Origin: Devosia limi DSM 17137
Lineage (GTDB): Bacteria; Pseudomonadota; Alphaproteobacteria; Rhizobiales; Devosiaceae
Direction: 5' to 3'
Length of the DNA: 64,000 nucleotides
Assembly: GCF_900128975.1 (NCBI RefSeq)
Contig: NZ_FQVC01000003.1
Coordinates: forward strand, 248,001 to 312,000
The notes under the pieces were generated by a model. It did no database searches and was not told the origin of the DNA. It saw only the letters and a program-made list of their open reading frames with translations. A program made the translations under genes and the position numbers. Below are positions 1-64,000 of the stretch, piece by piece; the stretch's first letter is position 1; each line of letters opens with the position of its first letter.

Positions 1-1
1 C

Positions 2-919
2 GCCATTTATGCCGCCGTGCAGCAGGATTTCGACCTCCATGGCGCGGTGTTGCTGGCACTGACCCAGATCGGCGTCTGCTCGCTGGTTATCCTCACCGCC
101 TCGGCTCTGGCCCCCGTCCCCACCGGCCTCGGCCCATCAGTGACGCCGACCTGGCGCGATCGGCTTCCGGCCCGGGCGCTGGCCTGGCTCATCCTGATCC
201 TCGCCATGCTCGGCTTTGGCCTGCCGCTGCTGTCGGTACTGGCCGATGCCTTGCGCGGCGGCCTCGGCGCGCTCACCAGCCGCCCGGCCTTCTGGTGGGC
301 CACCGCCACCAGCCTCGTCATCGGCGCCAGCTCGGCGCTGCTCACCCTGATCCTCGCCATGGCTCTGGCACTCGGCCGCGCCGCCACCGGCAATGGTGCC
401 CTCCGCACCGCACTGGGTGTGCCCGCCTATGCCTATCTCGCCGTGCCCGCCGTGGTGCTGTCGCTCGGCTTTTTCCTCCTGGTCCGCAATCTGGGCATCG
501 CTCCCGGCGCCGCCGCGCCCTTCGTGGTTGTCATCGCCAATGCGCTTCTGGCCCTGCCCTTTGCCATGGCGACGCTGGGTCCGCCCCTCGAAGCCATAGT
601 CCACACCCGCGGCAAGCTGATCCGCTCTCTAGGCCTCTCCGGCTGGCGGCAGCTGGCCTGGGTAGAGTATCCGCTGATCAGCCGCGATATCGGCATCACC
701 ATTGCTCTGGCCTTCTGTTTTTCACTGGGCGATCTCGGCGTTATCGCCCTGTTCGGCACCCAGGATTTCCAGACCCTGCCGCTGATGATGTACCGTGCGC
801 TCGGCGCCTACCGAAACAATGACGCCGCCGCCATCGCCGCCATCCTGCTGATTGGTACCATCATCGCCTTCGTCGCCCTGCCGCGGCTTTTCGAAAGACC
901 TGCCCATGCTTCGCGCTGA
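2..919 (+). CDS. thiP: Thiamine ABC transporter permease ThiP, C-terminal part
   Basis: The reading frame is already open at the window edge, so only the last ~305 residues are visible; ThiP proteins are usually about 530 residues with two fused permease halves, so this is the second half. It is very hydrophobic with several membrane segments and, near the C-terminal third, an EAA-type cytoplasmic loop (RSLGLSGWRQLAWVEYP) that docks to the ATPase. It would form the inner-membrane channel for thiamine or its phosphates. The stop overlaps the start of the ATPase gene by 14 bases, so the two are translationally coupled. ThiP versus another FbpB-type permease is decided mainly by the ThiQ-like neighbour; the binding-protein gene (thiB) and any TPP riboswitch would lie upstream of the window. 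Confidence 0.82.
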   Translation, partial: AIYAAVQQDFDLHGAVLLALTQIGVCSLVILTASALAPVPTGLGPSVTPTWRDRLPARALAWLILILAMLGFGLPLLSVLADALRGGLGALTSRPAFWWATATSLVIGASSALLTLILAMALALGRAATGNGALRTALGVPAYAYLAVPAVVLSLGFFLLVRNLGIAPGAAAPFVVVIANALLALPFAMATLGPPLEAIVHTRGKLIRSLGLSGWRQLAWVEYPLISRDIGITIALAFCFSLGDLGVIALFGTQDFQTLPLMMYRALGAYRNNDAAAIAAILLIGTIIAFVALPRLFERPAHASR

Positions 920-1544
920 AGATCTATGCTTTGCCTATCCCGGCCAGGCAGAGCCCTATCGCTTCACCTTCGCTGCCCGGCCCGGAGAAATCACCGCCAT
1001 TTCAGGGGCCAGCGGCTCCGGCAAATCCACCCTGCTCGATCTGCTGGCCGGCTTCCTGTCGCCCCGGTCAGGCAAGCTGACCCTTGACGCTACCGACCTG
1101 CTGCCATTGGCACCCGAAGAGCGCCCGATTTCGCTGCTGCTGCAGTCCGAAAGCCTCTTCGAACACCTGAGCGCCGGCCGCAATATCGCCCTTGGCCTGC
1201 CCGACAACATGGCGAGACATGACATAGCGGCCAATGTTGCCAACGCCTTGGCCGAAGTCGGGCTGGAAGGCTTTGGCGAACAGCGCGCGGCAACCCTGTC
1301 CGGCGGTCAGAAGCAGCGCGTCGCCCTGGCGCGCACGCTGCTCCGCGATCGAGCGGTGCTGCTGCTCGACGAGCCCTTCTCGGCATTGGATGACGATACC
1401 CGCCAGCTCATCCGCACCCTCGTACGCACCCTGACCACCCGCCACAACTGGCACACGATTCTCGTCAGCCACCACGCCGACGATATCGACGCCATCGCCC
1501 ATTGGCGCTACCGCCTCGCCAATTTCCACCTGACCGCCGAATAG
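906..1544 (+). CDS. thiQ: Thiamine ABC transporter ATP-binding protein ThiQ
   Basis: Compact ABC ATPase of 212 residues, the short length typical of ThiQ. Walker A is SGASGSGKST near residue 35, the signature is LSGGQKQRVALAR, and Walker B is VLLLDEPFSALDD. It energises uptake of thiamine through the permease encoded just upstream. The start ATG at 906 is chosen because it gives the family-typical N-terminus MLRAEDLCFAYPG; a longer frame to 852 would only add residues read from inside thiP. It is the last gene of the unit, followed by a strong hairpin. Confidence 0.88.
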   Translation: MLRAEDLCFAYPGQAEPYRFTFAARPGEITAISGASGSGKSTLLDLLAGFLSPRSGKLTLDATDLLPLAPEERPISLLLQSESLFEHLSAGRNIALGLPDNMARHDIAANVANALAEVGLEGFGEQRAATLSGGQKQRVALARTLLRDRAVLLLDEPFSALDDDTRQLIRTLVRTLTTRHNWHTILVSHHADDIDAIAHWRYRLANFHLTAE

Positions 1545-1554
1545 CCCAAACAAA

Positions 1555-1579
1555 AGCCCCCGGATCATCTCCGGGGGCT
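1555..1579. terminator. Intrinsic terminator between thiQ and the convergent gene
   Basis: Perfect 10-bp inverted repeat AGCCCCCGGA/TCCGGGGGCT with a five-base loop, lying between two convergent genes. The T-rich flanks are weak on the + side (CTTCAATT) and better on the - side (TTTTG), so it probably serves both. Confidence 0.8.
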
Positions 1580-1601
1580 CTTCAATTCACAGGTCAAGAC
1601 C

Positions 1602-3674
1602 CTACTGCCAGACAGCAAACACCTTGTCGAAAAGGGCCTGCGCAGCCTCGTCCTTCTCCAGCGTGATGATGGCATTGCGGCCAGTCCCGTAGATCACCGC
1701 CAGATCCATCCACTTGCGGTTTTCCAAGAGGTCGCGATTGGTCTCGGCATCGGTTGGCGAAGCGCTGAGCGCGAACAGGAACGAATTGCCCACCACTCGC
1801 GCTGAAGCGCCAACCAGCGGCGTACCCGGCACCAGCTCGGCATCCTTCAGCAACACCCCTGGCAGCGCGGAGATGGTGCCGCCAATGAACGTGTCATTGA
1901 CGTCGAAGTCGACTTCCATCAGGTGACTGGCCGGCAGGCTCGGATCGGCATTCTTGCGAATGGTCAGATCGACGCCCAGATTGCGCGCCGGAATATTGGC
2001 GCGGCCCACCAGGGTCGGCGTGCCCAGTTCATCAACGCCTTCGCTCCATTCGATTGTGCCCGAGAAAGGCACGGCGCCGGTACGGCCATCGGCCGATGCC
2101 TCCAGCAGCAGTGACTGGCTGCCCGCCAGAACCGCCGGATCGACACTTGCACTCAGGTCATCTGGCGATACAGCCGCGGTCTGCTCGTCCGGCAGGCGCT
2201 CTTCGCCCTTGTTGTCCGGCGTATTGAGGCCCGGCAAGACTGTCTCGGTGCCATTGGGCGCCACGGCAGTCGGGGTCGGCTCCAGCCGGTCATCGATCTC
2301 CATACCCTCGAGGGCACTGGTCGGCTCGGTGGTGTTGGCCGTGGCCGCTGTATTGCCCGGCCCGGCATCGGGTGCGGGCGATGGCGGGGTGGGGTCCAGC
2401 GTCGGCAGGGCCGAGGGCGCCGCCTCGGGCAGCTGCGCCACAGCAGGGGCAGAGCGGCCGAACATCTGGTCGAGATCGACATAGCCTTCTCGCCAGGCCC
2501 AGAAGCCTGCGCCACCCACACCAGCCAGCAACATGACGAAAACGATGAGGAAGATCGTCAGACCGCCGCCATTGCGGGGGGTATCCGGAGCCGCTGAAAA
2601 GCTTGGATCGCTGGCGTCTTCCTGATCGAAGAGGTCAGTCGCGGGCTTTGGCGCATTGGCGAACAGCGGCCGATCGACTGGCTTGGGCACATCCGGCAGC
2701 GGTTCGCTCGCTTCGCCCCGCGCTTCGCGGTCCAGCGTTTCGATGGCCCGCTCGATGGCGCCTTCAGCTTCCGTCATGTCGGCCTGCACGGCCTCGACTT
2801 CAACTTCGCGCACCGCCGACAGCGCCGTTTCAACGGGCTCCGCTGCAATGACCTCAACCGGATCGACGATCTGCTGACGGGCGGCGGCCTGGCCGCCCAG
2901 GGATGGTTCGACCCGGGCGCCGCTGCGCATCGGCGCCTCGGAATTGGCGGCCGGAGGAAATGCCTCGCGGCGCGGCTCCAGCACCGGGGCGCGCAGCGGC
3001 GTCTCGATGGGGCGGACGTTATTGGCGGGCAGCGGCGAGGTCGGACCGCTCTTGGTGGCTTCGGCCCGCGCCACCACCGATGGCACGACGTGCTCGACCG
3101 GCAGCGTTTCGGTCTCGCTATCGTCCAGCGCCGGCTTGATGAGCTCGGCCGAGCCGGTCGCGGCAGCTTCGCTGATGATGTCTTCGATGGTCGAAATCGA
3201 CGTCTTGGGCGCCGATGCCGGCGGCTCGACAAAAACCGGCGTCACCGGATCGGGCTTGGGGACGACCGGCGCTGCGGGCGGCGCCACCGGCGTTGGGCGC
3301 AGGATCAGGCCGGCAGGCTTGGTGTCTATCGGGGGCGGTTCGGGCGCCTGAACAGGCTCTGGCGCGTGGGTCTCTGCCACGATGGGCTGCGGCGGGGCGG
3401 TGGCAGGAGCAGGCGGCGGCGGGCGGAACGACAGGCCGCTGTCGCGGCCCAACGAAATCACAGCTTCGCTAGCTTCCTGCTCCACCTGACGGATGCAGTC
3501 TTCGAGCTGCAGGCGGTGCTGCGTGATATCGCGCGCTGGCAACGGTGGGGTGATGGCGCGCAATTGCCCGACAAGGGCCGAGCGCGCCTTCTCATAAACC
3601 GCGCGTCGCGCGGCTCCGTTGTTTTCCGGCAGCGCCGAGATGGCGCGGCGCAACAGCTCTTTGTAGTCCGCCAT
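1602..3674 (-). CDS. Conserved single-span membrane protein of unknown function
   Basis: I do not recognise a named function. The 690-residue protein has three parts: an N-terminal helical segment of about 80 residues, a long Pro/Ala/Glu-rich low-complexity linker (about 85-365), and one membrane span at about 371-394 followed by a Trp/Arg-rich edge. The remaining ~295 residues should lie outside the cytoplasm (positive-inside reasoning is ambiguous here) and include a second low-complexity stretch and a compact C-terminal domain. It ends 46 bases upstream of the purA stop side, on the same strand and downstream of purA, so the two may be cotranscribed. From memory, related genes sit beside purA in other Hyphomicrobiales, which would argue for a conserved lineage-specific role. 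Confidence 0.7.
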   Translation of the reverse strand: MADYKELLRRAISALPENNGAARRAVYEKARSALVGQLRAITPPLPARDITQHRLQLEDCIRQVEQEASEAVISLGRDSGLSFRPPPPAPATAPPQPIVAETHAPEPVQAPEPPPIDTKPAGLILRPTPVAPPAAPVVPKPDPVTPVFVEPPASAPKTSISTIEDIISEAAATGSAELIKPALDDSETETLPVEHVVPSVVARAEATKSGPTSPLPANNVRPIETPLRAPVLEPRREAFPPAANSEAPMRSGARVEPSLGGQAAARQQIVDPVEVIAAEPVETALSAVREVEVEAVQADMTEAEGAIERAIETLDREARGEASEPLPDVPKPVDRPLFANAPKPATDLFDQEDASDPSFSAAPDTPRNGGGLTIFLIVFVMLLAGVGGAGFWAWREGYVDLDQMFGRSAPAVAQLPEAAPSALPTLDPTPPSPAPDAGPGNTAATANTTEPTSALEGMEIDDRLEPTPTAVAPNGTETVLPGLNTPDNKGEERLPDEQTAAVSPDDLSASVDPAVLAGSQSLLLEASADGRTGAVPFSGTIEWSEGVDELGTPTLVGRANIPARNLGVDLTIRKNADPSLPASHLMEVDFDVNDTFIGGTISALPGVLLKDAELVPGTPLVGASARVVGNSFLFALSASPTDAETNRDLLENRKWMDLAVIYGTGRNAIITLEKDEAAQALFDKVFAVWQ

Positions 3675-3720
3675 TCGCTACTTGGTACTCACAATTGCAG
3701 ACATCTTGTAACAAAAAAAC

Positions 3721-5010
3721 TCAGTCTTGGAATGGGTCATGGACGAGGATGGTGTCCAGACGTTCCGGGCTCGTCGACAACATGGCGACAGGCGCCCCGA
3801 TCAGCTCTTCAATATAACGAACATATTTGACGGCCTGCGCCGGTAGTTCAGCCCAGCTGCGCGCACCGGCAGTGGTTTGCGACCATCCTTCAAGTGTCTC
3901 ATAGATCGGCTTAACGCGGGCTTGTGCCCCCATTGAGGCGGGCAAATAATCAATCCGTGATCCATCGAGTTCATACCCGACGCACACTTTGATCTCCTTG
4001 AGTCCGTCAAGTACGTCGAGCTTGGTCAGGGCAATACCCGAAATACCCGAAGTCTTGACCGTCTGGCGTACCAGTACGGCGTCGAACCAGCCGCAGCGGC
4101 GCGGCCGGCCGGTATTGACGCCCACTTCGCGACCGACAACCGCCAGGTGCTCGCCGATTTCGTCATCCAGTTCGCAGGGGAACGGGCCTTCACCAACGCG
4201 GGTCGTATAGGCCTTGGTAATGCCAAGCACATAGCCGATTGCCGTGGGCCCCAGGCCCGAACCAGCCGCGGCCTGGCCGGCAACGGTGTTGGACGAGGTC
4301 ACGAACGGATAGGTGCCATGATCATTGTCGAGCAGCGCGCCCTGCGCGCCCTCGAACAGGATGCGCGCGCCGGCGCGACGCTTGTCGTCCAGAACCTGCC
4401 AGACGCGATCCATGAACGGCAGGATCTCGGCGGCGACCGAGGTCAATTCGTCGTGAATCGTTTTTGCCTCGATCTCAACCAGGCCCATGCCGCGACGCAG
4501 CGCATTGTGGTGGGTCAGCAGGCGTTCGATCTTGGGCATCAGCGTTTCGGGTTCGCTGAGGTCGATCAGACGGATCGCACGACGGCCCACCTTGTCCTCA
4601 TAGGCTGGCCCGATGCCGCGCTTGGTGGTGCCAATCTTGAGGCCGGTGGTGGAATCTTCGCGGATCGCATCCAGCTCGCGGTGCAGCGACAGGATCAACG
4701 GAGCATTGTCGGCAATGCGCAGGATTTCCGGCGTGATCTTGACGCCCTGGGCCCGCAGCTTGGCCATTTCCGCCACGAAGTGATGGGGATCGACCACCAC
4801 GCCATTGCCGATGACCGACAGCTTGCCCTGCACCAGGCCCGAAGGCAGCAGCGCCAGCTTATAGCTCACACCATCGATAACCAGCGTATGGCCGGCATTG
4901 TGACCGCCGTGATAGCGCACCACCACATCGGCACGCTCTGAGAGCCAATCGACAATCTTGCCCTTGCCCTCGTCACCCCACTGCGAGCCGACGACCACCA
5001 CATTTGCCAT
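3721..5010 (-). CDS. purA: Adenylosuccinate synthetase
   Basis: Catalyses the GTP-dependent joining of IMP and aspartate to adenylosuccinate, the first committed step to AMP. The N-terminal [11 protein letters not shown] phosphate loop (residues ~8-18) holds the catalytic Asp and is diagnostic. Other family blocks are HNAGHT near residue 40, [16 protein letters not shown] around 130-145, EGAQGALLD and the C-terminal region. At 429 residues the length is standard. The gene reads leftward, divergent from the EamA transporter, with about 155 bases between them that should hold both promoters. Confidence 0.97.
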
Positions 5011-5165
5011 TCAAAAATCCCCAAGATAGGCACAACTGGGTGGGCCTGGCGCCTCGCACCATACCCCCCAAACACTTGGACGTCCGTCCCTCCGGCCAAC
5101 TTTGCTGATTTGTTCGCGGCCGAATAACTGATAAGTCCGTTTGTCCTTACATCACCAGAGCGACG

Positions 5166-6134
5166 ATGACAAAGCCGCCTTCCACCCAAAATCGCGGCAT
5201 ATCCGCCCGGCTGATGGATCAGCCCTACTTGTTGTTGGCTTTGGCGCCTCTATTCTGGGGTGGCAATGTCGTTGCCGCCAAGCTTGTGATCGGCGAACTG
5301 GACCCGCTGGTACTGCTGGCGGCCCGCTGCGTCGGGGCGACTTTATTCATCACGCCCTTCGCCTGGCCCTACCTGGCCAAGGACTGGCCAGTGATCCGCC
5401 GCACCTGGCCGCTGCTGATGGCCTATGGCCTGGTCGGCTACGCGCTCTACAATGCCCTGCTCTATATCGGCGTGCACTATACCACCGGGGTCAACTCTTC
5501 GATCGAGCAGGCCTCGCTGCCCATGCTGATCATGACGGCCAATTTTATTATTTTCCGCATCCGCGCCACGCCGCTGCAAATCGTCGGTGTGTTGGTCGCC
5601 CTCTATGGCGTGGTGCTCACCGCCACCCATGGCGATCCAACAACACTGTTCGCGCTTGAGCTCAATATCGGCGACGGCCTCGTGCTGCTCGCCTGCCTCA
5701 CCTATACCGCCTATACGCTGGCTCTGAAATACCGTCCCAAGATCGAGCTGATGAGCTTCATGGTCGTGGCCTTTTCCGGCGCTGCAATCAGCGCCCTGCT
5801 CATGCTGCAGCTGTTCGGCGGCGGCATTGGCCGCATGAGCGCCCTGGCCGATGCCAGCCCGCTCAGTTGGGGCGCCATCGTCTTCGTGATGATCTTCCCG
5901 TCGATGTTCAGCCAGTTGTTCTACGCGCGCGGCGTCGAACTGGTTGGCGCCAACCGCGCCGCACCCAGCCACAACCTGATCCCCGTCTATGGCCTGCTTC
6001 TGTCCGTTCTCATTCTCAAGGAACGGCTCGAACTCTACCATTATGCGGCCATCGCCATGATCGTCGGCGGGATCTTCCTGGCTGAATGGGCCGCGCGCCG
6101 CAAACGGACCAAGGCCTCCAGCCCCGCCCAATAG
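5166..6134 (+). CDS. EamA-family drug/metabolite transporter
   Basis: Predicted inner-membrane carrier of the DMT superfamily, 322 residues with about ten hydrophobic spans arranged as two EamA halves (first half about 20-155, second about 165-310). Typical features are the LAPLFWGGNVVAAK segment in the first span and ELVGANRAAPSHNLIPV before the last spans. Such proteins usually export amino acids or metabolites, but the substrate cannot be read from sequence. It is a single-gene unit between the purA promoter region and a strong bidirectional terminator. Confidence 0.85.
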   Translation: MTKPPSTQNRGISARLMDQPYLLLALAPLFWGGNVVAAKLVIGELDPLVLLAARCVGATLFITPFAWPYLAKDWPVIRRTWPLLMAYGLVGYALYNALLYIGVHYTTGVNSSIEQASLPMLIMTANFIIFRIRATPLQIVGVLVALYGVVLTATHGDPTTLFALELNIGDGLVLLACLTYTAYTLALKYRPKIELMSFMVVAFSGAAISALLMLQLFGGGIGRMSALADASPLSWGAIVFVMIFPSMFSQLFYARGVELVGANRAAPSHNLIPVYGLLLSVLILKERLELYHYAAIAMIVGGIFLAEWAARRKRTKASSPAQ

Positions 6135-6150
6135 CCTGGTACGATAACAA

Positions 6151-6174
6151 AGGGGCGGGATAAATCCCGCCCCT
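6151..6174. terminator. Bidirectional terminator between EamA gene and serA
   Basis: Perfect 10-bp stem AGGGGCGGGA/TCCCGCCCCT with a TAAA loop, between two convergent genes. The - strand side continues TTGTTATC and the + side CTCGTC, so termination is likely better for serA. Confidence 0.85.
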
Positions 6175-6197
6175 CTCGTCAATTCATACCGATCAGA

Positions 6198-7784
6198 TCA
6201 ATCGAAATGCAGTGCCTTGGCCTGCTTGACGCCTTCCAGCGCCACGATCTCGCCCAGCTGGGCCTCGGTCAGTGTACCGTCGATGGACACCAGTGCGATG
6301 GCGTCCGAACCGACCTCGACACGGCCGAGATTGAAGTTGGCGATATTGATGCCCAGCGTACCCAACAGGGTCCCCAGGCGACCGATATGGCCCGGCTTGT
6401 CCTCATTGGTCACATACAGCATGGATGAGGTGAGTTCGGCTTCCATGTTGATGCCCTTCACCTGGATGATGCGCGGCTTGCCATTGGCGAACACCGTACC
6501 GGCAATCGCCCGTTCCTGCCGCTCGGTGGTGACCGTGAGCCGGATATAGTTCTCGTAGGCGCCCTGCTGTTCACGCGTGGTGACTTCGACGGTGATGCCG
6601 CGATCCTTGGCAATCTGCGGCGCCGAGACCATGTTGACCTCGCCCATCATCGGCTTCAGTACGCCATTGAGCGCCGCGGCCACCATGGGACGGGTATTCA
6701 TATTGGCGACATCGCCCTCGAACTCGATCTTGATGCCCTTGATCGCCGTTTCGGTCAGCTGACCGGCAAACGATCCCAGCACTTCAGCCAGCTTGATGAA
6801 CGGCGTCAGGCGCGGCGCTTCTTCGGCCGAGATCGACGGGAAGTTCAGCGCATTGGTGATCTCGCCGGTCATCAGATAGGCCGAAATCTGCTCGGCCACC
6901 TGCAGCGCCACATTTTCCTGGGCTTCAGTGGTCGACGCACCCAGATGGGGGGTGCAGATAACGTTGGGCAGCTCGAACAGCGGATTGGCTTCGGCTGGCT
7001 CCACCAGGAACACATCGAGCGCGGCCCCGGCCACCTGGCCGGACTTGAGCGCGTCATACAACGCGGCTTCATCGATCAGTCCGCCACGAGCGCAGTTGAT
7101 AATGCGAACGCCCTTCTTGGTCTTGGCCAGCGTTTCGGCATTGAGGATATTGCGCGTCGCATCGATCAGCGGCGTATGCAGGGTAATGAAATCGGCACGC
7201 GCCAGCAGCTCGTCCAGCTCCACCTTTTCCACGCCTATTTCCTGGGCGCGCTCCGGCGTCAGGAACGGATCGAATGCCACCACCTTCATGCGCAGACCGA
7301 TGGCGCGGTCGGCAACGATCGAGCCGATATTGCCGGCGCCAATCAGGCCCAGCGTCTTGTGGGTGACTTCGACACCCATGAAGCGGTTCTTCTCCCACTT
7401 CGAAGCGCGCGTGGAAGCGTCGGCCTCCGGCAATTGGCGAGCCAGGGCGAACATCATGGCGATGGCATGCTCGGCCGTGGTGATGGAATTACCGAAGGGC
7501 GTGTTCATCACGATGATGCCCTTCTTCGTCGCAGCCGGAATGTCGACATTGTCGACACCGATGCCAGCGCGGCCAATGACCTTGAGATTGGTCGCGGCAG
7601 CGATGATCTTTTCGGTCACCTTGGTGGCGGACCGGATGGCCAGGCCATCATACTGCCCGATCACCTCGAGCAGCTTTTCCTTGTCCTTGCCCAGATCGGG
7701 CAGATAATCGACTTCGACGCCATTGTCCTTGAAGATCTGAACGGCGGTTGGGCTGAGCTTGTCGGAAACGAGAACCTTGGGCAT
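6198..7784 (-). CDS. serA: D-3-phosphoglycerate dehydrogenase
   Basis: First enzyme of serine synthesis, oxidising 3-phosphoglycerate to 3-phosphohydroxypyruvate with NAD. The 528-residue length is that of the long form. Visible are the N-terminal catalytic domain, the Rossmann dinucleotide motif GLIGAGNIGSIVADRA around residue 145-160, the catalytic NCARGGLIDE and CTPHLGASTTEAQ blocks, the intervening ASB-type domain, and a C-terminal ACT domain (about 455-528) that in this family can mediate serine feedback. It lies downstream of serC on the same strand with a 143-base gap, consistent with a serC-serA operon. Confidence 0.97.
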   Translation of the reverse strand: MPKVLVSDKLSPTAVQIFKDNGVEVDYLPDLGKDKEKLLEVIGQYDGLAIRSATKVTEKIIAAATNLKVIGRAGIGVDNVDIPAATKKGIIVMNTPFGNSITTAEHAIAMMFALARQLPEADASTRASKWEKNRFMGVEVTHKTLGLIGAGNIGSIVADRAIGLRMKVVAFDPFLTPERAQEIGVEKVELDELLARADFITLHTPLIDATRNILNAETLAKTKKGVRIINCARGGLIDEAALYDALKSGQVAGAALDVFLVEPAEANPLFELPNVICTPHLGASTTEAQENVALQVAEQISAYLMTGEITNALNFPSISAEEAPRLTPFIKLAEVLGSFAGQLTETAIKGIKIEFEGDVANMNTRPMVAAALNGVLKPMMGEVNMVSAPQIAKDRGITVEVTTREQQGAYENYIRLTVTTERQERAIAGTVFANGKPRIIQVKGINMEAELTSSMLYVTNEDKPGHIGRLGTLLGTLGINIANFNLGRVEVGSDAIALVSIDGTLTEAQLGEIVALEGVKQAKALHFD

Positions 7785-7888
7785 CAGAGCCCTCCTTGCA
7801 AATTTGAGGTGAAGTCACCCCCTCCGCCTCCCCTTGGGAAGGTATCGCTCCGCGTTCAGGGCATTATCTTGCCATGAACGCGATCAGC

Positions 7889-7911
7889 ACCTCCCCCATG
7901 ACGGGGGAGGT
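7889..7911 (-). other. Hairpin in the serC-serA gap
   Basis: Perfect 8-bp inverted repeat ACCTCCCC/GGGGAGGT with a seven-base loop, located 17 bases beyond the serC stop. It has no T-run, so it is more likely an mRNA-processing or stability hairpin, or part of a dispersed intergenic repeat, than a terminator. Confidence 0.5.
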
Positions 7912-7927
7912 TGGGAGGGGTGGAGTA

Positions 7928-9112
7928 CTAGGCGGCAGCCGAGAGCAGCGCGGCTTTCTCTTCGGCAAAGGCGTGGTCCAGCCACGGCGTCAGTGCTGCG
8001 AGGTTGGCCGCCTCGATGGTCGAACCGGCCCAGATCCGCAGCCCCGATGGCGCGTCCTTATAGGCCCCGATGTCATAGGCGACACCGGCCTTGTCGAGCC
8101 GCGCGACGATGGATTTGGCGAAAGCCGCCTGCTTGTCATCATCGAGCGCCGCAATGGCGGGGTCGACGATCGACAGACATACCGAGGTATTGGAACGGAA
8201 TGCCGCATCCTTGGCCAGGAAGTCGACCCAATCGGTTGCTGCGACCCAGTCGGCCAGCACCTTGAAATTGGCATCGGCCCGCGCCTGCAACGCCTTGAGA
8301 CCGCCCTGTGCCAGGCCCCATTCCATGGCATCGACAGCATCTTCGATGCACAGCATCGAGGGGGTGTTGATGGTGGCGGCTTCAAACACTTCCTTGAGGA
8401 TCTTGCCGCCCTTGGTCAGGCGGAAGATCTTGGGCAGTGGGCGATCCGGCTTGTAGCTTTCCAGCCGCTCGACGGCGCGCGGCGACAGGATCAGCACGCC
8501 ATGCGCGCCTTCCCCGCCCAGCGCCTTCTGCCAGGAGAACGTCACCACATCGAGCTTGGCGAAATCGAGGTTTTGCGCAAACGCTGCCGACGTCGCATCG
8601 CAAATGGTCAGCCCCTGACGGTCAGCCGCGATCCAGTCGCCATTCGGCACCCGCACACCCGATGTCGTGCCGTTCCAGGTGAACACCACGTCGCGGTTGA
8701 AATCGACCTGGCCGAGATCGGGCAGTTCGCCATAACCGGCCTTGAGCACGCGCACATCATCGAGCTTGAGCTGCTTGGTCACGTCGGTGACCCAGCCCTC
8801 GCCAAAGCTCTCCCAGGCGAGCATGTCGACGCCACGGGCGCCCAGCGCCGACCACAGGAACAACTCGACCGCACCGGTATCGGACGCCGGCACGATGCCG
8901 ATCAGATAGTCGGCGGGAACTTCGAGCAGTTCGCGCGTCAGGTCGATGGCGCGCTGGATGCGGGCCTTGCCCGGCTTGGACCGGTGCGAACGACCGACCA
9001 GCGCATTGGCCAGCACATCAACCGTCCAGCCAGGACGTTTGGCGCAGGGACCCGACGAAAAATTTGGATTAGCCGGTTTCACCGCCGGTGCGGTATGGGG
9101 CGTATCAGCCAT
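7928..9112 (-). CDS. serC: Phosphoserine aminotransferase
   Basis: Second step of serine synthesis: PLP-dependent transamination of 3-phosphohydroxypyruvate with glutamate. The alphaproteobacterial form starts with [15 protein letters not shown], has the substrate-binding PASDTGAVE block and the PLP-lysine motif [14 protein letters not shown]. The start at 9112 (MADTPHTAP) is preferred over a longer frame to 9199 because the promoter and leader RNA described below lie inside that extension; the protein is then 394 residues. It is the first gene of the serC-serA unit. Confidence 0.95.
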
Positions 9113-9163
9113 ATTCAGCGACCCTCCCAGGTCTATGCGTCTCGCGTTAGGGCGAGATGTCCT
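9113..9163 (-). promoter_or_regulatory. serC leader RNA element (two hairpins, SD in loop)
   Basis: Reading the - strand, the leader folds into a 6-bp hairpin TCTCGC/GCGAGA (9140-9157) followed by a 4-bp hairpin GACC/GGTC (9120-9133) whose loop TGGGAG contains the Shine-Dalgarno sequence of serC, 7 bases before the ATG. This matches my memory of the serC RNA motif described upstream of serC-serA operons in Alphaproteobacteria; the hairpins are seen directly, the family assignment is from memory. A ligand is not known to me. Confidence 0.7.
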
Positions 9164-9170
9164 GAGGCCG

Positions 9171-9199
9171 GGAATACGCCTGTCGCCCAGCGCCGTCAA
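9171..9199 (-). promoter_or_regulatory. Predicted housekeeping promoter of serC-serA
   Basis: On the - strand a -35 box TTGACG (9194-9199) and a -10 box TATTCC (9171-9176) are separated by exactly 17 bases. Transcription would start near 9163, directly before the leader hairpins. Confidence 0.65.
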
Positions 9200-9777
9200 T
9201 CCATCATTTCTCAGGGGGGTGTGATCTGGTCAAAACGCGTCCCTTAACTCCGAGATTGTGGTGCCGCGATAGTGGGCGCACCTCGACCCTTCGGTATCGG
9301 TACCGACAACGCTCGCGTTGCGTGTTGTGGTTTTCCAGGAATGGCCATCATCTTGATTGCGTACACTCGAGGGAAACGCCCTGCAGAATACTTCATTTAG
9401 GTGCCGCGCCGTTTTCCGGGGAGGACGCTGGTATCCCTGCAAAACGATCGCGGCTAGCCCACGCGCTCGCGCGCAAAATGGAAGGTGATCTCAACAATGA
9501 TGTTCGCGCCCGGCAATGGCAGAGCCGCGAAAGCACGGGACGGGACGCGGGCAATTTCGCCCGCCTCTGCTGTTAGGATCTGTTCGAGGGTTGCCCAAAG
9601 CTGTTAGCCGCACAGTGGCAGGGACGGCAGTAATTGGGGGGAGGAGCGGACCTTCTTTGGGACGACACCGCTGACGGACAAAGTCTCACGCGATCAGTTA
9701 GGCTTCTTAAGAAGCGAATTCGAGGAATCCCATCCAAAACACGAAAGCTGACGGCCCGGCGTTTGTTGCAAACAGTG
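9200..9777. other. Gene-poor stretch between serC promoter and luxR-type gene
   Basis: No convincing gene, RNA or mobile element is visible in these 578 bases. Short open frames exist on both strands, but their translations are Arg/Ser/Cys-rich and show no family motif. The stretch may be decayed accessory DNA. Confidence 0.5.
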
Positions 9778-10494
9778 TTAGGGCACAATCTGCCCGCGTT
9801 GGATCGCAATGGCCACTGCATGCTCACGCGTTTGCGCGCCGAGTTTTTTGCGTGCGTTGCGCAAATAAAGCTCGACACTCACTGTCTTGAGATTGAGGCG
9901 GTCGGCGATCTGCTGGCTTCGCAACCCACGGGCGGCCCACAGAAGGCACTCGCGCTGCTGCGCTGAAAGCGGCACTACGCTAGCCTGGTTCACGGTCAGG
10001 TGCCGCAGGCGTTCATGAGCGTAAAGCGCGCTCATGCGCAGCGTGTTCCCGTGCTCCCTGATGACCTTGGCAAATGACGCGCGATCATACCCGGACCCTA
10101 TATTCCAGCCGCCTGCACCATCGCGGCCATAGAGCTTAAAGGTGACGGAGAAAGCAGCGTTAAGTCCAACTTGGGCGGCTTCTTCAATCATCCGAACCTG
10201 GCGAGGCTGAAGATAGGCATAGTCGGCATGATGGGCGCGACCAATGGGCACGGATTGGGTTGTCGCGCAGCAATAGACAAAGAACGGATCGATCGCCCCA
10301 TAGCCTTGCTCCTGATATCGATCCTGCCAAGTCTGCGGCATAGTGGAACGCAGTTTAACGCCGTCGCGCGTCAGATCTGCATGGATCAAGCGATCAAATC
10401 CGAACTTCTCGAAGAACGAAATGGTCTCCCGCCAAACGGCATCAGCGTCCTCCGCTGCCACCATTGTATTCAGAAAACTCTCAAGCCTTTTCAT
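9778..10494 (-). CDS. LuxR-family regulator with autoinducer-binding domain
   Basis: A 238-residue protein with an N-terminal autoinducer-binding domain and a C-terminal LuxR helix-turn-helix (about 172-235, containing LSAQQRECLLWAARGLRSQQ, then IADRLNLKTVSVELYLRNARKKL). The ligand pocket keeps the family pattern W..RY....Y..IDPFF (about residues 56-71). No acyl-homoserine-lactone synthase is visible in the window, so this is an orphan receptor here. It is divergent from the von Willebrand operon with 227 bases between them; I could not find a clear lux box there. Binding of an acyl-HSL or another ligand is inference. Confidence 0.88.
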   Translation of the reverse strand: MKRLESFLNTMVAAEDADAVWRETISFFEKFGFDRLIHADLTRDGVKLRSTMPQTWQDRYQEQGYGAIDPFFVYCCATTQSVPIGRAHHADYAYLQPRQVRMIEEAAQVGLNAAFSVTFKLYGRDGAGGWNIGSGYDRASFAKVIREHGNTLRMSALYAHERLRHLTVNQASVVPLSAQQRECLLWAARGLRSQQIADRLNLKTVSVELYLRNARKKLGAQTREHAVAIAIQRGQIVP

Positions 10495-10721
10495 TCATTC
10501 TCCATAAAAATCAGACACTTCGGCTGGTAGTATATGGATTTCCTTAGATTGCGGTACGTCGGCACCAATGTCTATGTGTTTGTCACTCTTTGCTCAGACC
10601 CGGCCAGCGTTGCTTTCGCGGCGGACCTGCCAGAGAGACTTTTCGCGGCTAACCTTCCGGGACCATTGGCGCTTGAGAGGAGGTGCCAGGGCCTGCGTGG
10701 CCCGCAGCATAGGAAGACTGC

Positions 10722-13076
10722 ATGACAAAGTACCTCTCAACACTTCTCAGCATCTGTTTTGCAATCACACTCTTGGTTGTTGCTGGCACGTCGACCGCTC
10801 AGGCTCAGTCAGACAAAACGACAATCCTTGTTCTTGATGCGTCAGGGTCGATGTGGGGGCAACTTGAAGGCGGCAAGACCAAAATAGAGATAGCCCGTGA
10901 GGTGCTCGGTGACTTTTTTACGTTGCGCGACCCGACGGTGCCGCTTGGCGTCATAGCTTATGGACACAATCGCAAAGGTGATTGCACGGACATTGAAGTG
11001 GTCGCCAAGGCTGGCCTTCAGGAGTCGGGAGCTCTTGGCGACCGCCTCAACCGCATCAACCCCAAAGGCAAGACGCCGTTGGCACAAGCCCTCCACCTGG
11101 CCGCGTCCGAGATCCCCATCACTTCTGAGGAAGCGGATATTGTCCTGGTGACGGATGGTTTGGAAACCTGCGGCGTTGATCCTTGCGCCGTTGCGGATGA
11201 ACTGGCCGCAGACGGCGTTAAGATCCGTGCCCACGTCGTCGGCTTTGGCCTCACCGAAGCTGAAGCAGACACTCTCGCTTGCGTTGCCGATAGAACCGGC
11301 GGCCTGCTGATGCGCCCACAATCCGGCGCCGAACTGGCGGAGGCTTTGTTGCGGACAACCGTGGCGGATCAACCCTTGCCTGCTGCAGGCGTCCGGTTGA
11401 TTTTCGCCTACGCTGGCGGAATGCCCGAGTCATATCGCTGGGCCCTGCGCGACAATGCGACAGGCGACGAAACGGTTCTGGCTGAAATATCCGGCGACGA
11501 ACGATACGACCCCTTCCCCATTGAACGCGACGCCGGCTCGTACACGGCCCTCGTCACAGCCGAAAATGGCTCGGGCGAACAGGATTTTGAGGTCATATCG
11601 GGCCAGGCGCAGGATGTGACCGTGAAGATGATCGGCAATTTGCCGGTTGCCATCATGCGCAATAAAGGTCCGTACGCTGCGGTCGCTCAAACCCTGTTGA
11701 TTGAAGTCGACGTGACAGCCGAGGGTCAGGAAGCGGGCGGCGCTGCCATGACACTCAACCTTTACCAAGTTAACGCTGACGGAAGCCGGGGCGACAGCAT
11801 CACCTATGCAACCGTTGATGGTTCTGTCGGCCCCCGCGAGGCCGGGATGAACATTCCCGGGCCCGGACAATACCTTCTCAGCCTCGAAACCTGGGCCGGT
11901 GACAATCTTCAAACCATGACAATCACTGCCGAGACTGACCCTACCGTCACGATCAGCGCACCGCCTGCCATTGAGCCTGGTCAAGCCATTCCGATCGAAA
12001 CCCGAGGCAGCCAGCTTCGATACGACACCATCGAAATCTGGCAAGCGGACACTCAGGTCAATTCCGGGCTCTATCTGGGTGACATCGCTCTTGGCCAAAA
12101 GATCAGTGCGCCGACAGAACCTGGCAGCTATGACATTGTGTATCGCGGCTACAACGCAAGCGGTGAGATCGTCGAAAAGGCCCGGACCGCGATTGACGTT
12201 GGAACGGTCGTTGATGACGCAACCGGCGACATCGCGACCGCGCAAATCGCCCTGGATAGGCCTGCAGATGCGAACATGGGTCACGGCCCCGACGCGCCCG
12301 GCGCAGATGGTGTGGCATGGGAAGATCACGCCTATGACTGCCTCAATGGCGGCTGGTGCGACGTGAAAGACCCCGACACCAATCTCAGTTTCGTGCTGCC
12401 AGAACTCTGGGTCTCGACGAAGCCGTCATTGACGCCAATGACTGCGGGAACAGCCAATGTCGGCGTATTGCGCGATCAACCTTATGTCGAGTTCACCGAT
12501 TCAACGGGCAACAAGGACATGATCGTTCTCAACCCGCATCAATGGGTGGACTCGAATGGTTTTTGCGAGCCGACCCGCGCCGGCGACCTTTGCATGTTTC
12601 AGTATGACGCCAGCCAGTCGCCCACCGAAGACGCCTATGAAGACTTCCAACTGCTACAAGACACCCTCACCCAGGGCGAAGTCGACGCCAATTGCGGCCC
12701 CAAAGCCGATTGCCCGATCGCCCGTTACAACCCGGAATATTCTGTCACCATTCCATACGGCTGGGTCGCAGAAACACTGGTGCCCGGGTCGAATGGCAAG
12801 CTGACCGGTTGGTATGTAGACCGCGATCCCGGCGGCAACTTCAAAATGATCGGCCTCAATCAGCCCGGGGGACAAGATTGCGAGCCAACGGCGCTGGGTG
12901 AGCTTTGCTACTTCACCGCTTACATCTCATCAGCGGAATTCAGCCTGATACGCGACACGCTATCGCCAAGCGCCAGGCCCACCGCTCAGGCCGTACCCGC
13001 AGCCGGGCTCAGCACACCGACCGAACTCACCGATAGCGAGTTCAACAGCGTTTTCTCGATTATCGAAGGTCAGTGA
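10722..13076 (+). CDS. Secreted von Willebrand factor A domain protein with tandem Cys domains
   Basis: A 784-residue exported protein: signal peptide about 1-28 (cleavage after AQA), then a VWA domain (about 33-210) with an intact MIDAS motif DASGSM and VTDGLETC, the YfbK/Ca-activated type. The middle part (about 230-500) looks like beta-sandwich repeats. The C-terminus holds two similar Cys-containing units at about 539-649 and 657-749, each ending in the pattern CEPT..G.LC.F and then F.L..DTL. The start ATG follows an AGGAAGA ribosome site. It overlaps the next gene, so they form an operon. A role in metal-dependent binding of a surface or extracellular partner is inference. Confidence 0.85.
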   Translation: MTKYLSTLLSICFAITLLVVAGTSTAQAQSDKTTILVLDASGSMWGQLEGGKTKIEIAREVLGDFFTLRDPTVPLGVIAYGHNRKGDCTDIEVVAKAGLQESGALGDRLNRINPKGKTPLAQALHLAASEIPITSEEADIVLVTDGLETCGVDPCAVADELAADGVKIRAHVVGFGLTEAEADTLACVADRTGGLLMRPQSGAELAEALLRTTVADQPLPAAGVRLIFAYAGGMPESYRWALRDNATGDETVLAEISGDERYDPFPIERDAGSYTALVTAENGSGEQDFEVISGQAQDVTVKMIGNLPVAIMRNKGPYAAVAQTLLIEVDVTAEGQEAGGAAMTLNLYQVNADGSRGDSITYATVDGSVGPREAGMNIPGPGQYLLSLETWAGDNLQTMTITAETDPTVTISAPPAIEPGQAIPIETRGSQLRYDTIEIWQADTQVNSGLYLGDIALGQKISAPTEPGSYDIVYRGYNASGEIVEKARTAIDVGTVVDDATGDIATAQIALDRPADANMGHGPDAPGADGVAWEDHAYDCLNGGWCDVKDPDTNLSFVLPELWVSTKPSLTPMTAGTANVGVLRDQPYVEFTDSTGNKDMIVLNPHQWVDSNGFCEPTRAGDLCMFQYDASQSPTEDAYEDFQLLQDTLTQGEVDANCGPKADCPIARYNPEYSVTIPYGWVAETLVPGSNGKLTGWYVDRDPGGNFKMIGLNQPGGQDCEPTALGELCYFTAYISSAEFSLIRDTLSPSARPTAQAVPAAGLSTPTELTDSEFNSVFSIIEGQ

Positions 13077-13903
13077 AAATGAAATTGTCTTCGCTCATTC
13101 TCGCCGCCGCCATAGCAACGGCACCAGCAACTGCGCTCGCGTGCAATTCGCCGGTTATTACCATTGACGCAGATGGACAGGCGACGTGGACCTCGCCCAA
13201 AAACGATGCGCGAGCGCAAATGGAAGATCTGATTGGGCCCGCGCCGACCAAAGATGCAATAGCCGTGTTCGATGCCCGCACGCGCTCGGGCCAATGGGCG
13301 GACCTGAAGTCGGTATCGCCTTCGGAAATCCGCGTACTGGCCGGCATTGATTCTCCCGGTTTCCTCTATGCTGGTCCCGATGAATGCACGCCACGCAATG
13401 CGGATATCATTCTGCCCGAAAATGGTGGTCGGGTGCCGGTCGACCTCTTTCCTGACGAACCGTCGATTGGTCTTCAGCCTCGTCCGGGCCTTTGGCAAGC
13501 AAATCTTGGTGAAACGCAAATGGAAGGCTGCCCGGCCGTGTTGCAGGGCGTATTCCCCGTTGCGGGCAAGCTGCCCGCCGAAATGCTGGAACCACGGCGG
13601 CTCGACTTCACGCCGCCTTTCCATCCCAAACAACTCCCCAATGCCGACCAGATACGCGGCACATGGACCGCAACAGGCGAGCAAAAGTGGCAGATGAACT
13701 TCGATACGGTACCAGGCATGGACACTCAAATGCCGGGCGGCACGAAGGTAACGTGGGATTTGACCGTTATCAGTCCCTCAGAGATGCAGCACCTCTCGAC
13801 TGTCCACGTCAAACTGCCGGACGAGATGATTGCCGTCTTGGGCAGCGGCAAGAGAGACTGTCGGGTCTATACCACAAGTGCCTGGGTGCGGCTAAGTGAT
13901 TGA
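13073..13903 (+). CDS. Secreted protein of unknown function, cotranscribed with VWA protein
   Basis: Not recognised. The 276-residue protein begins with a clear signal peptide ending ATALA before a Cys (ALAC, which could also be read as a lipobox). The mature part has several Cys residues (CNSP, DECTPRN, EGCPA, RDCRV) that could form disulphides, suggesting a periplasmic or surface location. The GTG start at 13073 overlaps the upstream stop (GTGA); ATG at 13079 is an alternative that changes only two residues. Translational coupling suggests that it works with the VWA protein, possibly as partner or substrate. Confidence 0.75.
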   Translation: MKMKLSSLILAAAIATAPATALACNSPVITIDADGQATWTSPKNDARAQMEDLIGPAPTKDAIAVFDARTRSGQWADLKSVSPSEIRVLAGIDSPGFLYAGPDECTPRNADIILPENGGRVPVDLFPDEPSIGLQPRPGLWQANLGETQMEGCPAVLQGVFPVAGKLPAEMLEPRRLDFTPPFHPKQLPNADQIRGTWTATGEQKWQMNFDTVPGMDTQMPGGTKVTWDLTVISPSEMQHLSTVHVKLPDEMIAVLGSGKRDCRVYTTSAWVRLSD

Positions 13904-14277
13904 TTCAAGCCCCGCAACCAGCTTTAAGGGGCAGCATGGGGATGATGCCTCCTGGACAGCTTTCGGTCTCTCGTCCCAATAGCGTCATTCCGCTAACCAC
14001 CTTGCCTGCGCCTGAAAGCGGACATAGCAACCGATGGCCTCTGGCCCCTGTCTGGACGGTCCTCAGAGTGCCATGGTTGGATTGACCTGCGAGGCGCATG
14101 CTTGAAGCCGTCAGCGTATGATACGAAACCTGTGCAATGGCGCTAGAGGCGGACTGGATCGAGCCAACATTGCGACGCTGCGTGCGCTGCAGGCAGGGTT
14201 GCATTGGTCCCCGCCAAGGCTGCTACACCCAACTTTACTTGATGGGAGCCGTCGTTCTGTAACGAACTACCGATGAC
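13904..14277. other. Intergenic stretch without a recognised gene
   Basis: These 374 bases separate convergent genes. Short open frames on both strands have no recognisable motif. I see no RNA gene or clear terminator; the sequence may be a decayed remnant. Confidence 0.45.
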
Positions 14278-14946
14278 CTAAATGAGGTCTTTTTTGGGGT
14301 TCTCGCCAGATCCCGTTAGGGCACCAATTCTGCGATAGGTTGCGCGGGAGGATAATAGGTGCACGCGCATGGTGGCGTTGGCCCATTCAGCGTCGCGGAG
14401 GACAAAGGCCTCGACCATGTCGCCATGCTGGCGGTTGCTGCGATAAAGCTCCTCGCGTTCCCAATTATTGAACGTTGGGCTGACGAGAGGTTTACGCGCG
14501 ATCGAATTGATCATGTCGCTCAACAGCGTATTGCCGCCTTGCGCCCAGATCGCGCGGTGGAATGCGGCATTCAGTTCGCGATAGGCCCGCCGGTCCGGCT
14601 CTTTGGTCTTGATGGCATGGTCCATGCGCTCGTGGAGGTCCTTCAGGCGCCCAAGGAATGCATCGTCGACCTTACTCATGGCAAGATCCACTGCCACGGG
14701 CTCCAGCGCAGCGCGCGCCGAAAAGATATGGATTACCTCATCGGGGTCAGTTTCGGCAACGGTGGCCCGGCGGTAGGCCTCGCGGCGTATTACGCCCTCC
14801 GATTGCAGGCGGCGCAAAGCTTCGCGCACGGGCGTCCTGCTGACACCTAGCCTCGTCGCCAGTTCCCCCTCGGGCATTGTGTCGCCGCCAATATACGTGC
14901 CGTCGGCAATCAGGCCCCTGATCGTCTCATAAATGTCCTTGCTCAT
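14278..14946 (-). CDS. GntR-family transcriptional regulator (FCD/FadR type)
   Basis: A 222-residue regulator with an N-terminal winged helix containing EGELATRLGVSRTPVREALR (about 25-46) and an all-helical FCD ligand domain (about 75-205) whose Asp/His set (HIF, NAAFHRAIW, NRQHGDMVEAF) usually binds a metal plus a small carboxylate. It is next to and on the same strand as the hydrolase and ABC importer genes, so it probably controls this catabolic island, perhaps through the palindrome near 22180. The effector is unknown but is expected to be an organic acid from the pathway. Confidence 0.9.
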   Translation of the reverse strand: MSKDIYETIRGLIADGTYIGGDTMPEGELATRLGVSRTPVREALRRLQSEGVIRREAYRRATVAETDPDEVIHIFSARAALEPVAVDLAMSKVDDAFLGRLKDLHERMDHAIKTKEPDRRAYRELNAAFHRAIWAQGGNTLLSDMINSIARKPLVSPTFNNWEREELYRSNRQHGDMVEAFVLRDAEWANATMRVHLLSSRATYRRIGALTGSGENPKKDLI

Positions 14947-15024
14947 GCTATCTGCCTCGCCGATACCTTTGCCCGCAGGGCTGTATGCTATCCGTTGTGC
15001 GCCTTGCGACGTAACTCGGACGTC

Positions 15025-16194
15025 TCAAAAATTTCGGTCGTGCAACCATTGTGACACTATCTTGGCGGCTTCGCCCAGTTGGCTGGGCTGATTGACGAAA
15101 TAATGGTTCGCGCCATCGACGCATCTAAAGGTTTTGTCCTTGGACGCAACTGCGTTGAAGATGGCCGTCGTGTGGGGCTGGGGCACGGCATCGTCGGCGC
15201 CACATTCGATTGCCAGGAAGGGCACCGACACGGCGCCTGCGGTAACAAGACTATTGGCATTGGTATGCTCGGGTGACCATTGGGACAGCCACGACCGTAG
15301 CGTCGAGAGCCGTCCGAGGCCGACTGGCCCGCTATTCACCGTCTCCGGATGTCCGAGATAGGACCAGCCCGACTTGCGGCTATTGGGGTCGATGGAGGGG
15401 TCCAGGAAGCGCAGGTCGGCCATGGTGCGATGGGTAACAAAGACGCGCTCAAGCTCCTTTCCGTTCGCCTCACGCAGCCGATCGAGCGTATCGGCCACTC
15501 GGTTGGTAATGCGCTGCATACGGGCCTTCTGGGCAGCCCGATAGGCGGCGATGAACTCCGGCGCGAAGGGCGCGGCAGCACGCTCATAGCCCGGGCGATA
15601 TATGTTGAGCGCGGGGTCACAGTCGTCTGGGTTGTTTTCGTCATGCACCGACGGGTCGAGCCACTCAGTCAACAGCGTTGCACGCGAGGCATGGGCGGCC
15701 AGACTGAGCACGGCATCGGCCGGAATGAGTTCAGCACCGATCAAATCCACCGGATCGCCGGCGGGCGTCTGAGTGATGCTGGGACGCTCGGCTTGCGACT
15801 GATAGAGCATCGTCAGAGAGCCACCGCCGCTCCAGCCGCACAGCACAACGCGGTCATAGCCCCATTCATGGCGTGCTGCCCGAATATAGGCCCCGAGATC
15901 GAGGACGACATTCTCCATGATCAGGGCGGTGTCGTTGCGTTGATAGCGGCTGCCTGCACAGAGTACATGGTGACCCATTTCGGCCAAGGCGCGTGGCAGT
16001 GGCAGGAGTTGCAGCGTCGATGCCGGATGCATGAAGATCAGCAAGGTCCTTGAAACCACGCCTTCGGGCGCGATCAGAATGCCTTCAAGATTGGTACGTC
16101 CCTGGCTTCCGGAAAATCCATAGGTTTCCGTGAAATTCTGGTTCGCAGAGAAGCTGATATGCTTCCATTCAAAGGTCAGCTTATGCGTGGTCAC
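15025..16194 (-). CDS. Alpha/beta hydrolase family protein
   Basis: A 389-residue cytoplasmic hydrolase. The nucleophile elbow is GWSGGG (Ser near residue 140), an acidic residue follows strand 7 in ECGADDAVP, and the catalytic His is in GANHYF near the C-terminus, giving a full triad. The first strands read LLIFMHPAST. There is no signal peptide. It lies between the GntR regulator and the ABC importer genes, so hydrolysis of an imported ester or amide is a reasonable inference. The substrate cannot be named. Confidence 0.85.
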   Translation of the reverse strand: MTTHKLTFEWKHISFSANQNFTETYGFSGSQGRTNLEGILIAPEGVVSRTLLIFMHPASTLQLLPLPRALAEMGHHVLCAGSRYQRNDTALIMENVVLDLGAYIRAARHEWGYDRVVLCGWSGGGSLTMLYQSQAERPSITQTPAGDPVDLIGAELIPADAVLSLAAHASRATLLTEWLDPSVHDENNPDDCDPALNIYRPGYERAAAPFAPEFIAAYRAAQKARMQRITNRVADTLDRLREANGKELERVFVTHRTMADLRFLDPSIDPNSRKSGWSYLGHPETVNSGPVGLGRLSTLRSWLSQWSPEHTNANSLVTAGAVSVPFLAIECGADDAVPQPHTTAIFNAVASKDKTFRCVDGANHYFVNQPSQLGEAAKIVSQWLHDRNF

Positions 16195-16238
16195 GACGGG
16201 GTGCTCCAGGGAGAATTAAGGTCCGGCGTCCGATTGGC

Positions 16239-17291
16239 TCAGGCAGCGATTTCAGCGCGCGGCGGGGTCAGGCCGGGATAGGCCTCGGCGATGGCACCGT
16301 CGTAAAGGTGACAGCGTACCCGCCGGCCATCGGCGAGGGTCGCTAGTTCGGGAGCGACGCTGGTGCACAGATCGGTCGCAAAAGGGCAGCGCGACGAGAA
16401 CCGGCATCCGGGTGGAATATTCTGCGGGGAGGGAACGTCGCCCTTCAGTTCGATCCGGCTGCGGACTGCGCCCGGCGTCATGTTGGGAATGGCGGCCATC
16501 AGGCGCTGCGTATAGGGATGCAGGGGCTCGGCCAGGATATCTTCGGCCGGGCCTTCTTCGACGATCTGCCCCAGATACATGACGGCGACGTGGTTGCAGA
16601 TATAACCAACGGTCGCGATGTCGTGCGAGATATAGAGGACCGCCAGCCCGAGTTCGCGCGACAACTCGTCAAGCAGTTCCAGAACGCTGGCTTGAATGGA
16701 AACATCGAGCATCGAGACCGGCTCGTCGGCGACGATGAAACGTGGCTCGAGCACCAGGGCGCGGGCGATGGCGACGCGCTGGCGCTGCCCGCCGGACAGG
16801 TCGCTGGGATAGCTATCGAGATGGGTCGAGGCCGGAATGCGCACATGATCCAGCGCGCGGGCAATAAGGGCCCGCCGCTCCAAGGCGGGGCCGATGCCGT
16901 GGATCTTGAGCGGCTCCTCGATGATCTGGCCAATGGTCAGACGCGGATTGAGCGAGCTGTAAGGGTCCTGAAAGATGATCTGAGCTTCGCGCCGATACTG
17001 CTTGAGCGCCCGTCCTTTGAGGTGGGTGACCGGTTCGCTGTGATAGAGCACGTCGCCGCCAGTTGGCTCGTACATCCGGACCAGCGACATGCCGAGCGTG
17101 GATTTTCCGCAGCCGGATTCCCCGACCAGTCCGACGATCTCGCGCTCGCCGATGGTCAGGTCAACGCCATCAAGGGCGCGGATGGCGGGAGGCGTTCGGC
17201 CTGCCAGGGCGCTGACCAGACCAGCGCGCGCCTGAAAATGGGTTTGAAGATTCTCTGCGGTCACGACCGCGGGGGTGGATGCGCGGGTCAT
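16239..17291 (-). CDS. Dipeptide/oligopeptide-type ABC transporter ATPase (DppF-like)
   Basis: A 350-residue ATPase of the Opp/Dpp class: Walker [13 protein letters not shown]-loop [12 protein letters not shown], signature [15 protein letters not shown], Walker [13 protein letters not shown]. The C-terminal oligopeptide extension contains [17 protein letters not shown], where the Cys pattern is typical of DppD/DppF. It is the last gene of the importer operon, overlapping the other ATPase gene by four bases. Despite the family name the cargo need not be a peptide. Confidence 0.92.
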
Positions 17292-18358
17292 ATCGCTGCC
17301 TCCTTGGCGCGCCAGGTCTCAGCCTGCCGGGCAGCCAGTCGAAATTCTGGGGCCCGCTCGGCAAAATGGCAGGCCACGGCGTGGCCATCGGATGATTGGA
17401 TCAGTTCAGGTTGCTCGGCATGGCAAAGCGCGGCTGCAAACGGGCAGCGGGAGGCAAAGCGGCAGCCTCGTGGCGGCATGAGCAAATTTGGCACCGTGCC
17501 CGGAATGGAGATAAGGGGCTGCCTGGACGTACCTCTGACCGGCAGCTTGGGAAAAGCATTTTGCAGCCCCATCGTATAGGGGTGGCGCGGGCGCTGCAGC
17601 ACATCGGCGGTGGCACCGGATTCGACCAGCTTGCCGGCATACATGACCGCAGTGGTTTCACAGGTTTCCGAGACCACGGCTATATCGTGTGTCACCAATA
17701 TCATGGAACGACGCAGATGCTCATGGATGCCGCGGATGCGGGTCATGATCTGATCCTGCATGATCGGGTCCAGCGCCGTGGTCGGCTCGTCGGCGAGCAA
17801 CATTCCGGCATTCAAGCTCAGTGCCATGGCGATGACGGCACGTTGGCGCATACCACCGGAGAACTGGTGCGGGAATTCCCGTAGCCGTGCTGCCGGCAGC
17901 CCCACCACCGCAAACATTTCTGCGGCGCGCGCCCAGGCCAGGCCATAGGGGATCTTCTCATGCGCGAGGATGGACTCAACAATTTGGTCGCCAATGCACA
18001 GAACGGGGTCGAGCGAGTTCATGGCGCTCTGCGTGATCAGCGATATCTGGGTCCAGCGCACCTGTTGCAGGGCCTTGTCCGACAGACCAAGAATGTTTTT
18101 TCCATTGAGCAGGACGTCACCGGTGACCGTCGTGGCTTCCGGCAGCAGGTTCATGATGGCCTTGACCACAGTGCTCTTGCCGCATCCAGATTCGCCCACC
18201 AATCCCAGTGTTGTTCCGGGTTCGACTGTAAAGGAGACATTGTCGATGGCGTTGAACGGGCCACGGAACGTGCCATAGGCGACGCAGAGGTTCTTCACTT
18301 CAAGGCGGGCGGCCGGCTTTTGTGCCAGACGCGCGTTCAGGTCTTGCAAGGCAGTCAT
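17288..18358 (-). CDS. Dipeptide/oligopeptide-type ABC transporter ATPase (DppD-like)
   Basis: A 356-residue partner ATPase: Walker [15 protein letters not shown], signature FSGGMRQRAVIAMAL, Walker B MLLADEPTTALD, and the C-terminal oligopeptide domain with PPRGCRFASRCPFAAALC. In this class two different ATPases pair under two permeases. It starts two bases after the end of the permease gene and overlaps the next ATPase gene (ATGA), so the subunits are translationally coupled. Confidence 0.92.
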   Translation of the reverse strand: MTALQDLNARLAQKPAARLEVKNLCVAYGTFRGPFNAIDNVSFTVEPGTTLGLVGESGCGKSTVVKAIMNLLPEATTVTGDVLLNGKNILGLSDKALQQVRWTQISLITQSAMNSLDPVLCIGDQIVESILAHEKIPYGLAWARAAEMFAVVGLPAARLREFPHQFSGGMRQRAVIAMALSLNAGMLLADEPTTALDPIMQDQIMTRIRGIHEHLRRSMILVTHDIAVVSETCETTAVMYAGKLVESGATADVLQRPRHPYTMGLQNAFPKLPVRGTSRQPLISIPGTVPNLLMPPRGCRFASRCPFAAALCHAEQPELIQSSDGHAVACHFAERAPEFRLAARQAETWRAKEAAI

Positions 18359-18360
18359 AT

Positions 18361-19275
18361 CTAGCGCCTCCGCAGTCTTGGATTGGCCTGCTCTTCATAG
18401 CCACGTCCGATGAGATAGAGCGAGGACACGAGGAAGATCAGCCCGAGCGAGGGGGGCAACACCCACCACCACGCGGTGCGCAGGCTTCCGCTGGAGAAAG
18501 CCGTGTTGAGCATCTGGCCCCAGCTGATGACGGTCGGATCGCCCAGTCCCAGAAAGCTTAGGCTCGCTTCGGTCAGCACTGCGAAAGCGACCGACATGGT
18601 GATCCATAAAAAGACCACGCGAAAAATGTTGGGCAGGATGTGTCGCATGATGATGTGGATATGGGAGGCACCCGCTGCACGGGCCCACTTCACATAGACC
18701 CGCTCGCGCTCGGTGAGCACCGCCGATCGGATGATGCGGGCGCCATTGCGCCAGAACAGCAGCGTAATGACCAGCACGATGTTCTCGATACTCGGCCCGA
18801 GCAGGGCGACAGCAACGATGGAGAAGGGCAAGGTCGGAATAGAGAGAGCGACGTCGGTAATCCGCATTAAAACGTCGTCAATCAAGCCACCGAAATAGCC
18901 GGCCACAACGCCGAACACTGTCGAGATAATTCCGACAGCGAAGGCTGCGACGAGGCCGACGATAAAGGCGACGCGAAAACCGTACAGGAACTGGCTCAGC
19001 ACGTCATTGCCGAAGGCCGTCGTTCCGAATGGATTGGCCGATGATGGCGGGGCGAGACGCAGCAGGCGACCGCTTTCCGTCAACATGGCCTGGAACGGGT
19101 CATAGGGCGCCAACCATGGCGCGAAGATCGCGATGGCAGCGAAGATGGTCAGGATGACCATGCCCGCAACTGCGAAGCTGTCGCCGATCAGCAGGATGAA
19201 AGACTCGCGGGCCGCAGCCAGCATTCCTTTGCCCGCGATGGGAGGCAGATCGGTCTTTGGGGTCGATTGGCTCAT
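18361..19275 (-). CDS. Dipeptide/oligopeptide-type ABC permease (DppC-like)
   Basis: A 304-residue inner-membrane permease. The N-terminus has one span, then the LAPYDPF motif typical of DppC/OppC, five more spans, and the EAA loop VKWARAAGASHIHIIMRHIL. The start at 19275 (MSQSTPKTD) is chosen over a longer frame because it overlaps the stop of the upstream permease gene by four bases and matches family length. It pairs with the DppB-like subunit. Confidence 0.92.
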   Translation of the reverse strand: MSQSTPKTDLPPIAGKGMLAAARESFILLIGDSFAVAGMVILTIFAAIAIFAPWLAPYDPFQAMLTESGRLLRLAPPSSANPFGTTAFGNDVLSQFLYGFRVAFIVGLVAAFAVGIISTVFGVVAGYFGGLIDDVLMRITDVALSIPTLPFSIVAVALLGPSIENIVLVITLLFWRNGARIIRSAVLTERERVYVKWARAAGASHIHIIMRHILPNIFRVVFLWITMSVAFAVLTEASLSFLGLGDPTVISWGQMLNTAFSSGSLRTAWWWVLPPSLGLIFLVSSLYLIGRGYEEQANPRLRRR

Positions 19276-20237
19276 TTGTAGACCACCCGGGGATCGAGTT
19301 TGCCGTAGGTGAGGTCGGCCGCCAGGTTGGCGAGCACGATCATCACGGCCAGCAGGAAGAATGCGGCCTGAGCCAGCGGATAGTCCTGGCGCGTAACGGC
19401 CAGCACCAGTTCCCGTCCGACGCCCGGCCAGGAAAAGACGATTTCGATGACGACGATACCGGCGATGGTTTCTGCGAGGGCAGGAAACAGCCAAGTGATC
19501 AGCGGTAGCAGCGAATTGCGAGCCGCATGCCAGGCGACGCGCGAGGACGGCACGCCCTTGGCCCGCACCAGTTCGATATAGTCCTCAGTGCGGTTTTCCA
19601 CGACGCCACTGCGCATCAGCAGCAGGTTTTCGGGCAGGAAGTAAATGATCACGGCGATCAGCGGCAGCGCGAGATGGTGCAAGAAATCCAGTGTCAGGTA
19701 ACGGGCAAAACCTTGTGTGGGACCGGGGTCGCCCATGCCGAAACCGGGGAACCATCCGAGCGTGCTCGAAAACACCGTCAGCAGGGCGATGCCGATGACG
19801 AAACTGGGCGCGCCGCGAATGATCGTGGCGAGGAAGATGCCACCGCGCTCGATCTTGCCGCCGCGTTTGGACCAGCCCACCAGCATGCCGAGGGCCGCCC
19901 CGGCAAAGGCCCCAAGCAACAGCCCCGGCACCGCGATCCACAGCGTATTGCCAATGAGCGGCCAGAGGACTTCCCAGACCGGCTTGCGGTAGAAAAAGGA
20001 CGAACCGAAATCGCCGCGCAGCAGATTGCCCATGTAGCGCAGATACTGATCCCAGAGTGACCCGCTTAGCCCCCACTGCGCGATAAGGGTCTCACGGGCC
20101 GCGTCGGTCATGCCGCGTTCCATCAGAACGGCCGTCGGGTCGGCTGGCATCACGCGGAACATTACGAACATGATTGTGGTAACGGCCCAGACGACCACTA
20201 CGGCTTGCGCAAGGCGGCGCAGAATATAGGCTCTCAT
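19272..20237 (-). CDS. Dipeptide/oligopeptide-type ABC permease (DppB-like)
   Basis: A 321-residue permease starting MRAYILRRLAQAVVV, the classical DppB/OppB opening with one span, followed by the periplasmic PADPTAVL segment, five further spans and the EAA loop VRAKGVPSSRVAWHAARNSL. The start at 20237 is preferred because the longer frame adds a Cys/Arg-rich non-family segment. It is separated from the binding-protein gene by a hairpin that probably lowers its expression relative to that gene. Confidence 0.92.
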   Translation of the reverse strand: MRAYILRRLAQAVVVVWAVTTIMFVMFRVMPADPTAVLMERGMTDAARETLIAQWGLSGSLWDQYLRYMGNLLRGDFGSSFFYRKPVWEVLWPLIGNTLWIAVPGLLLGAFAGAALGMLVGWSKRGGKIERGGIFLATIIRGAPSFVIGIALLTVFSSTLGWFPGFGMGDPGPTQGFARYLTLDFLHHLALPLIAVIIYFLPENLLLMRSGVVENRTEDYIELVRAKGVPSSRVAWHAARNSLLPLITWLFPALAETIAGIVVIEIVFSWPGVGRELVLAVTRQDYPLAQAAFFLLAVMIVLANLAADLTYGKLDPRVVYK

Positions 20238-20350
20238 CGGGTTTTCTCCGGCAAGGAACGGCCACGGGTGGGTACGAGTACGGCTGGTGGCCATGGCGCG
20301 CGGCCACAGGACTTGGCACTGATGGCAGTCAACGCATCGCGCTCTGCAGC

Positions 20351-20380
20351 AAAACGGCCCGCCGCTTTGGCGGCAGGCCG
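20351..20380 (-). terminator. Attenuating terminator between binding protein and permease genes
   Basis: On the - strand a stem GGCCTGCCGC/GCGGCGGGCC (one G-U pair) with a CAAA-type loop is followed by GTTTTGC. It sits only 10 bases past the binding-protein stop, a common arrangement that makes the binding protein more abundant than the membrane subunits. Confidence 0.7.
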
Positions 20381-20389
20381 CTCCTGTAC

Positions 20390-22015
20390 TTAGTTCGGCG
20401 GATAATGCAGTCGACCCTGAGCATCCCAACCGTAACCGGCGGCTTCGAGCGTGGCGCGAGCTGCGTCGATGTCGAACGGGATGGGGGCGAGGTCAGAGTT
20501 ATGCCACATGCCCAACTGGGTCGGCACCGAGCCTTCGCCAGCCGGCACCGCAAAGCCGAGCCAGCCTTCGATTGCCGCGCGCTGCTTATTGGTGGCAAGC
20601 CGCAGAGCCTCACGGAAGGCCAGATCGGTGAACGGCGCTTTCTCGTTGTTCAGCCAGACCAGAAGCGAGCCATGCGAGGGAATTTCGAGAAAGTCGAGGG
20701 ACGCTTCCTGCACCGCAAGGTCGCTCATTGCTGCCACCGGCAGAACCGTCGTGGCAATGTCAGCCGCACCCGAAAGCATGGCCGAACGGATGGCGTCGGC
20801 CTGGCCAAGCGCCAGGCGGCGCAGACCATCATATTGCGGTGCGTTGAAATGGGCGGTGTTGGTGTCGAGTTCGTGGACCTCGTTCATGCGCCAGGTCTTG
20901 AACTTGAACGGACCGCTACCGATCGCCACGCCGTCGGCGATGACATCACGAGCCGTTACGTCCCCTTCATAGTCGGCCCACAGATGCTCGGGCAGAATGA
21001 AGAGGTAGGTCAAAACCGTGGTGACGAAGGCGGCGTCAGAAGTCTTGAGCTTGACCTCGAAAGTGCGCTCGTCGATCACTTCGGCACTTTCCAAGTTGGC
21101 AATGCGCGAGCTCATGGCCGGGGGTTGTGCCTCGACAACCATGTTGATGGTGAAAGCCGCATCTGCGGCAGTGACCGGCTTGCCGTCGTGGAAGGTCATG
21201 CCGTCGCGCAGCACGATGCGTACTGTCTGGGGATCCGTGAATTCCCAGGACTCCGCGGCCCATGGCACGGTCTCACCCTGTGCGTTGTTCTTGGCAAAGG
21301 TGTCGTAGACGAACCGCAGCCAACCCACGGCACCTTCTTCGGCGAGCGGATTATAGGTCGTTACGTCTTCCAGGTAAGCCCAGTCCAGAATACGGTCGTC
21401 GGTCTTGGGCACAGCCGATAGCCAAGGATCTACCAGGCCTTCATGGGCGGCGACCGGCGCCGGGCTGGTTACATTCTCCCATTTGTCGCTGTTCCACAGG
21501 ATGCCGTAAACCGTGTTGGTCGCAGGCCACCAGGGCGCCTGGTCGTAGAAGCGCTGCTGGGCGGCGTAGACTGTTTCAAGGCGCTGAGCCTGATCGACCT
21601 GGCTGCGCTGAGCGGTTGCCAGCGCGGTAAATTCCTCGTCGCACCATTTGGCGCCATTGCGGCGCGCGCCACAGGCGCCAAGGTCATAGAGCCAATAGGT
21701 GGGATCAACGCGATCCGGATCGGCACCGACGGTGAATACAGCCATGTCCTCAAGGCCGCCACCAACCATGATGTTGGAGATGAAGGCACTAAACTGTACT
21801 GGCTGGAGCTGGAAGCTCAGGCCGAGCTTGGCCCATTCTTCGCTCATGACACGGGCAGACTGTTCGTACATCGGCCCCATGTCCGACGCGTAATAGGCAA
21901 TCTGGAGTTCGGGAACCGGCTCACCCAGCGCCTGCGCATGAGCGGTTCCCGTCATAAGCGCGATACTCATCGGCAGCAGCGCCATGGCTCGCCACGATCG
22001 AATAGAATGCTTCAT
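20390..22015 (-). CDS. Family 5 substrate-binding protein with circularly permuted domain order
   Basis: Periplasmic binding protein of the Opp/Dpp importer, 541 residues, signal peptide about 1-28 (ends AHA). The order of family blocks is unusual. Residues about 36-205 (EEWAKLGL, DPDRVDP, KWCDEEF, RLETVYAAQQRFYDQAP) match what is normally the C-terminal part of this family, while residues about 208-541 begin with the usual N-terminal part (YNPL, LRDGMTFHDGKPVTAADAAF) and end at FDIDAARATLEAAGYGWD, exactly where the usual C-terminal part would start. So the chain is permuted at the AGY-x-G junction. Start 22015 follows a GAGGAGG ribosome site. Cargo unknown; the catabolic neighbours suggest an aromatic-derived or acylated compound. 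Confidence 0.9.
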   Translation of the reverse strand: MKHSIRSWRAMALLPMSIALMTGTAHAQALGEPVPELQIAYYASDMGPMYEQSARVMSEEWAKLGLSFQLQPVQFSAFISNIMVGGGLEDMAVFTVGADPDRVDPTYWLYDLGACGARRNGAKWCDEEFTALATAQRSQVDQAQRLETVYAAQQRFYDQAPWWPATNTVYGILWNSDKWENVTSPAPVAAHEGLVDPWLSAVPKTDDRILDWAYLEDVTTYNPLAEEGAVGWLRFVYDTFAKNNAQGETVPWAAESWEFTDPQTVRIVLRDGMTFHDGKPVTAADAAFTINMVVEAQPPAMSSRIANLESAEVIDERTFEVKLKTSDAAFVTTVLTYLFILPEHLWADYEGDVTARDVIADGVAIGSGPFKFKTWRMNEVHELDTNTAHFNAPQYDGLRRLALGQADAIRSAMLSGAADIATTVLPVAAMSDLAVQEASLDFLEIPSHGSLLVWLNNEKAPFTDLAFREALRLATNKQRAAIEGWLGFAVPAGEGSVPTQLGMWHNSDLAPIPFDIDAARATLEAAGYGWDAQGRLHYPPN

Positions 22016-22113
22016 CGTTGTTTCCTCCTCGAAATTGTCCGGCATGTGCTGCCGGCGCCCCGACTGCCTGTCGCTCCCGCTGGGATTGCAGGAGCGCCTC
22101 CTCTGGCATGTCT

Positions 22114-22194
22114 AAAAGTGTATACCAAAACCACTTGTGTCAAACAAATATTGCTAGATAATAGCGCTTCACCGACTAAAGTGGATACACTTTT
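22114..22194. promoter_or_regulatory. Divergent control region with GntR-type palindromes
   Basis: Between the divergent binding-protein and fahA genes the sequence AAAAGTGTAT (22114-22123) is repeated inverted as ATACACTTTT (22185-22194). The right copy is itself a perfect palindrome AAAGTG-GATA-CACTTT (22178-22193). A TTGACA -35 box for the leftward gene lies at 22138-22143. GTATAC-like palindromes are the usual operator type of FCD-GntR regulators, so these are candidate sites for the regulator at 14278. Confidence 0.6.
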
Positions 22195-22223
22195 GGTATT
22201 TTGGCCTGCGTTGGAGGGGTTGC

Positions 22224-23495
22224 ATGCGACACAGTTGGGTTCTGGGGGCGAATGAGCCTGAGTGTGATTTCCCGTTGGCAAACTTGCCTTATGGAGTGTT
22301 TTCCACGCCGGGCAGCGCGCCGCGCTGTGGCGTTGCCATCGGGGATAGCGTGGTCGACCTCGCAGCGCTGAGTGATGCCGGATTGCTGGGCGCAGTGGCC
22401 GCCGATTGTGGTTTTGAGCAAGACACAATCAACGCTTTCATGGCGCAGGGCAGGACGGTTTGGGATGCTATACGCGCCGACTTGACCGAGCTTCTGGCCA
22501 AAGATGGTCGCGCGGCCTTGCGGGACAATGCGCGCTTGCGGGAAACAGCGCTGTTGCCCCTCGGTTCGGTCAGTCTGCACCTGCCGTTCCGTGTGGGTGG
22601 CTACACCGATTTCTTCGCCGGCCGACAGCACGCCGTCAATTCCGGGACAATTTTGCGGGGGGCGAACAACGCCCTTACCCCAAACTGGCCGCATATGCCG
22701 ATCGCCTACAACGGACGCGCCTCCTCGGTGGTGGTCTCAGGTACGCCGGTACGCCGCCCGCTTGGCCAATTCCTAGTTGAAGGCGAGGAGGGGCCGCATT
22801 TTGGTCCCAGTCGCCGACTGGATATTGAAGTGGAGTTTGGGGTCGTCGTCGGCAAGCCGACCGCCCACGGTGACATTCTTAGCGTCGCTGAAGCGCATGA
22901 TCACATTTTTGGCTTCGTCCTGCTCAACGACTGGTCCGCGCGCGATATTCAGCGTTGGGAAGGCCAGCCACTCGGCCCCTTCCAGTCAAAGGCGAGCGCG
23001 ACCACGATCAGTCCCTGGGTCGTGCCGCAGGCGGCGCTCGCCGCTTTCCGTGTGCAATCGCCTGAACGCGACGTTCCGCTGCTGCCCTATCTGCACGAAC
23101 AAGCCGATTATTGCTTCGATATCAATATCGAAGCATGGCTGGGGACTGATTCGGTGGAGCCGGCGCGGCTGGTGTCCACCAACACCAGGCACCTGTACTA
23201 CTCCGCGCCGCAACTGCTCGCCCACCACTCCATTAGCGGTTGCCGTATGCAGGTGGGCGACTTGCTGGGCTCCGGCACAATTTCCGGCCCCGAACGTCCC
23301 CAATTTGGCTGCATGATGGAACAGAGTTGGGGCGGGCGCGACCCGATCCAACTGGATAACGGCCTGGAGCGGATATTTCTCGAAGATGGCGACAGCGTGC
23401 GGATGACCGGTTGGGCGCAGGGCGAAGGCTACCGCATAGGTTTTGGCGTGTGCGACGGACAAATTCTCCCTGCCCATGCCTGGCCAAAGCGGTAG
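22224..23495 (+). CDS. fahA: Fumarylacetoacetase
   Basis: Hydrolyses fumarylacetoacetate to fumarate and acetoacetate, the last step of tyrosine/homogentisate breakdown. The 423-residue protein has the N-terminal SH3-like domain and the FAH catalytic domain. The eukaryote-type active-site stretch is well kept: YTDFFAGRQHAVN with the catalytic His (near residue 133), then PIAYNGRASSVVVSG, DIEVEFGVVVG with metal-binding acids, LNDWSARDIQRWE and SGTISGPE. It heads a rightward operon of four genes. No homogentisate or gentisate dioxygenase is in the window, so the ring-opening step must be encoded elsewhere, or the substrate is a related 2,4-diketo acid. Confidence 0.92.
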   Translation: MRHSWVLGANEPECDFPLANLPYGVFSTPGSAPRCGVAIGDSVVDLAALSDAGLLGAVAADCGFEQDTINAFMAQGRTVWDAIRADLTELLAKDGRAALRDNARLRETALLPLGSVSLHLPFRVGGYTDFFAGRQHAVNSGTILRGANNALTPNWPHMPIAYNGRASSVVVSGTPVRRPLGQFLVEGEEGPHFGPSRRLDIEVEFGVVVGKPTAHGDILSVAEAHDHIFGFVLLNDWSARDIQRWEGQPLGPFQSKASATTISPWVVPQAALAAFRVQSPERDVPLLPYLHEQADYCFDINIEAWLGTDSVEPARLVSTNTRHLYYSAPQLLAHHSISGCRMQVGDLLGSGTISGPERPQFGCMMEQSWGGRDPIQLDNGLERIFLEDGDSVRMTGWAQGEGYRIGFGVCDGQILPAHAWPKR

Positions 23496-23503
23496 CGGCG
23501 TTC

Positions 23504-24355
23504 ATGCAAATCTGCCGTTTCAACGAGAATCGTCTGGGAGTGGTGCGCGACAACCGCGTCTATGACGTGTCGGGGGTCCTCGATAGGCTGCCGGTTTTCC
23601 GCTATCCGCTGCCCGAGCATGACCCACTGATCGCTGCCTTGCCGGAGCTGCGGCCAATCATTGAATCCATGTTGGCGGGGGCGCGTTCTGTCGACCTTGC
23701 CAGCGTGCGCCTGCTGCCGCCAGTGGCCTCACCGCGCAAGATCGTCGCGGCCCCGGTCAACTACCGCAAACATATTGAAGAGGCCCGCAGCGACGCGGCC
23801 ATCCATCATCACCAAGCCATCCTCGACATCGATAGAGCGGGGCTGTTTTTGAAAGCGACAAGCTCGCTGATCGGCCCATCCGACCCACTGATGATCCGTC
23901 ATGCCGACCGCCGCAACGATCACGAAATCGAACTGGTTGCGGTAATCGGCAAGACCGTCGACCGCGTGACGCCGGAGAAGGCACTTGACTGCGTGGCTGG
24001 CTATTGTGTCGGCCTCGACATGACGGTGCGCGGCACCGAAGAGCGGTCTCTGCGGAAATCCGTTGATACATTCAGCGTTATCGGCCCCTGGATGGTGACT
24101 GCTGACGACATAGCAGACCCCGGCCAACTCGTACTGGAGCTGCGAGTCAATGGTGATCTACGCCAGCAAGCGTCAACGGCAGACCTGCTGCGAGACCTGC
24201 CATCGTTAATTGCCCTGGCATCCTCCTTCTACACGCTCAGACCCGGCGATTTGCTCTTCACCGGCACGCCCGAAGGGGTTGGTGCAGTGAAATCCGACGA
24301 CAGCATAGCCGCCTGGATTGAAGGCATCGGCACCATGCAGGTCGCGGTCCACTAG
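23504..24355 (+). CDS. FAH-superfamily hydrolase
   Basis: A 283-residue fumarylacetoacetate-hydrolase-fold protein. After an N-terminal domain beginning MQICRFNENRLGVVRDNRV come the active-site blocks APVNYRKHIEE, the metal-binding HEIELVAVIGK, GYCVGLDMTVRG and RPGDLLFTGTPEGVG. The family includes acylpyruvases, oxaloacetate decarboxylases and 2,4-diketo-acid hydrolases. The start at 23504 lies 8 bases after the fahA stop and gives the standard length; a longer upstream frame runs through fahA. The exact substrate is not predictable. Confidence 0.88.
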   Translation: MQICRFNENRLGVVRDNRVYDVSGVLDRLPVFRYPLPEHDPLIAALPELRPIIESMLAGARSVDLASVRLLPPVASPRKIVAAPVNYRKHIEEARSDAAIHHHQAILDIDRAGLFLKATSSLIGPSDPLMIRHADRRNDHEIELVAVIGKTVDRVTPEKALDCVAGYCVGLDMTVRGTEERSLRKSVDTFSVIGPWMVTADDIADPGQLVLELRVNGDLRQQASTADLLRDLPSLIALASSFYTLRPGDLLFTGTPEGVGAVKSDDSIAAWIEGIGTMQVAVH

Positions 24356-24380
24356 ACCAATATTCATCAAGGATTTCATC

Positions 24381-25076
24381 ATGAACTATGTCGTTGAACC
24401 CATGCCCGTACAAAGCCTGCCCGTGGCCGGAGAGGACGCCCGTTTCCCGTTGCGGCGCATCTTTTGCGTGGGGCGGAACTATGCCGACCATGTGGTCGAA
24501 ATGGGCTTCGTGCCGGAGCGTGAGGCGCCGTTCTTCTTCACCAAGCCGATCGACGCCATCGTTGAGGACGGCGCAACGGTGCCGTATCCCCAACTGACTG
24601 AGAATTTTCACCACGAGGCCGAGTTGGTCATCGCCATCGGCAAGACAGGGAGCAATATTGCAGTCGAGGACGCACTCGACCATGTCTTCGGCTATGCCGT
24701 GGGGAATGATCTGACGCGTCGCGATCTGCAATTTGCCCTGCGCGATCGGAGCCACCCTTGGGATTGGAGCAAGGCGTTCGATAAATCGGCTGTTTGCGGC
24801 GCTGTGCATCGTGCTGTGGCTGGCCAACCTCCAAAAGACGCGCGCATCCAGTTGCTCGTCAATGGCGAAAAACGGCAGGATAGCCCGCTAGCGGCGATGG
24901 TCTGGTCGGTTTCTGAAATCATTGCGGCGCTGTCGACCTCGGTGCAGATTCGCCCCGGCGATTTGGTCTACACCGGCACGCCATCTGGCGTTGGGCCGCT
25001 CCTCCCCGGCGATGTCTGCACTGTCACGGTGACGGGCCTGGGCGCGATTACCACGACCATCGGGCAGCGCGAATGA
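24381..25076 (+). CDS. FAH-superfamily hydrolase (fumarylpyruvate/acylpyruvate type)
   Basis: A 231-residue single-domain FAH-fold protein with FCVGRNYADHVVEMG (catalytic His), the metal-binding HHEAELVIAIGK, FGYAVGNDLTRRDLQ and IRPGDLVYTGTPSGVGPL. The short form resembles fumarylpyruvate hydrolase (NagK-like) of gentisate degradation. The start at 24381 has a GGATTTC upstream stretch and gives the family N-terminus. It overlaps the GST gene by four bases; with a maleylpyruvate isomerase next to it, this pair would convert a ring-cleavage product to pyruvate and fumarate. That pathway assignment is inference. Confidence 0.88.
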   Translation: MNYVVEPMPVQSLPVAGEDARFPLRRIFCVGRNYADHVVEMGFVPEREAPFFFTKPIDAIVEDGATVPYPQLTENFHHEAELVIAIGKTGSNIAVEDALDHVFGYAVGNDLTRRDLQFALRDRSHPWDWSKAFDKSAVCGAVHRAVAGQPPKDARIQLLVNGEKRQDSPLAAMVWSVSEIIAALSTSVQIRPGDLVYTGTPSGVGPLLPGDVCTVTVTGLGAITTTIGQRE

Positions 25077-25720
25077 GTGAGCTGACCCTGCATAACTACT
25101 TTCGCTCATCGACATCGATCCGCGTGCGGATAGCCTTGGCGCTCAAGGGGCTCGATTATGACTATGTGGCCTGGAACCTACGCGAGGGTGCGCAGCAAAC
25201 GCCCGAATATCTGGCGATCAATCCGCATGGGGTAGTGCCCACGCTGGTCGTGGATGGTCAGGCGCTGACACAGTCGATCCCGATCATAGAGTACCTGGAG
25301 CAAACGGTTCCCGATCCGGCTCTCTTGCCGACTAGCCCGCTAGACCGCGCGCGTGTCCGTGGTCTTGCCGCGATGATCGCTTGCGATATTCATCCTCTCA
25401 ACAACCTGAAAGTGCTGACTTATCTGGAGGTGGAGTTGGGCGTTGATACAGAGGCGCGTGCGCACTGGTTCCGGCACTGGGTCCAAATGACATTCGGGCC
25501 GCTGGAAGCGATGTTGGCCAATGACCCGCGAACCGGCCAATTCTGCCACGGCGATAAACCGGGCTTAGCCGATATCTGTCTGTATGCCCAAGTCATGAAC
25601 AATCGCCGCTTTAAGATAGGACTTGAGGACTATCCCACCATAGCGAGAATATACGACGCCTGTAGCACGCTAGCGGCCTTCGTTCAGGGGGCTCCCGAGG
25701 CGCAGCCCGACGCATCATAG
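25073..25720 (+). CDS. maiA: Maleylacetoacetate/maleylpyruvate isomerase (zeta-class GST)
   Basis: A 215-residue zeta-class glutathione transferase. The active-site motif is YFRSSTSIRVRIALALKG (residues ~9-26) with the SSxS(C/I)RVRIAL signature, NPHGVVPTLVVDG supplies the cis-Pro glutathione site, and QSIPIIEYLE binds the gamma-glutamyl group. It isomerises the cis (maleyl) ring-cleavage product to the trans (fumaryl) form, which the FAH enzymes just upstream hydrolyse. Last gene of the operon, overlapping its neighbour by four bases. Confidence 0.92.
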   Translation: MSELTLHNYFRSSTSIRVRIALALKGLDYDYVAWNLREGAQQTPEYLAINPHGVVPTLVVDGQALTQSIPIIEYLEQTVPDPALLPTSPLDRARVRGLAAMIACDIHPLNNLKVLTYLEVELGVDTEARAHWFRHWVQMTFGPLEAMLANDPRTGQFCHGDKPGLADICLYAQVMNNRRFKIGLEDYPTIARIYDACSTLAAFVQGAPEAQPDAS

Positions 25721-25770
25721 ATCCGTCTTAATACCGTGAGTAACGCTGCGCCAAAATATGAGGCGCGCGT

Positions 25771-25899
25771 ATGCCTAACAACGCAGGTGCCGTTGTCTCA
25801 ACACGGGAAGAAATGGGCCACGTGGTCCTGACGGTGTTAGGCATGGTTGCGCAGATGGAGCGGCGCTTCATCAAGGAGGCGCGCAACCGACCGCGTGCT
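25771..25899 (+). pseudogene. Remnant of a serine recombinase (resolvase/invertase)
   Basis: A short frame reads STREEMGHVVLTVLGMVAQM then ERRFIKEARN, which resembles the catalytic-domain helix of Tn3-type resolvases (the part reading like TVLGAIAEFERDLIRER). Neither the N-terminal catalytic Ser region nor the DNA-binding tail is present, so this is a decayed fragment. It sits at the edge of the catabolic island and is probably a scar of past transfer. Confidence 0.6.
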
Positions 25900-25980
25900 G
25901 TGCTGGGGCGTCCTGGCGATGGCGATCACGAGTGGGATCGGCGCGGCTTTCGCGTGGTGACCTGCATCGGCATAGAAGGC

Positions 25981-26292
25981 TCAGTCGTCATGATTGTCGT
26001 CGTGACCGCGGCGAGCCTGGTTGTCATCGTCACCATCTTCGTCTTCGCCGTATTGTGTCGGCGCCATCATGTTGGCTGCGACAAGATCCGCCTCGGTGCA
26101 CAGCACCGTGCCCGTCACGCGACCGCCCGGCAGCATGAAGGTGCTCTCGGTCTGGCTGCCGACGCCGGCGGCCTGGCAGTGGCTGTAGATAAGATCGGGC
26201 GTGAGCTGCGCCCGGACGTCGCCGGCCAGAGCCGGCAATGCCGCGCTCAGGCTGCAAAGCACGACGGCAATTCCGATGGTTGATGTGTTCAT
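25981..26292 (-). CDS. Small secreted protein with acidic C-terminus
   Basis: A 103-residue protein with a signal peptide ending ALA (about 1-23), a middle part with two Cys (SHC and VLC) and a tail almost entirely of Asp/Glu/His/Asn (EDEDGDDDNQARRGHDDNHD). No family recognised. The acidic, His-bearing tail could bind metal ions. The start at 26292 is chosen because it gives a clean signal peptide; it lies one base from the ApbE stop, so it ends the redox operon. It shares an acidic stretch style with the sensor kinase of the same locus. Confidence 0.75.
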   Translation of the reverse strand: MNTSTIGIAVVLCSLSAALPALAGDVRAQLTPDLIYSHCQAAGVGSQTESTFMLPGGRVTGTVLCTEADLVAANMMAPTQYGEDEDGDDDNQARRGHDDNHDD

Positions 26293-26293
26293 T

Positions 26294-27286
26294 TTAGTTC
26301 TCCTTTGATGATTGGAATGATGTGATCGCGTCCGGAGCCGTGCCGGGGAGCCGGTCGATGAACAGGGCCTCGATGCCCTGCCGGCTGGCAAGTTCGGCGC
26401 CGGTTCCGGGGCCAAGCACCAGCAGGGCAGTTGCCCAGGCATCGCCCCCCATACAGGTGGCAGCCATGACGGTGACGGCGGCCGGGCCATCGGCGAGCGG
26501 TGCCCCATGACGCGGGTCCATGGTATGGCCGTAGCGGATGCCGTCGCGCTCGACGAAGTGCCGGTAGTCGCCGGACGTGGCGACGGCGCCCTCGCTCAGT
26601 TCGATCACGCCTTCCACCGCGCGGTGACCAGTTTGCGGCTTCTCAACGGCCACCCGCCAGGGCGAGCCTTCAGGCTTGCCGCCAGCTGCACGCAATTCGC
26701 CATCGATCGAGACGAGAAAATGCTCGACACCATGGGCCATCAGCACGCTGGCCAGTTCGTCGACGCCAAATCCCTTGGCAATGCCGGAAAGGTCGAGCGT
26801 CACCGCAGCAAGCTTGCGGACCCGCTGCTGGGCGTGGTCGAGTTCGAGGCAGAGATGGGCCGGGCGTCGAGCAACGGTAGTTTTGGCATCCGGCCACTTC
26901 TGGTCGCTGCTGGCAGCCTGGCTGCCAAATCCCCAGGCAGCCACGAGGTCGCCCACGCCGATATCGAAGGCACCCTCCGACAATCGGCCGATCTCCAGCG
27001 CTGCCGCCAGCACCGTGAAGAGTTCCTCGGGCATCTTGCACCAGATTCCTGTCGGCGCGCGGTTGAGCCGCATCAGTGCCGAATCCGGTTTCCACGTCGA
27101 CATCTGGGCGTCGACCGCATCGACCGCCGCCTGCAGATCGCGGTTCAGTCCGGATCGGACCGCGTCGCCACGGGCATAGAATACCGCCGAGTAGCGCGTC
27201 CCCATGGTGGCGCCGCTGAACACCTGCCGCTCCAGCGGCAGGATCATCAAGTCCGGCTGGCGCCCTTCGCTGCGTTCAATAGGCAT
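26294..27286 (-). CDS. apbE: FAD:protein FMN transferase ApbE
   Basis: ApbE transfers FMN from FAD to Ser/Thr of exported or membrane proteins. Visible blocks are MGTRYSAVFYA, MSTWKPDSALMRLN, the nucleotide-binding VTLDLSGIAKGFGVDEL, and the catalytic-region GHTMDPRHGAP with the Asp/His set. The 330-residue version beginning MPIERSEG overlaps the upstream reductase gene by 11 bases; longer starts are possible. I see no clear signal peptide on this start, so whether it acts in the periplasm is open. Its likely client is the DUF2271 protein at 29480 in the same operon. Confidence 0.9.
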   Translation of the reverse strand: MPIERSEGRQPDLMILPLERQVFSGATMGTRYSAVFYARGDAVRSGLNRDLQAAVDAVDAQMSTWKPDSALMRLNRAPTGIWCKMPEELFTVLAAALEIGRLSEGAFDIGVGDLVAAWGFGSQAASSDQKWPDAKTTVARRPAHLCLELDHAQQRVRKLAAVTLDLSGIAKGFGVDELASVLMAHGVEHFLVSIDGELRAAGGKPEGSPWRVAVEKPQTGHRAVEGVIELSEGAVATSGDYRHFVERDGIRYGHTMDPRHGAPLADGPAAVTVMAATCMGGDAWATALLVLGPGTGAELASRQGIEALFIDRLPGTAPDAITSFQSSKEN

Positions 27287-29468
27287 CTTCAAGGTACAGT
27301 CCCTTCTGCTTGAGGCCATCTACGCTGAGGCCCAGCGGTGCCAGGCAGTCCTGGATCGCCCCACGCACGCCATTGGCCATGTCACGCCCGCCGCAGACCA
27401 TGATCTGCGCGCCCTGCTGGACCAGGCGGCGCACGGTGTCCGCCTCCGCGCTCACCAGGTCCTGCACATAGCCGCCGCCCATGACGCGGGAGAACCGGGC
27501 GTTGAGCGAGGTCAGGCGGCCTGCGTCCAGCGCGGTTTGGAGGTCGTCGCGATAGAGGAAATCCGACGCCGGATCGCGGCCACCAAAGAACAGATGCACG
27601 GGACGGCGATGCCGGTTGTGCCGGACAAAGCCCGCGAGCGGCGCCACCCCGGCGCCCGCGCCGATCAGGATCAGCGGACGGCGCCCTTGCTTGGGCCGGA
27701 AGTCCGGATTGGGGCGGATGAAGCTGTCGATCGCCTCGCCCGGCACCAGCGAATGCAGGAATTCCGAGCACAGCCCGTCCGTCTGCTTGCGCACGCAGAT
27801 TTCCAGGACGCCGTCACGCGAGGCCGAAGCCAGCGAATAGTAGCGCGGCGCGGCGCCGCCGGGCGGCACGATACCGACCAGGTCACCTACCTCGAAATGC
27901 GGCAACCGGGGGCCGAACCAGCCCCCACGGGGCTGTGGCGCGGCAAATTTGAGCACGACGACCGGCGCCTGGACTTCCATGCCGTAAAGGGTGCGCTCGA
28001 CCAGCAAGAGTTTTCTGGTGGCGGGCCGCGCCGCAACGTGGTTCAGCACCAGAGGCAGGCCGAGCCGCGCGCCGAGGCCCTTGCCCCAGGCCGCAAAGTG
28101 CCCGGCCGATTGCCGGTCGACGCTGCCCAGAGGCAGCAGGCGGGACAGGCCCTTGGCCGCCAGCGCGGCGTCGACCCGGGCGGCAAAGCCGCAGAACTGG
28201 GCAAAGCTCTGGTCGCCAAAGCCGAGCACGGCGAAGCCGGGTGTCGAGGCAAAGCGCTCGAGCCGGGCGAGGAACTGGCGGGCGGAGGCCGGCGCCGCGC
28301 CATCACCATAGCTGGCGGCGAGCACCAGCAGCCGGGATGCGTTCGGATAGCTGCGCCGCAACTCGTTCATGGCGGCGACATGAACGCGCTGGCCCTGCAG
28401 CCGCAGGGCGTCCTGCAGCGTGGCGGCAAAGCCCCAGCTGCTGCCGCCTTCGCTGCCCACCAGAATGATCGTGTCGGCATCGCGCCAGGAAACATTGCCG
28501 GAGAAACGCGGCGTGTTGCGGCGACGCATCCACCAGATGATCGTACCGGTCACGGCCAGCAGCGGCACGCTGAGCGCGCCCAGCCCCACCAGCAGCGCCA
28601 CCAAGGGCGCGCCCTGCCCGGTATGCAGCAGGTAGATGAATTCATAGGCCCGCTGCCAGGCATCACTTGGCGTGAAGGAGAGCATGGCGCCGGTGCCCTG
28701 GTCGACATAGCCCTGTCCGGCCTGGGTGGTGACGGTGAAGACGTCCGTTGCATCGCCCATCGCCGGGAAGGTCAGTTCGCGCAGATCAGTCAATGGAATG
28801 GCGGCGAGCGCCTCAAGCGAGGCAATGGGCGCTACGCTATCGCCAGCGCTGGCCGGTGGAAATGCGAACATCGCGCCAGCATTTTCCGGCAGCAGCGCAA
28901 AATTGACCGCCGACATATAGGCGCCGGTCACCGAGGTCAGCAGCAGCACGGCAACGCCGATACGCGCCAGGTCGGTATGCAGCCGCTGCGAACCGGTGCC
29001 GCGCGATGCAGCAAGCAGCTTGCGCCAGCCGCCCACCTTGCCCACCAGCAGCAATGTGCCGCTGATGGCGAGCGCCAGGATGATCAGCGCCGCGACCCCG
29101 GCTGCGCCGTGCCCGACATTGCCCAGCATGAAGGAGCGATGCAGGTCGGTGATGAAGCTGAAAAAGGCCGACGGCGCATAGGCGCCGGCTGCCGCGCCGG
29201 TCTGGGGATCGACAATCACGGCGCTCCGCACCCCGTTCTCGGCCGTATAGGCGACCAACTGACCCGATGCTGAGCGCACCAGGCGCTCCACACCAGGCAG
29301 ATCTGCGGCCACGCGGTCAGCCAGCGCCGCCACGTTAACGCCGCTGTCCGCAGCCATCGTCGTGGCCGCATCGGCGAGCGGCTGCAGCGACAGCACGAAG
29401 CCGGTCGTGGCCATGAAGATGACCAGCAGACCGCCAAACAGGCCGCCAAGGGAGTGAAGTCTGCGCAT
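27276..29468 (-). CDS. PepSY-domain membrane flavodoxin reductase
   Basis: A 730-residue transmembrane reductase. The N-terminal third has PepSY-type membrane spans (about 1-380) with candidate haem-ligand His residues in DLHRSFMLG, RLHTDLARIG and LLHTGQG. A flavodoxin-like FMN domain follows (about 390-520; the LVGSEGGSSWGFA and ASYGDGAAP loops). The C-terminal FNR part has the FAD motif RYYSLAS, the nucleotide site GAGAGVAPLAG and MVCGGRDMANGV. It should pass electrons from cytosolic NAD(P)H through FAD and FMN to membrane haems and on to the periplasm. It lies between apbE and the DUF2271 gene, 11 bases after the latter. Confidence 0.9.
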   Translation of the reverse strand: MRRLHSLGGLFGGLLVIFMATTGFVLSLQPLADAATTMAADSGVNVAALADRVAADLPGVERLVRSASGQLVAYTAENGVRSAVIVDPQTGAAAGAYAPSAFFSFITDLHRSFMLGNVGHGAAGVAALIILALAISGTLLLVGKVGGWRKLLAASRGTGSQRLHTDLARIGVAVLLLTSVTGAYMSAVNFALLPENAGAMFAFPPASAGDSVAPIASLEALAAIPLTDLRELTFPAMGDATDVFTVTTQAGQGYVDQGTGAMLSFTPSDAWQRAYEFIYLLHTGQGAPLVALLVGLGALSVPLLAVTGTIIWWMRRRNTPRFSGNVSWRDADTIILVGSEGGSSWGFAATLQDALRLQGQRVHVAAMNELRRSYPNASRLLVLAASYGDGAAPASARQFLARLERFASTPGFAVLGFGDQSFAQFCGFAARVDAALAAKGLSRLLPLGSVDRQSAGHFAAWGKGLGARLGLPLVLNHVAARPATRKLLLVERTLYGMEVQAPVVVLKFAAPQPRGGWFGPRLPHFEVGDLVGIVPPGGAAPRYYSLASASRDGVLEICVRKQTDGLCSEFLHSLVPGEAIDSFIRPNPDFRPKQGRRPLILIGAGAGVAPLAGFVRHNRHRRPVHLFFGGRDPASDFLYRDDLQTALDAGRLTSLNARFSRVMGGGYVQDLVSAEADTVRRLVQQGAQIMVCGGRDMANGVRGAIQDCLAPLGLSVDGLKQKGLYLEDAY

Positions 29469-29479
29469 GGATCTGCTCG

Positions 29480-29947
29480 CTAGAGACCAAGGGAGATGGT
29501 GTTGACATAGCCCGTGCCGCTCGCCGTGGCGGGCGTGGACGTCAGATCGATCACGGCGTCGTCGGCATATTGGCCGCCATTCTCGACGGCGCTATCGACG
29601 CGGATCTGGTAGCCGGCATCGAGCAGGGTATCGGCCAGATTGGCATGGACGGTCAGCGTATCGCCGCTGCCGACGCTGGCGCCGGTAATGCCATCGAGAT
29701 TGAGCGATCCCCCCCTCGATACTGCTCGGGCCCAGCCGCGCAGGTCCCCGTAATATTTCGTCTTATGGCCCGAAACCCAGAGCGTGGAATTGTAGCTGCC
29801 GTCCGGATTGGTGAGGTAGACGGCCAGATAAGCCGCATGACCGGAATATTGCACCAGGCTCGTCTGGATGCTGACATCCCGGGCCATGGCCATGCTGGGG
29901 GCGCTGAGCGCCGTAGCCAGCATCAATAAGGCGGCGAGTTTTTTCAT
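29480..29947 (-). CDS. DUF2271 periplasmic protein with ApbE-type flavinylation motif
   Basis: A 155-residue exported protein, signal peptide about 1-22 (ends AMA). It has the family block KTKYYGDLRGWAR (about 62-74) and then DGITGASVGS (residues 85-94). This matches the FMN-attachment pattern Dxx(S/T)GA(T/S)xxS known from NqrC/RnfG-like proteins, with Ser91 as the candidate flavinylated residue. DUF2271 genes are, from memory, found in ApbE/PepSY clusters. As first gene of the leftward operon it would be the periplasmic electron acceptor of the PepSY reductase. The final electron acceptor (for example ferric iron) is inference. Confidence 0.85.
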   Translation of the reverse strand: MKKLAALLMLATALSAPSMAMARDVSIQTSLVQYSGHAAYLAVYLTNPDGSYNSTLWVSGHKTKYYGDLRGWARAVSRGGSLNLDGITGASVGSGDTLTVHANLADTLLDAGYQIRVDSAVENGGQYADDAVIDLTSTPATASGTGYVNTISLGL

Positions 29948-30078
29948 GGTCGAGGCTCCTGATCGGTATGTCGTTGGGGAGTTTTAAACATGGCAAGCTG
30001 ACAGCAGACTGAAGCGGACAAGGTTTCTTGTTCAGCCTGGTGTAAGCTTGGCGGGGTAGTCGGTCCTGGGGAGCCAAC

Positions 30079-30735
30079 ATGCGCGTGCTGTTTATCGAAG
30101 ATGACCATGTGCTGGGCGCCGCCATCCGCGACCATGTGCTCGCTGCCGGCCATGCGGTTGACTGGATGCAGCGTCTCGACGATGCCCGCCTGGCCTTGGC
30201 CAGCGTGCCCTATGAGCTGGTGCTGCTCGATCTCAACCTACCCGACGGCCGTGGCCTCGATCTGCTCAAGCAGTTGCGCGCCGCCGGCAATGCCGTTCCG
30301 GTCATCATCACCACGGCGCAGGACCAGGTCGCCATACGCATCGAGGGTCTCAATTCCGGCGCCGACGACTATCTCGTCAAGCCATTCGACCTGGCCGAGA
30401 TGGGCGCCCGCATCGCTGCGGTGGCCCGTCGCTATGGCGGCAATCCCACGCCCGAGATCACCACCGCAGGCGTGACCATCGATCTGGGACGGCGCATTGC
30501 CAGCATCGACGGCGCCCATGCCAGTCTTACCGCCCGCGAATGGGCCGTGCTCGAACGCCTGCTGGCGCGCCGCGGCGGCATCGTCACCAAGTCCGAGATC
30601 GCGGATTCGCTTTATGCCTTCGGCGCCGAAGTGGCGAGCAACGCGGTCGAAGTCTATGTCAGCCGGCTGCGCAAGAAGCTCGGGCGGGACTTCGTCCAGA
30701 CCATTCGTGGCCTTGGCTACCAGGTGAAGGCGTGA
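30079..30735 (+). CDS. OmpR-family response regulator
   Basis: A 218-residue two-component regulator: receiver domain (about 1-115) with the acidic pair EDD, the phospho-acceptor Asp in LVLLDLNLPDG (near residue 51) and the conserved Lys in DYLVKPFD, then a winged-helix output domain (about 125-218) ending TIRGLGYQVK. It is divergent from the redox operon and coupled to the sensor kinase gene, so it most likely controls both flanking units. The QseB/PmrA-like subgroup is suggested by overall appearance only. Confidence 0.93.
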   Translation: MRVLFIEDDHVLGAAIRDHVLAAGHAVDWMQRLDDARLALASVPYELVLLDLNLPDGRGLDLLKQLRAAGNAVPVIITTAQDQVAIRIEGLNSGADDYLVKPFDLAEMGARIAAVARRYGGNPTPEITTAGVTIDLGRRIASIDGAHASLTAREWAVLERLLARRGGIVTKSEIADSLYAFGAEVASNAVEVYVSRLRKKLGRDFVQTIRGLGYQVKA

Positions 30736-32144
30736 AGCGGCGCCCCTCCATTGCCCTGCGCCTCGCGCTTGGCCTGACCGCCGGCATGGCCCTGCTGTGG
30801 ATCGGCGCTGCTGCCATTTCAGTCAGCGTCATGCAGCATGAGCTCAACGAAGCCTATGACGACAGTTTGGAACAGAGCGCCCAACGCTTGCTGCCGCTGG
30901 CGGTACACGACCTGCGCGAGCGGGGCGATGGCGGGCGGCAGATCGTCCGCGTCGATGATGAGGGGGGCGACGACGACAGGCCCGCCCGGCCGGTACCGCA
31001 CGATTCAAGCTTCACCTATGTCGTGTTCGACAGCCTGGGCGACATCGTGCTGCGCGATCATCAGGCGGCCGACTTCGCGCTGCCGGCAGACCTGCCGGAC
31101 GGTTTTGCCGATATCGATGGTCAGCGAACCTTTGGGCTGACGGATCGTACCGGCTTTTCCATCCTCATCGTGGAAACCAGCGACCGCCGCCTGAACGGAC
31201 TGATGGACGCCATCTCCGCCCTCGGCTTCCCCCTGCTCGCTCTGCTGCCCCTGATGGCCGGCGGTGTCTGGCTGGCCATGCGCCTGGCGCTCCGGCCGCT
31301 GGAGGCCCTGCGCCGCGATATTGCCAAGCGCGACAGCAAGAACCTGGAGCCCCTGCTGTCGGATGGCCATCCCGCCGAGCTGGCCCCCATCGCCGAGGCC
31401 GTCGGTGCCCTGATGTCCCGGCTGAAGTCGGCACTCGATGCCGAGCGCTCCTTTGCGGCGCGCAGCGCCCATGAATTGCGCACCCCCATCGCCGGCGCGC
31501 TGGCACAGACCCAGCAACTGGCTGCAGAACTGGGCAACGGCCCGGGCGCGGCCCGGTTGGTCGAGATCGAGGCCGCATTGAAAAAGCTCGCCAAGCTGTC
31601 GGAAAAGCTGCTGCAGCTCGCCCGCGTCGAGACGGGTTTTGCCCAGTCAGATCGACAGGCAGACCTGTTGCCGGTGCTCAACATGGTTGTGCACGATTTC
31701 AACGCCAGTACGCTCTGGCGCGACCGCGTGCAGGTCGCCGCCGGCGACTTGGTTGCAGCCATCGATCCCGATGCCTTTGCCATCGCTTTGCGCAATCTGG
31801 TCGAGAACGCCCTCAAGCATGGCGCGACGGGCCAGCCGGTGCAGGTCATTGTCGCCGGGACCGGCGCGGTGCGGGTCATCAATCACGGCGACCTGGTCGC
31901 TGCGGCCGACCTGGCGCGCCTCGGTCAGCCCTTCGCGCGCGGCGATACGACCGCCGATGGCAGTGGACTTGGTCTGTCCATTGCCCGCACCATTCTCGAA
32001 CAGGCAGGCGGCGCGCTGGTCCTGCATTCCCCGGCATCCGGCGCCATGGATGGCTTTGAGGCCGTGATGGTGCTCCCAAGATGCGATAATGACCAGACCA
32101 TTTATGGCGTCGAAACGGGCGCCGATATCAAGGTGAAAGCATGA
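30732..32144 (+). CDS. Sensor histidine kinase with acidic periplasmic loop
   Basis: A 470-residue membrane kinase. Two spans flank a periplasmic loop (about 40-160) that contains a run of acids, VDDEGGDDDRPARPV, a plausible site for sensing a cation such as iron or manganese. After a HAMP-like linker come the dimerisation box ARSAHELRTPIA with the phosphorylated His, the N-box LVENALKHG and the G-box DGSGLGLSIA. The GTG start at 30732 overlaps the regulator stop (GTGA); a longer frame runs antiphase inside the regulator and is rejected. It overlaps the VIT-family gene by four bases. Confidence 0.9.
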   Translation: MKRRPSIALRLALGLTAGMALLWIGAAAISVSVMQHELNEAYDDSLEQSAQRLLPLAVHDLRERGDGGRQIVRVDDEGGDDDRPARPVPHDSSFTYVVFDSLGDIVLRDHQAADFALPADLPDGFADIDGQRTFGLTDRTGFSILIVETSDRRLNGLMDAISALGFPLLALLPLMAGGVWLAMRLALRPLEALRRDIAKRDSKNLEPLLSDGHPAELAPIAEAVGALMSRLKSALDAERSFAARSAHELRTPIAGALAQTQQLAAELGNGPGAARLVEIEAALKKLAKLSEKLLQLARVETGFAQSDRQADLLPVLNMVVHDFNASTLWRDRVQVAAGDLVAAIDPDAFAIALRNLVENALKHGATGQPVQVIVAGTGAVRVINHGDLVAAADLARLGQPFARGDTTADGSGLGLSIARTILEQAGGALVLHSPASGAMDGFEAVMVLPRCDNDQTIYGVETGADIKVKA

Positions 32145-32848
32145 CCCTTCCCTACAAGTCTGCCCACGAAGAAGTTCACTTCATCAACCGCTCCGGCTGG
32201 CTGCGTGCGGCCGTGCTGGGGGCCAACGACGGCATCGTCTCGGTGTCGTCGCTGATCGTGGGCGTCGCGGCCGCCGACCCCGGACCTGGGGCCATCCTGA
32301 TCGCGGGCATTGCCGGCCTTGCGGCCGGAGCCATGTCCATGGCGGCGGGCGAATATGTCTCTGTCAGTTCGCAATCCGATATCGAGCGCGCCGACATCTC
32401 GCGCGAAAAGCAGGCTTTGGTCGACACACCGGCCGAGGAAGAAGCCGAACTCGCCTCGATCTACCAATCGCGCGGGCTGTCGCCGGCCACCGCGGCGCTG
32501 GTCGCAAGAGAGCTGACCGAGAAGGACGCCCTAGCTGCCCATGTGCGGGAGGAACTGGGCCTCTCAGACGTCCATAGCGCCAATCCGCTTCAGGCGGCAT
32601 TGGCCTCCGGCCTGACCTTCACCCTCGCCGCTGCCCTGCCTGTGATCGCGGCCGTGCTGGCGCCGGCGGGCGCAACCATTCCAGTCGTGGTAGTCACCAC
32701 CCTGATCTGTCTGGCGGGCCTCGGCGCGCTGGGGGCCCAGGCCGGCGGTGCCCCAAAGTTGCGGGCCACGTTGCGCGTCCTGTTTTGGGGCGCAGCAGCC
32801 ATGGCAGTTACCGCGCTGGTTGGTCGTGTTTTCGGCGTAAGCGTTTAG
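32141..32848 (+). CDS. VIT1/CCC1-family iron/manganese transporter
   Basis: A 235-residue membrane protein of the VIT1/CCC1 family, which moves Fe2+ or Mn2+ out of the cytoplasm. It has the family opening HFINRSGWLRAAVLGANDGI, the metal-site span GAMSMAAGEYVSVSSQ with Met and Glu, a cytoplasmic Glu-rich segment (AEEEAELASIY, with further Glu residues in LTEKDALAAHVREELGL) and three C-terminal spans. It overlaps the kinase gene by four bases, making a regulator-kinase-transporter operon. This is the main reason to link the whole locus to iron or manganese. Confidence 0.9.
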   Translation: MTLPYKSAHEEVHFINRSGWLRAAVLGANDGIVSVSSLIVGVAAADPGPGAILIAGIAGLAAGAMSMAAGEYVSVSSQSDIERADISREKQALVDTPAEEEAELASIYQSRGLSPATAALVARELTEKDALAAHVREELGLSDVHSANPLQAALASGLTFTLAAALPVIAAVLAPAGATIPVVVVTTLICLAGLGALGAQAGGAPKLRATLRVLFWGAAAMAVTALVGRVFGVSV

Positions 32849-33804
32849 TGTCGCCGTATCAGTGAACGAGCCATAGCGCTCGACGAGGTCGCCCCACTTG
32901 GCCCGTGGTCACGCCATCTGCTGCAGTCAAAATCTGTAGCGACGGCCTTCGCAACGCCACGCGTGCCGTAGAGGCCATGCGGATGTTCATTTTTCACCCA
33001 ATTAATGAAAATGAGCACGATGTCGGCCAACGCCCACAGTCTTGCCGCTAAATGGTAAGCGGCGCACACGCCAAGTCGGCAACCGATATTCGGCGAACCC
33101 ACTCATGTCGGCGTGCTGCCGGAGCATTCAGCACACCGCTTTCGGCGATGTCGCCATGCGGTAGGTCATGCGACGGCTAGTTCCTTCAGCAGGTTGGCAT
33201 CGGCCTTTGCGCGGGCGCAAAAGCAACGCCTCATTCCCAGGATGCAACCTCTAGGCAACGGTGCCGAGGTTCCGGACCCACGACAATCAGTGCACCCTGC
33301 CCCAGGGCCGGAATGAACGCGGCATCCACCGGTCGATATCTCCGCAGGCCCTTTTGATCGTCTCTCGGTCGCGGTCATGCGTCAGGCAGTGAACGAAACG
33401 TGTGCCAAGTTGGCTGAGAACTTCTTTTCGGTACGTCCCCGGGGCGCTGGGTCGCTATCGTAGCGCGACGCGTTCGGATTGCTCCGCACCGACACCTGAG
33501 GCGACAAACGCTGGCCCGGCATCAGCTTCGGGACGACCTGTTGTCGCCAAGGCGACACCAGAAGACAATCTTGAGCTACAGCGGTGATCTCACCTCAGCT
33601 GGCTGCCCGGCCGCTGAACCGATGTGGCACAATCAAGCTTTGTTTTTTGGCACGTCAGTATTTATCGAAGGACACAGTTCCGCATTTCCGTAGGATTTCC
33701 GACTGATTTCCCTTTATCTTCAGTGCGTCTCAAGGTGAGCTAATGGTGCCTACAGCACAGACTCAGCTACAGCATTCGGGCGTACATCCGGACTGGCAGG
33801 CTTG
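32849..33804. other. Gene-poor stretch, possibly decayed accessory DNA
   Basis: About 950 bases without a convincing gene. Several short frames exist on both strands. One - strand piece near 32860-32905 reads KWGDLVERYGSFTD and a + strand piece near 33390-33430 reads CAKLAENFFSV; both faintly resemble bits of IS5-type transposases but are too short to call. The part before the next gene is more AT-rich and probably carries its promoter. Confidence 0.45.
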
Positions 33805-34482
33805 ATGGCTGAGACTGATCTCTATCTTCCCCTGAAGGCCTTCATGGAAGGCGCGGGTTATTCCGTCAAAGGCGAGGTCAATGGCTGCGACCTGGTCGGC
33901 GTGAAAGACGGCGATCCGTCCGTCCTCATCGTTTGTGAAATGAAACTGAGCTTCAATCTGGAGCTGGTCATGCAAGGCGTCAATCGCGCGACGATCTGCG
34001 ACGAAGTCTGGCTGGCGGCGCGATCCTCCAAGACCGGCAAAGGTCGCGAGCATGACGCCCGGTTCCGCAATCTGTGCCGACGCCTCGGCTTCGGGCTCAT
34101 TGCCGTTTCCGCATCTGGGCAGGTGGACGTTATCGTCGCCCCCCTCGCCGCGATGCCGCGCCGCGATCCCAAACGGCGCTCCCGCCTCCTGGAGGAACAC
34201 AAGCGCCGGATAGGCGATCCCCAGAAAGGTGGCGGTCGAGGCAAGCCGATCATGACCGCTTATCGGCAGGATTGCTTGCTTTGCGCATCGTCCCTGCTGG
34301 CTGGCCCCCAAAGCCCCAAACAGCTCAAGGCGGTGGTGGCGCGCGCGCCGACAATTCTGCGCCGCAATGTCTATGGCTGGTTCGTCCGCGAAAGCCGGGG
34401 CGTCTACGGCCTGACCGAACTCGGCCGGGCTGCCATGGCACCCCCGCAGGGCGATACCATGCCCGGCACCGAGACCCCATAG
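33805..34482 (+). CDS. DUF2161 protein, predicted PD-(D/E)XK nuclease fold
   Basis: A 225-residue protein starting MAETDLYLPLKAFMEGAGY, the usual opening of DUF2161. The following GCDLVGV and IVCEMKLSF segments supply a D...ExK set as in PD-(D/E)XK nucleases, with QGVNRA a little later. The C-terminal part (about 145-225) includes a winged-helix-like end (VYGLTELGRAAM). Start ATG 33805 is preferred over the TTG just before it. Real activity and role are unknown to me; it stands alone after a gene-poor stretch. Confidence 0.8.
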   Translation: MAETDLYLPLKAFMEGAGYSVKGEVNGCDLVGVKDGDPSVLIVCEMKLSFNLELVMQGVNRATICDEVWLAARSSKTGKGREHDARFRNLCRRLGFGLIAVSASGQVDVIVAPLAAMPRRDPKRRSRLLEEHKRRIGDPQKGGGRGKPIMTAYRQDCLLCASSLLAGPQSPKQLKAVVARAPTILRRNVYGWFVRESRGVYGLTELGRAAMAPPQGDTMPGTETP

Positions 34483-34744
34483 GCCCCCTCGCGGCGAGCG
34501 TGGTCGACTACCGCACCGGCAGCTTTCGCCAACGAAAGTCCAGCCGGCCCGGCCCCGCTTCGATGACGACTCGAGACGCGTCGACGTGATCCGCCGTCAA
34601 CCGGTGCTCGCCCAGCCCCGAACCGACGAGATTGCCTGCCCAACCACGTCATGCAGTCTAATCCGGAACAGGGGCAGGATTGTGCCCCAAGGGGCGGCAA
34701 CACCGGCACCGCCCATCTTCCCTGGGGCGGCGCGTCCAAACAAA

Positions 34745-34768
34745 AGCCCGCAGCAACAGCTGCGGGCT
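34745..34768. terminator. Bidirectional terminator after DUF2161 gene and importer permease
   Basis: Perfect 10-bp stem AGCCCGCAGC/GCTGCGGGCT with an AACA loop, followed by a T-run on both strands (TTTTT on +, TTTTGTTT on -). It lies between convergent genes. Confidence 0.9.
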
Positions 34769-34791
34769 TTTTCATTCTTTGTCCACCGCCG

Positions 34792-36432
34792 CTAGAGCAG
34801 CGCCTGCTCATTCCGCCCCATGAAGCGGAACGCGATGTAAACCGCAGCGCCACTGAGCACCAGCAACACCGTCGACAACGCCGCGGCCGTGCCGAAATCA
34901 CCATCCAGGATCAGCAGGTAAATGCGCACCGGCATGGTCATGGTACTGCCGACATAAAGCACCAGCGACGAGGACAACTCGTTGATCGCCGTCACGAAGC
35001 TCAGCATGCCACCGGCAATGATCCCCGGCACGATCATCGGCACGGTAATCCGCAGGAAGGCCTGGAACGGGCTATAGCCAAGGGAAACCGCCGCCTCCTC
35101 CATGCTCGGCGAGATTTGCCGCAGCGACGAGGCTGTCGTGCGCACCGTATAGGGCAGACGGCGGATGAAGATCGACAGGATGATGATCGTCGCCGTACCC
35201 GTCAGCACGATAGGCCCGGTATTGAACGCCGCGATAAAGGCGATACCGATGACGATGCCCGGCATCACATAGGGCACCATGAACGCCCCATCGAGCAGCG
35301 CCGTGTTGAGATTGGTGCGCCGCGCCACCAGCACGCCGACCACGGTCCCCACCAGCACGATCAGGATCACCGCCGCGATCGAGAAGGTCAGCGAATTGCG
35401 CACGACATCACCGAGATTGAACAGGATGCGCTGATAGCTCTGCAGCGCAAAACCCTCCTGGAACACCGGCCCATTGGTCTTGCGGAACGAATAGATCACC
35501 GAGACGATCACCGGCATGGCGCCGCAAAGCCCGATGAAATAGACGCCGAAATGCGCCAGCCAGTTGCGCCAGCCATTCAGCTGGATGCGGGTCGGCTTGT
35601 TGATCATGTTGCCATGATAGACGTTGCGCCGCGACATGTAGCGCTGCAGCATGACAAACACCATCGACACCAGGATCAGCACCACGCTGATCGTGGTCGC
35701 CATCGACATGTTCGATCCCACCTCAGCCGAATAGAGCGTGAACGCCTCGGTCGCCAGCACGTTGAACCCACGGCCCAGCAGGCGTGGGGTACCGAAATCG
35801 GCGATGGCGTGGATGAGCGCCAATAGCCCGCCCGCCGTCAGCGCTGGAAACACCATTGGGAACGAAATCCTGAACGTGCGCTGCCAGGGCGTCAGTCCCA
35901 GCCCCTCGGCGGCCTCTTCCAGGGAGCGGTTGACATTGCTCAGTGCCCCCGAAACCATCAGGTACACATAGGGATAGAACTTGAGCGAGAACACCACGAG
36001 AATGCCACCGACGCCATAGATGGGCGGCATATTGATACCCATGTCACGCAGGAAACCGCGCACCACCCCGCCCGCGCCGAACAGCACGATCCAGGAATAG
36101 GCCCCGATGAACGGCGGCGACACCAGCGCCAGGATCGCCAGCAGCGACACGAACTTGCCGCCGCCAATGACGAAGCGCGATACGCAGAACGCCATGATCG
36201 AGCCCAGCAGCAAGGCGCCCGCCATGCCGCCCACGCCTACGATCAACGTATTGAGGAACGCCACCCGGAACCGCGGCTCGGTCAGGAACTTGGCGTAGTT
36301 GGCAAGCGTGAAATTACCGCTCTGGTCATACAGGCTCGAGACCAGCACCGACCCCACCGGGATGAACAGCAGCACGAACAGCAGCAGCCAGGTCAGGACC
36401 ATTACCACGGTCCAGAAATTGAGACGGGGCAT
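34792..36432 (-). CDS. ABC transporter permease (FbpB/AfuB-like, two fused halves)
   Basis: A 546-residue permease with about 12 spans, the fused two-half form typical of iron(III), sugar-phosphate, phosphonate and thiamine importers. Each half has an EAA loop: EEAAEGLGLTPWQRTFRISF near the middle and EEAAVSLGYSPFQAFLRITV near the C-terminus. Start 36432 (MPRLNFWTVV) is chosen as it lies 4 bases past the ATPase stop and avoids a non-family extension. It works with the ATPase upstream and, by position, with the binding protein encoded divergently at 37629. Confidence 0.9.
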   Translation of the reverse strand: MPRLNFWTVVMVLTWLLLFVLLFIPVGSVLVSSLYDQSGNFTLANYAKFLTEPRFRVAFLNTLIVGVGGMAGALLLGSIMAFCVSRFVIGGGKFVSLLAILALVSPPFIGAYSWIVLFGAGGVVRGFLRDMGINMPPIYGVGGILVVFSLKFYPYVYLMVSGALSNVNRSLEEAAEGLGLTPWQRTFRISFPMVFPALTAGGLLALIHAIADFGTPRLLGRGFNVLATEAFTLYSAEVGSNMSMATTISVVLILVSMVFVMLQRYMSRRNVYHGNMINKPTRIQLNGWRNWLAHFGVYFIGLCGAMPVIVSVIYSFRKTNGPVFQEGFALQSYQRILFNLGDVVRNSLTFSIAAVILIVLVGTVVGVLVARRTNLNTALLDGAFMVPYVMPGIVIGIAFIAAFNTGPIVLTGTATIIILSIFIRRLPYTVRTTASSLRQISPSMEEAAVSLGYSPFQAFLRITVPMIVPGIIAGGMLSFVTAINELSSSLVLYVGSTMTMPVRIYLLILDGDFGTAAALSTVLLVLSGAAVYIAFRFMGRNEQALL

Positions 36433-36436
36433 GGCG

Positions 36437-37501
36437 CTATCCTCCAGTGCTGAGGCGCGCGCCATCGGCGCCAAACGCCATTGGCACGTCACGCGGCACC
36501 AGCACGCTCACCGGCTCACCGGTTTCCCGCGACGCCGCCATCCCCGGATTGGCCACCTGCACCACGATCATCCCCAGGGGAGTGTCGACCTGCACATGCG
36601 CTTCGCGACCGAGATAGGTGTATTTGGCCACTGTGCCCGGCACTGCCACCATGTCGTCGCCACTGGCAGCACCAGTTGCGTCCAGCCCCAGACGCTCGGG
36701 CCGCACTGCCCAGCTCGCCGCTCCCGGCGCGTTCAGACCCAGTTGCCCCAGCAACCCGTTCAGCGCCGCGCCTGCCGTCAGCACATTGAGCGTGCCAACG
36801 AATTCGGCCACGAACCGCGTCTGCGGATTGCCATAGATTTCCTCGGGTGTACCGACCTGCTCGATCCGCCCGGCATTCATCACGCAGATGCGGTCGGATA
36901 TGGCCAGGGCCTCTTCCTGGTCATGCGTCACATAAATGGTGGCGATATCGACCTGCTTCTGGATATCGCGGATTTCCTCGCGCAGTTCGATGCGCAGCTT
37001 GGCGTCCAGATTGCTCAGGGGCTCGTCCATCAGCAAGAGGCGCGGCTTGATCACCATGGCGCGCGCCAGCCCGATGCGCTGCTGCTGTCCGCCCGACATC
37101 GCCGCTGGCAGGCGGTCGGCCATTGCACCCAGCCGCACGGCATCCAGTGCCTCTGTCACCCGCGCCTTGATCTCGGCAGCCGGCACCTTGCGCGGCTTCA
37201 GCCCAAAGGCAACATTGTCGAAGACGCTCAGATGCGGAAACACCGCATAGTCCTGGAACACCATGCCGATATCGCGCTGATGCGGTGGCACGATGCGCAG
37301 GTTTGAACCATCCAGCGTGATCTCGCCCGCAGTCAAATCGTTGAAACCGGCGATCGATCGCAACAGCGTGGTCTTGCCGCAGCCACTCGGCCCCAGAAGC
37401 GTGAAGAACTCCCCCTTCCCCACCGCGATGGAAACGCCGTTCAGCGCCATGAAGGTCGCACCGAACTGCTTTGTCGCGTTGGCGACCGTCAGATAGCTCA
37501 T
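36437..37501 (-). CDS. ABC transporter ATP-binding protein (FbpC/PotA-like)
   Basis: A 354-residue ATPase: Walker A GPSGCGKTTLL, Q-loop VFQDYAVFPH, signature MSGGQQQRIGLARAM, Walker B LLLMDEPLSNLD, plus a C-terminal TOBE-type regulatory domain (about 240-354). This type drives import of ferric iron, spermidine, sugar phosphates or phosphonates. Start 37501 gives MSYLTVANATKQFG. It is divergent from the binding-protein operon; 127 bases between the starts hold both promoters. Confidence 0.92.
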   Translation of the reverse strand: MSYLTVANATKQFGATFMALNGVSIAVGKGEFFTLLGPSGCGKTTLLRSIAGFNDLTAGEITLDGSNLRIVPPHQRDIGMVFQDYAVFPHLSVFDNVAFGLKPRKVPAAEIKARVTEALDAVRLGAMADRLPAAMSGGQQQRIGLARAMVIKPRLLLMDEPLSNLDAKLRIELREEIRDIQKQVDIATIYVTHDQEEALAISDRICVMNAGRIEQVGTPEEIYGNPQTRFVAEFVGTLNVLTAGAALNGLLGQLGLNAPGAASWAVRPERLGLDATGAASGDDMVAVPGTVAKYTYLGREAHVQVDTPLGMIVVQVANPGMAASRETGEPVSVLVPRDVPMAFGADGARLSTGG

Positions 37502-37628
37502 GCGTTTCTCCCCCGCACATTCCAGCGCCCTATATGACACCGACAAACTTTCGTATTGCAACAATTTTTGCAGTGGTTCAGGATCATTTCGATCTTGGTT
37601 TGATCAAAACCGAAAAGGGAGGATCCGA

Positions 37629-38618
37629 ATGAACATTCGTAAGCGTACATTTCTGGCAATGTCTGCCGCACTGATTGCATCCACCAGCATCAGTTCGATT
37701 GCCTTCGCCCAGGAAGGTCCGGTGGTCATTTACACCGCGCACAAATCGTCCATCGTCGACACGCTGCTGCCCGTCTTCGAGGCGGAAACCGGTCTCAAGG
37801 CCGAAGTGGTGAAGCTCGGCTCCGGCGATATTGCCAAGCGCGCCCGGGCCGAATCTGGCGCCCCGGCCGCCGACGTCATCTGGTCGATTTCGGGCAGCCA
37901 GCTCACCGAACTGGCCGACCTGCTCGAGCCCTATACCCCACCCGAATTCGATCAAGTCGATCCCCAATTCATCAAGGATCCTTCCTGGACCCCTTACACA
38001 GCCGTGGTCTACGTTCTGGCGGTCAATACCGACATGCAGCCGCTCGATACGGCGCCCAAGACCTGGGCCGAACTGGCCGATCCGAAATGGTCCGGCCAGA
38101 TCGCCAGCGCGCGCGCCGATGGGTCGGGCTCGGCCATGCAGCAGCTGCAGACCGTACTCACAGTCTTTGGTGATGAGGGCTGGAACAAATATGCCGAGAT
38201 CGCCAAGAACTTTGTCTTCTCCGACAGCTCTGGCGCCGTGCCGCGCTTTGTCGCCGACGGCGAAACCGCGATGGGCCTGACGCTGGAAGACAATGCCCTT
38301 GAATATGTTCAGGGCGGCGCACCGATCGCCATCGTCCACCTGGCGGATGGCACTGCGGCTACCCCCGATGGCGTTGCCCTGGTCAAGGGTGGCCCCAACC
38401 CCGAAGGCGGCAAGGCCTTTATCGATTGGGCCATGTCGAAGTCCACCCAGGAAAAGCTGGCCAACGATATCGGCCGCCGCTCGGTCCGCCTCGACGTTGC
38501 TGGCCCCGCCGGCACGCCCAACCTGGCCGATCTGACCCTGGTCAATGTCAAACCGCTTGGCGATTTCGGCGGCGCTGAAGCTGTGCTCGGCCAGTGGCGC
38601 ACTGCCATCGGCGAATAA
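37629..38618 (+). CDS. ABC transporter substrate-binding protein (family 1, FbpA/AfuA-like)
   Basis: A 329-residue exported binding protein, signal peptide about 1-27 (ends AFA before QEG). It opens VVIYTAHKSSIVDTLLPVFEA, the fold used by FbpA (iron), AfuA (sugar phosphates) and phosphonate-binding proteins, and carries the DVIWS and LTLEDNALEYVQ segments. Start 37629 follows a GGGAGGATC ribosome site. The paired Tyr ligands of iron-type proteins are not obvious to me, so iron is not assured. It heads an operon with a phosphatase-like gene and a DeoR regulator, which hints at a phosphorylated cargo. Confidence 0.88.
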   Translation: MNIRKRTFLAMSAALIASTSISSIAFAQEGPVVIYTAHKSSIVDTLLPVFEAETGLKAEVVKLGSGDIAKRARAESGAPAADVIWSISGSQLTELADLLEPYTPPEFDQVDPQFIKDPSWTPYTAVVYVLAVNTDMQPLDTAPKTWAELADPKWSGQIASARADGSGSAMQQLQTVLTVFGDEGWNKYAEIAKNFVFSDSSGAVPRFVADGETAMGLTLEDNALEYVQGGAPIAIVHLADGTAATPDGVALVKGGPNPEGGKAFIDWAMSKSTQEKLANDIGRRSVRLDVAGPAGTPNLADLTLVNVKPLGDFGGAEAVLGQWRTAIGE

Positions 38619-38655
38619 GCTCAACTCCCTCCGAACACGACTAGAGCAGGACCAA

Positions 38656-39672
38656 ATGAGGCAACTGGAAGCTTTCACGCTGGGTAAGAAGTTCGGTCAC
38701 CCAGAGACCAATGAAGATAGCCTCGTGGTCATGCCAAACATGGGTTACGCCGTCATCGACGGCGTAACCGACCGGAATGGTACGCGCTATGGTGGCATGC
38801 TGTCGGGCCAATATGCCTCCCGCACCGTGCAGCGCGCCATTGAGGTGTTCCTGCTCGCCCAGGGTCAGCGCGACAAGCCCGAGCTGCAATTCCAGGGCGC
38901 CCAGCATTTCGTCGATTATCTCGGCGCCGCCATCCATGCCGGCTATGTCGAGCACGGCGCCCTTGCTGCCGTCGAAGCCGACTGGAAGCTGCGCGGCGGC
39001 TGCACCGTCATGGCCGCCATGCTGATTGGCGACCGGCTCGAAGTCGTGGCCGTCGGCGATAGCGGCATCCGCATCAACGGCCATGATACCCTGCAAGTGC
39101 TCAAACCCCTCGACGACGTGACCGCCATCCTGCGCCGCGAGGCCTGGCACTATTTCGCCGCGCTCGGCCATTCCATCCAGGAATGCGACAAATTCTCCTC
39201 GGCCATGACCTGGCAGGGCACCCAGAACCAGCTGTCTGGTGCCGTCACCGCCAATCCCGAGATCGTTGCGACTATAGAGACGCGCGCCCTCACCGCCTGC
39301 CGCGCCCACCTTCCCGCTGTGCCCGAGCATGAATTGCTGCTGTTGATCCAGCACGGTATCGCCCATGGTCAGGGCAAGTTCCAGAACATCACCGAGCCGG
39401 TCCTGGGCTATGGCGGCATTGATGGGTTCGCCGTCCCGAACCGCTATGTCGAATCCCGCTCCTATGCCCTGGCCGACATCGAAACCATCGAGCTATTCTC
39501 CGACGGTTACTTCAAGCCGGGCACCGGATTCGGCGTTGCTTCCTGGGAAGCTGCCTTCGATGAAGTGGAGGCCGAGGATATTCACAAGATCGGCCGCTAT
39601 ATGAGCACCAAGGGCACGACAGCCTCCCAATTGACCGATGACCGCTCCTATCTGGGCGTGCGGTTGAAATGA
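38656..39672 (+). CDS. PP2C/PPM-like protein phosphatase
   Basis: A 338-residue cytosolic protein with the PPM metal-binding pattern: TNEDSL (about 18-23), VIDGVTD (33-39), the GGCTVMAAML and VVAVGDSG strands (114-137) and a final TDDRSYL (327-333). PPM enzymes remove phosphate using two Mn/Mg ions. The PPM family mostly acts on phosphoserine/threonine, but the position between an importer binding protein and a DeoR repressor leaves open a small phosphorylated substrate or control of the importer. Start 38656 is chosen as the first ATG after the binding-protein stop with an AGAGCAGGA stretch before it. Confidence 0.82.
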   Translation: MRQLEAFTLGKKFGHPETNEDSLVVMPNMGYAVIDGVTDRNGTRYGGMLSGQYASRTVQRAIEVFLLAQGQRDKPELQFQGAQHFVDYLGAAIHAGYVEHGALAAVEADWKLRGGCTVMAAMLIGDRLEVVAVGDSGIRINGHDTLQVLKPLDDVTAILRREAWHYFAALGHSIQECDKFSSAMTWQGTQNQLSGAVTANPEIVATIETRALTACRAHLPAVPEHELLLLIQHGIAHGQGKFQNITEPVLGYGGIDGFAVPNRYVESRSYALADIETIELFSDGYFKPGTGFGVASWEAAFDEVEAEDIHKIGRYMSTKGTTASQLTDDRSYLGVRLK

Positions 39673-40487
39673 GCGGCGAAACCGCCCCCCGCCTGCGCGC
39701 TGCGGGCGATTCCGCGCCTGGCGAAGGCGGCCGGCCTGCGGACCGCCGCCAGGCTATCCTCGAGGCCGTCCGAACCCATGGCGCCGCCTCGGTCGCCGAG
39801 CTTGCGGCCCGCTTTGACGTCACCTACCAGACCATTCGCCGTGACCTGCGGACGCTGGAAGATCAGGGCCTGCTGCACAAGGGCTTTGGCGGCGCCTTCG
39901 CCTCCCCCGGCGTTGCCCATCACACCCATGACGAGCGCCACACCATCCAGGTCGCGGTCAAGCGCCAGCTGGTCGCTGCGCTCGAGGAGTTCCTGGTTCC
40001 CGGCGCCACCATCTTTGTCGGCCTGGGCACCACCTTCGATTCCCTGCACGAAATCCTGGCGCGTCATCCCGGCGTGCTGATTGCCACGCCCAATCTCGAA
40101 GTCGCTCATTCCTGCGCCCTCAAGACCGATGCCACCGTCTATGTCTATGGCGGCTATGTGCGCAACAAGGACTCCTCGGTGCTGACCATTGCGGACGACA
40201 GCCGCCAGCGCTTCAAGTTCGACGTCGCCGTCATCGGCGCGAGTGCCATCGACCGTGAAGGCACGGTGCAGGAATTCGATCCGATGGAGGTCGATCTCGT
40301 TCGCTCCATCCTGCCCCATGCCCGCCAGGTGATCCTCGTCGCCCATAGCGAAAAATTCGAGCGCCGCGCCCCCCATGTCGTCACCCAATTGGCCAATGTC
40401 GACGTGCTGATCACCAATGGCGACCCCGCCATCCGTTTCGACGACCCGGCCACCCTCGCCGCGCTCCGCGTCATTACGCTGGATTGA
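39669..40487 (+). CDS. DeoR/GlpR-family transcriptional repressor
   Basis: A 272-residue regulator. The N-terminal helix-turn-helix (about 26-80) has the family signature DVTYQTIRRDLRTLEDQGLL and the sensor domain has GLGTTFDSLHEIL and DVAVIGASAID, typical of the ISOCOT-fold effector part that senses sugar phosphates. It overlaps the phosphatase gene by four bases, so it should regulate its own operon and perhaps the divergent ATPase-permease unit. The effector is probably a phosphorylated metabolite (inference from the family). Confidence 0.92.
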   Translation: MSGETAPRLRAAGDSAPGEGGRPADRRQAILEAVRTHGAASVAELAARFDVTYQTIRRDLRTLEDQGLLHKGFGGAFASPGVAHHTHDERHTIQVAVKRQLVAALEEFLVPGATIFVGLGTTFDSLHEILARHPGVLIATPNLEVAHSCALKTDATVYVYGGYVRNKDSSVLTIADDSRQRFKFDVAVIGASAIDREGTVQEFDPMEVDLVRSILPHARQVILVAHSEKFERRAPHVVTQLANVDVLITNGDPAIRFDDPATLAALRVITLD

Positions 40488-40639
40488 AGCTACCGGGCTT
40501 CCCGTGGCTGCATCCCAACCGGTTGCGGTGCGCGCGATGACGACGGACAATTAGCCCAACATCACGGATATTCCATTTGTTGCCTGCAATTCCGACCGCT
40601 ACGGCTTTGCGTCATGATGCGTCCATGGGATCGATTTGA

Positions 40640-41227
40640 TTGACAGAACAGACTGATCACACCCTCAGCAGCCTGGTCGACAAGCTCGCCGACCGCGCCA
40701 GCGCCGGCGAAGGCATCAAAGTCGCCACCATCCAGGACATTGCCGGCCGCCGCTTTGCCGGGCCCCTGCTGTTCTTCCCGGCCATGGTGGTGGTCTCCCC
40801 CCTCAGCCTGATCCCCACCCTGCCGACCGTGATCGCGGTGACGGTCATCCTGATCGCCGCCCAGATCATCCTTGGCCGCAAGACCATCTGGCTGCCGCAA
40901 AAACTCGCCAATGCCTCGATGTCACCCGAGCGCACCCTCAAGGTGGTCGAGTTCATGCGCCCTGCTGCCGGCTGGATCGGCAAGGTCAGCAAGCCGCGCC
41001 TGCGTTTTCTGGTCAATCCTCTGGGCATCCGCCTCGCCGCCGCGGTCTGCGTGCTGGTCGCGCTCACCATGCCGCCGCTGGAATTCTTCCCCGGCGCCTC
41101 CACCGGCGCCGGCGTCATCATCGCCACCTTCGGCCTCAGCATAACCATGCAGGATGGCCTGTTGCTCCTGCTTGCCCTGGCCCTCGTCTATGGCGCCGCT
41201 GCCATGTTCATCTGGCTGATCTTTTAG
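40640..41227 (+). CDS. exoD: ExoD-family membrane protein
   Basis: A 195-residue inner-membrane protein with the ExoD-family N-terminus, DHTLSSLVDKLADRASAGEG, then the amphipathic RRFAGPLLFFPAMVVVSPLS stretch and several hydrophobic spans. ExoD-type proteins were named for effects on exopolysaccharide production and alkaline tolerance in rhizobia; the biochemical role is unclear. The start is probably TTG at 40640, because upstream in-frame ATG at 40625 is blocked by TGA at 40637. It stands alone, with a repeat element after it. Confidence 0.82.
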   Translation: MTEQTDHTLSSLVDKLADRASAGEGIKVATIQDIAGRRFAGPLLFFPAMVVVSPLSLIPTLPTVIAVTVILIAAQIILGRKTIWLPQKLANASMSPERTLKVVEFMRPAAGWIGKVSKPRLRFLVNPLGIRLAAAVCVLVALTMPPLEFFPGASTGAGVIIATFGLSITMQDGLLLLLALALVYGAAAMFIWLIF

Positions 41228-41265
41228 CCCGAATTAGCTGCCTGACATGACTGCCCCACCCACAA

Positions 41266-41362
41266 TGTCATCCCGGCGCAGGCCGGGATCCATTCTGAAG
41301 GCCAGCCGCATCACCCAGCCTGCAAACAGGCCACAGCTTGGATTCCGGCCGGTTTCTGCCGA
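41266..41362. repeat. Dispersed palindromic repeat, copy 1
   Basis: Intergenic element beginning TGTCATCCCGGCGCAGGCCG and continuing GGATCCATTCTGAAGG, with an outward copy GGATTCCGGCCGG at its far end. The same element occurs at 59258-59356 and a shorter form at 45733-45762, all between genes. Confidence 0.75.
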
Positions 41363-41383
41363 CCTAGACGATGCAACTGCCCC

Positions 41384-41857
41384 CTAAAGCATCAACGGCA
41401 GCGGCCCGTCATTCTTGACCTCCTCGATCACTGCATAGGTCCGTGTTTCCTTCACGCCCGGCATCGCCAGCAGCACCTCGCCCAGAAACCGGCGATAGGT
41501 GTTCATGTCGGCCAGCCGTGTCTTGATCAGGTAGTCGAACCCCCCGCCCACCATGTGGCATTCCAGGATTTCCGGGGCCCGCCGCACCGCCTGGGCAAAC
41601 ATCTCGAAAGCGTCCGGCGTGGTCTTGTCCAGCGTCACCTCGACAAACACCAGGAGCCCATAGCCCAATTGGTGCGGATCCAGCCGCGCCCCGAACCCGG
41701 TGATGAAGCCCTGCCGCACCAGCCGCTTGAACCGGTCGCTCAGCGAGGTCGGCGGCAGCCCCAGTCGCTGCGCCAGCTCCGCATTCGACACCCGCCCATC
41801 CAGCTGCAATTCCATGAGGATGCGCCGGTCCGTTTTATCCAGTTCCGTCATTTCCAC
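41384..41857 (-). CDS. putR: Lrp/AsnC-family regulator, probable proline-responsive PutR
   Basis: A 157-residue Lrp-type regulator: N-terminal helix-turn-helix with LDKTDRRILMELQLDGRVSN and LPPTSLSDRFKRL, and a C-terminal RAM ligand domain (about 70-150). It is divergent from putA with about 130 bases between them, the classical arrangement in Alphaproteobacteria in which PutR activates putA in response to proline. The name rests on this position. Start could also be the Met two codons in (41851). Confidence 0.88.
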   Translation of the reverse strand: MEMTELDKTDRRILMELQLDGRVSNAELAQRLGLPPTSLSDRFKRLVRQGFITGFGARLDPHQLGYGLLVFVEVTLDKTTPDAFEMFAQAVRRAPEILECHMVGGGFDYLIKTRLADMNTYRRFLGEVLLAMPGVKETRTYAVIEEVKNDGPLPLML

Positions 41858-41987
41858 GCCATATCGTCGCCATTGGCGTCAAATATACGAAATCCCCTGC
41901 GATTAATCCAATGGAGATACGCCGGTAAAGCCCTAGCATGCGCTGCAATAGCGGGTGCCCCATCCGCCCCTCCTTTCAGGCCGAGAT

Positions 41988-44900
41988 ATGACCCAGTCAC
42001 CAGCCCGCCCGTTTGCCGCGTTTGACCCATTCCTGCGCCAGCCCGATCCACTGCGCGACGCTATCGCCGCAGCCACGCGCCGGCCGGAAACCGAATGCGT
42101 GCCGCCTTTGGTTGAAGCCGCGACGCTCCCCGCCGAGGCCCGCGCCCGCATTGCCGCCACGACCCGCCAGATCGTCACCGCCATCCGCACCGACAAGAGC
42201 CTGTCGCCCATCGAAGGCCTGATGCAGGAATATTCGCTGTCGAGCCAGGAAGGCGTGGCGCTGATGTGCCTGGCCGAAGCGCTGCTGCGCGTGCCTGACA
42301 AGGCCACCCGCGATGCGCTGATCCGCGACAAGGTTGCCCCCGGCGACTGGGGCGCCCATCTCGGTGGCGGCCGCTCCCTCTTCACCACCGCAGCCACCTG
42401 GGGCCTGCTGGTCACCGGCAAGCTCACCGACAGCTTCAATCGCGAAGATGGCCTGGGCACCGCACTGACCCGCCTGATCGCCCGGGGCGGCGAGCCGGTG
42501 ATCCGCAAGAGCGTCGATCTGGCCATGCGCATCATGGGCGAGACCTTCGTGCTCGGCCAGACCATCGATAAGGCGCTGGAGCGCAGCCGCAGCAAGATGG
42601 CCGAGGGCTTCAGCCATTCCTATGACATGCTCGGCGAAGCCGCGACCACCGCTGCCGATGCCGCCCGCTACCTCGCCGATTACGAGCGCGCCATCCATGC
42701 CATCGGCCAGTCCACCGGCGGCAAGGGCCCCTATGAGGAGCCCGGAATCTCGATCAAGCTCTCGGCGTTGCATCCACGCTATCGCCGCGCCCAGAAGGCC
42801 CTGGTGATGGATGAGCTGCTGCCGCGCCTCAAGACGCTGGCCGTGCTCTCCAAGCGCTACAATATTGGTCTCAATATCGACGCCGAGGAAGCCGACCGCC
42901 TCGATATCTCGCTCGACCTGCTCGAAGCCCTCTGCCTGGATCCCGATCTCAAGGACTGGAACGGCCTTGGCTTCGTGGTCCAGGCCTATTCCAAGCGCTG
43001 CCCCTTCGTCATCGATTTCCTGATCGATCTCGGCCGGCGCTCCGGCCATCGCCTGATGGTGCGCCTGGTCAAGGGCGCCTATTGGGATAGCGAGATCAAG
43101 CTGGCCCAGATCGAAGGCTTTTCGGGCTTCCCGGTCTATACCCGAAAGATCTACTCCGACATCGCCTATGTCGCCTGCGCCAAGAAGCTGCTGGCCGAGC
43201 CCGAAGCCGTGTTCCCGCAATTCGCCACGCACAATGCCCAGTCCCTGGCCACCATCATGGAACTGGCCGGTCCCGATTTCTTCATCGGCAAGTATGAGTT
43301 CCAATGCCTGCATGGCATGGGCGAAAAGCTCTATGAGCAGGTCGTCGGCCCGCTCAAGCGCCCCTGCCGCATCTATGCACCTGTTGGCTCGCACGAAACC
43401 CTGCTCGCCTATCTGGTCCGACGCCTGCTCGAAAACGGCGCCAACAGCTCCTTCGTCAACCGCATCGCCGATGAAGCTGTCTCGATCGAAGAACTGGCAA
43501 TCGACCCGGTCGATCAGGCGCGCGCCATCACCCCACTCGGCGCCCCCCATGCCGGCATCCTCCTGCCCGCCGATACCCGTGCCCCCTCCCGCACCAATTC
43601 GGCCGGTCTCGATCTCGCCGATGAAGGCACGCTGCGCCAACTGACCAATGCCCTGCAGGACAGCGCCGCCCGCCAATGGCTGTCGAGCCCGCGTGAAGGC
43701 GCCGGCGAGGTCGTCGAAATCCTCAATCCAGCCAATCACGCCGACCGCGTTGGTACCATGACCGTGGCCAGCGCTGCGACCATTGCCAATGCCTTCCTCA
43801 CCGCCTCGGCTGCCGCCCCCGCCTGGGCCGCCACTGCCCCGGCTGAGCGCGCCGAAAAACTGTTCCGCGCTGCCGATCTGATGCAGGAGCGGATGCCAAC
43901 CCTGATCGGGCTCGCCATCCGCGAGGCCGGAAAATCCGCGCCCAATGCCATCGCCGAGGTCCGCGAGGCCATCGATTTCCTGCGCTATTATGGTGCCCAG
44001 ATCCGTGATGGTTTCACGCCTGAGCACCTGCCGCTCGGCGTCGCCGTCTGCATCAGCCCGTGGAACTTCCCGCTGGCCATCTTTACCGGCCAGGTCTGCG
44101 CCGCCCTGGCCGCCGGCAATGCCGTCATCGCCAAGCCAGCCGAGGAAACCCCGCTGATCGCCGCCGAAGGCGTACGCATCCTGCACGAGGCCGGCATTCC
44201 CGCCGATGTGCTGCATCTGCTGCCCGGTGACGGCGCCGTCGGTGCCGCCCTCGTCGCCAATCCCGCCACCAGCGCCGTGCTGTTCACCGGCTCGACCGAT
44301 GTCGCCCGCCTGATCGCGCGTCAACTGGCCAGCCGCACCCTGCCCGATGGCCGCCCGATCCCGCTGATCGCCGAAACCGGCGGCCAGAACGCCATGATCG
44401 TCGATTCCACTGCTCTGACCGAACAGGTCGTCAATGACGTGCTGGCCTCGGCCTTCGATAGCGCCGGCCAGCGCTGCTCGGCTTTGCGCATCCTCTGCCT
44501 GCAGGAAGACATCGCCGACCGCACGCTCGTCATGCTCAAGGGCGCCATGGCGACCCTGTGCATCGGCAATCCCGACCGCCTCGCCACCGATATCGGCCCG
44601 GTCATTTCGCACGAAGCCCAGCAGCGCCTGCTCGACCATATCCGCGCCATGGCCGGCAAGGGCCTGGCCATCGAGAGCCTGCCGCTCAGCCCCGAAACCG
44701 CCGAGGGCACGTTCGTCGCCCCCACCATCATCGAGCTGCGCGAACTCAGTGACCTGCCGGGCGAGGTCTTTGGCCCCATCCTGCATGTCTATCGCTTCCG
44801 CCGCGACCGCATGGAACAGCTGATCGATGACATCAATGCGCTGGGTTATGGCCTGACCTTTGGCCTGCACACCCGCGTCGACGATACCGTCGACGAGGTC

Positions 44901-45647
44901 ACCAGCCACATCCACGCCGGCAATATCTACGTCAACCGCAACGTCATCGGCGCCGTGGTCGGTGTGCAGCCATTCGGCGGCCATGGCCTGTCCGGCACCG
45001 GCCCCAAGGCCGGCGGACCGCTCTATCTGCGCCGCCTGCTGCGCCAGGCTCCGCTGCAGCCCATGGACGTTACCTCCCTCGGCATGCCTGCCGCCTCGAT
45101 CTATGCCGATTGGCTGGATCAGCACGGTCAGGCCGCCGAGGCAGAACTGGCCCGAGCCTATGCCGACGCCTCCCCGGTAGGGGGTGACCTCGACCTGCCC
45201 GGCCCGGTCGGCGAAACCAATGACTATCGCCTGGACCCACGCGGTCGCATCCTACTGCTGCCCGAAACCGCTACCGGCCTCGCCCTGCAACTGGCTGCCA
45301 TCCTCGCCACCGGCAACACGGCTGTCGTCGTCGCTCCCGCCAATCTGACCGCCACGCTGGGCGCGCTCCCGGCCGAAGTCGCCAGCCAGATCAGCACCGC
45401 CGCCAGCATTGACGACGCCACCGATATCGCCGCCGCCCTCATCGAAGGCAGCGCCGAACCCGTCCGCGGCGTCGCCGTGCAGCTGGCCGCCCGCAACGGC
45501 GCCATCGTCACCATCCAGAGCGCCACCGCCGCTGGCCTGCTCGACGGCAGCCAGGCCTACGATCTGTCGCTGCTGGCCAACGAAGTGTCCATCAGCATCA
45601 ACACCGCCGCCGCCGGCGGCAATGCCAGCCTGATGGCGATTTCCTGA
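41988..45647 (+). CDS. putA: Bifunctional proline dehydrogenase / L-glutamate gamma-semialdehyde dehydrogenase
   Basis: Oxidises proline to glutamate in two steps. The 1219-residue chain has a helical arm and proline dehydrogenase barrel (about 30-500; GPYEEPGISIKLSAL, YNIGLNIDAEEADRLDISLD, VRLVKGAYWDSEI), then the aldehyde dehydrogenase (about 560-1020; SPWNFPLAIFTGQ, ETGGQNAM with the general base, AGQRCSALR with the catalytic Cys), then a C-terminal domain (about 1040-1219) typical of the longer type-B PutA. There is no N-terminal ribbon-helix-helix DNA-binding domain, consistent with control by the separate Lrp-type regulator. Start 41988 gives MTQSPARPFAA. Confidence 0.97.
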   Translation: MTQSPARPFAAFDPFLRQPDPLRDAIAAATRRPETECVPPLVEAATLPAEARARIAATTRQIVTAIRTDKSLSPIEGLMQEYSLSSQEGVALMCLAEALLRVPDKATRDALIRDKVAPGDWGAHLGGGRSLFTTAATWGLLVTGKLTDSFNREDGLGTALTRLIARGGEPVIRKSVDLAMRIMGETFVLGQTIDKALERSRSKMAEGFSHSYDMLGEAATTAADAARYLADYERAIHAIGQSTGGKGPYEEPGISIKLSALHPRYRRAQKALVMDELLPRLKTLAVLSKRYNIGLNIDAEEADRLDISLDLLEALCLDPDLKDWNGLGFVVQAYSKRCPFVIDFLIDLGRRSGHRLMVRLVKGAYWDSEIKLAQIEGFSGFPVYTRKIYSDIAYVACAKKLLAEPEAVFPQFATHNAQSLATIMELAGPDFFIGKYEFQCLHGMGEKLYEQVVGPLKRPCRIYAPVGSHETLLAYLVRRLLENGANSSFVNRIADEAVSIEELAIDPVDQARAITPLGAPHAGILLPADTRAPSRTNSAGLDLADEGTLRQLTNALQDSAARQWLSSPREGAGEVVEILNPANHADRVGTMTVASAATIANAFLTASAAAPAWAATAPAERAEKLFRAADLMQERMPTLIGLAIREAGKSAPNAIAEVREAIDFLRYYGAQIRDGFTPEHLPLGVAVCISPWNFPLAIFTGQVCAALAAGNAVIAKPAEETPLIAAEGVRILHEAGIPADVLHLLPGDGAVGAALVANPATSAVLFTGSTDVARLIARQLASRTLPDGRPIPLIAETGGQNAMIVDSTALTEQVVNDVLASAFDSAGQRCSALRILCLQEDIADRTLVMLKGAMATLCIGNPDRLATDIGPVISHEAQQRLLDHIRAMAGKGLAIESLPLSPETAEGTFVAPTIIELRELSDLPGEVFGPILHVYRFRRDRMEQLIDDINALGYGLTFGLHTRVDDTVDEVTSHIHAGNIYVNRNVIGAVVGVQPFGGHGLSGTGPKAGGPLYLRRLLRQAPLQPMDVTSLGMPAASIYADWLDQHGQAAEAELARAYADASPVGGDLDLPGPVGETNDYRLDPRGRILLLPETATGLALQLAAILATGNTAVVVAPANLTATLGALPAEVASQISTAASIDDATDIAAALIEGSAEPVRGVAVQLAARNGAIVTIQSATAAGLLDGSQAYDLSLLANEVSISINTAAAGGNASLMAIS

Positions 45648-45659
45648 GCGCACTCAAGC

Positions 45660-45689
45660 GGGCCCTCGCTCCTCCGGGAGTGAGGGCCC
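45660..45689 (+). terminator. Hairpin downstream of putA
   Basis: Long stem GGGCCCTCGCTCC/GGGAGTGAGGGCCC just 13 bases past the putA stop. The following bases ACCACCG give no T-run, so it may be a terminator hairpin of low efficiency or an mRNA end-protecting structure. Confidence 0.55.
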
Positions 45690-45732
45690 ACCACCGAAGC
45701 GCACCACCCCACCGGCCGTATTCCCCCACGGG

Positions 45733-45762
45733 GTCATTCCCGCGCAGGCGGGAATCCATTCT
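45733..45762. repeat. Dispersed palindromic repeat, short copy 2
   Basis: GTCATTCCCGCGCAGGCGGG followed by AATCCATTCT, a half copy of the element seen at 41266 and 59258. It lies between the putA hairpin and the convergent denD-like gene. Confidence 0.65.
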
Positions 45763-45812
45763 TCCCCCTCACCACCCCAGGCGCCTCACCTCCGCGGCAA
45801 TACTCGCCCCCC

Positions 45813-46796
45813 TCACCCAATCCATCCACCCAGCTCATCCTCGATATGGATGAGGATAATCTCGTCGAAACTCGTCTCCCCGACGAACCCCAACCGCCTC
45901 GCCCGCTCCGCCTCGAACGCCTGCGGCCACCCCGCGACAATCCCGGCAGTCGTCGCATCCGGCACCCGCTTGATCCGCGCGACCGCATCGCGCCCGGCTA
46001 CCCGCTCCAGTGCCGCGATCTGCTCGCCCACTGTTGCCGCCAGTCCCGGCATGGTCAGGTTGCGCTGATTGCCCAGCAGCGCCGTGTCCATCGCCGCCGC
46101 ATGCAGCAGGAAGCCCACGGCCGCCCGCGGGCTGGCAAACCAGTGGCGCACGCTTTCGGCCACCGGCAACTCCGCTTCCTGCCCCGATAGCGGCTCGCGA
46201 ATGATCCCCGAGAAAAACCCCGATGCCGCCTTGTTGGGCTTGCCCGGCCGCACCGCGATGGTCGGCAGCCTGATCCCCACACCATCGAAAAGCCCGCGTC
46301 GCGAATAGTCCGCCAGCAATAGCTCGCAAATCGCCTTCTGCGTCCCATAGCTGGTTAACGGCGTCTGCTCATGGCTATCCCCGATCACCGCCGGCAGCGG
46401 CTCGCCAAACACCGCGATCGAGGATGTGAACACCACGCGCGGACAATAGGACTGCACCTCCCCGGCATGCCGGATCGCCTCGAACAACAGCCGCGTGCCA
46501 TCGAGATTGATCCGATAGCCCTTCTCGAAATTGGCCTCTGCCTCTGCCGAAACCACCGCCGCCAGATGAAAGATCAGCTCCGGCTGATCGGCCAATAGCG
46601 TCTCGGCACTCCCCGGCCGCGACAGGTCCGCGGCCACGCATTTGACCGCCATGCCCGTCACCGGCGGGTCCGGCTCCTGCAGATCGGCCAGCGTCAGCCC
46701 GCTGATCGGCACGCCCCCAACCGCGCCGTCCCGCACCAGCGCCGCCACCAGCTTGCGCCCCACCATGCCGGCAGCCCCAATAACCAGAACATTCAT
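45813..46796 (-). CDS. denD: NAD-dependent epimerase/dehydratase family, DenD-like (D-erythronate dehydrogenase)
   Basis: A 327-residue extended short-chain dehydrogenase: Rossmann motif GAAGMVG (about 7-13), HLAAVVSAEAEANFEKGYR, the Ser in FTSSIAVFG and the catalytic YGTQK. The combination with RLPTIAVRPGKPNKAAS and a WFASPRAAV segment resembles D-erythronate dehydrogenase, which oxidises a C4 sugar acid. No matching kinase or isomerase genes are adjacent, so the exact substrate is uncertain. Start 46796 (MNVLVIGAAG) is firm; the longer upstream frame belongs to antisense sequence. Confidence 0.82.
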   Translation of the reverse strand: MNVLVIGAAGMVGRKLVAALVRDGAVGGVPISGLTLADLQEPDPPVTGMAVKCVAADLSRPGSAETLLADQPELIFHLAAVVSAEAEANFEKGYRINLDGTRLLFEAIRHAGEVQSYCPRVVFTSSIAVFGEPLPAVIGDSHEQTPLTSYGTQKAICELLLADYSRRGLFDGVGIRLPTIAVRPGKPNKAASGFFSGIIREPLSGQEAELPVAESVRHWFASPRAAVGFLLHAAAMDTALLGNQRNLTMPGLAATVGEQIAALERVAGRDAVARIKRVPDATTAGIVAGWPQAFEAERARRLGFVGETSFDEIILIHIEDELGGWIG

Positions 46797-46860
46797 GCCT
46801 GCTCCTCCAGGCCCCAAGCAGTGCATTGCCCGACCGAGCTGTCCACCCCGAACAACAAAA

Positions 46861-46885
46861 AACCGGCGCCCATTGGACGCCGGTT
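46861..46885 (-). terminator. Terminator of the outer-membrane protein gene
   Basis: On the - strand stem AACCGGCG/CGCCGGTT with a nine-base loop followed by TTTTGTTGTT, 26 bases past the stop of the gene at 46912. Confidence 0.85.
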
Positions 46886-46911
46886 GAATGCTCTTGCGAT
46901 GCGGGGGCCGC

Positions 46912-47652
46912 TTAGTTGAAGCGGTAACGCACCGTGCCGCGCACTTCATGCACCAGCACATTGTCGATATTGTAGGGTACGGTCGTGCCGGGGTTGCTGA
47001 GCTGGTTGATATAGAGCCCGCGATAGCCGAGATCGGCAACCACAGCGCCAAAATCATAGCCAACGCCGGCCATCGCCGCAGCGGCGAAGCTGGTATTGGT
47101 CGACCAGATATCGGACGGCGCGCCAGCCGGGCTGGTGGTGGTGAAATTGTTGAAGGCCACACCGGCGCCCGCGCCGACATAACCGAACATGCCGCCGCCG
47201 GCACCATAGCCGTCCCCGCCAATGCCGAAATCGTAATAGGCGTTGGCTAGCGCCACGGTCGAGCGCAGCAGCAGCTTGTGGACGCCCGGGGACAGAACCG
47301 GCGCAGCGGAGGCGGGGATGGTCGCCTGCACACCTTCATTGCTCAGATAGTCGACGGTCACGTCGAAGCGCAGGCCGGTCCCGGTTTCATAACCAAAGCC
47401 GGTACCAAACGAATAGCCATAGCCATAGCCATCGGTCGCAAAGGACGGTGGCACTACGGAGGGATGCGTCACTTCCTTGGCCCAGGCCAGGTTCACCGCG
47501 CCACTGCCGCGCAGATAGAAGGAGCCGGTATAGCCGTAGTCCACATCCGGAACATCAATGACAGGGGGATAAAAAGGCATGTCGGCGGCAAATGCCGCAC
47601 CAGTAGGAACGGCGGCTCCTGCCACCAGAATCGCAGCGATCAGCTTGCGCAT
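46912..47652 (-). CDS. Outer-membrane beta-barrel protein (OmpA-like/Omp25-31 type)
   Basis: A 246-residue exported protein, signal peptide about 1-22 (ends AFA before ADMPFY). The mature part is Gly/Tyr/aromatic-rich with alternating patterns and an end in VRYRFN, with a C-terminal Phe next to Asn as in small barrels. It begins YTGSFYLRGSGAVNLAWAKE, as in the Omp25/31 family. Start 47652 is chosen for the clean signal peptide. A perfect CtrA-type box lies 61 bases upstream, and a strong terminator follows. Function is structural or adhesive by analogy; not demonstrated. Confidence 0.85.
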   Translation of the reverse strand: MRKLIAAILVAGAAVPTGAAFAADMPFYPPVIDVPDVDYGYTGSFYLRGSGAVNLAWAKEVTHPSVVPPSFATDGYGYGYSFGTGFGYETGTGLRFDVTVDYLSNEGVQATIPASAAPVLSPGVHKLLLRSTVALANAYYDFGIGGDGYGAGGGMFGYVGAGAGVAFNNFTTTSPAGAPSDIWSTNTSFAAAAMAGVGYDFGAVVADLGYRGLYINQLSNPGTTVPYNIDNVLVHEVRGTVRYRFN

Positions 47653-47712
47653 AATGAGTCCTCGGAATTGCCACGACACCAGTCGATTGATGGCCAATAT
47701 CGGGCAATTTTC

Positions 47713-47728
47713 TTAAATCTCACTTAAC
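47713..47728. promoter_or_regulatory. CtrA-type binding site upstream of outer-membrane protein gene
   Basis: TTAA-ATCTCAC-TTAAC, a perfect match to the full CtrA consensus TTAA-N7-TTAAC, placed about 60 bases before the start codon of the gene at 46912-47652. A second TTAACC copy follows at 47737 with the same TTAACCCTA core. Confidence 0.6.
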
Positions 47729-47836
47729 CCTACGACTTAACCCTAACCCCAGCATAACGACAGTATTCGACGCCACCCGCACAACCCCAACTACCCCCGA
47801 CTTGCGACACCTAAATCTCTTTCGCCCATCAACAAA

Positions 47837-47867
47837 AAGGCCGCAGCGCAAATCGCACTGCGGCCTT
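47837..47867 (-). terminator. Terminator of the glmM operon
   Basis: Stem AAGGCCGCAG/CTGCGGCCTT with an 11-base loop, followed on the - strand by TTTTTGTTG. It lies 27 bases past the glmM stop. Confidence 0.9.
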
Positions 47868-47893
47868 CGATGTCTTGGCGTTTATTAAGAGCG

Positions 47894-49240
47894 TCAGGCG
47901 ATTTCGCGGATCGCAGCTTCGATCTGGGTGACCACGGTGTTGACCAGCGCGGCGTCATCCGCCTCGCCCATCACCCGGATCACCGGCTCGGTGCCGCTCT
48001 CGCGGATCACCAGCCGCCCGCCGGTGCCCAGCATGGCCTGGCCATCGGCAATCGCCTGGATCACCTGCTTGTGCTGCAGTGGCTTACCGGACTTGAACTT
48101 CACGCTGCGCAGCAGCTGCGGCACCTTTTCAAAGCGGGCGCAGATTTCCGAAATCGAACGTTCGTCCTGCTTCAGCACCGCCAGCAATTGCAGCGCTGCC
48201 ACGAGGCCATCCCCCGTGGTGGTGAAGTCGGAGAGGATGATGTGGCCCGATTGCTCGCCGCCGACATTGAAGCCCTTGGACCGCATGGCTTCGAGCACGT
48301 ATCGGTCACCCACCTGGGTGCGCTCCAGCGTCAACCCGATAGAGCCGAGATAGCGCTCCAGCCCCAGATTGCTCATGATGGTCGCGACGATGCCGCCACC
48401 GACCAGCATTTCGCGCTGCATCCAGCTCTGGGCGATGACCGCCATGAACTGATCGCCATCGATCACCTGGCCGTTTTCATCGACGATGATCACGCGATCG
48501 GCGTCGCCATCCAGCGCAATGCCGATATCGGCGCGGGTTTCGCGCACCTTGGCGGCAACGGCCTCCGGCGCCGTCGATCCGACCTTGTGGTTGATATTGA
48601 AGCCATCGGGCTCATTGCCGATGGTGATGACCTCCGCGCCCAGCTCCCACAGGGCCACCGGGGCTACCTTGTAGGCGGCGCCATTGGCGCAGTCGAGCAC
48701 CACGCGCAGCCCCGAGAGGTCGATATTGCGCGGCAGGGTGCGCTTGGCATATTCGATATAGCGCGTCCGCGCTTCCTCGTCGCGGTGGGCGCGACCAATG
48801 TCACGGCCATGCGCCAGGAACCCGCTCATGTCGCCATCGATCATGCGCTCGATTTCAAGCTCGATCTCGTCGCTCAGCTTGTAGCCATCCGGACGGAACA
48901 GCTTGATGCCATTGTCCTCGAACGGATTGTGCGAGGCTGAAATCATCACGCCGAGATCGGCGCGCAGCGAGCGCGTCAGCATGGCAACGGCCGGCGTCGG
49001 CATCGGCCCGAGCAGATACACATCCATGCCCACGGCGGTGAAACCGGCGGTCAGGGCCTGTTCGATCATATAGCCGGAGCGCCGCGTATCCTTGCCGATG
49101 ACCACGCGGTTGCGGTGATCGCCGCGCACAAATTTCTGTCCCGCCGCCATACCCACGCGCAGGGCCAGATCCGGCGTCAGCTTGGAGCCATTGGCCAGGC
49201 CGCGAATACCGTCCGTGCCGAAATATTTTCTTGCCATCAT
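47894..49240 (-). CDS. glmM: Phosphoglucosamine mutase
   Basis: Converts glucosamine-6-phosphate to glucosamine-1-phosphate for peptidoglycan and lipopolysaccharide precursors. The 448-residue protein has the phosphoserine loop [14 protein letters not shown] (Ser103), the metal loop DGDADR and the sugar-binding GEQSGHII. It starts [14 protein letters not shown], with the usual length. It is the last gene of the leftward tol/ftsH block, 126 bases after ftsH with a hairpin between. Confidence 0.97.
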
Positions 49241-49324
49241 CCGCCTCTGTTTTACCCGGCTGGCGTCTGGTCAGTCGGCTGCAAGCATGTATTGGCGCGC
49301 AATATCGTAAAAACGCGTCAAAAA

Positions 49325-49348
49325 AAAGGGGCGCCGTGGCACCCCTTT
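49325..49348 (-). terminator. Hairpin with T-run between ftsH and glmM
   Basis: On the - strand stem AAAGGGG..CCCCTTT with an imperfect inner part, followed by a run of eight T. It lies 18 bases past the ftsH stop, so glmM probably also has its own promoter in the short gap. Confidence 0.75.
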
Positions 49349-49366
49349 CCAATTCGGTGGACGACC

Positions 49367-51295
<1,929 letters not shown>

Positions 51296-51525
51296 ATATC
51301 CTGTCCCGGATGGCTGGCGCGCGGGAGGGCCAGCAGTAGAGCCGAATGTATGTCCGGCATTAGGGCGTTACAAGGGCATGACCTGCGGTCCTTTTGACGC
51401 CCCGTCCAGTCATTTTGTCGACAATGGGTTAATACGCCATCACGAGCCCGTCGTTCCACGCAAAAGTAGCGGCTAGCGGGACGCCCCCAGCCCCGGCAAG
51501 GTCTGCCGCCATTGCAGCCCAAGCC

Positions 51526-52800
51526 CTAGTCGATCAGCAATTGCACGACAATCCGGTCATCGAATGTCCAGCCCCCGAGCGACAGCACGCCCCCGGCCGC
51601 ATCGCGCACAATCGGTGCGGTGCGGATTGCCTCGGCCGGAGCCGTCACCTTGAAGCCCAGAAACTCCTGCAATCGGTGGCGCGGCAGATAATCGGCCACC
51701 CCGGCAGTCAGCCCGAGATCGTCCGAATTGTTGATGATCAGAAAGCGTTCATCCCACACCAATTGCGAGCGTGGCGGCACCACGACATCACTGGGCAGTG
51801 CCCGCCCCGGCTCGCGCGCCACGATGATGGTGCCCTCATGGGTCCGCACCACGCAGCCCAGCACGGTGACGCCCTTGCCTACAGCGTCGCCATAGAGCGC
51901 CTGTTGCAGGCGTTCCACCTGTCCCAGCGCCCGCGGCTTCTGCCGCCCGCCGACGATCTTGAGCACCCGCCCCAGGAGCCGCACAGCCACAGCCGGACTG
52001 AGATCTGCGAAAGCCGCCAGTTCCAGCCGCGCCGAGCCAAAGCCGTCGAGCCCGACCAGCGCGGTGAACTGCTCGTCGGCGACCCGGGCAATGGCCATAT
52101 CGGCCTCTCCCATACGCTGGGCGAAACGCGCCAGCGTTTCGGCATCCAGCCCCAGCGCGGCCAGTTGCGGCAGCGCCCGGCGCCAGCGCACCCGCTCATA
52201 ATGTTCGTCATGATTGGATGGGTCCTGCGCCGGCACCAGGCCTTCCGCCTTGACCAGTGCCTGCAGATCCTCCGGCGCCACGCTCAGCAGCGGGCGATAG
52301 ACCCGCACGCCCTCGACAGTGGCGACCGGCGCCATGCCCTTCAGCCCCTCGATGCCGCTGCCATGGGCCAGCCGCATCAGCAGCGTCTCGGCCTGGTCAT
52401 TGCGGTGATGGGCGGTGAGCAGCACGGGCACGCCATCCGCCGCCATCGCCGCCCCCATCAGCCGGTAGCGCGCCACCCGCGCCGCTTCCTGCACGCCTGT
52501 CTTGGGCTTGTTGCCTTCCCACCGCAGCCCAGTCGCCGCGATACCCAATGATCTGGCTGCCGCCAGCACCATCGCAACCTCGCCGGCCGCATCCGCCCGC
52601 AAGCCATGGTCCACGGAATAGACGTGCAAGCTCGGTCGCCCCGGCGCGGCACGCGCCCAGTCATGGGCCAGCAGCATCAGCGCCAGGCTGTCGGCGCCGC
52701 CAGACACGGCAAGGCCGATCGCGGGGTAAGCCGCGACCGGCGCAAACAGGCCATCTCGCTCGGCAGGATCATCCAGACGTGGTGTCACGCTGGCGGACAC
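51526..52800 (-). CDS. tilS: tRNA(Ile)-lysidine synthetase
   Basis: Modifies the wobble C of tRNA-Ile(CAU) to lysidine so that it reads AUA. The PP-loop motif AVSGGADSLALML (about 32-44) binds ATP, and AHHRNDQAETLLMRLAHGSG is the second family block, around residue 130. The 424-residue length is normal. The ATG at 52800 overlaps the upstream cpoB stop by 16 bases, so the two are coupled. A nearby later start is possible but would not alter the PP-loop. Confidence 0.93.
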   Translation of the reverse strand: MSASVTPRLDDPAERDGLFAPVAAYPAIGLAVSGGADSLALMLLAHDWARAAPGRPSLHVYSVDHGLRADAAGEVAMVLAAARSLGIAATGLRWEGNKPKTGVQEAARVARYRLMGAAMAADGVPVLLTAHHRNDQAETLLMRLAHGSGIEGLKGMAPVATVEGVRVYRPLLSVAPEDLQALVKAEGLVPAQDPSNHDEHYERVRWRRALPQLAALGLDAETLARFAQRMGEADMAIARVADEQFTALVGLDGFGSARLELAAFADLSPAVAVRLLGRVLKIVGGRQKPRALGQVERLQQALYGDAVGKGVTVLGCVVRTHEGTIIVAREPGRALPSDVVVPPRSQLVWDERFLIINNSDDLGLTAGVADYLPRHRLQEFLGFKVTAPAEAIRTAPIVRDAAGGVLSLGGWTFDDRIVVQLLID

Positions 52801-53834
52801 TCCGCCTTGGCCTTTTCGCCGGCAAGTTGCGCCAGGAAGTCCGGCGTCAGCGTCGTATAGCGCTTGTCGATCTCCGAGAATGTCCGGCAGGCGGTCTCCC
52901 GCTCCCCGGCCCCGGAAATCGACATCCCGAGCTTGAGCAGCAATTCAGGCGCTTTGGGGCTGTCGGGCGCCTTCTGGAAGGCATTGAGCAATACTTCGGC
53001 GGCTTCGTCATAGGCCGCGCGTCGGATCAGCACCTCGCCCAGCAGGTTAGCTGCATCAGGCATCTGCGCATTATCGGGATACAGCCCCAGGAACTGGCGC
53101 AACTGGTCCTCGGCAAAGCCATATTCGTTCCGGCTCATGGCCTCGGCTGCCGCGGCAAACTGCGCATCGGCATCGGGATTGCCGCTGGGCTTCTGGTTGG
53201 GATCAAAGCTCAGGTCGAGCGGCTCGCCAGTGCCCAGCGCCGCGCCGGCAACGCCACCGCCAGTGCCGATCAATGGATCGCTCGAAGCGCCCACCGCGTC
53301 GCCCGGCGTCGTGCTGCCGTCGGTGAAGGTGGGATCGAACTCGGCTTCACCGGGCAAGGGACGAACACCCTGCTCGGGAATCTGGGTCGGAGCGGCGGCT
53401 TCCATGTCCTGCGGCAACGCCTCGGGCTGCGTCACGCCGCCCGGTTGGGTTGCCGCATCAGTTTTTCCCCCAGCACCGCCTTCCAGTGCCTGGAAACGGA
53501 ACTCGTTGTCTTCCGTCATGCGTTCGATCAGCGTCTGCATCTGCGTCAGCTGGAACGTCAGTCCATCCATCTGTCCGTTGAGGGTGCGGATCTGCTCTTC
53601 CAGCTGCTGGATGCGCACCATCAGCTGGGCGGCATCCTGCCCCTGGGCGACATGGATACGATCGGGCGTTGCATCGCTCATCACCGCGCCGAGCGCGGCG
53701 GGTGGCAGCATCTGGCCGGCGGCCATCGCCGCACCTGGGCTTGCCACCCCAAGCAGCAGCGCCGCTGCCAGGGCAGCCGGCATGCGCCCGGTCATTCTAC
53801 TGGTCGTCAATTTCAACTTTGAGCCTCCGTCCAT
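52785..53834 (-). CDS. cpoB: Cell division coordinator CpoB (YbgF, Tol-Pal associated)
   Basis: A 349-residue periplasmic protein that links peptidoglycan synthesis with Tol-Pal constriction. A signal peptide (ends AMA) is followed by a short coiled coil (about 65-110, QLMVRIQQLEEQIRTLNGQM), a Pro/Gly/Asp-rich linker and TPR repeats (about 215-345) with FDPNQKPSGNPDADAQFAAA and YGFAEDQLRQFL. It lies after pal and before tilS, the classical location. The first Met (53834) or Met14 (53795) may be used; both keep the signal peptide. Confidence 0.9.
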   Translation of the reverse strand: MDGGSKLKLTTSRMTGRMPAALAAALLLGVASPGAAMAAGQMLPPAALGAVMSDATPDRIHVAQGQDAAQLMVRIQQLEEQIRTLNGQMDGLTFQLTQMQTLIERMTEDNEFRFQALEGGAGGKTDAATQPGGVTQPEALPQDMEAAAPTQIPEQGVRPLPGEAEFDPTFTDGSTTPGDAVGASSDPLIGTGGGVAGAALGTGEPLDLSFDPNQKPSGNPDADAQFAAAAEAMSRNEYGFAEDQLRQFLGLYPDNAQMPDAANLLGEVLIRRAAYDEAAEVLLNAFQKAPDSPKAPELLLKLGMSISGAGERETACRTFSEIDKRYTTLTPDFLAQLAGEKAKAECPPA

Positions 53835-53902
53835 ACCGCATCACTCGCGGGCACCATGGTCATTGAAGAGCAGCGAATAAAGCCAAATTTTGGTCAAAAG
53901 AA

Positions 53903-53935
53903 AGCGCCGGGGCCAATTACATGGCTCCCGGCGCT
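53903..53935 (-). terminator. Terminator after pal
   Basis: On the - strand stem AGCGCCGGGAGCC/GGCCCCGGCGCT followed by TTCTTTTGACC, 57 bases past the pal stop and before cpoB. It may attenuate read-through into cpoB-tilS. Confidence 0.75.
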
Positions 53936-53991
53936 CTTGCCTCCAGTTTGCACTGGATCGATAGGCTTTCCGTTGGGGAAAGCCGCTATAG

Positions 53992-54486
53992 CTACTGCAC
54001 GACCGTCACGGCCCGGCGGTTCTGGCTCCAGCACGAAATGTCGTTGCAGATCGCAACCGGACGCTCCTTGCCGAACGACTTGGAGCTGATGCGCTGGGCA
54101 TTGACGCCGCGCGACACCAGGTAGTTCACCACGATGGAAGCACGGCGCGCGCCCAGGGCGATATTGTATTCGCGGGTACCGCGCTCGTCGGCATGGCCTT
54201 CGATCATGATGCGGTAATTGCCATACTGGTTGAGCCAGGCGGCCTGCTTGTCGAGGGTCGCCGAAGCTTCGGCGGTCAGCGAGGACGAATCGGTCTCGAA
54301 GAACACGCGGTCACCGACCGACACCAGGAATTCCTGCTGGCTCCCTGGAGCACCGCCACCGGGTCCGAGATTACCAACGCCGGTTGGCATGGTGTTGGGC
54401 GTGCGCGAACACGCCGCGATGGCGACGACGAAAAGCAGCATTGCGGCGGCGCGCAGCGCAGTACTGATGGGTGCGGTGATGGCCAC
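53992..54486 (-). CDS. pal: Peptidoglycan-associated lipoprotein
   Basis: Outer-membrane lipoprotein that binds peptidoglycan and TolB. The GTG start at 54486 follows a CAGGAGCCTCCA ribosome site and gives a signal peptide with a lipobox-like VAIAAC. The mature part carries the OmpA-type domain (about 60-164): FFETDSSSLTAEASATLDKQ, IEGHADERGTREYNIALG and GKERPVA. The 164-residue length is normal. A longer frame upstream is rejected because it lacks the lipobox and ribosome site. It is followed by cpoB. Confidence 0.93.
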   Translation of the reverse strand: MAITAPISTALRAAAMLLFVVAIAACSRTPNTMPTGVGNLGPGGGAPGSQQEFLVSVGDRVFFETDSSSLTAEASATLDKQAAWLNQYGNYRIMIEGHADERGTREYNIALGARRASIVVNYLVSRGVNAQRISSKSFGKERPVAICNDISCWSQNRRAVTVVQ

Positions 54487-54788
54487 TGGAGGCTCCTGAA
54501 AGGCAACAATCTTAATCACGGCATTTACCGCGCTTAATCTTAAGGCCGGGTTTTCTGATATGGTTAATTGTCGCCGATAGCGGCGCGAATGTGGCGGGAA
54601 TCCGGGCTTTTCTGTGATGATGCAGAATAGCCACAAGGCGGGGCACGATCACGTTAAGGTTAAGTGCGACAACCGTTTAGCCGCCACGACCACTGCGCCA
54701 ATCATCCCCACCCGAGCCTCGCCCTCGGGCTTGTCCCGAGGGCGCGTGGCAGTGGTCCAATGTGACGAAAACCCCAAGGGGTGCCCGC
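54487..54788. other. Gap between tolB and pal with a strong hairpin
   Basis: About 300 bases without a gene. A perfect 10-bp inverted repeat CGCCCTCGGG/CCCGAGGGCG sits at 54720-54744 without a T-run. Nearer tolB a short stem ACCC/GGGT is followed by TTTTC. The AT-rich part at 54510-54660 probably holds a pal promoter. Confidence 0.5.
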
Positions 54789-56099
54789 TTACATCCGCAA
54801 GGGCGACCAGGCTGGATCGGAGGCATAGCTTTCAGTCGGAATGGTCTGCAGGTTGCGACCCCAGATATCGACGGTCTGCAGCTTGGGGCCGTCATTGCCG
54901 CCCGGATCCTGGAAGAACATGATGACGCGGCCATTGGGCGCCCAGGTCGGGCCTTCCGCGTGATAGCTCGAATAGAGCAGGCGCTCGCCTGACCCATCGG
55001 GCTTCATGATGCCAATATTGAACTGGCCACCCGACATGCGGGTAAAGGCGATCAGGTCGCCCTTGGGGGACCAGACCGGGGTCGAATAGATGCCCTGGCC
55101 AAAGCTGATGCGCTGCGCCTGCCCACCACTGGCGCCCATCATGTAGAGCTGGGGCGAACCGCCACGATCGCTTTCGAACACGATCCGGCTGCCATCGGGC
55201 GAATAGGACGGACCGGTATCGATAGCCGCGCCCGAGGTCAGCTGGGTCGGCTGGCCGCCGCCGACGCCAATCGAATAAATATTGGTGGCGCCGTTCTGCT
55301 CCACCGAGAACGCCACGCGCTGCCCATCGGGCGAAAAGCGTGGCGCAAAGGTCATCGCCCCGAGCGAAGCCAGCCGCTGTTGCTGGCCGGTCGAGAGCTG
55401 CAACAGGTAAACCTGCGGATTGCCCTCCTCGAAATTCATATAGGTGACCATGTCATTGTTCGGCGAGAACCGCGGCGTCAGCGCCAGGGTCCGCCCGTCG
55501 GTCAGGTACTGCACATTGGCGCCATCCTGATCCATGATGGCGAGGCGCTTGACGCGATTGGCCTTGGGGCCGCTTTCAGCCACATAGACCACGCGGGTAT
55601 CGAAATAACCGGACTCCCCGGCCAGCGATTCATAGATCGCGTCCGAGATGATGTGGGCGACGCGGCGCGAGCTGTTGGGATCGGTATTGTAGGACTTGCC
55701 GACGACCTGGGCGGCCTGCTGGGTATCCCAGACCCGCACCGACGAGGAAATTTGCCCGCCGCGCTCCACCGAGCCCATCACCAGCGCATCGACATTGGCG
55801 GTGCGCCAGGTGGCAAAGTCCGGGGTATTGTTGACGTCGCCCACCTGCACCGGCAGTGACGCCGGATCCAGCGGCAGGAACAGGCCCGAGCGGCGCAGAT
55901 TGGCGCGCACGATATCGGCAATTTCCTTGCCGAAGGTTGGATCCGACGAGGCGAAATTGGGAATGGCGATCGGCAGCGGCTGGAAATTGGCGCCCTCCAC
56001 CAGAATCTGCAGCTGTGCCATGGCCGTGTTGCTGGCCGCCAGGGCAGCGCCGCCGGCAAGTCCGAGTTTGATGGCGTTGCGCCGGGTTAGCAAAGTCAT
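54789..56099 (-). CDS. tolB: Tol-Pal system protein TolB
   Basis: Periplasmic beta-propeller that shuttles between TolA and Pal. The 436-residue protein has an N-terminal domain (about 30-160) and six WD40-like PD40 repeats, each with a motif such as [23 protein letters not shown] or [12 protein letters not shown]. The start at 56099 has a GGAG site six bases upstream. The signal segment reads [20 protein letters not shown] and ends AMA, resembling a twin-arginine signal. It is the fourth gene of the tolQRAB-pal order. Confidence 0.95.
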
Positions 56100-56169
56100 C
56101 TTTGTCTCCATCTCGTCATCCCAGCCTGAGCCAGGGGCCTGTTCATCCAATGCTGCGACCCAGGCCTAA

Positions 56170-57285
56170 TCAAGGCCTGAGGGTAATGTCGATCTGCTTC
56201 CACTCGTCATAGGCTTCGGCCTTGAGGCTGAACGGCGCGGCCTGCATCACGGCGCGCTGCGCAGCGCGCGCCATTGCTGCACCAACGGACGAGGCGTCCT
56301 GCTCCAGCACCTGCGGCGTCCCCACCAGCGTGCCATCCCGATTGAGATTGATCCGCAGCTTGACGCTCAACCCGCTATCGCTTTCGCTTGGCAACAGGTT
56401 CCAGAATTGCCTGATCTTGCCGGAAAGCCCATCGAGTTCGGACTGGCTGAGCCGCGCAGAGGTCCCGGTTGGCTTGCCCAGTGTCGGCGAGCCCCCCTGG
56501 CCCGTCGTCGCCCCGGTGGACTGATCGGTGTTGATTATGGCGGAAATATCATCGGCCAGCTTGGCATCGAGCTGGGTTGATGCCTGTTCCCGCCGCGCTT
56601 TCTCCGCCGCTTCAGCCGCCGCGAGCTTCTTTGCCTCTTCCTCGCGCTTGCGGCGCTCGGCTTCCGCGGCAGCAAACTGGGCACGCTTCTGCTCGAGATT
56701 GGCCGGGCGCGATGCCGGCTGCGGTGCAGGCGGCTGTGGCGCCGGCGTCGGCTCGGGCGTCGGTGCCGGACTTGGCACTGGCGTCGGTGTCGGCTCGGGA
56801 GCGGGCGTGGGCTCCGGTGTCGGTTCGGGCTCAGGCGCCGGGGTCGGTTCCGGCGTTGGCTCGGGCACCGGCTCGGGCACTGGTGCCGGGGCTGGCGTGG
56901 GCTCGGGCGTCGGCTCCGGTACGGGTTCGGGCTCCGGCTCTGGCGCTGGTTCGGGACGCGTGGCCGGGGTGGGTGCCGTATTGGTCACCGGGACCGGGGT
57001 CGGGCGCTCTGCCGGCTTGGGCTGGGCCTGGTCCTGTTCGGTATTGCCGGTCGGCTGCGCCAGCTCGGGCGGAACCTCTGACTCAACGGCAGACGGGGTC
57101 TGCGTCTCGACCACTTCGCTGTCGAGCGTGCCAACGCGGATATTGGAGAAATCTTCGATCGGCACCAGGTCCACCGCAATCGATTCGGACGCTGGCTCCA
57201 AAGGCTGCGTCATCCCCAGATTGATCAAACCTACGGTCAACACAACGATGTGAGCGAGTGCCGATACGGCGAGGCCGGTGCGCAT
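56170..57285 (-). CDS. tolA: TolA-like cell-envelope energy-transducing protein
   Basis: A 371-residue protein with one N-terminal span (about 5-25), a long Pro/Glu/Ala-rich linker with repeated EPTPEP units (about 85-190), a charged helical stretch (about 195-260; EAERRKREEEAKKLAAAEAA) and a C-terminal TonB-like domain with SVGAAMARAAQRAVMQAAPF. It transmits the TolQR force to TolB-Pal in the outer membrane. It lies 7 bases after the tolR stop and 70 bases before tolB, in the normal order. Confidence 0.93.
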   Translation of the reverse strand: MRTGLAVSALAHIVVLTVGLINLGMTQPLEPASESIAVDLVPIEDFSNIRVGTLDSEVVETQTPSAVESEVPPELAQPTGNTEQDQAQPKPAERPTPVPVTNTAPTPATRPEPAPEPEPEPVPEPTPEPTPAPAPVPEPVPEPTPEPTPAPEPEPTPEPTPAPEPTPTPVPSPAPTPEPTPAPQPPAPQPASRPANLEQKRAQFAAAEAERRKREEEAKKLAAAEAAEKARREQASTQLDAKLADDISAIINTDQSTGATTGQGGSPTLGKPTGTSARLSQSELDGLSGKIRQFWNLLPSESDSGLSVKLRINLNRDGTLVGTPQVLEQDASSVGAAMARAAQRAVMQAAPFSLKAEAYDEWKQIDITLRP

Positions 57286-57292
57286 CTGCGGG

Positions 57293-57745
57293 TTACCCCG
57301 GTTCCCGCTCGGTGATCAGACCGATCTTGGTAAAACCTGCGCCGGACAGGATGCCCATGACGCGCATCACCGAACCATAATTGGCACTGGTGTCGCCGCG
57401 CAGGAAAATCCGCTCTTCGGTACCATTGACCGCCAACGCGCTGACCGTGCTGATCAGGTCGGCCTCGGCAACGACATCCTCGCCGACATAGATCACACCC
57501 TCTGGCGTCACGGCCACGGTGATCGGCTGGGTCTGGCTGTTGAGCTCCTGGGCCTGCGTCTTGGGCAGGTCGATCGGCACCCCCACCGTCATCATCGGTG
57601 CGGCGACCATGAACACGATCAGCAGCACCAGCATGACGTCGACCAGCGGCGTCACGTTGATTTCACTCATCACTCCGGCGCGGCCGCGACGACGGCGACG
57701 GCCACCGCCACCCCCGCGTCCACCCCCTGATCCACCCATGCCCAT
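57293..57745 (-). CDS. tolR: TolR protein
   Basis: A 150-residue ExbD/TolR-family protein: Gly/Arg-rich cytoplasmic N-terminus, then the single span with the conserved Asp in INVTPLVDVMLVLLIVFMV, then a periplasmic domain. With TolQ it forms the proton-driven motor. The start at 57745 (MGMGGSGGG) is chosen because it is 2 bases past the tolQ stop and has a GGAGC site; a longer frame begins inside tolQ. Confidence 0.93.
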   Translation of the reverse strand: MGMGGSGGGRGGGGGRRRRRGRAGVMSEINVTPLVDVMLVLLIVFMVAAPMMTVGVPIDLPKTQAQELNSQTQPITVAVTPEGVIYVGEDVVAEADLISTVSALAVNGTEERIFLRGDTSANYGSVMRVMGILSGAGFTKIGLITEREPG

Positions 57746-57746
57746 G

Positions 57747-58457
57747 CTACTTGCTCCGGGCTTCGAGCTGGCGGCTGAGAATAGTCGAGAATTCGTCGGC
57801 AAAGCCTTCCAGACGCCCGATCATCTTGCCGGCATCGCTGGAGAGCTTGTTGTAGGCGATAACCGCCGGGATAGCCGCGACCAGGCCGATAGCCGTCGCA
57901 AACAGCGCCTCGGCAATCGGGCCAGCAACCACGGCCAGGTTGGTGCTCGACGATGCAGCGATGGCGGTAAAGGCATTCATGATGCCCCAGACGGTGCCGA
58001 ACAGCCCGATGAACGGGCCGGCCGAACCGACGGTGGCGAGGAACCCCAGATTCTTTTCCAGCTGCTCGCTTTCGCGCGCAATGGCCACGTCCAGCACCTT
58101 GTCCAGCCGCTGCTGCATGCCCACGAAGGAGGATGCGTTCTGCTCGTGGCTACGCTTCCATTCCTTCATCGCCGCCACGAAAACCGACCCCAGCCCGCCG
58201 CTCGTCTTCTCGGACTGCTGCTGGTAGAGTTCTTCAAGCGACTGGCCCGACCAGAACACGCGTTCGAAGCGGTTCATCTCGGCCTGTGCCCGGCGATAGT
58301 GCATTGTCTTGTCGATGATGATGGCCCAGCACCAGATGGAAGCGCCCAAAAGCCCCAGCATCACCGACTTGACGATCCAGTCGGCTGCCCAGAACAGCCC
58401 CCAGATTGAAAAATCCATGTGCGGAGCGGCAGCTCCCACAGCATCCATGGCTTCCAT
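57747..58457 (-). CDS. tolQ: TolQ protein
   Basis: A 236-residue ExbB/TolQ-family membrane protein with three spans: the first near residue 20-45 (WIVKSVMLGLLGASIWCWAI), the others at about 140-165 (SAGPFIGLFGTVWGIMNAF) and 175-205 (PIAEALFATAIGLVAAIPAV). It is the proton channel of the Tol motor. The gene heads the tolQRAB-pal run. The 320 bases upstream of it, to the CHRD gene on the other strand, should carry its promoter. Confidence 0.95.
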   Translation of the reverse strand: MEAMDAVGAAAPHMDFSIWGLFWAADWIVKSVMLGLLGASIWCWAIIIDKTMHYRRAQAEMNRFERVFWSGQSLEELYQQQSEKTSGGLGSVFVAAMKEWKRSHEQNASSFVGMQQRLDKVLDVAIARESEQLEKNLGFLATVGSAGPFIGLFGTVWGIMNAFTAIAASSSTNLAVVAGPIAEALFATAIGLVAAIPAVIAYNKLSSDAGKMIGRLEGFADEFSTILSRQLEARSK

Positions 58458-58777
58458 GAAGTGATCCTTTCGGCCCGGCCCACATGCCCGACCCCCGTGG
58501 GCTCAGCCGATGGGGTCGAAATTTGTCAAATTTAAGAGAAATGCCCGGATATCCGGCCTTTGGTGGCGAGAGAGCCGGGCCCGTGTCCCTTTGCCGCAAT
58601 TATGGTCAAGGATTGGTTAACAAAGGTTCACGTCCCCGGCCTCTAGCCCAGAAGTGAAGGAACCGCTGTTCAACTCTCCGCGTTCCCGGCCGTCGCAAAC
58701 CCATTTGCGGCTTCACCGCAACAGCGCTTGCTGCCCCATCGCATTCGCTCTTGCGGGTCATCAAGAGGAGGATTGTC
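58458..58777. other. Divergent promoter region of tolQ and CHRD gene
   Basis: About 320 bases between divergent starts. On the - strand a TTGACC box lies at about 58605-58610, the only -35-like sequence I see for tolQ, with a poor -10. Nothing else is recognised. Confidence 0.4.
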
Positions 58778-59218
58778 ATGACCATCCGCATCGCTTCGCT
58801 CGCGGCGCTGAGCCTGGCCGGCCTGATGCTGGCTTCGGCTCCCGCCTATGCTGAAATCATCGATATGAGCGCCATGCTCAATGGCGCATCGGAAGTGCCC
58901 GCCACCGATTCCGCCGCTACCGGCGAACTCAAGGCGACCTATGATACCGACACCATGGAGCTCAAATGGACCATCACCTATGACGGCCTGACCGGCGAGC
59001 CCACCGCGGCCCATTTTCACGGCCCCGCAGATGCCACCGCCAATGCCAGCCCCACCGTGCCGATAGAAGGTGCCCTTGCCAGCCCCATCGAGGGCACGGC
59101 CACGCTGACCGAGGAACAGGCCGGCCAGCTGCAGGAAGGCATGTGGTATTTCAACATTCACACCGCCGCCCATCCCGACGGCGAAATCCGCGGCCAGGTC
59201 ACCGCCGCCGCCATGTAG
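58778..59218 (+). CDS. CHRD-domain secreted protein
   Basis: A 146-residue exported protein, signal peptide about 1-22 (ends AYA). The rest is one CHRD domain (about 26-146) with LNGASEVPATDSAATGELKA, AAHFHGPADA and a C-terminal WYFNIHTAAHPDGEIRGQV; its conserved His residues suggest metal binding, but the function of this domain in bacteria is not established to me. Start 58778 follows an AAGAGGAGG ribosome site. It is inserted on the opposite strand between tolQ and ybgC, which are normally adjacent. Confidence 0.9.
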   Translation: MTIRIASLAALSLAGLMLASAPAYAEIIDMSAMLNGASEVPATDSAATGELKATYDTDTMELKWTITYDGLTGEPTAAHFHGPADATANASPTVPIEGALASPIEGTATLTEEQAGQLQEGMWYFNIHTAAHPDGEIRGQVTAAAM

Positions 59219-59257
59219 CTGGCGACGCCCGGGATGGCCCAGCGCCATCCCCCCCGA

Positions 59258-59356
59258 TGTCATCCCGGCGAAGGCCGGGATCCATTCTGAAAGCCCTCAA
59301 CCACAACCAGCGCCCGACGCGCCCACAGCATGGATTCCGGCCTCCGCCGGAATGAC
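59258..59356. repeat. Dispersed palindromic repeat, copy 3 (full)
   Basis: Begins TGTCATCCCGGCGAAGGCCG and ends GGCCTCCGCCGGAATGACG, two inverted arms around a ~50-base core, as in the copy at 41266. It lies between the convergent CHRD and ybgC genes and can fold into a long stem-loop. Confidence 0.8.
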
Positions 59357-59385
59357 GCCGTTTTCAGTATCCCCTAGTGAAAACC

Positions 59386-59778
59386 TCAGCCCTTCGTCAC
59401 CAGCGCCCGCACCACCGCTGGCAAGCGCGCCGCGCTGCCATCCGCACGGATCGCCACCACCACCACCTTGGCCCGCGTCAGCACCTTGTCATCTCGAATA
59501 ATTGTCTGCGCCAGCGTCAACCGCGCCCCGCTCATCGCCTCGACCACAGTCTCGACGCTCAGCAGGTCATCGATATGGGCCGCCCCTTCAAAATCGATAA
59601 CCATCGAGCGCACCGCAAAGGCGATACCCTCCCCCGCCAGCTCGGAATGATGGATCCCCGCTTCCCGTAGAAACTCCGTCCGTCCCCGTTCGAAGAATTT
59701 GAGATAGGCAGCGTGATAGACATTCCCCGAAAAATCGGTGTCCTCATAATAGATGCGGACGGGAAAACGATGCGTCAC
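59386..59778 (-). CDS. ybgC: YbgC-family acyl-CoA thioesterase (Tol-Pal associated)
   Basis: A 130-residue hotdog-fold thioesterase with the family active site YYEDTDFSGNVYHAAYLKFF (about 10-29), containing the catalytic Asp and the Asn/Tyr/His that follow, and ERGRTEFLR. It acts on short-chain or phospholipid-related acyl-CoA thioesters at the inner membrane in E. coli. It overlaps the metallophosphoesterase gene by four bases, and it precedes tolQ in most relatives, but here a CHRD gene intervenes. Confidence 0.9.
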   Translation of the reverse strand: MTHRFPVRIYYEDTDFSGNVYHAAYLKFFERGRTEFLREAGIHHSELAGEGIAFAVRSMVIDFEGAAHIDDLLSVETVVEAMSGARLTLAQTIIRDDKVLTRAKVVVVAIRADGSAARLPAVVRALVTKG

Positions 59779-60587
59779 GGTCTCGGCTCTCCTAGTTCGA
59801 TCAATACCAGCTCGGGCCGCGTGCCAATCCGCAGCGGCAACCCGGAATAGCCCAGGCCGGCGCTGACGATCAGCTGCTTGCGGCCCGCGCTGAAATGGCC
59901 ATGCACATAGCGGCTGCCATGCCGGGACGGCACGACCGGGGTGCGCCCGAACAGGCTGATCTGCCCGGCATGCGTATGGCCCGATAGTGTCAGCGCCACC
60001 CGCTCGGGCGTATCGGGAAACAGATCCGGCTCATGCGCCATCAGGATGATTGGCTCATCGCTCGTAACCTGCGCCAGCGTGCCCTCGAGGTCATCGGCAC
60101 CCAACCCCCGGACATAGTTGCGCCTGCCCTTGGGCATGAAGGCATACTGGTCGCCCAGCCCCGCCAGCCAGAAGCCGCGCTCACCCATCCCGATGCGAAC
60201 CGCCCGGTTGATATAGACGTCGATCCCCGCCGCAGCGAGCGCAGTCTCGGCCGCTGTCGGCCGCTGCGCCACGCGCTGGTCGCGATGCCGCTCATAGTCG
60301 TGATTGCCCAGCACCGCATGCACCCCAAGCGGCGCCGCCAGCTGCGCCAGCGCCCCGGCCCAAATTTTGGGCGGCAGCGGCTGGCTGAACCGCGGCCCCG
60401 GCGCATAATCGCCCAGCAGCAGGATCAGGTCCGGCGCCAGCCCATTGGCCTCCGCGCAGATGCCAGCCAGGCGGCGTTCGTCCATGAACGGCCTACAGGC
60501 ATGAATATCGCTGAGTGCAACGATGCGCAGGGCCAGGTCTGCGGGCCATCCGGACAGGCGCGGAGCGTAGCGGGCAATATGGGTCAT
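59775..60587 (-). CDS. Metallophosphoesterase
   Basis: A 270-residue calcineurin-like phosphoesterase with the complete metal-ligand series: LSDIHACRP, LLLGDYAPG, AVLGNHDYERH, MAHEPDLF and LSGHTHAGQ. The likely substrates are phosphodiesters such as UDP-sugar or nucleotide derivatives, but they are not determinable. Start 60587 (MTHIARYAPRL) is preferred to one six codons earlier. It sits in the run from ruvC to ybgC with tight spacing to ybgC. Confidence 0.88.
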   Translation of the reverse strand: MTHIARYAPRLSGWPADLALRIVALSDIHACRPFMDERRLAGICAEANGLAPDLILLLGDYAPGPRFSQPLPPKIWAGALAQLAAPLGVHAVLGNHDYERHRDQRVAQRPTAAETALAAAGIDVYINRAVRIGMGERGFWLAGLGDQYAFMPKGRRNYVRGLGADDLEGTLAQVTSDEPIILMAHEPDLFPDTPERVALTLSGHTHAGQISLFGRTPVVPSRHGSRYVHGHFSAGRKQLIVSAGLGYSGLPLRIGTRPELVLIELGEPRP

Positions 60588-60681
60588 GCGGCCCGGCGCT
60601 CCCATCCGGTCATGCCCGGCGTTCCGCCCGGGTCATGTTCATCTCGGCGTAGAGGACGCTCACGCTCACGCCAGAACCCGT

Positions 60682-61191
60682 TCATATTGGCGTCGCCGGC
60701 CGTTCATCATGAACGATATGGACGGGTCCAGTCGGCATTTTGCGCAGCAGGGCCGGCAGCCAGCGTGGCAATAGATTGATTGCCTCCAGCGCTGTCCCCG
60801 CCAGCGGCACCCAGTGATTCCTAAGCTCGTGCCCCTCATCCCAGCGCACCAGCCAGGGCGATTGACCATTGGGCCGTGCCGTCTCCGGCAGGGTCGCCCA
60901 ATAGAACAGCCCGATCTCGTGAAAGTCCTCGCCACCCCGGGAATAAAAACTTTCCGACGTCGCCAGCAGATCGCCAACGGCCCCCGGCATACCCAGCTCT
61001 TCACCTATCTCCCGCTCCAGCGACAGAGCGCTCGCTTCTCCCAGTTCCACCCGCCCGCCGGGCAGCATCACATGGTCGTCATCATCCTCGCGCGAGACCA
61101 GCACATGTCCATCGACCACGATGACCGCCGCCACCCGATAGTTGAACCGCTGCTTGCCGAACGGGAAGCTCAGCATCTGTCGGTCGCTCAT
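60682..61191 (-). CDS. NUDIX hydrolase
   Basis: A 169-residue Nudix protein; the box reads [20 protein letters not shown] followed by ELG, a full match to GX5EX7REUXEEXGU (about 46-68). It hydrolyses nucleoside diphosphates linked to another group; the exact substrate is not predictable. It overlaps ruvB by four bases (start 61191 in the ruvB stop), so it is translated with the Holliday-junction genes. Confidence 0.9.
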
Positions 61192-62228
61192 TCGCCCTCT
61201 GGCTCCTCGAACAGGCTGGTCTGCATGCCGACAAAGCCCTGCGGCACACTGCGCCCCATATGCTGGAATGCCGTGCCCGTCAGCATCCGCCCGCGCGGCG
61301 TGCGCTGGATAAACCCTTGCTGGATCAAATAGGGCTCGACGATTTCCTCGATCGCATCGCGCGGTTCGCTCAGCGCCGCCGCAATGGTTTCGATACCCAC
61401 CGGCCCGCCATTATAGAAGTCGGCAATGGTGGTCAGATAGCGGCGGTCGAGCTGATCGAGCCCGCGCGCATCCACGTCGAGCCGCAGCAGCGCCTTGTCG
61501 GCAATCGAGCGGGTGATCTCTGCCGCCCCGTCCACCAGCGCAAAATCGGTCACCCGGCGCAACAGCCGCCCGGCAATACGTGGCGTGCCGCGCGAGCGCC
61601 GCGCAATTTCCATCGCCCCATCCGGCGCCATCGGCATGCCCAGCAGCCGCGCCCCGCGCTGAACGATCAGCACCAGTTCTTCGGGCGTATAGAAATTCAG
61701 CCGCACCGGAATGCCGAAGCGATCGCGCAGCGGCGTCGTCAACAGACCCGCCCGCGTCGTCGCCCCCACCAGGGTGAACTTGGCCAGGTCGATCCGCACC
61801 GACCGCGCTGCCGGCCCCTCGCCAATGATCAGGTCGAGCTGGAAATCCTCCATCGCCGGATAGAGGATTTCCTCGATTGCCGGATTGAGCCGATGAATCT
61901 CATCGATAAACAAGACATCGCGGTCTTCCAGATTGGTCAGCAGCGCCGCCAGATCCCCCGCCTTGGCGATCACCGGGCCCGATGTCGCCCGGAAACCCAC
62001 ACCCAATTCGCGCGAAATGATCTGCGCCAGCGTGGTCTTGCCCAGGCCCGGCGGCCCCACGAACAAGACGTGGTCCAGCGCCGCCCCGCGCCGCTTGGCC
62101 GCCTCGATAAACACTTCGAGATTGGCCCGCGCCGCGGCCTGCCCGACGAAATCGGCGAACCCTGACGGCCGCAGCGACACATCCAGTGGATCGTCGCGTC
62201 CGGCGGCGGGGGAGGTAATGCTGCTCAA
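61188..62228 (-). CDS. ruvB: Holliday junction ATP-dependent DNA helicase RuvB
   Basis: The 346-residue AAA+ motor of branch migration. Walker A is [12 protein letters not shown] (about 58-69), Walker [11 protein letters not shown], sensor motifs [10 protein letters not shown] and the C-terminal winged helix ([13 protein letters not shown]) follow. It works with RuvA tetramers on Holliday junctions. It overlaps ruvA by four bases. Confidence 0.98.
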
Positions 62229-62842
62229 TTACTCAACTCCCGCAGGCCCAGCCGGATCAGTTTTTCGGTCGCAACCTCCTCGCCCTCGCGCGCCACGATC
62301 CGCGCCAGAGCCGCCGAGGCCTGGGCGCTGGAATAGCCCAGATTGGTCAGCGCCGAGACCGCATCGGCCACATTGCCCGCCGCATTACCTTCGCCCAGCG
62401 CCGTCTGCAGCCCCAGCGTACCCGCATCGATCCCGCCACCCGCCGGCACCTTGCCCTTGAGTTCGGTGACCACCCGGATCGCCAGCTTGGGCCCGACCCC
62501 ATTGGCCCGGCCGATCATCGCCTTGTCCTGCAGCGCAATGGCGCTGGAGATCTCCGACGGCGACAACACCGACAGGATGGCCAGCGCCACCCGTGCCCCA
62601 ACGCCCTGCACTGTCATCAACAGGTTGAACCAGGCTTTCTCCGCCTCGCTCGAAAACCCATAGAGCCGGATCATGTCCTCGCGCACGATGGTCTCGATAA
62701 ACACCACGCCCGCCTCGCCGACCCGCGGCAGGGCCGCAAGCGTCCGGCTCGAACAGAACGCCTCGTAGCAGACGCCACCGCAATCGATCAGCACATGGTC
62801 GTCACCAAAACTGTCGACCAGTCCCTTGAGCTTGCCGATCAT
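62225..62842 (-). CDS. ruvA: Holliday junction branch migration protein RuvA
   Basis: A 205-residue protein starting [20 protein letters not shown], with an OB-fold domain (1-65), two helix-hairpin-helix units ([26 protein letters not shown]) and a C-terminal domain III contacting RuvB. Start 62842 overlaps ruvC by four bases and matches the family N-terminus; a longer frame is not needed. Confidence 0.97.
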
Positions 62843-63345
62843 GCCATGGCCCTCAGCCGTTGCGCCGCGACGCGGTGGTGGGCGTGGCAAATGGCGATCG
62901 CCAGCGCATCGGCCGCATCCGCCCCCTTGAAATCTGCCGCCGGCAGCAAGGTCTTGACCATCAATCCAACCTGCCCTTTTTCCGCATGGCCGGCGCCAAC
63001 CACCGATTTCTTGACCAGGTTGGCCGCGTATTCAGCCACCGGCACGCCACGCGCTGCCGGCGTCATCAGCGCCACGCCCCGCGCCTGCCCCAGCAGCAGC
63101 GCCGAACGGGCCCCGGCATTGACGAACGTTTCTTCGACTGCAGCCTCATCGGGCGAAAACCGCTCAAGCAACAGCGTCAGCTCGGCAAACAGAAATGCCA
63201 GGCGGTCCGCCAGCGCGCCAGCCACCGGCGGTGTCACCGTGCCACAGCCAATAAAGCGCAGCCGATTGCCCTCGGTTTCGATAACGCCCCAGCCGCAGCG
63301 CCGCAGTCCAGGATCGATCCCGATGATTCGCACAACATTGTTCAT
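62839..63345 (-). CDS. ruvC: Crossover junction endodeoxyribonuclease RuvC
   Basis: A 168-residue Holliday-junction resolvase. The catalytic acids are the Asp in [14 protein letters not shown], the Glu pair in AAVEETFVN and the late Asp in [15 protein letters not shown]. It cuts the junctions that RuvAB moves. Start 63345 gives [13 protein letters not shown] and standard length. First gene of the ruvCAB run. Confidence 0.96.
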
Positions 63346-63522
63346 GACTTCACCTTTATTCGCGCCCGGCAAACCTACCAAGCTCAAAGTGAACAAAGAG
63401 GCAACAAGCGAGATGGAAAACCGGTGGATTACTGCGATTAGATAAATTTGAAATCAGTTCGCAAACACCATCTTTAACCTACCGCTCCTAGTGTCCGGCC
63501 GGGAATGCAAGGATTGGGGCGT

Positions 63523-64000
63523 ATGACGGACATCCGCAGGAAATTGCCAAAGCAAACTTGGCGTCGCATCTGGCGATTCACAGGTCTGTTGACGGCTGCT
63601 TCGACCGTGCTCTCCATTGTTTTGACCAACCTGTTCATGGAGGCCTTCTCGCAGGGCCTCAATACTGCCGGCGTGGCGATTTCCCTGCTGATGCCGCTCG
63701 CGCTCGGCGCGCCGATGATGTTCTACCTGACCCTGCGGCACGAGCAGTTGCGCCACGCCAACCGGCAGCTCGAACTGCTCGCGACCATTGATGGTCTCAC
63801 CGACTGTTTCAATCGTCGCGCCTTTACCAACCTGGTCTCGCGTCATCTCGAACGCCGGGTCGCGCCCGGCACGGAGGGTGGCGCCTTACTGATTGTCGAT
63901 GCCGACGAGTTCAAGTCCGTCAATGACCGCTTCGGCCACCTGCATGGCGACGAGGCGCTGCGTCTGATCGCCAATGCCATCCGCATGAGCGTGCGCATCA
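63523..64000 (+). CDS. GGDEF-type diguanylate cyclase-like protein, N-terminal part
   Basis: Runs past the window edge; 159 residues are visible. It has two hydrophobic spans (about 19-40 and 47-70) and then a GGDEF-domain start: LATIDGLTDCFNRRAFTNLV and IVDADEFKSVNDRFGHLHGD. The catalytic GGDEF loop itself lies outside the window, so activity cannot be judged. Such proteins make cyclic di-GMP from GTP. The start has only a modest upstream region, 177 bases after the ruvC start on the other strand. Confidence 0.82.
   Translation, partial: MTDIRRKLPKQTWRRIWRFTGLLTAASTVLSIVLTNLFMEAFSQGLNTAGVAISLLMPLALGAPMMFYLTLRHEQLRHANRQLELLATIDGLTDCFNRRAFTNLVSRHLERRVAPGTEGGALLIVDADEFKSVNDRFGHLHGDEALRLIANAIRMSVRI

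Follow-up and report, generated by a model that had tools for sequence, protein, structure and literature searches.

Substrate-binding proteins (SBPs) of cluster C, among them DppA, OppA, AppA and NikA, have both termini near each other in domain I of lobe 1 according to the available portion of PMC10924461, and the chitooligosaccharide-binding proteins belong to subcluster IV (C-IV) of this cluster in the corresponding portion of PMC8449061. The only precedent in print found for a natural circular permutation among ABC-importer binding proteins is a cluster B sugar binder, TpMglB-2 (Tp0684), the glucose-binding protein of Treponema, for which the available part of PMC4990184 proposes the designation Type Ic or Cluster Bc and reports permutation of this type in other bacteria too. 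The literature searched, whose scope took in few subscription papers or preprints, listed no account of a cluster C protein in permuted order. Two candidates for such a description were rejected, as the accessible text of PMC2588589 contains SBP_bac_5 and circular permutation only in an unrelated table and reference, and that of PMC2912341 is unrelated. Within a 64,000-nt stretch of the Devosia limi DSM 17137 genome (the window; NZ_FQVC01000003.1, positions 248,001 to 312,000), the gene at 20390–22015 very probably encodes, judged from its sequence, a circularly permuted family-5 (SBP_bac_5, cluster C) SBP that would act as the receptor of the adjoining downstream Dpp-type ABC importer.

Block order of the 541-residue protein

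The open reading frame runs on the minus strand from an ATG at 22015 to a stop at 20390 and encodes 541 residues, with an alternative frame 10 residues longer opening at 22045 (Table 1). The Pfam SBP_bac_5 profile scored 166.5 bits, above its curated cut-off of 32.4, and reported one family in two stretches, the best of which aligned residues 249–534 with profile positions 2–284 of 368. The best stretch of the NCBIfam DppA model placed residues 50–170 at profile positions 385–509, and the NikA model placed residues 215–529 at positions 13–328. Alignment to Escherichia coli DppA (1dpp) matched residues 247–528 to 44–340 and residues 48–163 to 359–473, while a profile of the first block built from 30 permuted proteins matched E. 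coli DppA at 356–480 (E 4.5e-18) and Yersinia DppA at 384–509 (E 1.1e-19). The normal N-to-C order of the SBP_bac_5 profile was not found in the protein; its blocks are reversed, and it was therefore classed as a permuted variant of SBP_bac_5 within cluster C. A cluster B or type I fold was likewise not found, the matched family being SBP_bac_5.

These results bear out the sequence-only reading of this locus, which had proposed a circular permutation with the C-terminal block (residues 34–195) preceding the N-terminal two thirds (residues 206–541). The family-5 profile comparison it suggested gave two matches in reversed order and no single collinear match, the motifs it had named were correct, and the one frame with one signal-like peptide was recovered, each block occurring in a single copy when all six frames of the window were searched. 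Its single junction, put near residues 205–210, was placed here close by, at about 196–205. The protein ends in AGYGWDAQGRLHYPPN, at the site where canonical proteins turn and enter the C-terminal block, and L016, a canonical SBP of the same genome, reads AGYADTNGDGFLETPSGAPLSLEI at the equivalent site. L016 (L016:1270-2934) resembles chitooligosaccharide-binding proteins, matching structures of VhCBP at E about 1e-165. Selection maintains the permuted protein, with dN of 0.22–0.26 against dS of 1.1–2.2 in three of five pairs, dS being saturated in the remaining two.

Table 1. Features of the permuted receptor gene and its surroundings (window positions).
Feature	Position	Strand	Basis
Family-5 SBP in circularly permuted order (541 aa)	20390..22015	minus	ORF, profiles, homologs
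Shine-Dalgarno-like GAGGAGG, upstream of ATG 22015	22024..22030	minus	sequence
Signal-peptide-like N-terminus, residues 1–27, ending AHA	21935..22015	minus	judged by eye
C-terminal block in first place, residues 34–195; block profile matches DppA 356–480	21431..21916	minus	
Junction linker DPWLSAVPKT, residues 196–205, old C-terminus to old N-terminus	21401..21430	minus	
N-terminal block in second place, residues 206–541; 247–528 match DppA 44–340	20393..21400	minus	
Arg102 codon, residue diagnostic of permuted clade	21710..21712	minus	aligned rows
DppB-type permease ORF, probable Met start 20237	19272..20429	minus	profiles, DppB tree
DppC-type permease ORF, probable Met start 19275	18361..19494	minus	profiles
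DppD/OppD-type ATPase	17288..18358	minus	profiles
DppF/OppF-type ATPase	16239..17291	minus	profiles
Alpha/beta hydrolase-like protein, past transporter genes	15025..16194	minus	homolog also in L025
GntR/FCD transcriptional regulator	14278..14946	minus	profiles
Fumarylacetoacetase, divergent; NCBIfam 525 bits vs cut-off 375.3	22224..23495	plus	
Two fumarylacetoacetate-hydrolase-family proteins and maleylacetoacetate isomerase	23411..25720	plus	profiles

Extent and distribution of the permuted clade

Both blocks were present in 117 of the 120 listed homologs (of 549), and all 117 were permuted; the other three, fragments with the N-terminal block only, were left out of the order count. Chance is excluded because of the profile E-values together with this identical order in every testable listed homolog. 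After removal of 14 of the 120 that failed the full-length criteria, the linker between the block profiles measured 11–18 residues (median 11) in the 106 remaining proteins, and the chain ended 3–15 residues past the N-terminal block. Signal patterns in these 106 were Tat-like in 16, lipobox-like in 16, both in 5 and neither in 69, the patterns being loose and including false positives, of which P0018 is apparently one. The earlier reading would have counted it as a refutation if a recognised subfamily had this arrangement as its usual one, and this applies by half: a large clade has the rotated order as its rule, yet none of the family models compared or papers listed recognises it.

A scan of one-genome-per-species contigs, made with junction profile A2 and one peptide pattern only, returned 37 loci, every one of them permuted. 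Dpp-type permease or ATPase genes were near the permuted gene in 36 of the 37; homologs sharing the junction beside similar operons were what the earlier reading had suggested looking for. The titles of these loci comprised Alphaproteobacteria, Desulfacinum, Nitrospinota and Anaerolineae (Chloroflexota), the actinobacterial groups Propionibacteriales and Acidimicrobiia, Bacillota groups such as Evansella and Halanaerobiaceae, one bin labelled Deltaproteobacteria and one labelled Verrucomicrobia (L023). The permease and receptor set of L023 is almost identical to that of Paracoccus L025, and given their close grouping in the permease tree we suspect that L023 is mis-binned. At five loci (L026, L034, L051, L054 and L055) a canonical family-5 SBP with permease genes was seen a few kilobases from the permuted gene. 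Among 72,556 plasmid records, 11 had a match at E <=1e-40 in which a single region spanned 80% or more of the permuted query, and three of these were haloarchaeal. All four plasmid loci that were opened (L059–L062) were permuted, and importer genes lay behind the permuted gene in Halalkalicoccus and Haladaptatus (L059, L062).

The permuted gene is rare and patchy in its distribution. The Devosia limi genome holds 21 family-5 genes, one permuted and 20 canonical, five of the latter giving a weak signal with the C-terminal block (E 0.012 to 0.14) but being placed as canonical by Pfam. Within the family, at least five of 136 genomes (G000, G111, G114, G115 and G123) matched 160 or more of the 174 junction-profile positions, a lower bound with at most 26 candidates scored per genome; within the class, at least eight of 241 genomes matched at E 1e-17, again a lower bound with at most 14 candidates scored per genome. 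In the genus, only the genome studied here matched the junction profile among the matches listed, and two further Devosia strains carry close homologs (A449, 97% identical; A369, 68%). Near homologs among the matches listed came from Aminobacter, Paracoccus, Acuticoccus and other Rhodobacteraceae, and after thinning of rows above 62% identity the nearest in the tree were two actinobacterial bins. Such a distribution, with these nearest relatives, would fit transfer between lineages, though the bins may be contaminated.

Phylogeny of receptors and partner permeases

For tree building, homologs shorter than 480 residues and P0001 were dropped; thinning then left 38 of 149 permuted rows, which were set beside 26 canonical ones. 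A quick tree of these rows separated permuted from canonical proteins with support of 99, on a thin canonical sample (20 of the 26 rows come from one genome). A more careful tree was computed after 14 rows had been removed (11 permuted and three canonical, two very long branches among them) and six C-IV-type rows added, giving 27 permuted sequences, re-ordered to the normal arrangement, and 29 canonical ones. One long branch (1.86) separated the two sets with bootstrap 100 and SH-aLRT 99, the split being present in 100% of 200 bootstrap trees. In a tree of the N-terminal block only, the permuted clade had support of 92 and stood beside L016 and its kin (97); with the C-terminal block only, the corresponding values were 68 and 89. 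The circular permutation in these cluster C binding proteins is real and conserved, and one origin for it is likely, on trees whose canonical sampling is thin and in which the L016 lineage forms a long branch.

The partner permeases gave a similar picture. DppB proteins of 38 permuted receptors, including that of the window, formed one branch against 17 canonical partners (support 95), 13 of which are encoded by the Devosia limi genome itself; four of 41 permuted loci (L027, L028, L036 and L041) had no DppB inside the distance and strand limits and are absent from this tree. Against the DppB of the window, the other 37 permuted-receptor partners scored 225–575 and the canonical partners 95–175. 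The permuted-receptor branch adjoined the permease of L016 (96), and since this clade and its sister mirror the receptor tree, receptor and permease are likely to have travelled together.

Distinctive residues, operon and possible ligand

Several residues distinguish the permuted proteins, namely Trp252 (38 of 38 permuted rows against 0 of 26 canonical), Arg102 (36 against 0), Ala253 (36 against 0), Gln136 (36 against 1) and His389 (33 against 0). Asp101 aligns with Asp408 of DppA and is Asp or Glu in 32 of the 38 permuted rows. No conserved Arg was found in these rows at residues 44–45, near the place of DppA Arg355 and at the edge of the alignment. Asp408 and Arg355 form the pair that holds the ends of the peptide in DppA. 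A solved double mutant, R383D+D436R, was among the structural matches to the C-terminal block, and we take these positions to be Arg355 and Asp408 in precursor numbering. An altered pocket, a question that the earlier reading had raised, is plausible in view of Arg102, and in our view the ligand would not be a free dipeptide. Assignment as a plain dipeptide or nickel receptor was rejected, the NCBIfam equivalog cut-offs being missed (DppA, 48.6 bits against 1005; NikA, 81.6 against 393), and the protein fell under the cut-off of all 11 NCBIfam models listed.

The permuted gene sits beside DppBCDF-type transporter genes, and downstream the order is DppB, DppC, DppD and DppF types, followed by the hydrolase and the GntR regulator. 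The best Pfam match of the 389-aa hydrolase frame covers only residues 319–368, and its initial 300 residues carry no assignment. On the divergent side the maleylacetoacetate isomerase scored 266.6 bits against a cut-off of 171.05; with fumarylacetoacetase, this enzyme carries out the last steps of homogentisate-type breakdown. L022, L024 and L027 likewise have a fumarylacetoacetase homolog close to the permuted gene, and in L025 that gene is followed by counterparts of the hydrolase, of the regulator and of one FAH-family protein. Further along, at 26294–29468, an ApbE flavin transferase adjoins a protein that combines PepSY-TM, flavodoxin and NAD-binding domains, a pair that is possibly a flavin-linked membrane reductase. 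The permuted-receptor operons of L059, L060 and L062, whose hosts are haloarchaea and Roseomonas, lie near genes for creatininase and M20, for M20 and M28, and for D-aminoacylase and a dipeptide epimerase, respectively, hinting at amide-type ligands; no amide- or peptide-bond enzymes were found near the permuted gene of L061, so that three of the four opened plasmid loci have them. Taken together, the neighbouring genes weakly suggest a small ligand of amide, ester or aromatic type rather than a plain dipeptide.

Predicted fold and chain ends

The AlphaFold model of the 541-residue protein has a pLDDT of 92.4 and contains two long strands, at residues 162–175 and 440–455. A fold search with the whole model gave a high-Z match to cluster C structures, the VIA-align rows shown covering mainly residues 202–541. 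The C-terminal block folded alone returned weak structural matches only, the sequence profiles being the better proof of its identity. No solved structure in the permuted order was found among the best 60 of 70 junction-profile matches, all of which have their best stretch on one side of the junction; 7kz8, among these matches, carries a second stretch besides its best one.

The sequence-only reading had also expected the permutation to change how the two lobes hinge and which ends face the membrane. The first expectation was not upheld: by homology both old ends belong to lobe 1 (available portion of PMC10924461), and with the termini joined in lobe 1 and the cut placed in lobe 2, two lobe crossings should remain, as the two long model strands also suggest. 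The second agrees with the same reasoning, by which the mature N-terminus would be shifted to lobe 2, and only the chain ends should have been relocated. The cut would lie at the turn just before the opening strand of the C-terminal block, and the old termini would be connected in lobe 1 through a linker of about 11 residues, with the bilobed fold and both hinge crossings retained. A signal peptide or lipid anchor would then lead into lobe 2, not lobe 1. Members of the permuted family are likely still to fold and to serve as receptors of the importers encoded alongside them.

Discussion

Four rival explanations were weighed. That an ordinary SBP gene only looks rearranged through an error of assembly or frame has a negligible probability, and this artefact was rejected, given one open frame, blocks that each occur once in the six frames of the window, and the identical order in many organisms whose genomes were assembled independently. 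A fusion of blocks from two different SBP genes could mimic a permutation, and the high divergence of the C-terminal block, whose tree gives the permuted clade support of only 68, would suit such a hybrid, an origin that the available part of PMC4990184 raises for its own case, TpMglB-2. Each half alone nevertheless has the same sampled sister, the C-IV proteins (97 and 89), and the tree of partner permeases indicates that canonical lineage too (96), so that the rotation of a single gene is the likelier course and the hybrid is quite improbable.

Slightly less credit is due to several independent permutations at one turn in place of one ancient event: this turn is an easy site for a cut and the members of the clade come from distant phyla, but the permuted proteins form one branch in every SBP tree, their linker length is near-constant, and Trp252, Arg102 and Gln136 are clade-specific. 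We regard with the same scepticism the proposal that the permuted protein has left transport to become a sensor or scaffold; the clade-specific residues hint at an altered surface or pocket, yet Dpp-type permease or ATPase genes are close by in all but one of the 37 loci and the DppB permeases have the same history as the receptor. In the preferred reading, a single rotation, the clade most likely had one origin, in which a lone SBP gene from the vicinity of the oligosaccharide-binding C-IV branch may have been duplicated in tandem, fused and trimmed; the clade would then have been inherited and transferred along with its own permeases. The broader proposal, that an ancient single permutation founded an unrecognised class of bacterial and archaeal importers in which rotated, lobe-2-anchored cluster C receptors work with co-adapted permeases and dock or gate unlike Dpp/Opp, is tentative and in our estimate would more readily fail than hold.

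The large, peptide-type cluster C contains a clade whose ends would lie on the opposite lobe; it has members in several phyla of bacteria and in haloarchaea, and is concealed by the plain label 'substrate-binding protein'. Single-profile annotation may overlook rearranged proteins of this kind, as Pfam shows merely one family in two stretches. With 20 canonical receptors and one permuted receptor, the genome offers natural pairs in which end position, anchoring and hinge geometry could be set against docking to the permease. If the predicted receptors do work, one ancient rearrangement has been preserved inside a functioning machine.

The 541-residue protein is like DppA, OppA, AppA and NikA in its family by profile, in its high-Z structural match over residues 204–541 and in its type of operon, and unlike them in its rotated block order. 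The nearest sampled canonical lineage in the whole-protein, N-block, C-block and permease trees is that of the C-IV oligosaccharide binders (VhCBP and the Thermotoga manno- and cello-oligosaccharide SBPs); in the whole and block trees the permuted clade lies beside, not inside, the seven C-IV-type rows, and the C-IV member L016 has the normal order, unlike the permuted protein. TpMglB-2, as far as the available part of PMC4990184 describes it, is likewise a naturally permuted binding protein of an ABC importer; it has, however, a cluster B (type I) fold, is cut at another place and crosses between its lobes a fourth time, whereas the protein described here belongs to cluster C and is expected to keep two crossings.
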